Below the pieces are notes generated by a model. The model was not told the DNA's origin and ran no database searches. It was given only the letters and a program-made list of their open reading frames with translations. A program made the position numbers and the translations under genes. This document shows, piece by piece, positions 1-46,532 of a stretch of 46,532 bases of DNA (positions within the stretch are counted from its first letter, which is position 1; every line of letters starts with the position of its first letter). Source of the DNA: an uncultured Ectothiorhodospiraceae bacterium (lineage in GTDB: Bacteria; Pseudomonadota; Gammaproteobacteria; Nitrococcales; Nitrococcaceae); assembly GCA_913056315.1 (NCBI GenBank), contig CAJXMZ010000004.1, forward strand, positions 1 through 46,532, in the 5' to 3' direction.

Positions 1-1278
1 ACCTACGATTACGCCGAGCCTGGGTTTGTGTTGATCGATCGGGTTAACGAAATGAACAACAACTGGTTCTGCGAAGAAATTCGCGCGACCAACCCGTGTG
101 GTGAGCAGCCACTGCCACCGCATGGCGCTTGTTTGTTGGGCTCGGTCAATCTCACTAAATTTGTACGTGAGCCTTTTACCGACCGGGCGCATTTTGACTG
201 GGATGAGTACCGCCGCGTGGTTGCGCTGTTTACGCGTATGCTCGATAACGTGGTCGAAATCAATGGCTTGCCCCTAGAGCAGCAGCGCAACGAAATTCAG
301 CGTAAACGCCGTCATGGCATGGGCTTTTTGGGGCTTGGCTCGACGGTGACAATGCTGCAAATGAAGTACGGCGAGGCCGATTCCATCGCCTTTACCGAAG
401 AAGTCTCGCGTGAGATGGCGCTTGAAGGTTGGCGTGAAGGTTTGCGGCTTGCCGAAGAAAAGGGCGCTGCACCGATCATGGACGAAGACTTCGCGGTCAC
501 CGAGCATATGCTTGCCTGGCGGCCTGAGATGGCCTCCGATGGTTACAAGGTTGGCGATAAGGTGAAAGGCAAAGTCCTTTGGGGACGGTATAGCCGCTAT
601 ATGCAGCGGGTGGCCGAGGTTGAGCCGGAGTTGCTCGATTCGTTGGTTGATAAAGGCGCGCGCTTTACTCACCACACCTCGATTGCGCCCACTGGCACCA
701 TCAGTTTGTCGCTGGCGAATAACGCATCGAATGGCATTGAGCCAAGCTTTGCTCATCACTACTTCCGTAATGTGATTCGTGAAGGCAAAAAGTCGAAAGA
801 AAAAGTGGACGTCTTTAGCTTTGAGTTGCTGGCCTATCGCACGTTGATTGATGAAGGTGCGCTACCGAGCATGGAAGCCGAGACGCGTAATCTGCCGGAT
901 TATTTTATTGCAGCGGACGATGTCACACCCAAGCAGCATGTCGATATTCAGGCAGCCGCGCAAAAATGGGTCGATTCAAGCATTTCTAAAACGGCTAACG
1001 TGCCGACTGAATATGCCTATGAGGACTTCAAAGACATCTATCGTTATGCCTACCAAAATGGGCTGAAAGGATGTACGACGTTCCGTTTTAACCCCGAGGC
1101 TTTCCAGGGCGTGCTGGTTAAAGAGTCAGACCTGGAGAACACCACTTATCGCTTTAAGCTCGATGACGGTTCTTATGTCGAAGCCAAGGGCGGCGATGAA
1201 GTGGAGTACGACGGTGAGACACATACCGCAGCCAATCTATACGACGCCCTCAAAGAAGGCTACTACGGTAAGTTTTAA
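1..1278 (+). CDS. nrdJa: Adenosylcobalamin-dependent ribonucleoside-diphosphate reductase, C-terminal part (5' truncated by window edge)
   Basis: Frame 1 is open from base 1; contains [58 protein letters not shown] and [18 protein letters not shown], typical of class II RNR. Confidence 0.9.
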
Positions 1279-1289
1279 GGACATTGGTC

Positions 1290-2000
1290 ATGGCAATAAA
1301 AATTAACAGCAAGATTATTGATTATGAGGTAGCCAAGGCGCAGGTCGAGGGTGCGCAGGCCGATGCGCCGGTTGCGGCAGTTGATAGCAACATCGAGCAT
1401 ATGCACGAAGAGTTGCAACGGCCCGACCGGCTTGAAGGCCAGAGCTACAAGATTAAAACGCCGCTATCTGAGCATGCTCTGTATGTCACGGTGAATGACG
1501 TCATTCTCAATGAAGGCACCGAGCACGAGGTGCGGCGGCCGTTCGAGGTGTTCATTAACTCTAAGAACATGGATCACTTCCAGTGGATTGTGGCGCTAAC
1601 GCGGATCGTCTCGGCGGTGTTTCGTAAAGGCGGGGATTGCACCTTTTTGGTTGAAGAGCTACGCAGCGTATTTGACCCGCGCGGTGGTTACTTCAAAAAA
1701 GGCGGGCGGTTTATGCCCTCGCTGGTGGCCGAAATTGGTGACGTGCTTGAGCAGCACCTGCGCTCAATTGGCATGATGGCGGATATGCCGCTGGATGAGC
1801 ATCAGCAGCGTTTTCTTGACCAAAAGCGTGCCGAGGCCGAGGGCCGAGCAGCTCAAGAACCCGTCGAAGCGGATTGCGATGACAGTACCGCCGACTATCC
1901 GCCGGGTGCTGAGCTTTGCGGTAAGTGCCACACCAAGGCCATGATCATCATGGATGGTTGTTTGACTTGCCTTAATTGTGGCGAGAGCAAGTGCGGCTAA
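1290..2000 (+). CDS. nrdJb: TSCPD-domain protein, NrdJb-like second polypeptide of a split class II RNR
   Basis: Starts 11 bp after the RNR stop; TSCPD-like region and C-terminal CxxC...CxxCG (CGKCHTKAMIIMDGCLTCLNCGESKCG). Confidence 0.75.
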   Translation: MAIKINSKIIDYEVAKAQVEGAQADAPVAAVDSNIEHMHEELQRPDRLEGQSYKIKTPLSEHALYVTVNDVILNEGTEHEVRRPFEVFINSKNMDHFQWIVALTRIVSAVFRKGGDCTFLVEELRSVFDPRGGYFKKGGRFMPSLVAEIGDVLEQHLRSIGMMADMPLDEHQQRFLDQKRAEAEGRAAQEPVEADCDDSTADYPPGAELCGKCHTKAMIIMDGCLTCLNCGESKCG

Positions 2001-2076
2001 CCCCATCCGCTAGGCGTTAAACACAGCCCGATTAACGGGCCGTTGAGTCAGTCCGAGCGCTGTTAGCGTCTCGGAC

Positions 2077-2457
2077 ATGGATACAAAACCGCCTGTATCA
2101 ACGCAAGGCAGCACACTCATCGAGGTGCTGGTCGCCGCTTTAGTGCTGAGCATTGGTCTCGGGGGGCTTGTCTGCGCCCAAACCAATGCGTTGATGAGTG
2201 CCCGGCAAGCACATTGGCAGCAGCAAGCATTACGACTTGCCAGCGACTATGCTGAGGGTGTGCGATTAAACGGCGGCATGAGTCTATCGGCTGGGCCTTT
2301 GGGTCGTTGGCAGTCGCGTCTCGAGCAACACCTACCCGCTGGGCAGTTTTCGGTCACCCCGGGGATATACGCCAGCACCCCAACGCAACTCGAAATACGC
2401 TGGCAAGCGGGGCAGGCCAGTAAAGACGCCCGCTTGGTGAGCTATTTCAACCCATGA
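2077..2457 (+). CDS. pilV: Type IV pilus minor pilin / modification protein PilV-like
   Basis: Prepilin N-terminus QG|STLIEVLVAALVLSIGLGGLV; first of three consecutive pseudopilin ORFs. Confidence 0.75.
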   Translation: MDTKPPVSTQGSTLIEVLVAALVLSIGLGGLVCAQTNALMSARQAHWQQQALRLASDYAEGVRLNGGMSLSAGPLGRWQSRLEQHLPAGQFSVTPGIYASTPTQLEIRWQAGQASKDARLVSYFNP

Positions 2458-3359
2458 GGCGGGCGAGCGGGTTTACTTTGCTTGAGGTTTTAATTGCCGC
2501 CACGATTGGCGTGGTGCTGGTCACAAGCGCCGGCGAGTTATTGGTGAGCGCGCGTGATTGGCAGCGCAGTGAGCAGGCCTACAGCCGTGGCAATGATCAA
2601 GCCCGGTTGCTGCGTTCGCTGTTGGGCAGGGCCCTTCGCTCAGCCGGTGATCCGGGGTGTCACTGGGACTATCGCCGCAACCTCACACAAACTCCGGTCT
2701 ATACGCCCCAGCCGCCCGTAGGCAACCCGACCGATGTGGCTACGCCTAGCCACAGCGATGCGCTGGTCATTCATCATTTACGACCGCTTACGCAAGCCAT
2801 GCTGCCCTCAGCGCCAAGCCGTGGGGCTGATCTTGTGATCGACCGCGAACACGCGTTAGCTTTTGGCCAGCCTGTCGTCTTGGCTGCTGACGCCGGCGCG
2901 ACCTGTGTGGTGTTTTATCAGGCTGGATATGATTCGCACACGCTTTATCGGGGGCCAGGTGCTGCGGATAACCCAGCAGGCGGTGCGTTGAACCGAGTGC
3001 CCGAGGGCGGCTATTGGCCATTCGCGGGGCGGGTGACGCTTTATGTGCCTGAGCGCACGGTTTTTTATGTCGATGACTCAGTGGCGGGCGAATCAAAGAG
3101 CTTATTTCGAAAGCGTTTATCCGCCAATAATCGTCGCGAAGAGCTATTGGTTGGCGTCAAGGCCTTACAGACTCGTTACGCGCTTCGCCGCACCGGTGAT
3201 CACGGCGTAGATGATTGGGTGGGCGCCGCGGCGGTGAGTGATTGGCATGCGGTGGTGGGCGTGAGAATTCAAGCCACACTAACGCCAAGGCCAAGTGCAC
3301 CGGCCAATAGCATGCGGTCGGTAGAAATAACCCAAGCGCTACGCAACGGTTGGCGGTAA
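2454..3359 (+). CDS. pilW: PilW-like minor pilin
   Basis: Prepilin motif SG|FTLLEVLIAATIGVVLVTSAGELL; overlaps pilV stop by 4 nt. Confidence 0.75.
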   Translation: MRRASGFTLLEVLIAATIGVVLVTSAGELLVSARDWQRSEQAYSRGNDQARLLRSLLGRALRSAGDPGCHWDYRRNLTQTPVYTPQPPVGNPTDVATPSHSDALVIHHLRPLTQAMLPSAPSRGADLVIDREHALAFGQPVVLAADAGATCVVFYQAGYDSHTLYRGPGAADNPAGGALNRVPEGGYWPFAGRVTLYVPERTVFYVDDSVAGESKSLFRKRLSANNRREELLVGVKALQTRYALRRTGDHGVDDWVGAAAVSDWHAVVGVRIQATLTPRPSAPANSMRSVEITQALRNGWR

Positions 3360-3844
3360 TGGCCAATCAGCGTGGTATTGCCCTCATTGGTGTGCTCGCC
3401 GCGCTATTTGCAGGCGCCGTTATCGCCATGGTGGGTTTGGAGCGAGCGTATTTTAATCAACGTCTCAGCAGCCTTGCCGCTGATCACTACGTTGCGATGG
3501 AAGCAGCAGAGGCGGCATTGCGTGTCGGTCAGTCGCAATATTTGGATCAGGCCCGCGCACCTGTGTCCCTCAATGTTGGGGCGGATGCGCGTGAGTGGGC
3601 GAATTGGCTGGCTACATCAGGCCAGCCCTTGCCGGGATTGGCTGATCGGCGATCACTCGCGCGTTCGCCGCGTTTGCTGGTCGAGCGGCTCAAGCCGCGC
3701 TACATTGATGACTGTGTAGCGAGTACCGCCTGTGGTTACCGACTCACCGTGTTGGCTTATGGTTATAGTGATCGCTCGCGGGTTGTTTTGCGCAGTGTGG
3801 TGAGCGATGCCAGTGATATTCGCCTATGGCGTGAGCTTAGGTAA
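3350..3844 (+). CDS. PilX-like minor pilin
   Basis: QRGIALIGVLAALFAGAVIAMVGLERAYFNQRLSSLAADHYVAMEAAEAALR; position after PilW. Confidence 0.6.
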   Translation: MAVMANQRGIALIGVLAALFAGAVIAMVGLERAYFNQRLSSLAADHYVAMEAAEAALRVGQSQYLDQARAPVSLNVGADAREWANWLATSGQPLPGLADRRSLARSPRLLVERLKPRYIDDCVASTACGYRLTVLAYGYSDRSRVVLRSVVSDASDIRLWRELR

Positions 3845-3877
3845 TGTGGGGGGATAAGGTGATGTTTTGTAGGAGCA

Positions 3878-4741
3878 GTGATCGTGGCGCGTGAAGTCTA
3901 TGTGAATGGCGCATTCGTCGACGAAGCCTCGGCGAGCGTATCCGTTTTTGATCGCGGGTTTTTATTTGCCGATGCGGTCTATGAGGTCACTGCGGTCATT
4001 GACGGCGGGTTTGTCGATTTTGCCGCCCATCAAACCCGGCTACAGCGCAGCTTGGCTGAGCTTGCCATTGACTATGACCCAATCGCCTCAGGGCTGTTAG
4101 ACATCCATCGTGAGCTACGTGAGCGCAATCAGCTCCACGAGGGATTAATCTATCTGCAAATATCCCGCGGGGCGGCTGATCGAAGCTTTATTAAGCCGAC
4201 TGCCATTGCCCCAAGCGTTGTTCTGTTCACCCAACAAGCCGCATTAGTCGATGCCCCCGACGCCCAGCGCGGGATACGAGTTATTACGTGTCCGGACTTG
4301 CGCTGGCATCGGCGCGATATTAAGACCACGCAGCTGTTGTATTCGTCATTAATGAAAAGTCAGGCCATCGACGCGGGCGTTGATGATGTGTGGATGCTAG
4401 AAGGGGATACGGTCACCGAAGGCAGCTCCAGTAACGCACACATCATTACTCACGACGGCGTACTGGTCACCCGACCCTTATCGACTGATATTTTGCACGG
4501 TATCACCCGGGCGGCGGTTTTGAACTATGCCCGTGAACAAGGCTTAAGGGTCGAAGAACGCGTGTTTACATTGGCTCAAGCTAAGGCGGCAAAAGAGGCG
4601 TTTATTACCAGCGCGACCGCGTTTGTTATGCCGGTGGTTGAAATAGATGGTGAGCCGGTCGGTGATGGTCAAGTCGGCCAAGGCGCAAAGCGTATGCGCG
4701 AGCTCTATTTGGCCGAAAGCCGCCAACGCCTGCAGTCTTAA
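3878..4741 (+). CDS. D-amino-acid transaminase (class IV PLP aminotransferase)
   Basis: VNGAFVDEASASVSVFDRGFLFADAVYEV, DIKTTQLLYSSLMK, EGSSSNAHI; AGGAG upstream; start may be GTG 3884. Confidence 0.85.
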   Translation: MIVAREVYVNGAFVDEASASVSVFDRGFLFADAVYEVTAVIDGGFVDFAAHQTRLQRSLAELAIDYDPIASGLLDIHRELRERNQLHEGLIYLQISRGAADRSFIKPTAIAPSVVLFTQQAALVDAPDAQRGIRVITCPDLRWHRRDIKTTQLLYSSLMKSQAIDAGVDDVWMLEGDTVTEGSSSNAHIITHDGVLVTRPLSTDILHGITRAAVLNYAREQGLRVEERVFTLAQAKAAKEAFITSATAFVMPVVEIDGEPVGDGQVGQGAKRMRELYLAESRQRLQS

Positions 4742-5503
4742 CTACTCGGGACGCGACCCGAGGACGGCTTGCACTTGGGGGCCACGGGGTAATCCACGCA
4801 CCAGCGCAATATCGCCTTCGTCAGTGCGATAAAACACCGATGGTGTGCCGCGAATGCCCAGATCGCTCATCAGCTGATTATTATCGCGAACCGCTTGGGT
4901 TGCGCTTGGCGGTAGAGAACCTAATGGCGTGACGCCGCCTTCATCGAATTTGGCCTCATGCGCGGCTAAGGCTTCTCTGGGGTTATCCGCAGCCAAAAGC
5001 GTGGCGGATTTGGCAAGACTGTCTTCGCGCAAAACACCCACCATGACATGGCGGATTTGAACGGCACCGGCATCAACCCAATCACGCGCTTGAACGTAGA
5101 ATTGGTGACAAAATGGGCAATTGGGGTCGGTAATGGCATAGACCACGCGCGGTGCATCACTCGCGCCGTCAGCAATCCAGTCTGCGGCAGCCAGTGCTGA
5201 CCATTCTTCTTCTGGCCGGGATGCATTCGCTGCGGCATCAATAACCGGTTGCGACAAGTTAGTGCCGTCGCTATCCAGCAGGGTGCCTACAAGCACATGG
5301 GATTCACCGGCGGTGAGGTAAGCGGCGAGTGTTTGGCCTTGAAAGCTCACGGTATAACCGGTTAACCCACCAGGCGCTTCAAATGACTCGCCAATCGTCG
5401 CCCCGCGATCCTGCAGTGCTTGAATCGGTTCAGGAAGGGGTTGGGCGATGACCGTGCTGCTCATGAGCGTCATTAAGCTTAACGCGAGACCTAACCGAAA
5501 CAT
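4742..5503 (-). CDS. DsbC/DsbG-like periplasmic thiol:disulfide interchange protein
   Basis: Signal peptide MFRLGLALSLMTLMSSTVIAQ; thioredoxin-fold active site DPNCPFCHQFY; RBS upstream of ATG at 5503. Confidence 0.8.
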   Translation of the reverse strand: MFRLGLALSLMTLMSSTVIAQPLPEPIQALQDRGATIGESFEAPGGLTGYTVSFQGQTLAAYLTAGESHVLVGTLLDSDGTNLSQPVIDAAANASRPEEEWSALAAADWIADGASDAPRVVYAITDPNCPFCHQFYVQARDWVDAGAVQIRHVMVGVLREDSLAKSATLLAADNPREALAAHEAKFDEGGVTPLGSLPPSATQAVRDNNQLMSDLGIRGTPSVFYRTDEGDIALVRGLPRGPQVQAVLGSRPE

Positions 5504-5580
5504 ATCGCCCTCTCCTGTGATTAAAACCCAATGCCTGAGGATACGCATACCCCGGTGGGCTTGCGAGGGGGAGTAGGGCA

Positions 5581-5616
5581 AAAAAAACCCGCCAATGCTC
5601 AATGGTGGCGGGTTTT
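5581..5616 (-). terminator. Rho-independent terminator downstream of the HiPIP gene
   Basis: 11-bp perfect stem AAAACCCGCCA/TGGCGGGTTTT (5584-5594/5606-5616), followed on the minus strand by a run of U. Confidence 0.85.
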
Positions 5617-5650
5617 GGCAATGGCCGTCGTGGCCCTTTAGGCGGTTAGT

Positions 5651-5977
5651 TTAGCCAACCCAAGCACTGCACCAGCCGTTGACATTGACTAGCTTGCCGG
5701 GAAACACCGAGCAGGCGCCCCATTCCGAATCGCTGGCTTGATAAAGCGCGCAGTTGGCGCAGTTGGCGCCTTCTGAGCGCATGTCGTCCTTATCGGCGGC
5801 GTTGTGCACGTAGTTTAAGGCAACCGCGGTTGGATCGTCCTCGCTTAGCTTGGGCATATCCTGAGCGCTGGCTTGTGAGCTGCGAACCCCGGCATAGACT
5901 AACGGTGCAGCGGCTACGCCCATGAGTGCGCCACGAAGCAACCGGCGGCGATCATTTTGAAAATTGTGATCAGTCAT
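5651..5977 (-). CDS. High-potential iron-sulfur protein (HiPIP)
   Basis: Tat-like leader RRRLLRGALMGVAAAPLVYAG; C-x2-C...C...C pattern (NCANCALY...GACSVFPGKLVNVNGWCSAWV). Confidence 0.92.
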   Translation of the reverse strand: MTDHNFQNDRRRLLRGALMGVAAAPLVYAGVRSSQASAQDMPKLSEDDPTAVALNYVHNAADKDDMRSEGANCANCALYQASDSEWGACSVFPGKLVNVNGWCSAWVG

Positions 5978-6096
5978 TGATGGCCTCTTCGTTCAGATAA
6001 GAAATGTTGTTTGGAATCATTTTAGGCTGACTAAAGGGTACCTGCGGCACTGCCTATTGCCCTGCGCGAACGCGTGCCGATTTTTCGCGCCATTGT

Positions 6097-7044
6097 CTAG
6101 CTATCGGGCAGACAAATGCGCCCGTGCATAGCCGCCTTGGCGGTGAGAATGACCAACCAACCAATGAGCAAGGTAGTCAAAATGCTCAGCACGACACTCA
6201 ACTGCCAGGTCCAGGGTGTATCGGTGAGTTGGTGGTAGCGCATCATCGCCACGCTCATGGCTGCCAGCGGAAAAGAATAGGCCCAGAAGCTCAAGGTAAA
6301 GGATAGGGCGGCGAAGCGCCGCACCTGTGAGAGTAGCAACAACGTAAAAAACAGCGCGATATTGACCTGTACCCGTGCAAACGAGTCAATGCCGCCAATG
6401 AGTTCAACATACGCGACAAACCCGGCGGCGGGAGGTGCGATCAGGATGAATAGGGTGGGTAGCAGGCGCTCAGGCAAAGGGGCGTGAAAAAAGACGCGAT
6501 AAAAAATAATGCTCAGCAACACCAGCCAGAACACCACGCCGATGCTAAAGAAAAACCAGGCCACTGACGGGTAACCTAAGTTGACCCCGGCGATAGGCAC
6601 CAAAATGTTGCCTACGGCGGGTATAAACCATGCCGGATTGATGTGGGTTACCTCAAACTGCTCGTGATGCATCCAGCGGTTGATGATCATGATGGTAAAC
6701 AGCAGATGAGTGGCGGCGCCGAGTGCCCATAGCGGCAGTGCTAGTGGCGGCAATGCGGTTTGTAGCGCTGTGCCGAATAAAATTAAGCTCGCACTAAAGG
6801 TGGCAAAAAAGCTGATTTTTATTGGGTGCGCCATCTCGGCCACCACCGCATCGGGGTGGCGAATCAGCTTTAGCCCATAGCCAATAACAATCAGGGTAAA
6901 CACGCTCGCGGCTAAGCCCAGCAACCCATCGCCGATAAACCTCGGCGCACCGAGTACAAAACGAGCTTGTTGCCAGACGAGCGTCAGACCCAATAGGCCA
7001 AGCGACATCGAAAAAAGCGCAACAGGAAAGTGCGCTAGCCGCAT
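6097..7044 (-). CDS. TDT-family (TehA/SLAC1/Mae1/Ssu1-type) membrane transporter
   Basis: About 10 predicted TM segments; N-terminus FPVALFSMSLGLLGLTLVWQQA typical of TDT family. Confidence 0.75.
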   Translation of the reverse strand: MRLAHFPVALFSMSLGLLGLTLVWQQARFVLGAPRFIGDGLLGLAASVFTLIVIGYGLKLIRHPDAVVAEMAHPIKISFFATFSASLILFGTALQTALPPLALPLWALGAATHLLFTIMIINRWMHHEQFEVTHINPAWFIPAVGNILVPIAGVNLGYPSVAWFFFSIGVVFWLVLLSIIFYRVFFHAPLPERLLPTLFILIAPPAAGFVAYVELIGGIDSFARVQVNIALFFTLLLLSQVRRFAALSFTLSFWAYSFPLAAMSVAMMRYHQLTDTPWTWQLSVVLSILTTLLIGWLVILTAKAAMHGRICLPDS

Positions 7045-7061
7045 AAATTATCCAAACTGCG

Positions 7062-7409
7062 TTAGTGAGATTTTTTGACCATTAGCTGTAATGGCGGATA
7101 CGCCAGTATACCAACGGCAACACCGACGCCGATACCACCACCGATAACGGCAATGTAGTCAATGACGCTTTGTAGTTGGGCCAAACTTGAACCGGTCCAT
7201 GCCGGCAGGTAAAGCGCTGTGGCAACGCCAACAATGGCGCCAAGGCCTAGGGCACGCTTAATACCGGCATTGACGTTGAGCTGGTTGTGGCGCCTGAGCA
7301 CCCGAGCAAACAGCAACAAATCCAATGCAATGACGATAGCAAGCGGCAGAAGGATCGGTCGAAACAGTTCTAGGACGACCGAAAGAATACCCAGTATTGA
7401 AAATTCCAT
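7062..7409 (-). CDS. Small uncharacterised membrane protein in the SQR/HiPIP neighbourhood
   Basis: Multiple TM segments; lies between TDT permease and SQR genes on the same strand. Confidence 0.65.
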   Translation of the reverse strand: MEFSILGILSVVLELFRPILLPLAIVIALDLLLFARVLRRHNQLNVNAGIKRALGLGAIVGVATALYLPAWTGSSLAQLQSVIDYIAVIGGGIGVGVAVGILAYPPLQLMVKKSH

Positions 7410-7423
7410 CGTAGCGACTCCTT

Positions 7424-8758
7424 TTACACCCGGCCACGCAACATGGCGTTGTAAGCGGCGTGAATCATGCGCTCTTTCAAAAACCACGGAGCCCATTGGG
7501 GCTCGAATGGGTTGAGGAAGTCGAATGACGGTGTCATTTCTAGACTGAAATCAAACTCGACCAGCATTGCTTGGCCTTTTTCAGTGATCAGCGGGCAAGA
7601 GGTATAGCCATTCCAAGCGGCCGGAAATTCCACCCCTTGAATCGCGGCGACGAGGTTATCGGCTACTACGGGTGCTTGGGCCTTAACACTGGCGGCGGTC
7701 TTGCCTACCGGGGTGCCCACCACATCGCCCGCACCAAATACGTTGGAATAGCGGCGATGCTGCATGCTGTATTGGTCAACTTCTAACCAACCGGCAAAGT
7801 TACCCGACTGCCAGCTTAAATCGCCGTAGCGAATCATATCCGGGGCCGACATGGGTGGAACGACATGGATGAAATCGTAACTCAGCGTGCTAGGCCCCTC
7901 AGGGGTTGCAAAAGTGGCTTCCCGACGCTCAGCGTCAATGGCTTGCAACGGATGGTTGTAGTCGATCGCGATGTTGCGATCCTCAGGGAAGTATCGCTTT
8001 AAAAACGTATCAATGTCGGGCTGCGAGAATAGCCCCTCACCCGGTGGCAGGTAATGCAACTCAGAATTATTGCGAGTGCCTTTTTCGCTCAATAAATCTT
8101 CAACCAGCATGGTGATTTTGAGCGGTGCGCCAGCGCATTTGATCGGCCCAGGCGGGCGGGTAAAAAGTCCAACACCGCCGGTTTCGACAAACGCCTGCGC
8201 GGCCTGCCAAGTGCGGCTGGCATGATCGGGCGTGGCGTAGACACAGCCGACACCATTTTGCCCGATTAAGTCGGTGTCCATGCCCTCGATTTCATCGAAG
8301 TTGAGTTGCAGCCCGCTGGTGACCACTAAGTAGTCATAGTCAACGCGCTCGCCAGTGGCAATTTCGACTTGATTATTATCGGGGTGGAATGCAACGACAT
8401 CGTCCTGAATCCACTCGGTGCCGGCTGGCATGTAGCGGGTGTTTTGATCTTCAACATGGCTCGGTGACCAACTGCCGGTCGCCACGAGGGTCAGGCCAGG
8501 TTGATAGAGGTGGACTTTGCGGCTGTCAATTAACGAGATGCGCGCACCATCCAATTGCCGCGATAGCCGAGTGGCAATCGATAGCCCGGCTGCACCCGCC
8601 CCAACTACAACGATGTGGGCGTTCGTGGCAACCGCTTTAGCCGGCTGACTGGCCAGCAGTCCGGTGGCACCGATGCCACTGGCAGCGGAGCCTGCAGCGA
8701 GTGCTGAGCCGGCTAAAAAACGACGACGTGATGTGTCAGTGGGGTGTTTTGCACGCAT
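7424..8758 (-). CDS. Tat-exported sulfide:quinone oxidoreductase / flavocytochrome c-like FAD oxidoreductase
   Basis: Tat motif RRRFLAG; dinucleotide fold HIVVVGAGAAGLSIATRL; SQR-type Cys contexts NGVGCVYATP, GPIKCAGAPLKITMLVEDLL and YTSCPLI. Confidence 0.85.
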   Translation of the reverse strand: MRAKHPTDTSRRRFLAGSALAAGSAASGIGATGLLASQPAKAVATNAHIVVVGAGAAGLSIATRLSRQLDGARISLIDSRKVHLYQPGLTLVATGSWSPSHVEDQNTRYMPAGTEWIQDDVVAFHPDNNQVEIATGERVDYDYLVVTSGLQLNFDEIEGMDTDLIGQNGVGCVYATPDHASRTWQAAQAFVETGGVGLFTRPPGPIKCAGAPLKITMLVEDLLSEKGTRNNSELHYLPPGEGLFSQPDIDTFLKRYFPEDRNIAIDYNHPLQAIDAERREATFATPEGPSTLSYDFIHVVPPMSAPDMIRYGDLSWQSGNFAGWLEVDQYSMQHRRYSNVFGAGDVVGTPVGKTAASVKAQAPVVADNLVAAIQGVEFPAAWNGYTSCPLITEKGQAMLVEFDFSLEMTPSFDFLNPFEPQWAPWFLKERMIHAAYNAMLRGRV

Positions 8759-8835
8759 AACGTGACCTCCTCAATATCCTTGGGTCTTTCTTCCCTTATT
8801 TTGTTCAATTTCGCGTTCTCGCGGCGGTCAAGTCT

Positions 8836-8848
8836 GTGACTTAGTCAC
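8836..8848. promoter_or_regulatory. Candidate operator palindrome GTGACT-T-AGTCAC upstream of the SQR operon
   Basis: Perfect 6+1+6 palindrome about 80 bp upstream of the SQR ATG; a TTGACC -35-like hexamer lies just downstream on the minus strand. Confidence 0.3.
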
Positions 8849-8909
8849 CATAGGCTTTGCGGTCAGTCGGCGCGAGGGGCTTGGGAGGCAATTCAATCAA
8901 TGCGCTCGA

Positions 8910-10409
8910 TCAGGTCCCACAGAACGTCGTGGTCACAATCTGTTGCGGGTTGGGGGGCTGAGCCAGATGATCGACACCCTCTTGCGCGGTGTAGGGATGG
9001 GTTAAGACGCGGTTCAGTTGTTTGGCTGGGCCTAGGTCGCCTTGCCTGGCGGCATCGATTGCTAATTCAACTTGGTGGTTACGCGGAATATAGATCGGAT
9101 TGGCGGCGATCATTTGCGCTTGTCGTTGTGGCTCAGTGATTGCCGCGGCATTTAAGGCCTGGGTATAGGTTTCTAGCCAGTCCGACAGTGCGGGGTCTTG
9201 ATTAAACCATTGCAACAGTTGCTCGGCTTGAGCAGGCTCACCAGGTGATTGAGCGCCAAGTAAGCGAAAGCTGTTGGTGAAATCACATTGTTGCTTTTGC
9301 AGTAGGCTAAGCCAGTGCTCGGCGATTTCCATGCCAATTTGGCGGTGATTGGCGTCATTGGTGTAAAGGCCAAATTTGCGCAGCAAGGCCCATTCGTAGT
9401 GTTGGCGAAAGCGGTTGGGATAGTCATCGACAATCGCCTCAGCCGCATCGATCGCCTGGGTTGGGTCGTCATCGAGCAACGGCAAAAAGCATTCAGCAAG
9501 CCTTGTTAAGTTCCAATGACCGATGGCCGGTTGTTGGTCGTAGGCGTACCGCCCAGCGCGGTCGACGGCGCTATAGACTTGATCGCTACGAAAGACATCC
9601 ATCAATGCACAAGGCCCAAAGTCCAGCGTCTCGCCGGCAATCGACATATTGTCGGTATTGAGAACACCGTGGATAAAGCCAACGCGCATCCATTCGCTTA
9701 TAAGCGCGGCGGTCTGATCAACTAGGGCGATGAGCAATTCGCGATAGCGTTGGGGTGCTGGGCGGTTTTGCAGTGCGGGGAAATGCCAGTGAATCGCGAC
9801 ATCAGCTAACGTCTTGAGACCTTGCTGATCGCCGCGATGCGCAAAGTATTCAAAACTGCCAAAACGCAGGTGGCTGCGGGCAACGCGAACCAAAATAGCC
9901 CCGGGTTCAGGGCCAAATTCGCGCGCAATTGACTCGCCGGTGCCCAAAGCGGCGAGGGCTCGCGTGGTGGGTATACCCAGCGCATGCATTGCCTCGCTGA
10001 CCAGGTATTCGCGCAGGACGGGGCCAAGTGCGGCTAAGCCATCACCACGCCGGGAGAACACCGTCGGCCCTGAGCCTTTTAGCTGTAGGTCGCGCCAATC
10101 GCCATCGTCATGCGCCAATTGACCCAGAATCAGTGCACGGCCATCGCCTAATTGCGGCACGGGCATGCCAAATTGATGGCCGGCATAGGCCAGCGCAACC
10201 GGTTGAGTCTCAACGGGTAGGCGGCCTTGGGCCCATTGCTCGGCGTTGGTTTTGCCTTCAAGGGTAGTGGTGGGTACACCAAGGGCTTGGGCAAGGGCCG
10301 GGTTGGTCAATAACCAGTTTGGTTGACCGGGTTGTCTGGCCGCTTGCCGAGCATAAGCCTCGACGGGTAGGTCGGTGATGTAGCGGTTGATCATAGCGGG
10401 CATTGGCAT
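8910..10409 (-). CDS. selO: Protein adenylyltransferase SelO (YdiU/UPF0061)
   Basis: AYAGHQFGMPVPQLGDGRALILGQL, LKGSGPTVFSRRGDGLAALGPVLREYLVSEAMHALGIPTTRALA, FIHGVLNTDNMSIAGETLDFGPCAL. Confidence 0.95.
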   Translation of the reverse strand: MPMPAMINRYITDLPVEAYARQAARQPGQPNWLLTNPALAQALGVPTTTLEGKTNAEQWAQGRLPVETQPVALAYAGHQFGMPVPQLGDGRALILGQLAHDDGDWRDLQLKGSGPTVFSRRGDGLAALGPVLREYLVSEAMHALGIPTTRALAALGTGESIAREFGPEPGAILVRVARSHLRFGSFEYFAHRGDQQGLKTLADVAIHWHFPALQNRPAPQRYRELLIALVDQTAALISEWMRVGFIHGVLNTDNMSIAGETLDFGPCALMDVFRSDQVYSAVDRAGRYAYDQQPAIGHWNLTRLAECFLPLLDDDPTQAIDAAEAIVDDYPNRFRQHYEWALLRKFGLYTNDANHRQIGMEIAEHWLSLLQKQQCDFTNSFRLLGAQSPGEPAQAEQLLQWFNQDPALSDWLETYTQALNAAAITEPQRQAQMIAANPIYIPRNHQVELAIDAARQGDLGPAKQLNRVLTHPYTAQEGVDHLAQPPNPQQIVTTTFCGT

Positions 10410-10502
10410 CGATTTAGCCTAACCGATGGGCCGTTGATCTTGCGAGCACTGCCCCGGCTTTTTCTGCTGGCAACGACAACAGCAAGCGGGCAAACTGGTC
10501 AG

Positions 10503-10525
10503 GCCAATCGGTAACACCGATTGGC
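10503..10525. promoter_or_regulatory. Perfect inverted repeat GCCAATCGGT-AAC-ACCGATTGGC upstream of the TAXI-TRAP operon
   Basis: 10-bp arms, 3-nt loop; 33 nt before the GTG start. Confidence 0.5.
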
Positions 10526-10557
10526 TGTCGTGGAACAATTTGATTGAGGAGAGTGTT

Positions 10558-11538
10558 GTGAATAAACAAACAATTTTTAGCATTGCCGCCGCTGCTGGTC
10601 TGGGTATGGTCGCTGTTTCGGCTCAAGCTGATCGTAGTGAATGGCCGGACAGCTTTACTGTTGGAACGGCTAGCCAAGGCGGAACCTACTTCACTTACGG
10701 CTCGGGTTGGGCGAAGTTGGTGCCATGTGAACTGGGTGTACCAGGCGGCGGTGAAATCACCGGCGGGCCAAACCAGAACTTAGCGCTTGTTCATACCGGC
10801 GATGTGGCTTTTGGTATGACAACCATGGGCCCAGCAGCCGAGGCACTCGCAGGGGATAGTCCTGTTGCGCCGGGTATGCCTTTGGATCAGGCCTGTGCCA
10901 TGTTCCCAATGTATGAAACCCCGTTTTCGGTGACCGTGCTCTCAAGCTCTGGCATTGAGTCGATTGAGGACATTCCTGCTGGCGCTGCGGTGGGTTTTGG
11001 TCCAGCCGGCTCCACCTCGGATACTTACTTCCCACGCATGCTTGAGACGTTGGGTGTTGATTTTGATCGCCGTAACGGCGGTTGGAGTGATTTAGGCAGT
11101 CAGCTGCAGGATGGCTTGATCGATGTGATTGCCTTTGCTGCCGGCGTGCCTATCCCAGCGGTTAGCCAGCTTGAAGTGCAAACCGATATTAATATTATCG
11201 AGTTCACCGATGCCGAGCGTAGTCAGATTATGGAGGCCTTCCCGGTCGCCGAGTTTGATATCCCAGCGGATACCTATCAAACACTGAATTCGCCAGCACA
11301 AGCGGTGTCGATGTGGAACTTTTCAATCGCCCGCTGTGACCTGCCGCAGGACTTTGTCTACGAGGCCACTAAAGCGGTGATGGAAAACAACGATCGTATG
11401 GTTGAGATTCATCGCGCAGCGCGTTTCTCAGTGCCTGAGAACTACGATAAAAATACGGTGCTACCGTTTCATGCGGGTGCAGCGCAGTGGTTCGAAGAGA
11501 ACGGCTACGATATCGCTGACAACATGATTCACGACTAG
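10558..11538 (+). CDS. TAXI-family TRAP transporter solute-binding subunit
   Basis: Signal peptide; FTVGTASQGGTYFTYGSGWAKLV; GTG start with GAGGAG upstream; followed by fused TRAP permease. Confidence 0.88.
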   Translation: MNKQTIFSIAAAAGLGMVAVSAQADRSEWPDSFTVGTASQGGTYFTYGSGWAKLVPCELGVPGGGEITGGPNQNLALVHTGDVAFGMTTMGPAAEALAGDSPVAPGMPLDQACAMFPMYETPFSVTVLSSSGIESIEDIPAGAAVGFGPAGSTSDTYFPRMLETLGVDFDRRNGGWSDLGSQLQDGLIDVIAFAAGVPIPAVSQLEVQTDINIIEFTDAERSQIMEAFPVAEFDIPADTYQTLNSPAQAVSMWNFSIARCDLPQDFVYEATKAVMENNDRMVEIHRAARFSVPENYDKNTVLPFHAGAAQWFEENGYDIADNMIHD

Positions 11539-11546
11539 CGTCTAGT

Positions 11547-11576
11547 GGCAGACGGCCGATGAGTCGGTCGTCTGCC
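11547..11576 (+). other. Intercistronic RNA hairpin between TAXI SBP and TRAP permease
   Basis: GGCAGACG-G-CCGA-TGAG-TCGG-T-CGTCTGCC: 13-bp stem including one G-U pair, tetraloop, no U-tract. Confidence 0.6.
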
Positions 11577-11603
11577 GCGAGGCGAGCTATTTTCGGAGCG
11601 CTC

Positions 11604-13781
11604 ATGGCGGATGCAGCAAACGGTAAAGCGGATGATCAGCAGGGCTCAAACGGCCTGATTGAGGGCGTTGATGAAACCTTTATCGAGGGTAATCGACGGC
11701 TCTTTGCTGGTTGGGCCTGGTTCTTCGTTGCGCTGCTCACCGGCGGCTATGCCACATTCCATCTGTTCTCACTCAACGTCTATCCGCTTGAGACCTGGAG
11801 CTTTCGCATACTCCACATCGCTGGCGCGTTGGTGATTGGCTATATTCTGTACTCGGCCCGTGACTATGGCGATGATGAGGTTGGCGCGCCAGCACAGACC
11901 TGGGTGCAAGGGCTATCGTTGTTGCTTTTGCTGCCCGCGCTGTACGCGTTAGTGCAGTCGGCCCTGTTTTGGCAAACGTTTGCCTCGGGTCAGCGTTTAA
12001 TCGAGCCGGTTCGCGAGATTTGGCACTTTGGGGTGCCTTTGCTGGTCGCAACCGCCGGCGGCATTATTTTGTCTTGGGTTGATACCGGACGTCGCCACCA
12101 CATAACGGTTGCCGATGTGGTGTTGAGCGTTTGCGCCATTGCCGTGGCAAGCTACCTGGTGATTGTCTACGACACCCAGCTACGTATGAGCACTGGAACG
12201 CCGTTTGCCCCCATTGGTATTTCGTTAGCGGCCATGGCGGGAACGGCGCTGATTATGGAGCTCACCCGCCGAGTGACCGGACTAGCGCTGGTGATTATTT
12301 CAGGCATTTTTTTACTGTACGTATTTGCTGGCCCCTACCTTCCCGGTTTTTTGGGCTACCCCGGGTTATCCGCCAACCGATTCTTTAGTCAGGTCTATAC
12401 CGACGCCGGTATTCTTGGCCCGACCACGGCGGTGTCTTCGACGTACATCATTTTATTTATTGTCTTTGCCGCTTTTTTGCAGGCCTCTAAAGTGGGTGAT
12501 TACTTTGTTAACTTTGCCTTCGCAGCGGCGGGGCGCGCGCGCGGTGGGCCGGCTAAAGTGGCCATCTTTGCCTCTGGGTTAATGGGCATGATTAACGGCA
12601 CCAGTGCAGGCAATGTCGTCTCAACAGGCTCGTTGACCATTCCGTTAATGAAAAAAGTGGGTTATTCACGGCAGTCCTCTGGCGCGATTGAGGCCGCGGC
12701 ATCGACGGGCGGGCAGATTATGCCGCCGATTATGGGCGCGGGTGCGTTCATCATGGCTGAAATCACCGGTATTCCGTACACCGAGATTGCGTTGGCCGCG
12801 ATTATCCCGGCGGTGCTGTATTTTACTGCTGTCTACTTCATGGTCGATTTTGAGGCGGCCCAGCTGGGCATGCGCGGCATGCGTGATGACGAGTTGCCCG
12901 TACTGGCCAAGATGCTACGCCAAGCCTATTTGTTCATTCCGATTGTGATTTTGATTGCGGCATTGTTCATGGGCTATTCAGTCATTCGTGCGGGCACGTT
13001 GGCAACGCTGGCTGCCGTGGTTGTGAGTTGGCTAACGCCGCATGCAATGGGTCCAAGAGGAGTCGGGCGAGCGCTGCGATTGGGTGGTGAGATGTCCATC
13101 CAAATTATTGCCGTGTGTGCATGCGCGGGGATTATCGTGGGCGTCATATCGCTAACCGGGGTTGGTGGGCGGTTTTCTTCGCTGCTGTTGGGGTTGGCAG
13201 AGGCCAGTCAGCTGCTAGCGCTGGTCTTTGCGATGTTAATTTCGATTTTGTTGGGTATGGGTATGCCCACAACTGCTGCTTATGCCGTGGCCGCCTCGGT
13301 CGTCGCGCCAGGGCTTATTCGGTTGGGTATTGATCCGCTAACCGCCCATTTCTTTGTGTTTTACTTTGCCGTTGTCTCGGCGATTACCCCACCCGTTGCG
13401 CTGGCATCCTATGCAGCGGCTGGGATTTCTGGGGGCAATGCAATGAAAACCTCGGTCGCGTCCTTTCGCATTGGTATCGCTGCGTTCGTTGTGCCGTTTA
13501 TGTTCTTCTACTCCAGTGCCTTGCTTATGGAGGGCGAATGGCTAGCCGTTGTGCGGGCGGCCGGGACGGCCGTGGTTGGCGTTTATCTATTGGCCGCTGC
13601 GGTTCAGGGCTGGTTTATGGCGGGTAATGCGCGCTGGTTTGTGCGAATGGTCCTTTTGCTCGGCGCTCTGGCACTGATTCAAGGAAGCCTCTACACCGAT
13701 CTTATTGGTATTGGGATGGCTAGCGTTGCGCTTATTTTGCAGCGTTTCACAGCATTGCCGCCGCCGACTCAGTTAAAGTAG
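11604..13781 (+). CDS. TRAP transporter fused (4TM+12TM) permease
   Basis: GSTSAGN-like motif (MINGTSAGNVVSTGSLTIPLMKK), TGGQIMPPIMGAGAFIMAE, LGMGMPTTAAYAVAASVVAPGLI; many TMs. Confidence 0.92.
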   Translation: MADAANGKADDQQGSNGLIEGVDETFIEGNRRLFAGWAWFFVALLTGGYATFHLFSLNVYPLETWSFRILHIAGALVIGYILYSARDYGDDEVGAPAQTWVQGLSLLLLLPALYALVQSALFWQTFASGQRLIEPVREIWHFGVPLLVATAGGIILSWVDTGRRHHITVADVVLSVCAIAVASYLVIVYDTQLRMSTGTPFAPIGISLAAMAGTALIMELTRRVTGLALVIISGIFLLYVFAGPYLPGFLGYPGLSANRFFSQVYTDAGILGPTTAVSSTYIILFIVFAAFLQASKVGDYFVNFAFAAAGRARGGPAKVAIFASGLMGMINGTSAGNVVSTGSLTIPLMKKVGYSRQSSGAIEAAASTGGQIMPPIMGAGAFIMAEITGIPYTEIALAAIIPAVLYFTAVYFMVDFEAAQLGMRGMRDDELPVLAKMLRQAYLFIPIVILIAALFMGYSVIRAGTLATLAAVVVSWLTPHAMGPRGVGRALRLGGEMSIQIIAVCACAGIIVGVISLTGVGGRFSSLLLGLAEASQLLALVFAMLISILLGMGMPTTAAYAVAASVVAPGLIRLGIDPLTAHFFVFYFAVVSAITPPVALASYAAAGISGGNAMKTSVASFRIGIAAFVVPFMFFYSSALLMEGEWLAVVRAAGTAVVGVYLLAAAVQGWFMAGNARWFVRMVLLLGALALIQGSLYTDLIGIGMASVALILQRFTALPPPTQLK

Positions 13782-13786
13782 CAGGC

Positions 13787-14290
13787 ATGGACGTTCGCGA
13801 TCGACTGGCCCGGTTCCCGGGTCGTATTAATTTTTTGGGCGCTTTACTGTGCTTTGGGCTGGTTGCGGTTGCCGTTGGCCTTGAGCACTGGCAGGGCTTA
13901 GAGCCATGTCCATTGTGTATTTTTCAGCGTATTGCTTTTGTGGCGATGGGCGTTGGCTTGCTAATCGGTACCTTGATGCCCGGCCTAGTCGCGATGGGCA
14001 CGGTGGCGTTGGGGGCAATCGCTGGGGTGGGTCTAGCGGCAAGGCATCTGTGGCTGCAATCGCTGCCGGCTGATCAAGTGCCCGCGTGTGGTCCAGGGTT
14101 GAGCTACTTAATGGATTCTTTGCCGCTGACTCGCGTGTTGACCCAAGTGCTTGCGGGTTCGGGCGAATGTGCGCAAGTCGACTATGTGCTTGGTTTGAGC
14201 ATTCCGCTATGGACGCTTGCTGCCTTTATTGTCATTGGCGGGGTCTTTATAGCGCTAAATTGGATGGTTCGGCAGCGCCGGTTGCGTTAA
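13787..14290 (+). CDS. dsbB: Disulfide bond formation protein DsbB
   Basis: EHWQGLEPCPLCIFQRIAF; four-TM pattern; second Cys pair CGPGLSYLM...SGECAQV. Confidence 0.92.
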   Translation: MDVRDRLARFPGRINFLGALLCFGLVAVAVGLEHWQGLEPCPLCIFQRIAFVAMGVGLLIGTLMPGLVAMGTVALGAIAGVGLAARHLWLQSLPADQVPACGPGLSYLMDSLPLTRVLTQVLAGSGECAQVDYVLGLSIPLWTLAAFIVIGGVFIALNWMVRQRRLR

Positions 14291-16200
14291 TGGCATTAAC
14301 CGAGCAGGTCGTCGAGCGATTGGGGGTCGATGCGCCCATTGCCCAGCAATTACCCGGGTATGCGCCGCGTCCAGAGCAACAAGCGATGGCGCAAGCAGTT
14401 GCTCAGGCCATTGAGAACGAAGCCACCTTAGTGGTTGAGGCTGGCACCGGTACGGGTAAAACCCTCGCCTACTTGTTGCCCGCGCTGCTCTCTGGTCATC
14501 GGGTGATTGTCTCCACCGGCACGCGAACGCTGCAAGATCAGCTCTTTCACCGTGATTTACCCACCGCGCAGGCGGCCATTGGTCGCTCGATTCGGACCGC
14601 GTTATTAAAAGGCCGAGGCAACTATCTCTGCCTCTACCGTATGGAGCGAACCCTTGAATCGGGTCGGCTTGAAAGCGCCGCGATGGCGGATGATCTACAG
14701 CGTCTGCGCGCTTGGTCAGGGCGCACACAAACCGGTGATATGGCCGACGCGCCCGGTGGCGCACCGGATTCACGGCTGCTGCCGAGGGTGACCTCAACCG
14801 CGGATAATTGCTTGGGCCAAGACTGTCCGCTCTATGCCGAGTGTTTCTTAATGGAGGCGCGTCGCAAAGCGCAAGAGGCCGATGTCGTGGTGATTAATCA
14901 TCACTTGCTTATGGCGGATTGGGCGCTACGCGAGGGTGGCCATGGTGAGGTTCTGCCATCGGCCGATGTCTATGTTTTGGATGAGGCGCATCAGCTGCCG
15001 GATACCGCGGCTGGTTTTTTTGGCGTGAGTGTATCGAGCCGTCAACTCTACGATTTGGCGCGTGATACGCGGCTCGAGCAACAACGCGAGGCTGGGGATA
15101 GCGCTGAGCTTGTTGATGAGGCGGCACAATTAGAGCATGCGGTTGCTGAATTGCGTTTAGCGCTGGGTAACATGGGCCGCACGGCGTGGCCTGCGGGTGA
15201 TTCGACGCCTGCGCTCAGTGCGCAGACCCTGTTGGATGCGCTCGCTCGTCTGAGCGCCGTGCTGGCGCCGCAAAGCGTTCGCGGACGAGGGCTTGAGGCA
15301 TGCCATCGACGGGCCGAAAAATTGCATGGCGAATTGGCGCAGTTTTTATCGGATACCGGTGATACCGGTCAGGTCAGTTGGGTTGAAACGCGGGGTCAGG
15401 GTTTTGCACTGCGCCTGACGCCACTTGATGTTGCCGCGCATTTCTCGCATAGCCGTGAGCAGCACGGGCGTAGCTGGGTACTGACCTCGGCGACGCTGGC
15501 CATAAACGGCCAATTCGAGCACTTCTTACGCCGCCTTGGGTTAGATCAAGCGCAAACACTCGCGCTCGATAGCCCGTTTGATTTTGCTCAGAACACGTTA
15601 ATGTACTTACCGCCCGATTTGCCCGGCCCGAGTGCCCCGGGGTTTAACGATGCCTACCTAGAGGCGGTTGAGCCGGTTTTGCGGGCCAGTGGCGGTCGAG
15701 CGTTTATGCTGTTTACCAGTCATCGGGCGTTAACTGCAGCCACACACTGGTTGCGCGATCGGGGTTGGCCCGATCTGTTGGTCCAGGGCGAGGCGGCTCA
15801 ACAGCAATTGCTTAATCGCTTTCGCGATTCGGGACAGGCCGTGTTATTGGGTACGCAGTCATTTTGGGAAGGTGTGGATGTGCGCGGACCCGCTCTGTCT
15901 TGTGTGCTCATTGATCGATTGCCGTTTGCCTCACCCGCTGACCCTGTGTTGCAGGCCCGTGTGGAGTGGATGCGCAGCGAGGGGCGTAACCCGTTTGGTG
16001 AGTACCAACTGCCTGAGGCGGTAATCGGTTTACGCCAAGGCGTCGGGCGGCTCATTCGTGATGCCGCCGACCGTGGCGTGTTGGTGCTGGGCGATAATCG
16101 ATTGATGACCAAGGGCTACGGCAAGCATTTTCGCCAGAGCTTGCCGCCGATGCCACTGACACAAAACTTTGATGACGTGGCCGCGTTTCTAGCGCGTTAG
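14290..16200 (+). CDS. ATP-dependent helicase, DinG/YoaA family
   Basis: [19 protein letters not shown]; Fe-S Cys set (C...[12 protein letters not shown]); DEAH ([10 protein letters not shown]); [15 protein letters not shown] overlap with dsbB. Confidence 0.9.
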
Positions 16201-16586
16201 TCTTCGACTAGCTCGTAAGAGCCGTCCGCATCATGGGTTTCGCGGCCGGTAACCGGCGGGTTAAAGGCGCAAATCAGACGCATGTCCTCGGTGCCACCGC
16301 GCAGCACATGGCGGTCATGCTGATCAAGTGCGTAGAGCACACCGTCGTGGATGTTATGCACCTCACCCGTGGCTAAATCTTCGACACTGCCATTGCCGGC
16401 AACGCAGTAAACCGCTTCAAGATGATTTTTGTACCACAGCGTCATTTCGGCACCGGCTGGGATAATGGTCTCGTGAAAAGAAAACCCCATGCCATCGCTT
16501 TTGAGCAGCAAGCGCCGACTGGTCCAAGCGGGACCTTCGACTTCGCGCTCAGAACCAATAATGTCTGTACGATCAACAATCTTCAT
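16197..16586 (-). CDS. ectC: L-ectoine synthase
   Basis: [42 protein letters not shown]...[20 protein letters not shown]...[14 protein letters not shown], typical EctC. Confidence 0.95.
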
Positions 16587-16621
16587 AACTTAATGTCCTG
16601 GTGGTTAGGGGTAAGCCGGCC

Positions 16622-17155
16622 TTAGGGTGCCAAACGGTTGAGCGCCGCCGGTCGGTAGGGGCCAATCCGAAATAAATTCTCGGCAGAATGGCCTGCATCG
16701 GGGAAATCATCAGCAGCAAAGCAAGTCGATACTTGGCAATCGGTATCCAGCTCACGGGCAATTGATTCGAACAGGCCGCGCGAGGGCTCGTTGCTTGGCG
16801 TAATCGTTGTCTCCAGCATACTGGCGCGATCCGCGCCGGGCTGGCGTAAAAACGCACCGACTAGACGTTTGCCCAAGCCTTGGCCTTGCCAAGCGGGATG
16901 GATGCCGACTTGCCAGAGAAAGATCACCTCAGGGTGGCGCGGGCGGCGGTAGCCACTGGCAAACCCAATGACCTTACCCTGGTGTTCGGCGATGACACAG
17001 GTATCGGCAAAGTCGCGAGCGAGCAGCAGGTAGAGGTAGCTAGAATTGAGATCAAGCGTTTCGGTATCCCGTGCGACTTCCCACATTCCCGCGCCGTCTT
17101 GCACCGTGGCAGGGCGCAGGCGAATGCCTTGGTCGGGGATTTCTTCGTTGATCAA
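16622..17155 (-). CDS. ectA: L-2,4-diaminobutyric acid acetyltransferase
   Basis: GNAT fold with EctA signature (LDLNSSYLYLLLARDFADTCVIAE, GFASGYRRPRHPEVIFLWQVGIHPAWQGQGLGKRL, ETTITPSNEPSRGLF); probable TTG start at 17155 with TGAGGAG upstream. Confidence 0.92.
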   Translation of the reverse strand: MINEEIPDQGIRLRPATVQDGAGMWEVARDTETLDLNSSYLYLLLARDFADTCVIAEHQGKVIGFASGYRRPRHPEVIFLWQVGIHPAWQGQGLGKRLVGAFLRQPGADRASMLETTITPSNEPSRGLFESIARELDTDCQVSTCFAADDFPDAGHSAENLFRIGPYRPAALNRLAP

Positions 17156-17308
17156 TCTGCTGTGCTCCTCAAGTGCCTTTATTCCACCGCCAGATAGTAG
17201 CAATGACGGGTGCCTGGCTGCCAATAAAAATCATGGCCAATACGGTATAGGTGGACTATCCTCGCGGCACAAATGGCCAGCGCTTTGTTGCCATTCTTGG
17301 AAGCATTC

Positions 17309-18598
17309 ATGCGACATACACTGACACCTTTTATTGCGCTTTTTGCCTCGGTGGCTTTATTGCTCACCGGGGGTGGCATGTTGACGACATTAATTGGCGT
17401 ACGCATGTCACAAGAGGCATTTCCACTGGGTGTTATCGGTGTAGTGACGGCCTGCTATTCGGTGGGGTTTGTCTTTGCCACATTGGTCTGTCCGGGCATT
17501 ATCTCGCGGGTCGGGCACATTCGCAGTTTTGCGGCATTCGCCGCGCTGGCGGCAATGAGTACATTGGTTTATCCGATGCTCATTAACCCTTGGTTATGGG
17601 CCGGGTTACGGCTGGCTTACGGGTTTAGCCTGGCCGGGCTGTATATCGTCACCGAAAGCTGGTTAAACGATCGCACGCCAACCGAGCGGCGTGGCCAAGT
17701 CTTGGGTGGCTATAGTGTTATCACCTATGTTGCTTTGGGCGGCGGGCAGTTTTTGCTGCTAACCGGGCGTTCTGGTGGCTTTGAGTTATTTAGCCTGGCA
17801 GCCATTCTGCTGGCTGCTGCGGTTGTACCGGTTACATTGACTCGGATTACCTCGCCGGACCTGCCCGTGGTTGAGCGCGTTGGCCTGAAAGCTCTGCTTG
17901 ACGCTTCGCCGTTGGGACTCGTCGGCTCGGCATTGGCGGGGATGATTGGTGGTGCTTATGTCGGCCTAGCGCCGGTTTTCGCGCGTGACGCCGGGTTTAG
18001 TGATAGTGGCATTGCCTGGCTGATGGGTTTAAGTATTTTGGGCGGGTTTGTACTGCAATGGCCGATTGGGCATTTATCCGATCGGTTTAACCGCCGGGAT
18101 GTGCTCATGGGTGTGAGCTTTGCCATGGCGGCGTGCAGTTTGGCGATTGTGTTGGTGACTGGTCGCAGTGATGTGGCCGTGGTGGCGTTGGCTATTTTGT
18201 GGGGCGGGCTTGCGTTTACGCTTTATCCAATCGCGCTTTCGCTTGCCAATGACTTTCTCACTCCACAGCAAATGCTGGGTGCGAGCGCGAGCTTACTGCT
18301 TGTTCACGGCATCGGCATGATTGCTGGGCCGTTGCTTGGATCGCAGTTAATGGCGTTAGTCGGGCCAGCCGGTTTGTTTTGGGCGGTCGGTGCGGTGGGC
18401 GTGGTTTTGGGCAGTTTCGCCTGGTTGCGTCAGCGCGTGGGCCCGCCCATTCCGGTTGGCGAGCCATCAACCTATCGGGTGGTGCCGCGCGAGAGTGTGT
18501 TTGCCGGTGGGCTTGATCCACGCTACGAGGAAATGCAGCTGGAATTTGATTTTGAGGATGCCAATGTCGATATTACCGAGCCTGAGGCTGAGCCATGA
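17309..18598 (+). CDS. MFS transporter (YcaD-like)
   Basis: About 12 TMs, ESWLNDRTPTERRGQVLGGYSVITY, GHLSDRFNRRDVL; start could be ATG 17273 instead. Confidence 0.82.
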   Translation: MRHTLTPFIALFASVALLLTGGGMLTTLIGVRMSQEAFPLGVIGVVTACYSVGFVFATLVCPGIISRVGHIRSFAAFAALAAMSTLVYPMLINPWLWAGLRLAYGFSLAGLYIVTESWLNDRTPTERRGQVLGGYSVITYVALGGGQFLLLTGRSGGFELFSLAAILLAAAVVPVTLTRITSPDLPVVERVGLKALLDASPLGLVGSALAGMIGGAYVGLAPVFARDAGFSDSGIAWLMGLSILGGFVLQWPIGHLSDRFNRRDVLMGVSFAMAACSLAIVLVTGRSDVAVVALAILWGGLAFTLYPIALSLANDFLTPQQMLGASASLLLVHGIGMIAGPLLGSQLMALVGPAGLFWAVGAVGVVLGSFAWLRQRVGPPIPVGEPSTYRVVPRESVFAGGLDPRYEEMQLEFDFEDANVDITEPEAEP

Positions 18599-19287
18599 GT
18601 GTTAGTCCCATTATCCTGGGCGTTGACGCCAGCGCGGGGGCTTGTTCGGTCGCGCTGAGTATGGGCGATGCGGTGATTGGCGAGCAGTTGATCGAGGCAC
18701 GAGGTCACGCGGAAATCTTGCTTGACTTGGTGGACCAACTGCTCGCGCAAGCAGGCTTGGCGCGTTCACAAATCGATGCGATTGCCTATGGCAGTGGTCC
18801 GGGCGGGTTTACCGGGGTACGCGTTAGCGCAGGCGTGGCGCAAGGTATAGCGATGGGGTTGGATTGTCCGGGTATTGCGCTATCGACATTGCGCATTGTG
18901 GCGGCATCCAATCAAATCGAATCGACCCACGCTTGTTATATGCTCGTGGCGCTCGACGCCCGTATGGGGGAGGTTTATGCGCAATCCTTCTACCGACAGG
19001 CAACCGATCCGATTGTCCTCGAGGATATTTCCCCGGCATTGCTGTGTTTGCCTGAGGCATTGACCCCGCCGTCGAATGATTGGGTCGGCATAGGCAATGG
19101 CTTTTTGGCCTATCCCGGCTTGGCGTCGCAAGGCGTTAAAGCCCAACAAATCAGCGCCCATGTTATGCCAAACATTGCCGCGGCGATGCCATTGGCTCGC
19201 GCCCAATATGAGTGCAATGCGGTGCAAGCGCCCAGTGACATCGCGCCGGTTTATTTACGCAATCAAATTGCTAAGCCGTCGGTTTGA
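18595..19287 (+). CDS. tsaB: tRNA threonylcarbamoyladenosine biosynthesis protein TsaB
   Basis: ILGVDASAGACSVAL, YGSGPGGFTGVRVSAGVAQGIA, VALDARMGEVYAQ. Confidence 0.93.
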   Translation: MSVSPIILGVDASAGACSVALSMGDAVIGEQLIEARGHAEILLDLVDQLLAQAGLARSQIDAIAYGSGPGGFTGVRVSAGVAQGIAMGLDCPGIALSTLRIVAASNQIESTHACYMLVALDARMGEVYAQSFYRQATDPIVLEDISPALLCLPEALTPPSNDWVGIGNGFLAYPGLASQGVKAQQISAHVMPNIAAAMPLARAQYECNAVQAPSDIAPVYLRNQIAKPSV

Positions 19288-19354
19288 GTGAATTGGGGTT
19301 TCGTTGCGCCGGCGCTGGGCTTACTCTGATTCAAGTTTTAGTGAGTGGATAAGT

Positions 19355-19909
19355 ATGCCCGATCGCTCGATTTCTCCAAGCAATGCATCGCCCTCGGTGG
19401 TCAGCCCTTTCCCCGATCAAGGGCATGATCATACGCGCTGTATTGACACGGCAATCCGTCAAGCCGAGATGCTGTGTGCATCGCGCTCACGGCGTTTAAC
19501 GCCGCTGCGTCGTCGGGTGCTCGAGTTAGTTTGGGCAAGCCATCAACCGGTGAAAGCTTATGATTTGTTGGCGCATTTGCGACAAGAATCCGCTTCTGCC
19601 GCGCCACCAACGGTATATCGGGCGTTAGATTTTTTGCTCGCCGAGCGTTTGATTCATCGTTTGGCCTCACTCAACGCCTATGTTGGCTGTGCGCAACCAG
19701 ATCATCGTCATGCGGGGCAGTTCTTAATTTGCGCACAGTGCCAGGCGGTTGCTGAGCTGGATGACGATTCGATTAGCGATTTGTTGGGCCATCGTGCCGC
19801 TGAGCAAGGGTTTGTGCTGACCGATCAAGTCATTGAGCTTGAGGGAATTTGTCCCCGCTGTCGCGGTGCACAGCCGCGCGCTGATGCGTTGGCCAACGAT
19901 AGCCTATGA
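19355..19909 (+). CDS. Fur-family transcriptional repressor, Zur-like
   Basis: RRLTPLRRRVLELVWASHQPVKAYDLLAHLRQ...PPTVYRALDFLLAERLIHRL; CxxC metal sites (LICAQCQAV, ICPRCRG). Confidence 0.88.
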   Translation: MPDRSISPSNASPSVVSPFPDQGHDHTRCIDTAIRQAEMLCASRSRRLTPLRRRVLELVWASHQPVKAYDLLAHLRQESASAAPPTVYRALDFLLAERLIHRLASLNAYVGCAQPDHRHAGQFLICAQCQAVAELDDDSISDLLGHRAAEQGFVLTDQVIELEGICPRCRGAQPRADALANDSL

Positions 19910-20664
19910 GTGATTCATCGAGTATTGACCCACGTGAGATGGCGCATTATGAGCGCTTAGCTGCGAGTTGGTGGGACCCCACAGGTCCGTTTTGGCCGCT
20001 GCATGGGCTGAATACCTTTCGCGTGAGCTATCTTCGCGCGCAGCTGCGCGACCATTTTAATCTGCCAGATACGCCAACGCCGCTGGCTGGCTTATCGTTG
20101 CTCGATATTGGCTGTGGTGGCGGTTTATTAAGCGAGTCCATGGCGCGTTTAGGCGCGCAGGTGACTGGAGTTGATCCGGTCGCGCGCAACATTGCGATCG
20201 CGCAAGACCATGCCCAACAATCGGGGCTTTCAATTGATTATCGTTGTCAGAGTGTTGAGTCACTGCGGCAGACGGCGCCGCTTTTTGACGCGGTGCTTAA
20301 CATGGAAGTTGTCGAGCATGTAGAGGGCTTGGATGGCTTTATGCAAGCCTGTGCTGAGCGCGTTCGACCGGGTGGGTTAATGTTTGTTGCCACCATTAAT
20401 CGTACGTTATTGGCGGGTTTTACTGCGATTTTTGGTGCCGAATATGTGCTGCGCTGGTTGCCGCGGGGCACGCATCAATATCGCAAGCTACGCCGGCCAA
20501 GCGAGGTATCAGCGGCGCTTGAACGCGGGGGAATGCAAGTCAGCGATCAAACGGGTGTTGCGGTTAGCCCCTTCACAAGACGATTTCGATTCACCTCAAG
20601 CTTGGCGGTTAACTACATGCTGAGCGCGCAAAAACCCAAAGCAAACGCAGGTGCAGTAAAATGA
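19906..20664 (+). CDS. ubiG: Bifunctional 2-polyprenyl-6-hydroxyphenol methylase / 3-demethylubiquinol 3-O-methyltransferase
   Basis: FERLAASWWDP-like N-term (YERLAASWWDPTGPFWPLHGLN), LLDIGCGGGLLSESMARLGAQVTGVD, EVVEHVEG. Confidence 0.95.
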   Translation: MSDSSSIDPREMAHYERLAASWWDPTGPFWPLHGLNTFRVSYLRAQLRDHFNLPDTPTPLAGLSLLDIGCGGGLLSESMARLGAQVTGVDPVARNIAIAQDHAQQSGLSIDYRCQSVESLRQTAPLFDAVLNMEVVEHVEGLDGFMQACAERVRPGGLMFVATINRTLLAGFTAIFGAEYVLRWLPRGTHQYRKLRRPSEVSAALERGGMQVSDQTGVAVSPFTRRFRFTSSLAVNYMLSAQKPKANAGAVK

Positions 20665-21485
20665 AGCGTTGGTCTGGTTGGGCGTTCGTCAGCCTGCTGC
20701 TCGTGCCCGTGTTGGCCAGCGCGCTCACGCTCAACGGCCCGCATCAACAAGGTGGACTGCTCGCGGGCCAGGTTAGCCCAAACAGCCAAGTCCAAGCCTT
20801 GGGGCATGAGGTGCCAGTGGACGCCGCTGGCCGCTTTATTATCGGGCTTGGGCGCGATGCCCCGGCGCGCTTTATGCTGCGTGTCGAACAGCCTGACGGC
20901 GTTGTTAACACGCACAGCATCGAGGTGGCGGCGCGTGACTATGCCATTCAGCGCATCGATGGTTTGCCGAGTAACCAAGTGAGTCCGGATGCCGATACCT
21001 TAGCCCGCATTCGCCGTGATAATGCCGCCGTGGGCGCTGCTCGGGCTGAGCGCTTGCCACAACGCTATTTTGATAGTGGCTGGATTTGGCCGGTTACCGG
21101 GCCGATTTCTGGGGTGTATGGCAGCCAACGTATTCTCAATGGCCAACCTCGCCAGCCGCACTATGGTGTCGATATTGCGCGGGCAACGGGCACACCGGTA
21201 CGCGCGCCGGCAGATGGCATCGTGACGCTTGCCGCTCGAGATTTGTTTTTCTCGGGCGGCACCTTGATCTTAGACCATGGTCAGGGGCTTTCGTCGAGCT
21301 TTCTGCACTTGTCAGCCATGCGCGTTGAGGCCGGCGACCCGGTTGAACAGGGCGAGGTCATTGCCGAGGTGGGTGCAACCGGCCGGGTCACCGGAGCGCA
21401 TCTTGATTGGCGCATGAATTGGTTTGATCAGCGCATTGATCCCACCTTGTTGGTGCCACCGATGCCCGCGAGCACACAGCCATGA
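20661..21485 (+). CDS. M23-family peptidoglycan metallopeptidase
   Basis: Signal peptide; ISGVYGSQRILNGQPRQPHYGVDIARATGTPVRAPADGIV, HLDWRMNWFDQRIDPTLL. Confidence 0.9.
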   Translation: MKRWSGWAFVSLLLVPVLASALTLNGPHQQGGLLAGQVSPNSQVQALGHEVPVDAAGRFIIGLGRDAPARFMLRVEQPDGVVNTHSIEVAARDYAIQRIDGLPSNQVSPDADTLARIRRDNAAVGAARAERLPQRYFDSGWIWPVTGPISGVYGSQRILNGQPRQPHYGVDIARATGTPVRAPADGIVTLAARDLFFSGGTLILDHGQGLSSSFLHLSAMRVEAGDPVEQGEVIAEVGATGRVTGAHLDWRMNWFDQRIDPTLLVPPMPASTQP

Positions 21486-23050
21486 GCCAGCAGCAGCGTA
21501 TTATTGTCGTGTTGCCCGACCAGCTTGACCCGAACGGGGCATTGTTTGATGACGTCAATCCGGCCACTGACGTGGTGTGGCTGTGTGAATGGCCGGTGAA
21601 TCAACAGCCGCGGTGGGATCATCAACAACGCTTAGTGTTGTTCTTCTCGGCACTGCGGCATTTGCGTGACCATCTGTTAGCGAAGGGGCTAACGGTGATT
21701 TATCACGCCATCGATCAAGCGCCGCCCGCCCTATCGCAAGCGCCATTCACCGATCAACTAGCCAAAGATCTGGCCGAAATCTGTCCGCAACATGTCGTGG
21801 TGATGGAGCCGGCTGACTGGCAGCTCGAGCAGCGCTTGCATGCGGTCTTGGCAGCTGCTCCGGCGGCTGTTGATTGGCGTGAGGATCGTCACTTTATGGC
21901 CAGCCGCAATGATTTTAAGCGCTGGGCCGAGGGCCGGAAGTCGCTGACGATGGAGTATTTTTATCGTGAGATGCGTAAGCGCTACGACATCTTAATGGAG
22001 GCGGGCAAACCGGTCGGGGGCGAGTGGAATTTTGATAAAGATAACCGCGCGGCGTTTGGCAAAGACGGCCCGGGCGCTTTACCTGAGCATCCCACGTTTG
22101 CGCCTGATGCGATAACGCTTGAGGTGATTGCCCAGGTTGAGGCGCGATTTGCTGATCACCCCGGTCATGCGGGTGACTTTAATCAACCGGTTACCCCCGA
22201 TCAGGCAAGCGCGGCGTTAGATGATTTTATTGCCAACCGCCTACCGGATTTTGGCACTTTTCAAGATGCGATATGGACCGGTGAGCCCTTACTGTTTCAC
22301 GCGCGCTTATCGGCGGCTTTAAATTTACGCTTGCTTGATCCACGCGTGTGTATTGATCGCGCCGTTGCTGCTTGGCAAGCCGGGGCGGCGCCTTTGAACG
22401 CCGTTGAGGGGTTTGTTCGCCAAATTTTGGGTTGGCGCGAGTTCATCCGGGGCGTGTACTGGACGCAAATGCCGCAGTACGCTGAGCATAATGCGCTCGG
22501 CCATACGGCCGCCATGCCGGCGCTATTTTGGGATGGCCAAACCGATATGGCTTGCCTTGCCGATGCGATGTCCGCGCTACAACGCTACGGCTATGCGCAT
22601 CATATTCAACGCCTAATGGTGCTGGGGCTGTTTGCTCAGCTCTATGGCGCCCATCCCTACGCCTTTCACCAATGGCACATGGCAATGTATCTCGATGCAC
22701 ACGACTGGGTTAGCTTGCCGAATGCGTTGGGGATGAGCCAATACGGCGATGGCGGCATTGTGGGGACCAAGCCGTATTGCGCCAGCGGTGCTTACATCGA
22801 TCGAATGAGTAATGCTTGCGGGCAATGTCGGTTTAACCCAAAGCAGGCTACCGGCGAGCAGGCGTGTCCGTTTACTACGCTGTATTGGGACTTTTTGGAT
22901 CGCCATGAAGCCGATTTAAGTCAAAATCGTCGTATGCAGTTCCAGCTACGTAATTTGCAACGCAAACCGGCTGAGCAGCGTGAAGCGATTCGTGTGCAGG
23001 CTAACCAGCTGCGAGAGGAACTTTCTGTGCCTAACAAGCACAAAGTATAG
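21482..23050 (+). CDS. Fe-S cluster photolyase / cryptochrome-related protein (FeS-BCP, prokaryotic (6-4) photolyase-like)
   Basis: VLPDQLDP N-term; RQILGWREFIRGVYW; MSQYGDGGIVGTKPYCASGAYIDRMSNACGQCRFNPKQATGEQACPFTTLYWDFL with Fe-S Cys pattern. Confidence 0.92.
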   Translation: MSQQQRIIVVLPDQLDPNGALFDDVNPATDVVWLCEWPVNQQPRWDHQQRLVLFFSALRHLRDHLLAKGLTVIYHAIDQAPPALSQAPFTDQLAKDLAEICPQHVVVMEPADWQLEQRLHAVLAAAPAAVDWREDRHFMASRNDFKRWAEGRKSLTMEYFYREMRKRYDILMEAGKPVGGEWNFDKDNRAAFGKDGPGALPEHPTFAPDAITLEVIAQVEARFADHPGHAGDFNQPVTPDQASAALDDFIANRLPDFGTFQDAIWTGEPLLFHARLSAALNLRLLDPRVCIDRAVAAWQAGAAPLNAVEGFVRQILGWREFIRGVYWTQMPQYAEHNALGHTAAMPALFWDGQTDMACLADAMSALQRYGYAHHIQRLMVLGLFAQLYGAHPYAFHQWHMAMYLDAHDWVSLPNALGMSQYGDGGIVGTKPYCASGAYIDRMSNACGQCRFNPKQATGEQACPFTTLYWDFLDRHEADLSQNRRMQFQLRNLQRKPAEQREAIRVQANQLREELSVPNKHKV

Positions 23051-23081
23051 GCGATTCGTGCATAGTTTTATTTAAGACAAG

Positions 23082-23093
23082 CTATGCTATATT
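23082..23093 (+). promoter_or_regulatory. Extended -10 promoter candidate (TATGC-TATATT)
   Basis: TG-n-TATATT at 23085-23093 with AT-rich upstream sequence; 7-8 nt before the small-RNA candidate. Confidence 0.5.
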
Positions 23094-23099
23094 GCATCG

Positions 23100-23156
23100 C
23101 AACAGAGAATTTTTCTCTCTCCTCCTCTTGGCCGGCACAATTGCCGGCTTTTTTTT
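23100..23156 (+). ncRNA. Candidate small RNA with CU-rich tract, ending at an intrinsic terminator
   Basis: Extended -10 at 23085-23093; hairpin AGAGAA-TTT-TTCTCT (23104-23118); pyrimidine tract CTCTCTCCTCCTCTT; terminator hairpin plus T8. Confidence 0.45.
23131..23156 (+). terminator. Rho-independent terminator
   Basis: GCCGGCA-CAAT-TGCCGGC stem followed by T8. Confidence 0.9.
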
Positions 23157-23170
23157 GCCTTAATTTCCGC

Positions 23171-23824
23171 CTATCGGTCGATGCAAAACACCGCTTCGCC
23201 ACTGGTGATAAAGCGTTTTTGCTCAGGCGCTTGGGTAACCAAAAAACCCCCGGTTAGGCTGCCGAAGGCTGGGAGAACTAGGCCTTTGTTGTGAGTGAGC
23301 ACAAAAGCGGGCAAGCGCAGTCGATCGCCTGCGCCCTCAATGGCGGCCACTGGATGCCAGTGTCCAGCGACCCAAGCTGACACCATGGTCTGCTCAGGCG
23401 GGTGGTGAAACAACCCAAGCCCCGCCTCGTTAATGCCCTCGCTCTGGCAGTCTAAAACGCCATTTAAAGCATCAAGCTCACGGTCGTGATTACCCTGAAT
23501 GGCCACGATTGGCAAAGTCGCATGCTGTGCGCGCCAGCGTTGAATGTTTTGAGCTAACTGCGGATCAGCACCAAGGCGTGTATGCAAAATATCACCCAAT
23601 AAGATTAAGCGCTCTGGGGCGTAGCGCTTAATGATTTGTGTACAGCGCTCAAGGGTATCCGCGGTATCGCCCTCGGGGATGGCAAGACCGGCACGGCGAA
23701 ACGCGGCGGCTTTGCCAAGGTGTAAATCAGCAATGAGCAACGTTTGCTGTGCTGGCCAAAACACTGCCCGTTCAGGCAGTAACTCGACGTTCAGGCCCTC
23801 CAGCTTTAATGGCATAGCAGTCAT
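23171..23824 (-). CDS. pdeM: Ligase-associated DNA damage response endonuclease PdeM (metallophosphoesterase)
   Basis: LLIADLHLGKAAAFRRAGLAIPEGDT, LLGDILHTR, IQGNHDRELD, WVAGHWHP; adjacent to Lhr-like helicase and ligase. Confidence 0.9.
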   Translation of the reverse strand: MTAMPLKLEGLNVELLPERAVFWPAQQTLLIADLHLGKAAAFRRAGLAIPEGDTADTLERCTQIIKRYAPERLILLGDILHTRLGADPQLAQNIQRWRAQHATLPIVAIQGNHDRELDALNGVLDCQSEGINEAGLGLFHHPPEQTMVSAWVAGHWHPVAAIEGAGDRLRLPAFVLTHNKGLVLPAFGSLTGGFLVTQAPEQKRFITSGEAVFCIDR

Positions 23825-26286
23825 GTTGTTTGCGCGGCTTTTTCAAGTTGGTTGACCATGCGCGCGACCCGATCGTGCCAAGATTGGGTTGTTAAGCGAT
23901 TGCGTAGTCGCTCGGCCCATAGCGGGAAGGCCAGCGGTGTGAATCGCTCGGTGGCATAGATGGACAGATGTGTTGTTGCCATCTGCTCAAGGGCTCCACG
24001 CAAACGCTGTACCTCAAGTGCTTGTTCCAACACCTCGCGGCGGGCTTGGGAGAGGAGTTGATTGTCCGGATCGTAGCGCACGATGGTATCGAAAATTAGA
24101 CCGCTCGAGGCCTGTAGCTGACGCGCACTTTTGCCGCGTCCGGGATAGCCTTGAAAGACTAATCCCGCGATACGCGCAATATCGCGAAATTGTCGCCGGG
24201 CAAGCTCGCTGGCGTTCATGGCAGCGAGTAAATCGCTGACTAAGTTCTCGGTGCTCAGCGCGGCGCGCAGGGTGTCTTGCGTGATCGCGGGTAATTCATC
24301 GGTGAGTAGCTCAAAACCATAGTCATTAACCGATAAGCTAAACGTGGCGGGGTGGAGTTGGCCCAATCGCCAAGCTAATAATGTTGCCAGCCCTTCGTGT
24401 GCGAGCCGGCCGGCGAACGGAAAAATAAACAAATGCTCGCCTTCTTTTGAGCGAGTTTGCTCGATGAGTAGATGTCCCGGTGTTGGCAGCGCCGACCAGC
24501 GCTGCTGGACAGCCAGTAGCGGTTTAAGCGCCTGCAGCTCAGGGCTTTCAAATTGACCCGCCTGCGCTTTGGCCAGCAGCGCGAGGACATTATCGGCCAA
24601 TGCGGTGGACAATGGCAGCCGCCCGCCTTGCCAGCGGGGAATCACCGAGCGGCGTTGATTCGAGTGGCGAACATAGGCGGTTAAATCTTTGACGCGAACC
24701 AGTGCCAGCCGTTTGCCTGCAAATAAAAAGACATCACCGGGTTTTAAACGGGCAATGAAACTCTCTTCGATACTGCCAATCACCCCGCCGCGCTGATAGC
24801 GAACGTGCATTGCGGTATCGCTATTAATGGTGCCAATGCTCATGCGGTGACGTTGGGCATGCGCACGGGTGGCGATGCGGTAGCGCTGATCAATGCCTTT
24901 CACCACGCGTTGAAACTCTGGGTAGGCCGCTAACACCGCGCCGCCTTGAGTAATAAAGGCAATAACCCATTCCCATTGGCTTTGCGTTAAGTCGGCATAG
25001 GCATGCGTTTGCCGGACTTCGTGCAAGCAATCCTCGGCATGAAAGCCAGGTCCGGTGGCTAGGGTAACGAGGTGCTGTGCGAGCACATCTAGGCTATTAC
25101 GCAACGGCACCCGCGCCTCGAGCTCACCTTTGTTCCACGCCTGGCGCGCTGCGGCCATTTCTAATAGCTCAAAGGCATGGGTGGGTACACACAAAATACG
25201 GCTCTCGCGGCCGGGTTGGTGACCACTGCGGCCGGCGCGCTGCGCTAGCCGCGCAACGCCCTTGGGGCTGCCAATTTGCACCACCCGATCAACTGGGGCG
25301 AAATCAACGCCCAAATCAAGGCTTGAGGTGGCCACAACACAGCGAAATTGACCTTGGCTGAGTCCGGCTTCGATGCGCTCACGCAATTCGTGATCGATTG
25401 AGCCATGGTGGAGGGCGAGCCCCTCAAGCCAATCACTGCGTGCATGCAGGATCGACTCAAACCAGCGCTCAGCTTGAGAGCGAGTATTGGTAAATAATAG
25501 GCAGCTGCCGGGGGCACTCAGATACTCAATCACGCCATCGAGCATTTCAGTGCCTAAATGACCAGCCCAAGGAAAGCGCGTGCCGGGCTGAGGCAATAGC
25601 GACTCAATGTGCAATGCCCGGCCTGCAGGCCCCTCGATTAATTGACCCTGGTTGGTATTGCCAAGCAGGCAGTCCATGGCTTGGTTTAAGTTGCCAAGCG
25701 TAGCCGATAGCCCCCAGGTGCGCAGTTCGGGTATTAGCCCGCGTAGATGCGCTAAACACAGCTCTAGCTGCACGCCGCGCTTGGTGCCGATGAGCTCATG
25801 CCACTCATCGACAACCACCGTTTTGAGTTGACTAAAAAACTGTGCGCTATCGGCATAGGAGAGCAATACCGACAGGCTCTCTGGCGTTGTGACAAGGGCT
25901 TGCGGCGGGTTGCGGCGCTGTCGTGTGCGCGTGGTGCTGGGCGTGTCACCGGTGCGCTTTTCAACCTGCCAGTTGAGCCCAACGCCGGTGAGCGCGGCTT
26001 GCAGGTTGGCCACGGTATCGCCGGCGAGTGCGCGCAGCGGGGTGATCCATAGTACTTGCACGCCCGCGGTGGTATGCGCTGAGTCAGATAGGGTTTGAGC
26101 GCTTAGCGCTTCATTGAGCGGCCCGCCCCAAGCAGCCAGCGATTTGCCTGAACCGGTGGCTGAGTGAATTAAGCCACTATGTCCTTGCGCGTAAGCTGAC
26201 CAAGCCGCGCGTTGAAACCGCGCCGCCTCCCAGCCCTGGGCCTCAAACCACGCCAATAGAGCCGGATGAATCGACTCAGCGGTCAT
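23821..26286 (-). CDS. Ligase-associated DNA damage response DEXH box helicase (Lhr-like)
   Basis: HSATGSGKSLAAWGGPLNE, LWITPLRALAGDT, VVDEWHELIGTKRGVQLEL, WGLSATLGN, QRAGRSGHQPGRESRI. Confidence 0.95.
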   Translation of the reverse strand: MTAESIHPALLAWFEAQGWEAARFQRAAWSAYAQGHSGLIHSATGSGKSLAAWGGPLNEALSAQTLSDSAHTTAGVQVLWITPLRALAGDTVANLQAALTGVGLNWQVEKRTGDTPSTTRTRQRRNPPQALVTTPESLSVLLSYADSAQFFSQLKTVVVDEWHELIGTKRGVQLELCLAHLRGLIPELRTWGLSATLGNLNQAMDCLLGNTNQGQLIEGPAGRALHIESLLPQPGTRFPWAGHLGTEMLDGVIEYLSAPGSCLLFTNTRSQAERWFESILHARSDWLEGLALHHGSIDHELRERIEAGLSQGQFRCVVATSSLDLGVDFAPVDRVVQIGSPKGVARLAQRAGRSGHQPGRESRILCVPTHAFELLEMAAARQAWNKGELEARVPLRNSLDVLAQHLVTLATGPGFHAEDCLHEVRQTHAYADLTQSQWEWVIAFITQGGAVLAAYPEFQRVVKGIDQRYRIATRAHAQRHRMSIGTINSDTAMHVRYQRGGVIGSIEESFIARLKPGDVFLFAGKRLALVRVKDLTAYVRHSNQRRSVIPRWQGGRLPLSTALADNVLALLAKAQAGQFESPELQALKPLLAVQQRWSALPTPGHLLIEQTRSKEGEHLFIFPFAGRLAHEGLATLLAWRLGQLHPATFSLSVNDYGFELLTDELPAITQDTLRAALSTENLVSDLLAAMNASELARRQFRDIARIAGLVFQGYPGRGKSARQLQASSGLIFDTIVRYDPDNQLLSQARREVLEQALEVQRLRGALEQMATTHLSIYATERFTPLAFPLWAERLRNRLTTQSWHDRVARMVNQLEKAAQTT

Positions 26287-27875
26287 GACAGTAGCGCCTG
26301 CGCTTGGGCCAGGGTGTCGGCATCGTTCGGGCCTAAGTCTTCGCGCCAGCGCGCAATACGTGGAAAGCGCAAAGCTAAACCTGATTTATGCCGACGCGAC
26401 GGGGTGATCCCCTCAAACGCAAGCTCAAAGACTTGAACCGGTTCAACCGCACGCACCGGGCCAAAGCGCTCTTGGGTGTGCCGACGGATCCAGCGATCGA
26501 GTCGTCGAATTTCGGCATCGGTCAACCCAGAGTAAGCCTTAGCGATAGGCACCAACGTCTCACCGTCACGAATGGCAAAGCTATAGTCGGTGTATAAGTT
26601 GGCACGTCGGCCGTGACCGGGTTGTGCGTAAACTAAGATGGCATCGAGCGTCAGCGGGCTAATCTTCCACTTCCACCACGGCCCACGAGGCCTGCCCGTT
26701 CCATAGTGACTGGCTTTGGCCTTGAGCATAAAACCCTCAACCCCGCGTGAGCGTGATTCGGCGTGCTGTTTGGCTAACTCTGACCAGCTATCAGCGAAGA
26801 CCTGGGGCGAGATCATAATGGGGGTATTGAGGGTGTCCAATAGCTGGTTTAAGCGCGTTCGGCGTTGAGTGAGTGGCTGGGTGCGAATGTCGATCGCGTC
26901 TTGCTCGAGCAAGTCATAGGTGAGCAATCGGGTCGGCACCTCACTGAGTAGTTTGGCGTCGATACGCTTGCGTCCCAAGCGTCGCTGCAACTGCGCAAAG
27001 GGCAGGACACCTTCGTCCCAAGCTAAAATTTCGCCGTCGATAATCGTATTGATGGGTAATGCGTGGGCGGCCTCAATAATCTCAGGAAATTGTTGATTAA
27101 TGAGCGCCTCACCGCGACTCCACAAATAAATGGCATCGGCCCGGCGCACCAGTTGGGCGCGAATCCCGTCCCACTTCCATTCAATCTGCCAGTCTTCGAT
27201 CGGTCCTAGCGTCTGATGTGTCGGTGTCTCAAGTGGATGGGCCAAAAAAAACGGAAACGGGCGTGATGCATCTTCTTGGCCTGAGCGCTCGGCAAATAAA
27301 CCCTGATAAAAGTCTGCATCGGGGTTCCAATGGCCCATCAAGCGATGAGCAATTACCGGTTGAGGCTGATGACTGGCTTTGGCCAGCGCACGCTCGACCA
27401 GCGTTTGCGATACGCCAATGCGCAGCGCCCCGGTGAGCAGCTTGGTATACAGAAATCGCTCCTCGCTGCTTAGCGTTTGCCAAGCCTGCATGACGCGTTC
27501 GCGGCGTTGGTCATCCTCGAGTAAGCGCAGCGGAAGGATGTTGGCTTCGACCCACTCGGCCAACCCGATTGCGGCGGTTGGATTGGCCTGAGTGGGTTGC
27601 TCGGTGAGAACGAGAGCGATGGTTTCGGCTAAATCGCCCACGTGCTCGTGGGTTTGCTCAATCAGCCACAACGGCAGACCGCTAGCTTGCGCAAGCCATT
27701 GTCGTAGCTGCACCGGGCCAATGAGGCGCTTGAGACGTCTGCCGCTTAAAAAGTAAACCGCCCACGCGCCATCGGCTGCGGATGCGCTCGCAAAGTAATC
27801 GGCCATTGCGGTGACTTTGGCTTTGGTGCCGCGTTGCTCATCTAAGCGCTGAAAGAGTTTGGCAAACGCCTGCAT
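26283..27875 (-). CDS. ATP-dependent DNA ligase
   Basis: Nucleotidyl-transfer motif EWKWDGIRAQLV; IDGEILAWDEG; EGFMLKAKASHYGTGRPRGPWWKWK. Confidence 0.95.
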   Translation of the reverse strand: MQAFAKLFQRLDEQRGTKAKVTAMADYFASASAADGAWAVYFLSGRRLKRLIGPVQLRQWLAQASGLPLWLIEQTHEHVGDLAETIALVLTEQPTQANPTAAIGLAEWVEANILPLRLLEDDQRRERVMQAWQTLSSEERFLYTKLLTGALRIGVSQTLVERALAKASHQPQPVIAHRLMGHWNPDADFYQGLFAERSGQEDASRPFPFFLAHPLETPTHQTLGPIEDWQIEWKWDGIRAQLVRRADAIYLWSRGEALINQQFPEIIEAAHALPINTIIDGEILAWDEGVLPFAQLQRRLGRKRIDAKLLSEVPTRLLTYDLLEQDAIDIRTQPLTQRRTRLNQLLDTLNTPIMISPQVFADSWSELAKQHAESRSRGVEGFMLKAKASHYGTGRPRGPWWKWKISPLTLDAILVYAQPGHGRRANLYTDYSFAIRDGETLVPIAKAYSGLTDAEIRRLDRWIRRHTQERFGPVRAVEPVQVFELAFEGITPSRRHKSGLALRFPRIARWREDLGPNDADTLAQAQALLS

Positions 27876-28888
27876 TAGCCATCCTCGCTATGGTCATCGC
27901 CATCGCCATACAGGGTCGCCAGCGGCCGGGCGCTTAGCCCTTGTTCGTTGAGATAGCGCACCAATTCGTCGGCGCGGCCATGGGTGGTGAGCACTTGGCT
28001 CGCGCCGCTGTCGTGAATGCTCTGCAGTAAGCCGGGCCAGTCCACATGATCTGACACCACAAAGCCACGGTCATGCCCACGACGGCGACGGTTGCCTCGA
28101 ATTTGCATCCAACCTGAGGCAAATCCAGTGGCCGGTTTGCGAAAACGCCGCATCCAAGTTGAACCGGCAGCGCTGGGTGGGGCAATGATTAAGCTGCGGC
28201 TAAAGTCTTCATTGCTGGGTGCTTCGCTCACGCGCTGTGCCGGTGGTAAATGAATGCCGGCATCGCGATAGAGCTGGGTTAGCGGGGCGACTGCGCCGTG
28301 CAGATAAATTGGCCCTGGACGATCTTTGCCAAGCGCAGCCATCAGGCGTTGTGCTTTACCTAGGGCATAACAAAATAGCACCGTGGTACGACCTGCCTCG
28401 GCGTTGGTTTGCCACCACTGGTTAATCGCGCGGGCAACCGTGGCCACCGGCGGCCATCGATACACGGGCAGGGCGAAGGTCGCTTCGGTAATGAACGTGT
28501 CACATCGCACGGGTTCAAAGGGCGCGCAGGTTAGATCGGTATCGCGCTTATAGTCGCCGGAAGCTACCCAGACCTCGCCTTGGTGTTCGACCCGAATTTG
28601 CGCTGATCCCAGAACATGGCCGGCCGGATGCAAACTCACCGTGACCGGGCCAAACGCCTGTGGTTCACCGTAGGCGAGGGCGCTGATGCGCGCGCGTTTG
28701 CCCAATCGGTGGCGGAGTAAACCAATGCCCGGTTGTGCGGCCCAATAGTGATGACTGCCGCTGCGCGCATGGTCGGCATGGGCATGGGTAATAACCGCCC
28801 GTGAGACGGCTCGCCAGGGGTCGATATAAAAATCGCCGGCAGCGCAGTAGAGGCCCTGAGCGGTTGGCTGGATGAGCGGTACGGTCAT
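27875..28888 (-). CDS. Ligase-associated DNA damage response exonuclease (metallo-beta-lactamase fold)
   Basis: VITHAHADHARSGSHHYW; LHPAGHVLGSAQIRVEHQGEVWVASGDYKRD; ends at ligase start; ATG at 28888. Confidence 0.93.
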   Translation of the reverse strand: MTVPLIQPTAQGLYCAAGDFYIDPWRAVSRAVITHAHADHARSGSHHYWAAQPGIGLLRHRLGKRARISALAYGEPQAFGPVTVSLHPAGHVLGSAQIRVEHQGEVWVASGDYKRDTDLTCAPFEPVRCDTFITEATFALPVYRWPPVATVARAINQWWQTNAEAGRTTVLFCYALGKAQRLMAALGKDRPGPIYLHGAVAPLTQLYRDAGIHLPPAQRVSEAPSNEDFSRSLIIAPPSAAGSTWMRRFRKPATGFASGWMQIRGNRRRRGHDRGFVVSDHVDWPGLLQSIHDSGASQVLTTHGRADELVRYLNEQGLSARPLATLYGDGDDHSEDG

Positions 28889-28922
28889 ACGGGTTATTGT
28901 AGCGCGGGATACAGGAGACTGA

Positions 28923-29693
28923 ATGATGAATACCCTTGATGAAAACGCCGTGGCCATGATTATTGGCGCTAGTGGCGGGATCGGTTTGGCGCTCACGCAG
29001 CGTCTTTTAGATCACTCCCGTACCGGGTGTGTGTGGGCGGCGTGTCGTCGCCCCGATAATGCCGCGCTGGCGGCGTTAGCCCAACGCCATGGCGATCGTT
29101 TACGTCTTATTGCCATGGATGTGGGGGATAGTGACAGTATTGCCGAGGCCTTTGCGGTTGTTGAATCAAAAACACCGCAGTTGCACTTGCTGATTAATGC
29201 CTTTGGTTTTTTGCACGACGCCGATGCGCAGATTTGGCCAGAAAAGCGTATCGAGGATATTAGCGCCGAGGGCTTAGAGGCCAACTTTCGGATTAATGCC
29301 ATGGCGCCGGCACTTATTGCGCGTCAGGCCTTCCCTTTGCTGAATCATCGCCAGCGTGCGGTGTTTGCGAGTTTGTCCGCGCGCGTTGGCAGCATTAGTG
29401 ATAACCGCTTGGGTGGTTGGTATGCCTACCGCGCGAGCAAAGCGGCACAAAATATGCTCACCCGCAGCCTTGCTGTCGAGGCAGGACGCCGGGCAAAGCG
29501 CTTAATCTGCCTAGCGCTGCATCCAGGGACAACCGACTCAGCATTGTCGGCGCCGTTTCAATCGCGGGTACCCCAGGGCAAATTATTTACCCCAGATTTT
29601 GCCGCTAGCCAGTTGTTAGCCCGCATCGATAACGCCGGCATCGAGGACTCAGGCCAATTTTACGCATGGGATGGCGAGCCCATTCCTTGGTAG
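28923..29693 (+). CDS. SDR-family oxidoreductase (C-factor/CsgA-like)
   Basis: IIGASGGIGLALTQRLL; YAYRASKAAQNMLTRSLAVE; start could be ATG 28926. Confidence 0.85.
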   Translation: MMNTLDENAVAMIIGASGGIGLALTQRLLDHSRTGCVWAACRRPDNAALAALAQRHGDRLRLIAMDVGDSDSIAEAFAVVESKTPQLHLLINAFGFLHDADAQIWPEKRIEDISAEGLEANFRINAMAPALIARQAFPLLNHRQRAVFASLSARVGSISDNRLGGWYAYRASKAAQNMLTRSLAVEAGRRAKRLICLALHPGTTDSALSAPFQSRVPQGKLFTPDFAASQLLARIDNAGIEDSGQFYAWDGEPIPW

Positions 29694-29702
29694 TGAAAAG
29701 CA

Positions 29703-31124
29703 TTAGTCAGTGCGTGATTGCGCGGCTAATGCGTCAGCGACGACACCGGTGAGTCGACGGGCCATGGGAAGGTGCAAAAACTCGTTCGGCCCATGCGCGT
29801 TTGAGCCCGGGCCGAGCACACCGGTCACCAAGAATCGCGCCTTGGGGAAACGCTCACCGAGCAAGTTCATGAGCGGAATACTGCCGCCTTCGCCCATAAA
29901 GACCGCGTCTTTGCCAAACCATGCATGGGCACTTTGCTCCAAACAATCGCCAAGCCAACCGCTAAACGCTGGCGCATTCCAGCCATCGGCCGCACCGCCG
30001 GGCTCAAACTGCACATCAGCGCCTTGCGGTGGGTTAGCCTCGAGGGCATCACGCATAGCCCGGGTAGCTGCCTGGCCATCCACTGTGGGGGGCAGCCGCA
30101 GGGATAAGCGCAACGTTGTCTCGGGGCGCAGTACATTCCCCGATTGCTGTGTTGCCGGCAGTCCGTCAGCGCCAATCACTTCGAGCGCGGGACGCCAAGT
30201 GCGATCGAGAATTTGCTCGCTAGTGGCTTGGGGGTGAGGCTGTGTTTGCCCCGCCCAGGGAAACTTATCGCCAATAGCCGACCCAATCACATCGGCGGCC
30301 CGTTGGGCTTGTTGCGCTCGCTCATCGGGTATGGTCGCTTGCAGCCCGGGTAGGGTGATCGCGCCGGTGGCTGCGCTCTCAATGCGCTCGAGGAGGTGTC
30401 GGGCAATACGAAAGCTCGATGGCACGACCCCGCCGGCATCGCCTGAGTGCACCCCTTGCTCGAGCACGCGGACGCGCAAATTACCTGCAGCCATTCCGCG
30501 CAAAGAGGTCGTGACCCAAAGTTGTTCGTAATTCGCGCAACCAGAGTCGAGACAAACCACCAGATTTGGCTTGCCCAGGCGCGGCGCTAGATGGTCAAGA
30601 TAGGCCGGCAAATCTGGGCTACCGCTTTCTTCGGCGCATTCAATGAGTAGCATGCAGCGCGGATGAGCAACGCCTTGGTCATGCAGTAAACGCACCGCTT
30701 GTAGCGAGGCAAATAGCGCATAACCATCATCAGCCGCCCCGCGGCCATATAGGCGGTCATTATCGATTACCGGCGTCCAAGGGCCTTTGTCATCGTCCCA
30801 GCCGGTGGCTTCAGGCTGTTTGTCGAGATGACCGTAGAGCAGGGTTTCGCCGGCGCCGGTGGCGGGCACATCCACCCAGAGTAACGGCGTGCGTCCGGGC
30901 AGTTGGACCACTTCAATCGTCGAGCCCGACGGCGCAACGTCCTCACACCAAGCTTTGGCTAAGGCAACTGCCTCATCAAGGTGGCCGTTGGTAGCCCAAT
31001 TGGCATCAAAGGCCGGTGATTTGGCGGGAATACGGATAAAGGCCTGTAGCGCGGGCAATATGCTGTCTTGCCAAGCGGCGTCAACCTGATCGCGGGCTTG
31101 TTCGATATTCAAACTAGCAGGCAT
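29703..31124 (-). CDS. M20-family metallopeptidase (dipeptidase-like)
   Basis: LLYGHLDKQPEATGWDDDKGPWTPVIDNDRLYGRGAADDGYALF; LIECAEESGSPDL. Confidence 0.92.
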   Translation of the reverse strand: MPASLNIEQARDQVDAAWQDSILPALQAFIRIPAKSPAFDANWATNGHLDEAVALAKAWCEDVAPSGSTIEVVQLPGRTPLLWVDVPATGAGETLLYGHLDKQPEATGWDDDKGPWTPVIDNDRLYGRGAADDGYALFASLQAVRLLHDQGVAHPRCMLLIECAEESGSPDLPAYLDHLAPRLGKPNLVVCLDSGCANYEQLWVTTSLRGMAAGNLRVRVLEQGVHSGDAGGVVPSSFRIARHLLERIESAATGAITLPGLQATIPDERAQQAQRAADVIGSAIGDKFPWAGQTQPHPQATSEQILDRTWRPALEVIGADGLPATQQSGNVLRPETTLRLSLRLPPTVDGQAATRAMRDALEANPPQGADVQFEPGGAADGWNAPAFSGWLGDCLEQSAHAWFGKDAVFMGEGGSIPLMNLLGERFPKARFLVTGVLGPGSNAHGPNEFLHLPMARRLTGVVADALAAQSRTD

Positions 31125-31176
31125 GGGTGGCTCCTATGGATGCCATGAATTCAAAATGGGCGTAGGCCAGTAGGCG

Positions 31177-32967
31177 CTAAAGCGGCCAGACCCTTGGAAT
31201 AATCAGTAACGCGACCCCCATCACGATAATATTTAAAGGCAGGCCAAAGCGAACATAATCACTAAAGCGATAGCCACCGGGGCCATACACCATTAAATTG
31301 GTTTGATAGCCAATGGGCGTGGCGAATGCCGCCGAAGCGGCAATCATAATGGCGATCACAAAGGGGGTTGCCGAGACCCCCAGTGATTCAGCTGCCGCCA
31401 TGGCGACTGGAAATATTAATACCGCGGCGGCGTTATTGGTGATGAGTTCGGTGGCCAGCGACGTCAGCAGGTAAATGGCAATTAATGTCAGCAAAGGCTG
31501 CCCGGCGGTCAGGGTCATCACTTGCGTGCCAATGGCCGCGGCAGCACCGCTATTGTTCATGGCTTGGCCAACGCCAATGGCCGCGCCAATTACCAACAGC
31601 ACATTCCAATCGACATTCGCGAGGGCCTCGCGCAAATCCATACAGCGGGTTGCAATGAGCGCAATGGCCGCGAGGAGGGCAGCGTTGAGCATGCTCACCC
31701 ACGGTGTGCTCGCCAGTATCACCATCATGGCCAGTATGGGTAGGGCGATCCAGGCTTTGTCGTGCTGCGGTGGGGCAGAGTCCTCAACGCCGCTGACCAA
31801 ATAAAAGTCACGCGCATCGCGCTGGCGTTCAATAAAGCTGGGATGGGTTTCTAATAAAAGCGTATCGCCGGGACGCAAAACAATATCGCCGAGTTTGCCA
31901 GTGAGCGCCCGGCCGCCCCGGGCAACCGCAATAACCGCGGCTTGGTAGCGCTCACGAAAGCGCCCAGCGCGAATGCTGCGGCCAACGAGGGGGCAAGCTT
32001 CGGCGACCACCGCCTCGACTAAACACCGCTCATGGCGGGGTTCGTCAAGATCTTCGATGGCATCGGTGGCGGGTTTAAGCCCGCGCATTTTGTGCAAATC
32101 AACCACCGACTCGAGTACGCCAGCAAAAACCAATCGATCGCCGCCTTTGAGTATTTCATCTGGCCCAACGGCGGGAATAAGCTGCGCGTTTCGCTCAATT
32201 TCAACCAAAAACAAACCGGGTAAATGCCGCAGCCCCGCTGCTTCAATGCTGCGATCAACGAGCGCGCCGTCAGCGACCACCTCAACTTCAACGGTATAGC
32301 GGCGTGGGTCGAGTCGCTCGGCCAGCGCATCACTGCGATCGGGTAGAAGCCAGGCCGACGCGCCGAGCAAATAGGCCAGCCCGATGAGGGTGGCCGGCAC
32401 GCCAACCCACGCCAAATCGAACAGCGCCAGGCTGCTGCCGCCGGGGCGCTGGGCGAGTAAATCGTTAACGATTAAATTGGTGCTGGTGCCAATGAGCGTG
32501 CAGGTGCCGCCAAGGATTGCCGCATAGCTTAGGGGTAAATACAGCCGCGAGGCCGGTAGTTGCAGGCGTCGCGCCAAGTCGTCAACAACAGGCAAAAATA
32601 GCGCCACAATCGGGGTGTTATTTAAAAAAGCGCTCAGTCCAGCCACCGGGGTGAGCATGCGCCATTGCGCTGAGCGCAAGCCATTGGCTTTGCCCAACAG
32701 TGGATTGGCAATTAACGAGACCGCGCCGGTGCGCGTTAGCCCGGCGGCGACCACAAACAACAGCCCAACGGTAATCATGCCGGTGCTGCCAAATCCTTGC
32801 ACAGCTTGCGTTGGATCGAGTAACTGATCACTGCCCGTGAGTGCGGCAGCACTCATCAAAATGGCAAGCGCGGCAAACAATACCCCCACGGGTGAGGCGA
32901 TTCCGCTCGCCAAGCCACCTAACACCATGAGAACCACAGTGATTGTTAACCAGCCTTCCCAGGCCAT
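31177..32967 (-). CDS. SLC13/DASS-family permease with two TrkA-C (RCK_C) domains
   Basis: [63 protein letters not shown]; soluble central region with TrkA-C-like repeats. Confidence 0.9.
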
Positions 32968-32987
32968 ACGGGCTCCTTGCTGTACGC

Positions 32988-33434
32988 TTACTGGTTAAAG
33001 CGCTCGGCGAGCTGCTCGAGTTTTTCGCGGCGTTTTTGCTCTGCAGCGGCCTCGGCATGAACACGCCGGCGCTCAGCGGCACGACTTTTTTGCTCGTTGC
33101 GTTGGGTTTTTGCCTGTTCAATCGCCGCCTCAGTCACCGGCTCGACGATTTTGCCATCGAGATCGATGCGTTCGGTGCCAGCGATAATTGACTCAAGGTA
33201 GGCCGGAGAGCGCGTGTAGCGCGCCAGTGCTTGGCGAATTAACCAGCTAGGGGTGGGTTCGTCGGCGTTATCGGCATCAAGCGATGCGCGAATGGCCTTT
33301 TCAATGCCAATCGCAAGCGGCCGAATCTTGGCACGCTCGGTGCTAAAGCAATCGGGATAACGCGCAATGAGCACTTGAATGAAGGCGCTGGTGCGCTGGG
33401 CTCTGCGATGTTTTTGATTCGGCGTATTCGACAT
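32988..33434 (-). CDS. ProQ/FinO-domain RNA chaperone
   Basis: RYPDCFSTERAKIRPLAIGIEKAI...LIRQALARYTRSPAYLESIIAGTERIDLDG; basic C-terminal tail; ATG at 33434. Confidence 0.85.
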   Translation of the reverse strand: MSNTPNQKHRRAQRTSAFIQVLIARYPDCFSTERAKIRPLAIGIEKAIRASLDADNADEPTPSWLIRQALARYTRSPAYLESIIAGTERIDLDGKIVEPVTEAAIEQAKTQRNEQKSRAAERRRVHAEAAAEQKRREKLEQLAERFNQ

Positions 33435-33528
33435 AGTTTGAGCATACCGCAACGCGCCATGGCTCAACAGACTCTCGTAAGCCTTGTATGATGTTGACAA
33501 GCGTTACTTGCACCCGGAGGGTGATGGC

Positions 33529-33948
33529 ATGAGCACTGAAAGCTTTATTCCCAAAGACAAGCTATTAAAGATTCTCCAAGACAGCCCCTTCGAGCATCTC
33601 ACCAGTAGTGTCCATGTCATGGACAACGAAAAAGGCAATGGCCACGAGTTGGCTGGTGTGTCGTTGTACTCCAACGCTAAGGGCTGGACCGCGCAAGTCA
33701 ATTGGCGCGCTGTGATTGATGCGGACGAAATCACCTTGCGCGTGGGTGATGGTGATAGTGGTGAGCGGGCCTATGAGCTGCGTGATCAGCATCGCTCGCG
33801 GCTGGGTGTTGAAGACGAGGGCGGTAGTGTAGTCAGTGCTGATGAGGTCTCGGCGCTGGTTGCGCAGTCGCCGTTGGCTAAAAGTTGGGAAGAAGACGTC
33901 GTTGGGGTGCTCAAGCAGACACGTGAGCGCCAGGCAACCTTGCATTAA
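33529..33948 (+). CDS. Uncharacterised acidic 139-aa protein
   Basis: ATG with CGGAGGG upstream; TAATG overlap with the following UDG-like gene; no family recognised. Confidence 0.7.
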   Translation: MSTESFIPKDKLLKILQDSPFEHLTSSVHVMDNEKGNGHELAGVSLYSNAKGWTAQVNWRAVIDADEITLRVGDGDSGERAYELRDQHRSRLGVEDEGGSVVSADEVSALVAQSPLAKSWEEDVVGVLKQTRERQATLH

Positions 33949-34628
33949 TGACCACGCTACCCGCGGCGCTGCATGCGCAGTTTCGTCGCACGGCAGCAGA
34001 CCTTGAGCGGGTCGATTTGCCGGTTTATCAGGCAGCTAACCAAGACCCACTCGAACCGATCTTTGGACTGGGTCCGGCAACCGCGCCCATTGCGTTTTTT
34101 GGCCGAGATCCCGGTCGCGATGAAGTATTCCACGGTGTGCCATTTATTGGTGCGGGTGGCCGGCAAGTTCGGCGCGTGCTGTTTGCTCGCGAACACAACG
34201 GCGAGCTGGAAACCACCGAACAAGCCCTCAGCGCGGGCAAGGGCCACTTTTGGGCCAATACCGTGCCGTATAAACCGGTTGCGAATAAGGCCTGGTCGAT
34301 GGCGGTTAAACGCCGTTTCCAGCCGCTTGTCGCGCAAGTGCTATGTGATGTTTGGCAACAAAGCGATGTGATTACGCTAGGGCGTGAGGCGTTTTTGTGG
34401 TTTGCCATTGCGCAGCCGCCAGCACTTGCGCAGCAGCTACAGCAGCATTGGCTTAGTCCCGAGCGTTTCCACACCCAAGTCGATCTCGACTATCAAGCGC
34501 CAAGCGGGCAGACTCGCCGCTTGCGCTTGCATCCCCTGCCACACCCCTCACCGCTGAATGCAACGTGGTTTAAACGCTTTCCAGGCTTGCTTGCAGCCCG
34601 ACTTAATCAACTAGAGGCACATCAATGA
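33948..34628 (+). CDS. Uracil-DNA glycosylase superfamily protein (divergent)
   Basis: Motif GRDPGRDEVFHGVPFIGAGG and HPLPHPSPLN resemble UDG motifs 1 and 2. Confidence 0.8.
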   Translation: MTTLPAALHAQFRRTAADLERVDLPVYQAANQDPLEPIFGLGPATAPIAFFGRDPGRDEVFHGVPFIGAGGRQVRRVLFAREHNGELETTEQALSAGKGHFWANTVPYKPVANKAWSMAVKRRFQPLVAQVLCDVWQQSDVITLGREAFLWFAIAQPPALAQQLQQHWLSPERFHTQVDLDYQAPSGQTRRLRLHPLPHPSPLNATWFKRFPGLLAARLNQLEAHQ

Positions 34629-35431
34629 CGAGGCATGATTGGGCTTTGCATACCCATGCGGGGCTAAGTGCGCGGCTAACCAGAGATAGCGTGGGGCTAT
34701 TGCCACTCGGGGCAATTGAGCAACATGGCCCGCATCTGCCCCTGGCAACCGACCAAATAATTGCCGAGGGTTTGGCAAATCATGCGGTTGAACAGTGCAA
34801 AAGCGAGCACTCGATTTGGTTGCTGCCGGCTGTGCCGGTTGGTCAGGGGCTTGAGCATGCGGCTTACGCTGGCACATTAAGCCTAAGTGCCGCGACCTTT
34901 GAGGCAGTGGTCTATGAGCTTGGTGCCAGTGCCGCTCGCGCGGGATTGCGTCGGCTGGTGCTGTTTTCCGGGCACGGGGGTAATAACGCGGCCATGGATA
35001 ATGCGGCGCTGCGTTTGCGTCATGACCATCATATGCTGGTGGTGAAAGCCTGTTATTTCGATTTTCCGATGCCCGCTACGCCAACGCTGCCGGCGCGAGA
35101 GTGGCGCGAAGGCCTGCATGGCGGCGCCTTGGAGACCGCGTTAATGCTGTACTTCAACCCCGAGGCGGTCGAGCTGCAGGCTGCTGAGCACTGGCCATCC
35201 ATGACATCCCACGCGCTGAGTGATTATACGTACTTGGGTGCTGAGCAAAGCGCCGCACGGTTTGCCTGGCTGGCGGGCGATTTAAACCCTGCGGGCGTCG
35301 TGGGGGATGCCCGGCTTGCCAGTGCAGCCATGGGTGAGGCCTTTGCCGGCCATTACGCGGCGATCTTAGCGGATGTTATTGCCGAGGCTGCCCGCTTTCC
35401 GCTCGCCCGCCTCGATACGCCCAAGGCGTAG
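34625..35431 (+). CDS. Creatininase-family amidohydrolase
   Basis: LLPLGAIEQHGPHLPLATDQIIAEGL; FSGHGGNNAAMDNAAL; HGGALETALML metal/active-site motifs. Confidence 0.9.
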   Translation: MTRHDWALHTHAGLSARLTRDSVGLLPLGAIEQHGPHLPLATDQIIAEGLANHAVEQCKSEHSIWLLPAVPVGQGLEHAAYAGTLSLSAATFEAVVYELGASAARAGLRRLVLFSGHGGNNAAMDNAALRLRHDHHMLVVKACYFDFPMPATPTLPAREWREGLHGGALETALMLYFNPEAVELQAAEHWPSMTSHALSDYTYLGAEQSAARFAWLAGDLNPAGVVGDARLASAAMGEAFAGHYAAILADVIAEAARFPLARLDTPKA

Positions 35432-35434
35432 TGA

Positions 35435-36544
35435 CTAGCCGTGAGTTTCTTTGCCCTCGGCGTGTAGAACCTCATCGAGCCAATGGCCAGCGCGTTCATT
35501 TTTAGCGGTTAAATAACGCGCGTTGTGGGCATTGAGCACGCCGTGCACGGCCTCGCGTCCAGCAATTTCAATACCGGCTGATTCAAGCGCGCTGATTTTA
35601 GTGGGATTGTTGGTCATTAACCGAACCCGGGTGATTCCCAACTCATTGAGCATGGCGGCGGCGGTGTGGTACCGGCGTTCATCCTCGCCGAACCCCAATA
35701 ATTGATCGGCATCAACGGTATCAAACCCCGTGTCCTGTAGGCTGTAGGCACGCAGTTTGTTGGCAAGCCCAATCCCCCGGCCTTCTTGGGCTAGGTAGAG
35801 CAATATGCCACCGCCTTCGCTGGCGATGGTTTGTACCGCGCCGCGCAGCTGCTCGCCGCAATCGCAGCGCAGCGATCCAAACAGATCGCCGGTTAGGCAA
35901 GCCGAGTGCATACGCAACGCAGGGGTCTGTGGCCAATGCTCAGGGGCTCCGATTAACAAAGCGACATGCTCTAGCAAACCATCGGCTTCGCGAAATAAAA
36001 CAAATCGTGTGTGTTCTGCGCCGTCGAGCGGCACTTGGGCTTCGCTAATACGCTCAGGCGGCCGTGCTGCGCCGGTTTTGAAGCGTTGCGCATCGGTTTC
36101 ATCAATCGCTAGGATTTCGCCCTGATCGATTTGTTCGCGCAGAAACGCTGATGGGCTGTCGATCGGCACGGCGATGAGCGCAGGTAAGAGTTCGGCTTGG
36201 TGAATGAGCGCAAGCGCAGCGGCCTCAACGCCAGCGGCTTCGCGGCAGTGATCAACCAGGCTTTGGTCTTGACCAGCGGCCATCGCCGCAAGCTGCTCGA
36301 CACCGAATGACGCCGGGGCGGGCACAACAACGCCAGCCGCACCAGGCCAGTCTTTACCAAGCGCTCGGGCTCGATGGGCAGTGAGCAACAACATCGGTGT
36401 TTGCGTTGTCATGCCTTGTAAGTGGGCAAGCCGGGACTGGTTGAGATGCTCTAAAGCCAAAATGACGAGGCCGCCAGCATCACGAGCAATATAAACCGGT
36501 TCGCCGCGCCGAAGATCGATGAGGGCGCGTCGAATGCGCTGCAT
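35435..36544 (-). CDS. GTP cyclohydrolase II (RibA) with degenerate RibB-like N-terminal domain
   Basis: CLTGDLFGSLRCDCGEQL zinc motif, QEGRGIGLANKLRAYSLQDTGFDTVDA, TNNPTK; N-terminal about 170 aa RibB-like but without the acidic active-site motif. Confidence 0.9.
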   Translation of the reverse strand: MQRIRRALIDLRRGEPVYIARDAGGLVILALEHLNQSRLAHLQGMTTQTPMLLLTAHRARALGKDWPGAAGVVVPAPASFGVEQLAAMAAGQDQSLVDHCREAAGVEAAALALIHQAELLPALIAVPIDSPSAFLREQIDQGEILAIDETDAQRFKTGAARPPERISEAQVPLDGAEHTRFVLFREADGLLEHVALLIGAPEHWPQTPALRMHSACLTGDLFGSLRCDCGEQLRGAVQTIASEGGGILLYLAQEGRGIGLANKLRAYSLQDTGFDTVDADQLLGFGEDERRYHTAAAMLNELGITRVRLMTNNPTKISALESAGIEIAGREAVHGVLNAHNARYLTAKNERAGHWLDEVLHAEGKETHG

Positions 36545-36626
36545 AGGGTGCTCCCTTGTTCTGGTCTGTGGGCATAGACCACGGCAGACTGTAACAATTC
36601 CGCAAACAAACTGCAGGGTCTTCATT

Positions 36627-37427
36627 GTGAATTCGGTTGAATCGACATCGTCTGATTGGGCAGAACGTTTGCAGGCCTGCCGGCAAACCCCTTTTTCGCG
36701 CGACAAAGATAAGCGCGGCGACGATTTGCTCGGATTGAATAATAAAGCGGCCAGTGCGGCTTTGCAGGCGCGCTATGGCCCATTGTTTGCGCCGCTGGGG
36801 CAACGCCCACGCGTGATTGCACAGCTTGGTCAAAGCCTCGATGGCCGCATTGCAACGCTCAATGGGCACTCCCACTATGTCACTGGCAGCGCCGATCGGG
36901 CGCACTTGCATCGTTTGCGCGCGCTCAATGAAGCGGTAGTGATCGGGGCCAATACAGTCGTTGCGGATAACCCCCAGCTAACAGTGCGCGCGGTTGAAGG
37001 CCCCAATCCGGTGCGTGTGGTTATTGCCTCCCGGCCTGCGTTGCCAGGGGATCGGCATATCTTTTGTGATCATCAGGCGGCGACCTGGCAAGTCGGGTCA
37101 CGCGGCGATGCCCAACAGTCGGTAGCGCGCTGGCTTGATCCGCCGTCGTTGCAACCGCAGGCGGTGTTGTCTGAACTGGTGAATGCCGGCATTCAGCGCG
37201 TACTGATTGAAGGCGGCGCGCGAACGGTATCGGCTTGGCTGGCGGCCGGTTTAATCGATCATCTTTATCTAACGATTGCGCCAGTGATTATCGGCGCCGG
37301 GCCGACTGGATTGCAGCTGCCAGCGATCGATCATATGGACCAAGCGTTGCGGCCATCAGTTGCCCGATTTGCCTTGGGTGAGGATATGTTATTTCGGCTG
37401 GATTTTACCGACGCATTACCGCAATAA
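36627..37427 (+). CDS. RibD C-terminal (DHFR-like) reductase-domain protein with N-terminal extension, no deaminase domain
   Basis: QLGQSLDGRIATLNGHSHYVTGSADRAHLHRLRALNEAVVIGANTVVADNPQLTVR; VLIEGGARTVSAWLAAGLIDHLYLTIAPVIIG; probable GTG start. Confidence 0.85.
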   Translation: MNSVESTSSDWAERLQACRQTPFSRDKDKRGDDLLGLNNKAASAALQARYGPLFAPLGQRPRVIAQLGQSLDGRIATLNGHSHYVTGSADRAHLHRLRALNEAVVIGANTVVADNPQLTVRAVEGPNPVRVVIASRPALPGDRHIFCDHQAATWQVGSRGDAQQSVARWLDPPSLQPQAVLSELVNAGIQRVLIEGGARTVSAWLAAGLIDHLYLTIAPVIIGAGPTGLQLPAIDHMDQALRPSVARFALGEDMLFRLDFTDALPQ

Positions 37428-38265
37428 CGCCGGGTAAGCTGGCGATTAAACTCAAACTGCCATAAACAATGGCCGCGGCAATGCCTTCTGCCGCCGGTAG
37501 TCCTGCCAACGGCCACAACAGCGCGGCCGTGCCCTCGCGCAAGCCCCAGCCAGCGATGCTCACCGGGATGAGCATAGAAAATAACACCACCGGAATGAGC
37601 GCAAACCACAGCCACGGTGAGCCACTAGGGGTGGTGGCCAGCAAACAACAGGCGTACACACCAACGATGCTCAATGCCACGAGCAATGAGGCCAATAGCT
37701 GCACGGCAAGCGCGTGCGGATGTAAAAATGCTTGCCGCAGCGCGTGCCACCAGCTCGATGCATAACGTTGCAACGCGAAGCCTGCGCCCGCTAGCACAGC
37801 CGCGACTAAGAGGCTGGCGCCGATTAAGGCGCCCGAGCCATGAAGGGGTGTTGGCCATGGCGCGAATAACCACGCACAAACCGCCAAGGCTGCCATGGCA
37901 ATTTGCCCCGATAAGCGCTCGATGACCACCGCTTGAAAAGCCGGCCGGCGTTGACTGATTTGGCTGCCGTGGCGCCATGCGCGCTGAGCATCCCCAACCA
38001 CCCCACCGGGGAGGACTTGGTTAACTAGCGTGGCCAAATAGTATTCGCTCAGTGCGCTGCCACGGGCCAACGTCAGGCCGAGTCGATGCGCGGTATAGCG
38101 CCAGCGCCAGGCTGACAGCGCTATCTGAAACACCGTCAGCAAAAGCGCGATCAGCAACCAGCGCAGATCCAAGCCCCCTAGGCGCGCTAAGACCGCATCG
38201 CCAAACTGGCTCATGACCCCGATCACCAGGGCCATGCTAATGAGCAGTCGGATTAATCGGGGCAC
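37405..38265 (-). CDS. Lysylphosphatidylglycerol synthase TM-region / UPF0104 (AglD-like) membrane protein
   Basis: Multi-TM; LLTVFQIALSAWRWRYTAHRLG, LVNQVLPGGVVGDAQRAWR, IPVSIAGWGLREGTAA. Confidence 0.85.
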   Translation of the reverse strand: MPRLIRLLISMALVIGVMSQFGDAVLARLGGLDLRWLLIALLLTVFQIALSAWRWRYTAHRLGLTLARGSALSEYYLATLVNQVLPGGVVGDAQRAWRHGSQISQRRPAFQAVVIERLSGQIAMAALAVCAWLFAPWPTPLHGSGALIGASLLVAAVLAGAGFALQRYASSWWHALRQAFLHPHALAVQLLASLLVALSIVGVYACCLLATTPSGSPWLWFALIPVVLFSMLIPVSIAGWGLREGTAALLWPLAGLPAAEGIAAAIVYGSLSLIASLPGVIAVMRR

Positions 38266-39068
38266 GGCAGTGCCAGCAGATCGCTGTGGCCAACGGTTAA
38301 TGTCGTTTGATTAAGCCGCTCAATGCGCTGTTGTAGCCAGTGATCTAGGCGTTCGGCTTGGTCTGGCGCGATGGCAAGCGCGGCTTGGTGCCAGCCGGCC
38401 ATGGTTGCGCGCTGTAATGCCGTTTGATCAGCGCTTAGTTGCCAGTCTGCGTGGGATGTCTGCACCGTATAGCCGGCTTTGATAAACGCTTGCTTGGCAT
38501 ACTCGGTGGCGTCTGGGCCCAAGGCCGAACCCATGTCTTTGGGTCCGCGTTGGTGCTGGTTGACCCAATCGCGCACGCACGGGTCATCGGACAGTACGGG
38601 GTCGAAGCTGATTCGACCGTCATAGCTCAGCGCAACCAAAACCGGCGCATGATGGCGCTTTGCATAGTCCACTAAGGCATCGATCCATGCTGGGCTGACC
38701 AAATCGAGAAGCGCCGAGGCGGTAACCAGATCGACGGATTGGGGATAGTGTGCAAAGTCGGCTAAGTCGGTTTGTTGATAACGCACGTCAATCGATAATG
38801 AATTGAGATCGCTCGGGTGGACACTAGCTCTGGCCTGTTCGAGGAGCTGCGCATCGTGATCGAGCAAAACCCAGCGCTGGTTTGCCCTTGGGAGTCGCTG
38901 GGCAAGATAGCGTAAGTTACTGCCGGTGCCGCTGCCGAGGTCTAAGACATGGATGGCGCGATCTACAGGCAAATACTGTGATAACGCGGTTAAGTCAGTT
39001 ATCTCGCGGGCGAGATGGTCGGCGTGTTCACGCAAGCTAAGCCAGTCGGCGGCAAATTGTTCAGCCAT
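38253..39068 (-). CDS. Class I SAM-dependent methyltransferase
   Basis: IHVLDLGSGTGSNLRYLAQRLP; VDLVTASALLDLVS. Confidence 0.85.
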   Translation of the reverse strand: MAEQFAADWLSLREHADHLAREITDLTALSQYLPVDRAIHVLDLGSGTGSNLRYLAQRLPRANQRWVLLDHDAQLLEQARASVHPSDLNSLSIDVRYQQTDLADFAHYPQSVDLVTASALLDLVSPAWIDALVDYAKRHHAPVLVALSYDGRISFDPVLSDDPCVRDWVNQHQRGPKDMGSALGPDATEYAKQAFIKAGYTVQTSHADWQLSADQTALQRATMAGWHQAALAIAPDQAERLDHWLQQRIERLNQTTLTVGHSDLLALPCPD

Positions 39069-40116
39069 GGGTTTGGATTGCCCTTATTGCGTTTTTAAAG
39101 TCGCTTACCTGTTCTGACCAGCTATTTAAGCCGGTGCGCGCGCTAACCGCACTCTGGGTTAATTCGTGCAGCCGATCGGGTTGGGTGATGACGCTGGCAA
39201 GCGCGTCAGCCAGGGCTGCAGCGTCATTGTGTGCGACACAAATTCCCGCCTTGGGTGGCAGGGTATCGGGTAGCGCACCGGCATCGGTTGTGATGACCGG
39301 GATGCCGCGGGCAATCGCCTCAGTCACCACCATGCCATAACCCTCATAGCGTGAAGGCAGCACCAAAACATCGGTCGTGGCCCACAGGCGCTTGAGCGCA
39401 TCATCATCGAGCGCACCGGTGAGGGTAATTTTTTGCTCTAACCTGTGTGCGTTGATTTGCGCTTGGCACGCATTGGCAAAGGCTGGGTTTAAATCATTAG
39501 CCCCGACCAATGAGGCCCGCCATGGCAGTTCTTTTAACGTGTTTAGGCTATCGATGAGGATATCTTGGCCTTTGCGTGGAATGAGGGAGCCCAAGCATAA
39601 AAAATGCAGCATTGATTCATTGCGTGCCGGCCGCAGCGCTAATGGCTCAACCCCGGGCGGGACAACATGCACTGCCTGTTGATACAGCCCCAGTTGATCG
39701 AGTCGTCGGCGAGTAAAATCACTGGTCACAATCACGCCTTGGGCAAGGGTAAGCGCGAGCGCTTCGCTGTCCTTGAGCGCGTCGGCACGGGTCGGGGTTA
39801 GCCCCGTCTCATCAGCCAGCGGGTGGTGAACGAGGGCAATGAAGTGCAATCGCTGTGCATGGGCGGCGAATGCCTTGGGTGATCCGCCGAGCACCAGTCC
39901 ATCGACAAGCACCCACTGTCCGTCATCGAGCCGCGTTAAGCACCCATCGATCGCTTGGCTTGCGCGCTGATCAGGGGTTGGAAATTGGCCGCCTAGGCTA
40001 TGGACGTCAATCTCCAGCCCAGCGGCCTGCAATCCCTCAACCATATGTCGGTCATAACGACTGCCGCCGGTTGGGCGATTGAGCGCGCCAGGCACGATAA
40101 AAGCCAGTGTACTCAC
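39061..40116 (-). CDS. Glycosyltransferase family 4 protein
   Basis: GGSRYDRHMVEGL; FLCLGSLIPRKGQDILIDSL; LPSRYEGYGMVVTEAIARGIPVITTDAGALPD. Confidence 0.92.
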   Translation of the reverse strand: MSTLAFIVPGALNRPTGGSRYDRHMVEGLQAAGLEIDVHSLGGQFPTPDQRASQAIDGCLTRLDDGQWVLVDGLVLGGSPKAFAAHAQRLHFIALVHHPLADETGLTPTRADALKDSEALALTLAQGVIVTSDFTRRRLDQLGLYQQAVHVVPPGVEPLALRPARNESMLHFLCLGSLIPRKGQDILIDSLNTLKELPWRASLVGANDLNPAFANACQAQINAHRLEQKITLTGALDDDALKRLWATTDVLVLPSRYEGYGMVVTEAIARGIPVITTDAGALPDTLPPKAGICVAHNDAAALADALASVITQPDRLHELTQSAVSARTGLNSWSEQVSDFKNAIRAIQTHG

Positions 40117-40517
40117 CCGTGCAGGGATTGCTCGTAGCTGGCCGCCGCGACGTGAGATTCGTTCAGCGTAATGCGCAGCCGATCCAGGGTTTTGGCAGAT
40201 TCACCCAGGTCACCATTGCTAATCGCCGTGGCAAACGCACCAGCGATGTGGCTGGCAAGGTATTCCGTTGTGGTGTTAACGCCCGCAAATTCTGTCATCT
40301 CGTCTAAATTTTTTAAGTTATAGCGGCCTAAAATGCTGCCGAGCACCTCGGTTGCACGCGCAATGTCAATAACAACGCCATCGGCGTCTAGCTGTTCACG
40401 AAAGAACTCCGCATCAACTACGTAAGTTGCGCCATGTAGGGCCTGTGCGGGGCCAAACGTCTCCCCGCGAAAGCTGTGGGCGATCATAAAATGATCTCGA
40501 ACACGAATGCTGTACAT
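40113..40517 (-). CDS. 6-pyruvoyltetrahydropterin synthase / 6-carboxytetrahydropterin synthase-like protein, active site altered
   Basis: MYSIRVRDHFMIAHSFRGETFGPAQALHGATYVVDAEF; NLDEMTEFAGVNTTTEYLASHI; LNESHVAAASY. Confidence 0.82.
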   Translation of the reverse strand: MYSIRVRDHFMIAHSFRGETFGPAQALHGATYVVDAEFFREQLDADGVVIDIARATEVLGSILGRYNLKNLDEMTEFAGVNTTTEYLASHIAGAFATAISNGDLGESAKTLDRLRITLNESHVAAASYEQSLHG

Positions 40518-40525
40518 CAGTCCTC

Positions 40526-41497
40526 CTAGTAGTGGATGCGGTGGCAAAGACCATGACCGGCAACAAGGTCAGGCATGGTTTGAGGCAGATCTTCAAAGGC
40601 GCTCTCAGCATCAATTAATGCCCCCCACTCAGGATGCGCGGCGGTGATCTCTAAGGCTTTTTGCATGCGCCGACGATAGTCCCAGCGCGGGCGCATTGCC
40701 GGAGAGATTTGCCCAACCTGTGAACTGCGTAGGGTTAGCCGGCGAGAATGAAACGCCTCGCCCAGTGCCACGCGTGGTGTTTGATCGCCATACCAACTCA
40801 TTTCGGTCACCTTAGCCTCGTCACCTGCGAGCTCGAGCGCCAGATTAAGGCCAGCTTCGGTTGCGCTGGCGTGGATAACTTGATCGGCATCACCCTGGGC
40901 TTGCGCCGGCGTGGCAAAGCGCAAGCCAAGCGCATTCGCCAGGGCTTCGCGCTCGGGGTTAATGTCGATGAGCTCAACTTGCGTGCCGGGCAGGCTGTGA
41001 CAAAGACTGGCGACTAAACAGCCCACCACGCCGGCGCCAACAACACGAATTTGCTCGCCCGGCCGTGGGCAAACATCCCAACAGGCATTGAGTGCGGTTT
41101 CGGCGTTCGCGGCGAGGACCGCGCGCTCGGCAGGCAGTCCCTCGGGTAATGGGAAGGCGGCTTCTATGGGCAAGTGGTAGCGGTTTTGGTGGGGGTATAA
41201 GGCAAAAATCACTTGGCCTTGCCAGTCAGAGGGCCCCTGTTCAACCACGCCGACATTGGCATAGCCGTATTTTACGGGCGCCGGAAACTCGCCTTCCTGA
41301 AACGGCGCTCGCATGCGTTGGTACTGACTCAAAGGCACGTTGCCTTGCCAAATTAACCGCTCAGTCCCGCGGCTAACACCGCTGTAGAGGGCGCGCACAG
41401 TCAGCTCGTCGGCCTTGGGCGCGGGCATTGTGTGGGCGTAGATGGCGCCTTGCCCAGGGGCAGTAACCCAAAAGGCGCGGCTTATATCCCCGGGCAT
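40526..41497 (-). CDS. MDR-family (zinc-type alcohol dehydrogenase-like, BchC-like) oxidoreductase
   Basis: LYSGVSRGTERLIWQGNVP; KYGYANVGVVEQG; RVVGAGVVGCLVASLCHSLPGTQVELIDINPER. Confidence 0.85.
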   Translation of the reverse strand: MPGDISRAFWVTAPGQGAIYAHTMPAPKADELTVRALYSGVSRGTERLIWQGNVPLSQYQRMRAPFQEGEFPAPVKYGYANVGVVEQGPSDWQGQVIFALYPHQNRYHLPIEAAFPLPEGLPAERAVLAANAETALNACWDVCPRPGEQIRVVGAGVVGCLVASLCHSLPGTQVELIDINPEREALANALGLRFATPAQAQGDADQVIHASATEAGLNLALELAGDEAKVTEMSWYGDQTPRVALGEAFHSRRLTLRSSQVGQISPAMRPRWDYRRRMQKALEITAAHPEWGALIDAESAFEDLPQTMPDLVAGHGLCHRIHY

Positions 41498-41558
41498 AGG
41501 CGCGGCAACTCCTTAATGACTGATAAACTCGACTGCATACGATGACAGGAGAGTAGCA

Positions 41559-42275
41559 TTGGTTCCGGAGCGTTCCGATCGCCGTTGGCTATATATTTTG
41601 CCGGACTTGCTCATTGCCGCCATTTTACTCATGGGTGCGGCCGGTGGCTTGCGTATTGTGTTTGATCTGTCAGCGGCGGTGCCGATTGTGGCCATGCTAG
41701 TGTTGATCGCGTTGGGGACTGTGCTTTGGCGTCACCAGGGCTTTCGGCCATTCACACCGGCCGATCGCGTCACGCTGGGTCGTGCTGTGTTGGTCATGTT
41801 GCTCATTGCACTGCTGCCTGCGGCCAGCGGTCTGCCTGCGCAAAGCGGCATTGTCTTTGCACTGGGGTTAGTCGCGGTATTACTCGATGGAGTGGACGGG
41901 GCAGTTGCTCGACGCTGGCGCTGCGAGACAGTCGAAGGCGCACGCTTTGATATGGAGCTTGATGCGCTGCTGCTGCTTGTGCTTTGTGGCTGGCTCGTGG
42001 TCATGGAGCGTGCTGGCCTGTGGGTATTGGCCATTGGTGGCTGGCGCTATGCCTATGTGCTGGCGGGGTGGTGGTGGCCGGCGCTGCGCATGCCATTGGC
42101 GCCATCGCAGCGTCGACGAGTGATTTGTGCGGTGCAAGGAATGGGTCTTGTGGTCTGCTTAGCCCCCGGCTTGCCCGCAACGCTGACTGCACCGCTTGCC
42201 CTTGGCCTACTGATACTGTTGAGCTACTCATTCATCGTTGATATCGCAGCGGCGTTTCAATCTGCTTCACCCTAA
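41559..42275 (+). CDS. CDP-alcohol phosphatidyltransferase
   Basis: Canonical DGx2ARx8Gx3Dx3D motif (DGAVARRWRCETVEGARFDMELD); TTG start with AGGAG upstream. Confidence 0.88.
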   Translation: MVPERSDRRWLYILPDLLIAAILLMGAAGGLRIVFDLSAAVPIVAMLVLIALGTVLWRHQGFRPFTPADRVTLGRAVLVMLLIALLPAASGLPAQSGIVFALGLVAVLLDGVDGAVARRWRCETVEGARFDMELDALLLLVLCGWLVVMERAGLWVLAIGGWRYAYVLAGWWWPALRMPLAPSQRRRVICAVQGMGLVVCLAPGLPATLTAPLALGLLILLSYSFIVDIAAAFQSASP

Positions 42276-42286
42276 GGAGAATTTCT

Positions 42287-42877
42287 ATGCGCATTCCTCA
42301 TTGGCTACTCGCGTTAGCGCTTGCCTTACCCTACAGCGCGAATGTCTCAGCCGCGCCTGAGCGCTTCGTACTCGATCCAAGTCACGTGAGCATTGGATTT
42401 TTAATCGGCCATGCTCGATTCGCTCAGGTATTGGGATTATTTAGCGATGTCTCGGGTGAGTTTGTCTACGACGCCGATACCCAAACCCTTAACAGCGGCA
42501 AGGTCGAAATTCGTGGCAAAAGCGTGTTTACCGGTCATGAAAAACGCGATGAGCATGTTCGCGGCGATGACTTTTTGGCGACTGATGCGCATCCCATGAT
42601 GACTTTTCAGGCAACCGATTACACGGCGAGCAGCGATCGTGCCGGCGTGCTCGAAGGTGATCTCACCATACGAGGTGTCACCCAACCGATTGCTTTGGAT
42701 GTCACGCTCAACCGACGGGCCGACCACCCTATTGGCGGTGCCGATACACTGGGAGGCTCAGCGCGCGGAGTCATTGAGCGCAGTGCGTTTGACATGAGCT
42801 ATGCGCTTGAGGGCGATTTAGTGAGTGATGCCGTCGAATTACTCATCGAGTTTGAAGCCACGCACGAGCCGCGCTGA
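42287..42877 (+). CDS. YceI-family periplasmic protein
   Basis: Signal peptide; FVLDPSHVSIGFLIGHARFAQVLGLFSDVSGEFVYD; DLTIRGVTQPIALDV. Confidence 0.93.
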   Translation: MRIPHWLLALALALPYSANVSAAPERFVLDPSHVSIGFLIGHARFAQVLGLFSDVSGEFVYDADTQTLNSGKVEIRGKSVFTGHEKRDEHVRGDDFLATDAHPMMTFQATDYTASSDRAGVLEGDLTIRGVTQPIALDVTLNRRADHPIGGADTLGGSARGVIERSAFDMSYALEGDLVSDAVELLIEFEATHEPR

Positions 42878-43755
42878 TGAGCGCCACGCAGTCAGCCGGT
42901 CAAGGCCGCATCGGTCTAGCGCTCGGGGGTGGCGCGGCGCGCGGCTGGGCGCATATTGGGGTGATACGAGCGCTCAACGCCGCGGGGATTCAACCCGATG
43001 TCGTGGCGGGTACATCGGTGGGGGCCATTGTCGGTGCAATGTATTGCAGCGAGCATCTAGAGGCCTTTGAAGCATGGGTGCGCACGATTACCCGGCGCGA
43101 TGTGGTGGGGTACATGGACTTTACCCTGGGCAATGGCGGCTTTATCCAGGGGCGTCGGTTGATGGAGCGGTTTCAAAAAACCTTTGGCGAGCACCGATTC
43201 GCTGACTTACATCACCCCTTGGGGGTGGTCGCAACCGACCTCTACAGCGGTCAAGAGCGTTGGCTGCGTGAGGGCGACTTGGCAACGGCTGTCAGGGCAT
43301 CCATGGCATTGCCAGGGCTGTTTACCCCGGTCCAGGTTAATGGTGAGTGGTTAGTTGATGGTGGACTGGTCAACCCCGTGCCGGTATCGCTGTGCCATGC
43401 AATGGGTGCTGATCGAGTGATTGCCGTTAATTTGAATGACGGTTTGTTAGGCCGGCGTATTCAAGCCCCGGTGGAGCAGGTCGCCGAGGAAGACGCGGCA
43501 AGCGAAGAGACCCGCCCCGGCGTTTTTGATGTCATCGCCACCGCGGTTAACGTGATGCAAGATCGGGTGACGCGCAGTCGGATGGCCGGCGACCCACCAA
43601 CCCTATTAATCAGCCCACGGCTTGCCCACATCGGGCTTTTGGAAATGCATCGTGGTGCTGAAGCGATTCAGGCAGGGTGGGATAGCGTTGAACAAATGGA
43701 TGCCGCGATCAGCGCTTTTAAAGCCGACTCGTTAGCCGCTCAGCGAGTCGATTAG
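42877..43755 (+). CDS. Patatin-like phospholipase family protein (RssA-like)
   Basis: IGLALGGGAARGWAHIGVIRAL; GTSVGAIVGAMY; DGGLVNPVPV. Confidence 0.93.
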   Translation: MSATQSAGQGRIGLALGGGAARGWAHIGVIRALNAAGIQPDVVAGTSVGAIVGAMYCSEHLEAFEAWVRTITRRDVVGYMDFTLGNGGFIQGRRLMERFQKTFGEHRFADLHHPLGVVATDLYSGQERWLREGDLATAVRASMALPGLFTPVQVNGEWLVDGGLVNPVPVSLCHAMGADRVIAVNLNDGLLGRRIQAPVEQVAEEDAASEETRPGVFDVIATAVNVMQDRVTRSRMAGDPPTLLISPRLAHIGLLEMHRGAEAIQAGWDSVEQMDAAISAFKADSLAAQRVD

Positions 43756-44730
43756 ACCCAGCACTGGCCAGGCCAGCAGCATTTGCGCAAAGCGTATGGT
43801 GGATGGCTCTGAGGCAAGGCTGTGATCAGCGCCGGCTGGCGCATCAAGACCGGCAAAGGCGCAAATTTCTTGTTCCAGCGTCTCCAGCGCCGCCGGTGGC
43901 ATATGCCCATCGACATGCAAGACATTCACCGGTTGTCCATAGGCATGACTGGGCACGGTGGCCAGCATAAAAGGCATGGCTGAATCACGGGTCATGTTGT
44001 TGAGGTCGACCGGAAAATACAGCGCGGGCTGATCGTCTGGGCCGGGTTTAACAATCACCTCGAGGTGATAACAGGTATCCGGAATCTCGGCGGCCAGCTC
44101 GCCCAGCGCAAAACGCCCGAGCTCACTGGGGTGAATACGCAAGACCACATCGGCCTGCGCTTCTTGATCAGCAATCCAGCGTGTGTAGTGCGCACTGCGT
44201 CGAGTAATTTCGTTATGCGCTTCGTCCTGCGCATAGCCACGCTCGCGGGTATCGCGATGGTGCTTCCAAGCGTGCTTAATGGGCGCGTCGGTATCGACAT
44301 AAATCGCAAAGTCGAGCAGCGGCAAGAAATCCGGATACAGCGTGTGCAAACCCTCGACCACTATAACCGGGGTGGGTTCGTAGCGTTGTGAGGCCTCGAA
44401 GCAACCGTTGCGGTGATTGTAGATGGGAATATCGACCGCTTTGCCTTGGCGCAATGCGCTCAAATGCTCAACAGCTAAGGCAAGGCGGTTGGCGCTGGGG
44501 TCGAGCGGAGATTGACCGCTGGCCCGTCGAGCTGCCCGGTCTTCGGCGTGATAGCCATCGAGGCTGATTTGGCTCACCCGCTGGCTACCTAATAGCCACT
44601 CTATGCCCTGGGTATAGGTTGATTTGCCACTGCCGCTATCACCGGCAACACCAATGATTAAGGGTTTCTTGCGCCCACCCAGCCTTGCCGATAGCGCAGC
44701 CTGCGGAGTTGAGCCGCTTTTGTTTTGCAT
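43732..44730 (-). CDS. Phosphoribulokinase/uridine kinase-family protein (class II PRK-like)
   Basis: IIGVAGDSGSGKSTYTQGIEWLLG, ISLDGYHAEDRAARRASGQSPLDPSANRLAL, PIYNHRNG, IVVEGLHTLYPDFLPLLDFAIYVD, AWKHHRDTRERGY. Confidence 0.85.
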   Translation of the reverse strand: MQNKSGSTPQAALSARLGGRKKPLIIGVAGDSGSGKSTYTQGIEWLLGSQRVSQISLDGYHAEDRAARRASGQSPLDPSANRLALAVEHLSALRQGKAVDIPIYNHRNGCFEASQRYEPTPVIVVEGLHTLYPDFLPLLDFAIYVDTDAPIKHAWKHHRDTRERGYAQDEAHNEITRRSAHYTRWIADQEAQADVVLRIHPSELGRFALGELAAEIPDTCYHLEVIVKPGPDDQPALYFPVDLNNMTRDSAMPFMLATVPSHAYGQPVNVLHVDGHMPPAALETLEQEICAFAGLDAPAGADHSLASEPSTIRFAQMLLAWPVLGLIDSLSG

Positions 44731-44753
44731 GGAAAACCTCACTGGCAGGGTGG

Positions 44754-44768
44754 TCGCGATCATCGCGA
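44754..44768. promoter_or_regulatory. Candidate operator palindrome TCGCGAT-C-ATCGCGA
   Basis: Perfect 7+1+7 palindrome in the divergent PRK-like/rraA intergenic region, 24 bp upstream of the PRK-like ATG. Confidence 0.35.
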
Positions 44769-44895
44769 ATCCGATAGACCATTCTGCGCTGCCTAGCCAG
44801 CCTGTCCAACCCCAATGTGATGTTAGCCAGCGAATAAGGGAGTTGCCCTTGGCGGCTGCGCCGGTTAGCGTCATGACTATACAAAGGAGATTGGG

Positions 44896-45375
44896 ATGGC
44901 ATTAAAGACCACGGACTTATGTGACGAGCACGCCGATTCGCTGCGCATTATGGCGCCTTTATTTGGTGATTATGGCGGCCGCAATGGCTTTTCTGGTCAG
45001 ATTCAAACGGTGAAAACGTTTGAGGATAATAGCCGGGTGGCCGAACTGTTAGATACCCCGGGTGAGGGTCAAGTCCTTGTCGTCGACGGCGCAGGGTCAA
45101 TGCGTTGTGCGTTGCTTGGCGATCAACTCGCGGCAAAAGCACGCGATAATGGCTGGAGCGGATTGCTCATTTACGGCTGCGTGCGCGATTCCAGCGACTT
45201 GGCTGATTTAGATGTGGGCATTAAAGCGCTCAACACCCACCCGTGCAAAAGCCATAAAGGCGGGGCTGGCGAAGTCGGCGTGGTGGTCACCTTTGCGGGT
45301 GTCACGGTAAGCCCTGGTGAGTGGCTCTGCGCTGATCGTGATGGCATTGTGGTGGCAAGTGAGCCGCTAAATTAA
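44896..45375 (+). CDS. rraA: RraA-family protein (regulator of ribonuclease E activity A / HMG aldolase-like)
   Basis: TTDLCDEHADSLRIMAPLFGDYGGRNGFSGQIQTVKTFEDNSRV; GLLIYGCVRDSSDLADLDVGIKALNTHPCKS; WLCADRDGIVV. Confidence 0.93.
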   Translation: MALKTTDLCDEHADSLRIMAPLFGDYGGRNGFSGQIQTVKTFEDNSRVAELLDTPGEGQVLVVDGAGSMRCALLGDQLAAKARDNGWSGLLIYGCVRDSSDLADLDVGIKALNTHPCKSHKGGAGEVGVVVTFAGVTVSPGEWLCADRDGIVVASEPLN

Positions 45376-45408
45376 ATAAAAATACCCTGCCCGGGAGGAG
45401 CGTTCATC

Positions 45409-45867
45409 ATGCGTCGATCTGTTCAATCACTGCTCGCCGAGCGGGCGGGCCAGCTACATGCACTGGGTCCTACACAAAGCGTGGCTGAGGCAGTGGCATT
45501 AATGAACCGAACCAATATTGGCGCGATTTTGGTGCTCGATCCTGAACAAACGCTGCAAGGGATATTCACCGAACGCGATGTGCTGCGCCGGGTGATTGAA
45601 AATCGCCTAGATATTGAGACAACGTTGCTTGAGTCGGTGATGACGCGTGAAGTCTACTGTGTTGAGCCCAGTTGCACAGTTGAACAGGCCATGGCGTTGG
45701 TGAGCGAGCGAAATGTTCGTCATTTGCCGGTGATGGAGGGCAGTCGAGTCATGGGAATGGTGTCAGTGCGTGATCTCACCGCGGCGGTAGTTGAGGTGCG
45801 CAATGTTGAACTGGCCGAGCTCAATAGTTATGTGCGCGGAAGCTATGGTGGTTATGGCGGCGAGTGA
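45409..45867 (+). CDS. CBS-domain protein
   Basis: Two CBS repeats (SVAEAVALMNRTNIGAILVLD...GIFTERDVLRRV; TVEQAMALVSERNVRHLPVMEG...GMVSVRDLT). Confidence 0.9.
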   Translation: MRRSVQSLLAERAGQLHALGPTQSVAEAVALMNRTNIGAILVLDPEQTLQGIFTERDVLRRVIENRLDIETTLLESVMTREVYCVEPSCTVEQAMALVSERNVRHLPVMEGSRVMGMVSVRDLTAAVVEVRNVELAELNSYVRGSYGGYGGE

Positions 45868-46249
45868 ATCGGTGCGACTGGATCGCTGGCTATGGGCGGC
45901 ACGCTTTTTTAAAACACGCCGCCTCGCCACCGAGGCCATTCAAGCGGGCAAAGTCACGATTGACGGGGCCAAAGGCAAGCCTGCCCGGGCCCTTAAGCCT
46001 GGGCAGCGTTTGCAAATACGTAAAGGCCCCATGCGCTTTGAAGTCGATGTTCAAGCGCTCGCTGACCAACGTGGGCCAGCGAGTATTGCCGAGACACTCT
46101 ACCGCGAGACCGACGAGAGCATTGCCCAACGCGAGCGTCAGCGCACCGAATGGCAGGTGGCTAAAGCCGCCCAGCCACGACCAGCCCACCGGCCGGATCG
46201 TCGCGACCGTCGGCGCTTGAGCGATTTTAAACGCGGCGGCGAAGATTAG
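45854..46249 (+). CDS. hslR: S4-domain RNA-binding heat-shock protein 15 (Hsp15)
   Basis: VRLDRWLWAARFFKTRRLATEAIQAGKVTIDGAKGKPARALKPGQRLQIRKG; start could be ATG 45845. Confidence 0.9.
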   Translation: MAASESVRLDRWLWAARFFKTRRLATEAIQAGKVTIDGAKGKPARALKPGQRLQIRKGPMRFEVDVQALADQRGPASIAETLYRETDESIAQRERQRTEWQVAKAAQPRPAHRPDRRDRRRLSDFKRGGED

Positions 46250-46532
46250 TCCGGTGTATCAATGCCGGCCTCATAGCCCGCGGCTTTAACCCCTGCAACC
46301 GCACAGGCTTCGTCTGCGTCAGAGGTGTCACCGCTGATACCAACAGCACCCACAATGTGGCCGTTATCAATAATTAACACACCCCCAGGCACTGGAATGA
46401 AGCGGCCATCCGATGCCGATCCAACCGCAGCCATAAACGCATCGCGGCCTTGGTTGCGCTCGCCCACCGTGCGGCTCGCCACCCCAATACCCAAGGCCCC
46501 CCAGGCCTTACCTTGAGCGATTTGCTGACGCA
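46246..46532 (-). CDS. GlcG/HbpS-family heme-binding-like protein (5' truncated by window edge)
   Basis: FIPVPGGVLIIDNGHIVGAVGISGDTSDADEACAVAGVKAAG; frame open to end of window. Confidence 0.85.
   Translation of the reverse strand, partial: RQQIAQGKAWGALGIGVASRTVGERNQGRDAFMAAVGSASDGRFIPVPGGVLIIDNGHIVGAVGISGDTSDADEACAVAGVKAAGYEAGIDTPD

Follow-up and report, generated by a model that had tools for sequence, protein, structure and literature searches.

A conserved bacterial gene cluster around PTPS-IV that may make a glycosylated and methylated pterin-type molecule

We describe a cluster of nine genes in a 46,532-nt stretch of DNA from an uncultured Ectothiorhodospiraceae bacterium (the window, meaning the whole stretch that was analysed). 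With a probability of roughly 0.5, the cluster encodes a conserved pathway whose product is a 2-amino-4-oxo (pterin-type) molecule derived from GTP, which would be glycosylated, methylated and, in this lineage, passed to the membrane or periplasm. That the product is a GTP-derived, sugar-decorated molecule explained by no described pathway is the most likely reading, and the data are explained most economically by a product that comes from GTP and carries both a sugar and a methyl group.

Layout of the cluster

Genes were assigned by Pfam, and the families agree with those of a first-pass annotation, made from the sequence alone, for all nine genes (Table 1). That annotation had described a five-gene minus-strand operon facing a RibD_C-only reductase, with a divergent RibA, a creatininase-family gene and a CDP-alcohol phosphatidyltransferase (CDPOH), and every gene lies where it was placed, with small corrections of start codons. 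The PTPS gene starts at ATG 40517 and not at TTG 40547, RibA starts at ATG 36544, and RibD_C, judged from its relatives, probably starts at GTG 36627. On the minus strand the MDR stop is 8 nt from the PTPS ATG, and the other neighbours overlap: PTPS and GT4 by 4 nt, GT4 and the methyltransferase (MT) by 8 nt, and MT and the flippase-like gene by 13 nt. The 3' ends of the flippase-like gene and the RibD_C gene overlap by 23 nt. No island signature was found, and base composition is flat across the cluster. The YceI gene, which the first-pass annotation had left outside, is probably an associated part of the cluster.

Table 1. Genes of the cluster, with positions in the window
Product	Coordinates	Strand	Basis of assignment
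Creatininase-family amidohydrolase, candidate deformylase of the RibA formylamino-pyrimidine product	34625..35431	+	Pfam PF02633, E 3e-61
RibA2, GTP cyclohydrolase II plus N-terminal domain without Pfam match	35435..36544	-	PF00925, E 1e-55
RibD_C-only reductase, no deaminase domain	36627..37427	+	PF01872, E 6e-40
LPG_synthase_TM / UPF0104 flippase-like membrane protein, without catalytic synthase domain	37405..38265	-	PF03706, E 4e-32
Class I SAM-dependent methyltransferase (MT)	38253..39068	-	PF13649, E 4e-13
GT4-family glycosyltransferase	39061..40116	-	PF00534, E 4e-28
PTPS-IV, tunnelling fold, FGPAQ signature, HGA replacing HGH	40113..40517	-	PF01242, E 2e-21
MDR-fold NAD(P) dehydrogenase without catalytic zinc ligands, SGVSRGTE motif	40526..41497	-	AF2 model, MDR fold, weak Pfam score
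CDP-alcohol phosphatidyltransferase (CDPOH), divergent from MDR	41559..42275	+	PF01066, E 8e-10
YceI-family periplasmic lipocalin-like protein	42287..42877	+	PF04264, E 4e-38

Conservation and co-occurrence

The MDR-PTPS-GT4-MT unit is conserved in Proteobacteria, Actinomycetota, Gemmatimonadota and Acidobacteriota, and a genome scan gave at least 588 matches. Recurrent neighbours of this core are RibD_C, RibA, a creatininase, a flippase and a CDP-alcohol phosphatidyltransferase; the clustering of recurrent neighbours used a codon-position GC filter against wrong-strand ORFs, which removed most of them. Relatives within the genus, the family and the order share the identical nine-gene order. 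Because this order recurs at those ranks, and the core in four phyla, the arrangement is far beyond chance. The earlier proposal that the genes belong to one co-inherited pathway is borne out by this co-conservation.

Among 399 evenly sampled Pseudomonadota genomes, PTPS-IV and the MDR gene were present in the identical 27 and adjacent in all of them, so the neighbourhood conservation in Proteobacteria that the first-pass annotation had asked about does exist. With the window left out, the other 26 loci carried GT4 in 25/26, MT in 24/26 and RibD_C in 22/26 cases, with RibA adjacent in 11/26 and creatininase in 6/26. A second count covered 69 well-flanked loci carrying the core: MDR and GT4 were each present in 69/69, MT in 68/69, CDPOH in 64/69, RibA in 46/69, creatininase in 44/69, RibD_C in 36/69 and a YceI gene in 26/69. 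Distances correlated among five cluster components (r 0.86-0.95), which partly reflects shared species history.

Entry enzymes and the riboflavin context

RibA2 keeps the zinc-binding Cys residues (E. coli C54/C65/C67), R128 and Y105, as expected of a GTP cyclohydrolase II, and its best NCBIfam match is PRK08815; no Pfam family matched its N-terminal 163 aa, even with the cut-off at E 10. Position 105 (E. coli numbering) of the cluster RibA is Met or His in Streptomyces or Actinomadura, and in Streptomyces clusters the Met105-type RibA is paired with a creatininase, a combination that release of the formyl intermediate would lead one to expect. As an explanation of the need for a deformylase, Met105 alone fits Streptomyces only: the window RibA retains Tyr105, which leaves no obvious need for a separate deformylase there. 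The creatininase metal-ligand motifs EQHGPHLP..TD, HGGN and HGGALET are conserved in cluster copies from Proteobacteria and Actinomycetota. BrbF, a bacterial creatininase-family protein, was shown experimentally to be an AFRPP deformylase, and distant homologues did not complement (PMC9478397). By its sequence, the cluster creatininase is a candidate for deformylation of the RibA product.

The cluster RibD_C has Gln at the position of B. subtilis RibG Lys151 and no N-terminal deaminase, and is thus not a bifunctional riboflavin RibD. Gln, His or Ser occupies position 151 in all stand-alone cluster copies; Lys is found in the genome's own RibD, in B. subtilis RibG and in two actinobacterial RibA-RibD_C domain fusions (Pseudonocardia and Mycobacterium). 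The best solved relative is 6P8C, a 2,5-diamino-6-ribosylamino-pyrimidinone 5'-phosphate reductase. Since the stand-alone copies have lost the Lys that selects the deaminated substrate, and the cluster contains no deaminase, these residues favour a pterin-type (2-amino) product over a lumazine or flavin type. The original suggestion of a pteridine or lumazine-like molecule is therefore narrowed to its first half. RibD_C was not found within 10 kb in the 28 Streptomyces/Actinomadura clusters; in view of this absence, and of the Lys of the fusions, the reductase step in these lineages may be a different one or may be borrowed.

Elsewhere in the genome, a ribD-ribE-ribBX-ribH-nusB operon together with a further ribA makes up a complete riboflavin set, and no deaminase, RibB, RibE or RibH was found in the cluster. 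The cluster RibA and RibD_C are thus not the organism's only riboflavin enzymes, in agreement with the first-pass view that the product is not plain riboflavin; such a role is disfavoured by the separate set and by residue 151 of RibD_C. RibA, RibD_C and creatininase could instead be an alternative or back-up entry to riboflavin, as with BrbF in Sinorhizobium, lying merely beside an unrelated glycolipid operon. The canonical residues of RibA2 would suit such an entry, as would the creatininase-family deformylase that serves riboflavin synthesis in Rhizobiales (PMC9478397) and the many loci without RibA beside the core. We nevertheless consider it unlikely, given the rib genes already present, the loss of Lys151, the absence of deaminase, RibE and RibH from the cluster, the presence of RibD_C with the PTPS/MDR core in 22 of the 26 evenly sampled loci and its same-strand position in three divergent actinobacterial copies.

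PTPS-IV and the MDR dehydrogenase

The window PTPS carries GETFGPAQALHGAT in its zinc-loop region, which contains the FGPAQ signature of the PTPS-IV subfamily of COG0720 (PMC5445326). FGPAQ, E120 and H122 were invariant in PTPS-IV (31/31 diverse sequences). HGA stands in place of HGH and Asn-Leu/Tyr in place of the catalytic-triad Asp-His, with one Zn ligand and the catalytic residues lost. The motifs CxxxHGH, CxxxxxHGH and ExxHGH are absent, and the protein is thus not a catalytically normal PTPS/QueD (PTPS-I, -II, -III). The Glu that anchors the pterin is kept in PTPS-IV, unlike the catalytic residues of PTPS. A sister group in three Actinobacteria retains HGH together with FGPA. The AF2 model of PTPS-IV (pLDDT 92.6) has as its best PDB match 3D7J (TM 0.95, 59% identical), the structure of the Streptomyces orthologue SCO6650. 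The AF2 model of the dehydrogenase (pLDDT 92.4) has the MDR fold; GxGxxG is conserved and the catalytic zinc ligands are absent. Polyol dehydrogenases were among the MDR matches of the fold search, which indicated no single substrate class.

Roles in several known pathways were rejected for PTPS-IV. For queuosine, no convincing QueC was found in the genus, only chance-level fragments of about 20 bits (a true QueC, in genome G026, gave E 1e-77). Substitution for FolB is contradicted by the presence of FolB in the genus, where each of 11 genomes carries two genes of that family, and for F420 the FO synthase CofG/FbiC had no above-cut-off match in 11 genomes. That PTPS-IV nonetheless serves folate, queuosine, biopterin or F420 synthesis, and that the cluster belongs to one of these cofactor pathways, is very improbable in the light of these results and of the lost motifs and triad, even though a remark in PMC5041015, on unpublished work, links PTPS-IV to F420 in archaea and no other PTPS paralogue was found in the genus.

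The resemblance of the MDR model to polyol dehydrogenases, among other MDRs, and the envelope enzymes nearby (GT4, CDPOH, flippase, sulfatase-like and membrane GT2-like) would also suit a glycolipid or cell-envelope polyol conjugate. Here ribityl or ribitol would be the unit, the pyrimidine a leaving group or scaffold, and PTPS-IV a non-catalytic or cleaving partner. This too seems unlikely to us: ribitol obtained from GTP via RibA and RibD_C would be wasteful, PTPS-IV retains the invariant pterin-anchoring Glu and the tunnelling fold, and the co-occurrence of MDR and PTPS-IV is perfect, in contrast to the variable membrane parts.

Decorating and membrane-side genes

The flippase-like gene occupies the same place in clusters of Gammaproteobacteria, Actinomycetota and Gemmatimonadota. 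The CDPOH catalytic signature D2DG2AR8-9G3D3D is complete in the window and in 76/76 cluster copies, and CDPOH distances follow those of GT4 (r 0.95). CDPOH is fused to YceI in two Kiloniellales (L060 and L064) and to a sulfatase-like domain in Derxia. In many Alphaproteobacteria CDPOH and the flippase are missing, with a membrane GT2-like protein and cytochrome b561 in their place, so lipid linkage may not be universal. Membrane attachment or export of the product, which the first-pass annotation had raised, is plausible from the fusions and gene linkage, and would depend on lineage.

A pterin fed by the RibD_C product and PTPS-IV and secreted free, without a lipid link, with CDPOH, flippase and YceI as hitchhikers, might act in signalling or light protection like the cyanobacterial pterin glycosides. 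Those glycosides exist, periplasmic pterins act as signals (PMC13259868), and the membrane parts vary by lineage; the presence of CDPOH in 64 of the 69 well-flanked loci, its fusion to YceI and its correlation with GT4 make this explanation improbable.

Proposed pathway

For the pterin-type product, we infer the following chemical steps and the lipid linkage. RibA2 would convert GTP to a diaminopyrimidine ribosyl phosphate; in Streptomyces-type clusters the formylamino form would arise and be deformylated by the creatininase-family enzyme. The RibD_C reductase would then turn the ribosyl into a ribityl chain with no deamination beforehand. The zinc-less MDR dehydrogenase may oxidise or reduce this chain, whereupon PTPS-IV may bind the 2-amino-4-oxo ring system and close or rearrange it to a pterin-like bicycle. 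GT4 and the methyltransferase would decorate the product. Finally, CDPOH and the flippase-like protein could join the product, or its sugar, to a phospholipid and move it across the membrane, and YceI could carry it in the periplasm.

A bolder version, which we hold to be doubtful, is a phospholipid-anchored glycosylated pterin that is exported to the outer leaflet or the periplasm, carried by YceI and serves as a membrane-bound redox or light-absorbing cofactor. Its route, present in at least four phyla, would avoid GTP cyclohydrolase I and use GTP cyclohydrolase II, RibD_C and a zinc-less tunnelling-fold protein instead.

Discussion

Retained by hundreds of species from four phyla, among them many Streptomyces and bacteria with small streamlined genomes, the pathway would mark a gap in pterin/flavin chemistry. 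It would assign a function to PTPS-IV, whose structure was solved in 2008 and for whose reaction we found no description, and it would account for the additional RibA/RibD_C and creatininase genes that current annotations list as enzymes of riboflavin or creatinine. Possibly it would also reveal a membrane-linked pterin; to our knowledge no such class is known. The gene set is compact enough to be expressed as a whole.

Cyanobacterial pterin glycosides such as cyanopterin combine a pterin-type core with a glycosyltransferase, as proposed here, and their pterin is made via GTP cyclohydrolase I and a normal PTPS. In the cluster, by contrast, entry would be through GTP cyclohydrolase II and RibD_C, and the PTPS is without catalytic residues. 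The bacterial riboflavin operon (ribBA, ribD, ribE, ribH) shares RibA, the RibD reductase domain and the proposed first intermediate, whereas the cluster is without deaminase, RibB, RibE and RibH and has Lys151 replaced in RibD_C. The archaeal ArfA/ArfB/ArfC route and the bacterial BrbF route (PMC9478397) resemble the proposal in that GTP is opened first, a separate deformylase follows (of the creatininase family in BrbF) and a reductase acts next; the archaeal reductase acts on the non-deaminated diaminopyrimidine, as proposed for RibD_C. The cluster differs in using a RibA-type cyclohydrolase, not GCH III, and in being joined to PTPS-IV, MDR, GT4, MT and CDPOH rather than to flavin or F420 genes.

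The pathway had been put forward as possibly undescribed. In the searchable literature we found neither the pathway as a whole nor its product described, which supports that claim for the whole; the PTPS-IV/RibA/RibD_C neighbourhood and the 3D7J structure were already known. The AGeNNT paper noted PF00925 and PF01872 as neighbours of PTPS-IV and left the function open (PMC5445326). That neighbourhood and SCO6650 (3D7J) share with our cluster the FGPAQ subfamily and both neighbour families. To these two Pfam neighbours the present analysis adds a nine-gene unit, the co-occurrence of MDR, the domain fusions, the RibD_C substrate residue and the lipid-side genes.

Gene content of the window

The host draft genome is 1.6 Mb in size and 86.5% complete, and the window is its contig 4. 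Relatives with names in a public collection, from its family and order, belong to the Ectothiorhodospiraceae, which makes the host probably a small-genome representative of them. The nine genes listed by the first-pass annotation (creatininase, the GTP cyclohydrolase II RibA2, the deaminase-less reductase RibD_C, flippase-like protein, methyltransferase MT, glycosyltransferase GT4, PTPS-IV, MDR-fold dehydrogenase and CDP-alcohol phosphatidyltransferase) were all found at its coordinates on both strands, and each was placed by Pfam and NCBIfam. For none of the nine did a product-naming NCBIfam equivalog model score above its threshold; the sole NCBIfam model to do so was the RibA subfamily model. 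Three starts were refined and a YceI-family gene was added. Pfam recognised nothing in the roughly 163 N-terminal residues of RibA2, which may be a decayed RibB domain.

Coordinates of refined starts, added genes and related loci (locus handle before the colon)
Feature	Position	Remark
PTPS start	ATG 40517	comparison with relatives
RibA start	ATG 36544	comparison with relatives
RibD_C start	probably GTG 36627	comparison with relatives
YceI-family gene	window 42287-42877	directly downstream of CDP-alcohol phosphatidyltransferase; absent from first-pass list
RibA2 N-terminal part	window 36057-36544	
RibB of own riboflavin operon	L037:6286-7425	contig 2
CDP-alcohol phosphatidyltransferase–YceI fusions	L060:6777-8198; L064:6784-8196	two Kiloniellales
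CDP-alcohol phosphatidyltransferase–sulfatase-like fusion	L059:3681-6599	Derxia lacustris
Membrane GT2-like loci	L104:7018-8922, L183-L187, L193-L195	
FkbM-family methyltransferase genes	L110:13694-14464, L118:15035-15874, L078:15472-16350	

Conservation and co-occurrence

Of the 13 other genomes of the genus, 12 proved to carry a close PTPS homologue in a search of 59 relatives, which also found one in several genera elsewhere in the family and order. When window proteins were mapped onto the surrounding DNA, the nine-gene order was identical in nearly every relative with a long enough contig. Scanning 85,462 species genomes yielded at least 588 confirmed loci, the best 80 of which, chosen by similarity to the window, include Streptomyces, Actinomadura, Pseudonocardia, Mycobacterium, Gemmatimonadota, an Acidobacteriota MAG, and alpha-, beta- and gammaproteobacteria. 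Sixty-nine loci had 6.5 kb or more of flanking sequence in both directions; MDR was present in 69 of them, GT4 in 69, MT in 68, CDP-alcohol phosphatidyltransferase in 64, flippase in 46, YceI in 26, RibA in 46, creatininase in 44 and RibD_C in 36.

Because the best 80 loci were picked by similarity, an even sample of 399 Pseudomonadota was added. PTPS-IV was present in 27 of these, MDR exceeded the threshold in exactly the same 27 genomes and no others, and the two genes adjoined in every one. With the window's own locus left out, the neighbours at the remaining 26 loci were GT4 (25), MT (24), RibD_C (22), CDP-alcohol phosphatidyltransferase (12), a membrane GT2-like protein (12), flippase (11), RibA (11), cytochrome b561 (7) and creatininase (6). 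From these counts the core is MDR–PTPS-IV–GT4–MT–RibD_C, and the membrane side exists in at least two versions. Many Alphaproteobacteria-like loci lacking CDP-alcohol phosphatidyltransferase have the GT2-like protein (~640 aa) nearby, often with cytochrome b561.

Matches occurred in 12 of 298 sampled Actinomycetota genomes. Three of the weakest (L197, L198 and L199) belong to a divergent sister type with RibD_C, MDR, PTPS and GT4 all on one strand. Their PTPS combines FGPA with an unbroken HGH zinc motif and may represent an evolutionary step between QueD-like PTPS and PTPS-IV.

As independent links between components, RibA–RibD_C fusions were found at one Pseudonocardia and one Mycobacterium locus, and CDP-alcohol phosphatidyltransferase is fused with YceI in two Kiloniellales and with a sulfatase-like membrane enzyme in Derxia lacustris. 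Variovorax and Pseudonocardia have stand-alone homologues next to the cluster, and FkbM-family genes adjoin it in one Acidobacteriota, one Gemmatimonadota and one Pseudonocardia. Pairwise distances of five components correlated at r 0.86 to 0.95, partly due to shared species history.

Known cofactor pathways

A plain riboflavin role is disfavoured: an operon on another contig carries full-length ribD, ribE, ribH, nusB and a RibB, and a stand-alone canonical RibA lies on a third contig. The operon's RibB is RibBX-like, its RibA tail being degenerate and Cys-less; riboflavin GTP cyclohydrolase II is probably supplied by the stand-alone RibA on contig 39. Queuosine, folate and F420 roles were rejected, since neither a convincing QueC nor an FO synthase was found in the genus and FolB is present there in two copies. 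The first-pass annotation would have abandoned its modified-pteridine pathway had the genes lacked co-conservation or been the organism's only riboflavin enzymes; both were checked, and the co-conservation and these separate genes speak against each.

Active-site residues

PTPS-IV bears the FGPAQ signature, with HGA replacing HGH. Asn-Leu or Asn-Tyr takes the place of the Asp-His pair found in the catalytic triad of PTPS, and Glu at the position that anchors the pterin in PTPS/QueD is invariant. Compared with PDB 3D7J, the Streptomyces coelicolor protein SCO6650, the AlphaFold model (pLDDT 92.6) reached a TM of 0.95. SCO6650 reportedly lacks zinc and PTPS activity, yet could bind a pterin-like ligand, according to its structure report.

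RibA2 retains every canonical residue in Proteobacteria. Streptomyces clusters, which also contain creatininase, have Met at the position equivalent to Tyr105; this change reportedly causes SCO6655 to release the formylamino product. A Sinorhizobium creatininase-family protein deformylates that product (PMC9478397). Where B. subtilis RibG has Lys151, Gln stands in the cluster RibD_C, replaced by His in five copies and by Ser in the sister type. Lys occupies this position in the genome's own RibD and aligned bacterial RibDs, and Asn in archaeal reductases whose step precedes deamination; both of the actinobacterial RibA–RibD_C fusions are exceptions that retain Lys. Chen and colleagues (2009) reportedly credited this Lys with recognising the deaminated substrate. 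All 76 of 76 copies of CDP-alcohol phosphatidyltransferase carry the full signature of the family.

Earlier literature and proposed pathway

The COG0720 subfamilies, including PTPS-IV, trace to Phillips and others 2012, as cited in PMC5445326, and to Zallot and others (PMC5041015), who mention F420 as unpublished. AGeNNT (PMC5445326) reported 561 PTPS-IV sequences whose gene neighbourhood includes PF00925 and PF01872. No description of the whole cluster or its product was found in the searchable literature; subscription papers lie mostly outside it, so novelty is not proven.

The observations cover which genes are present, how they are linked and co-occur, their fusions and their active-site residues; the chemistry drawn from them is inferred throughout. 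The simplest scheme that accommodates them would begin with RibA2 converting GTP to a diaminopyrimidine ribosyl phosphate, creatininase joining where the formyl group stays on. RibD_C would reduce this to the ribityl compound with no deamination, MDR would make a redox change on the chain, and PTPS-IV, as a zinc-less tunnelling-fold protein, would form or rearrange the ring, before glycosylation and methylation. In this lineage, CDP-alcohol phosphatidyltransferase, the flippase-like protein and YceI hint that the product is attached to lipid and moved into the periplasm. In one specific variant, MDR would oxidise ribityl C2' to the 2'-keto compound that also arises in the GTP cyclohydrolase I reaction, where it closes to dihydroneopterin; PTPS-IV could thus be a cyclase that yields a pterin without GTP cyclohydrolase I.
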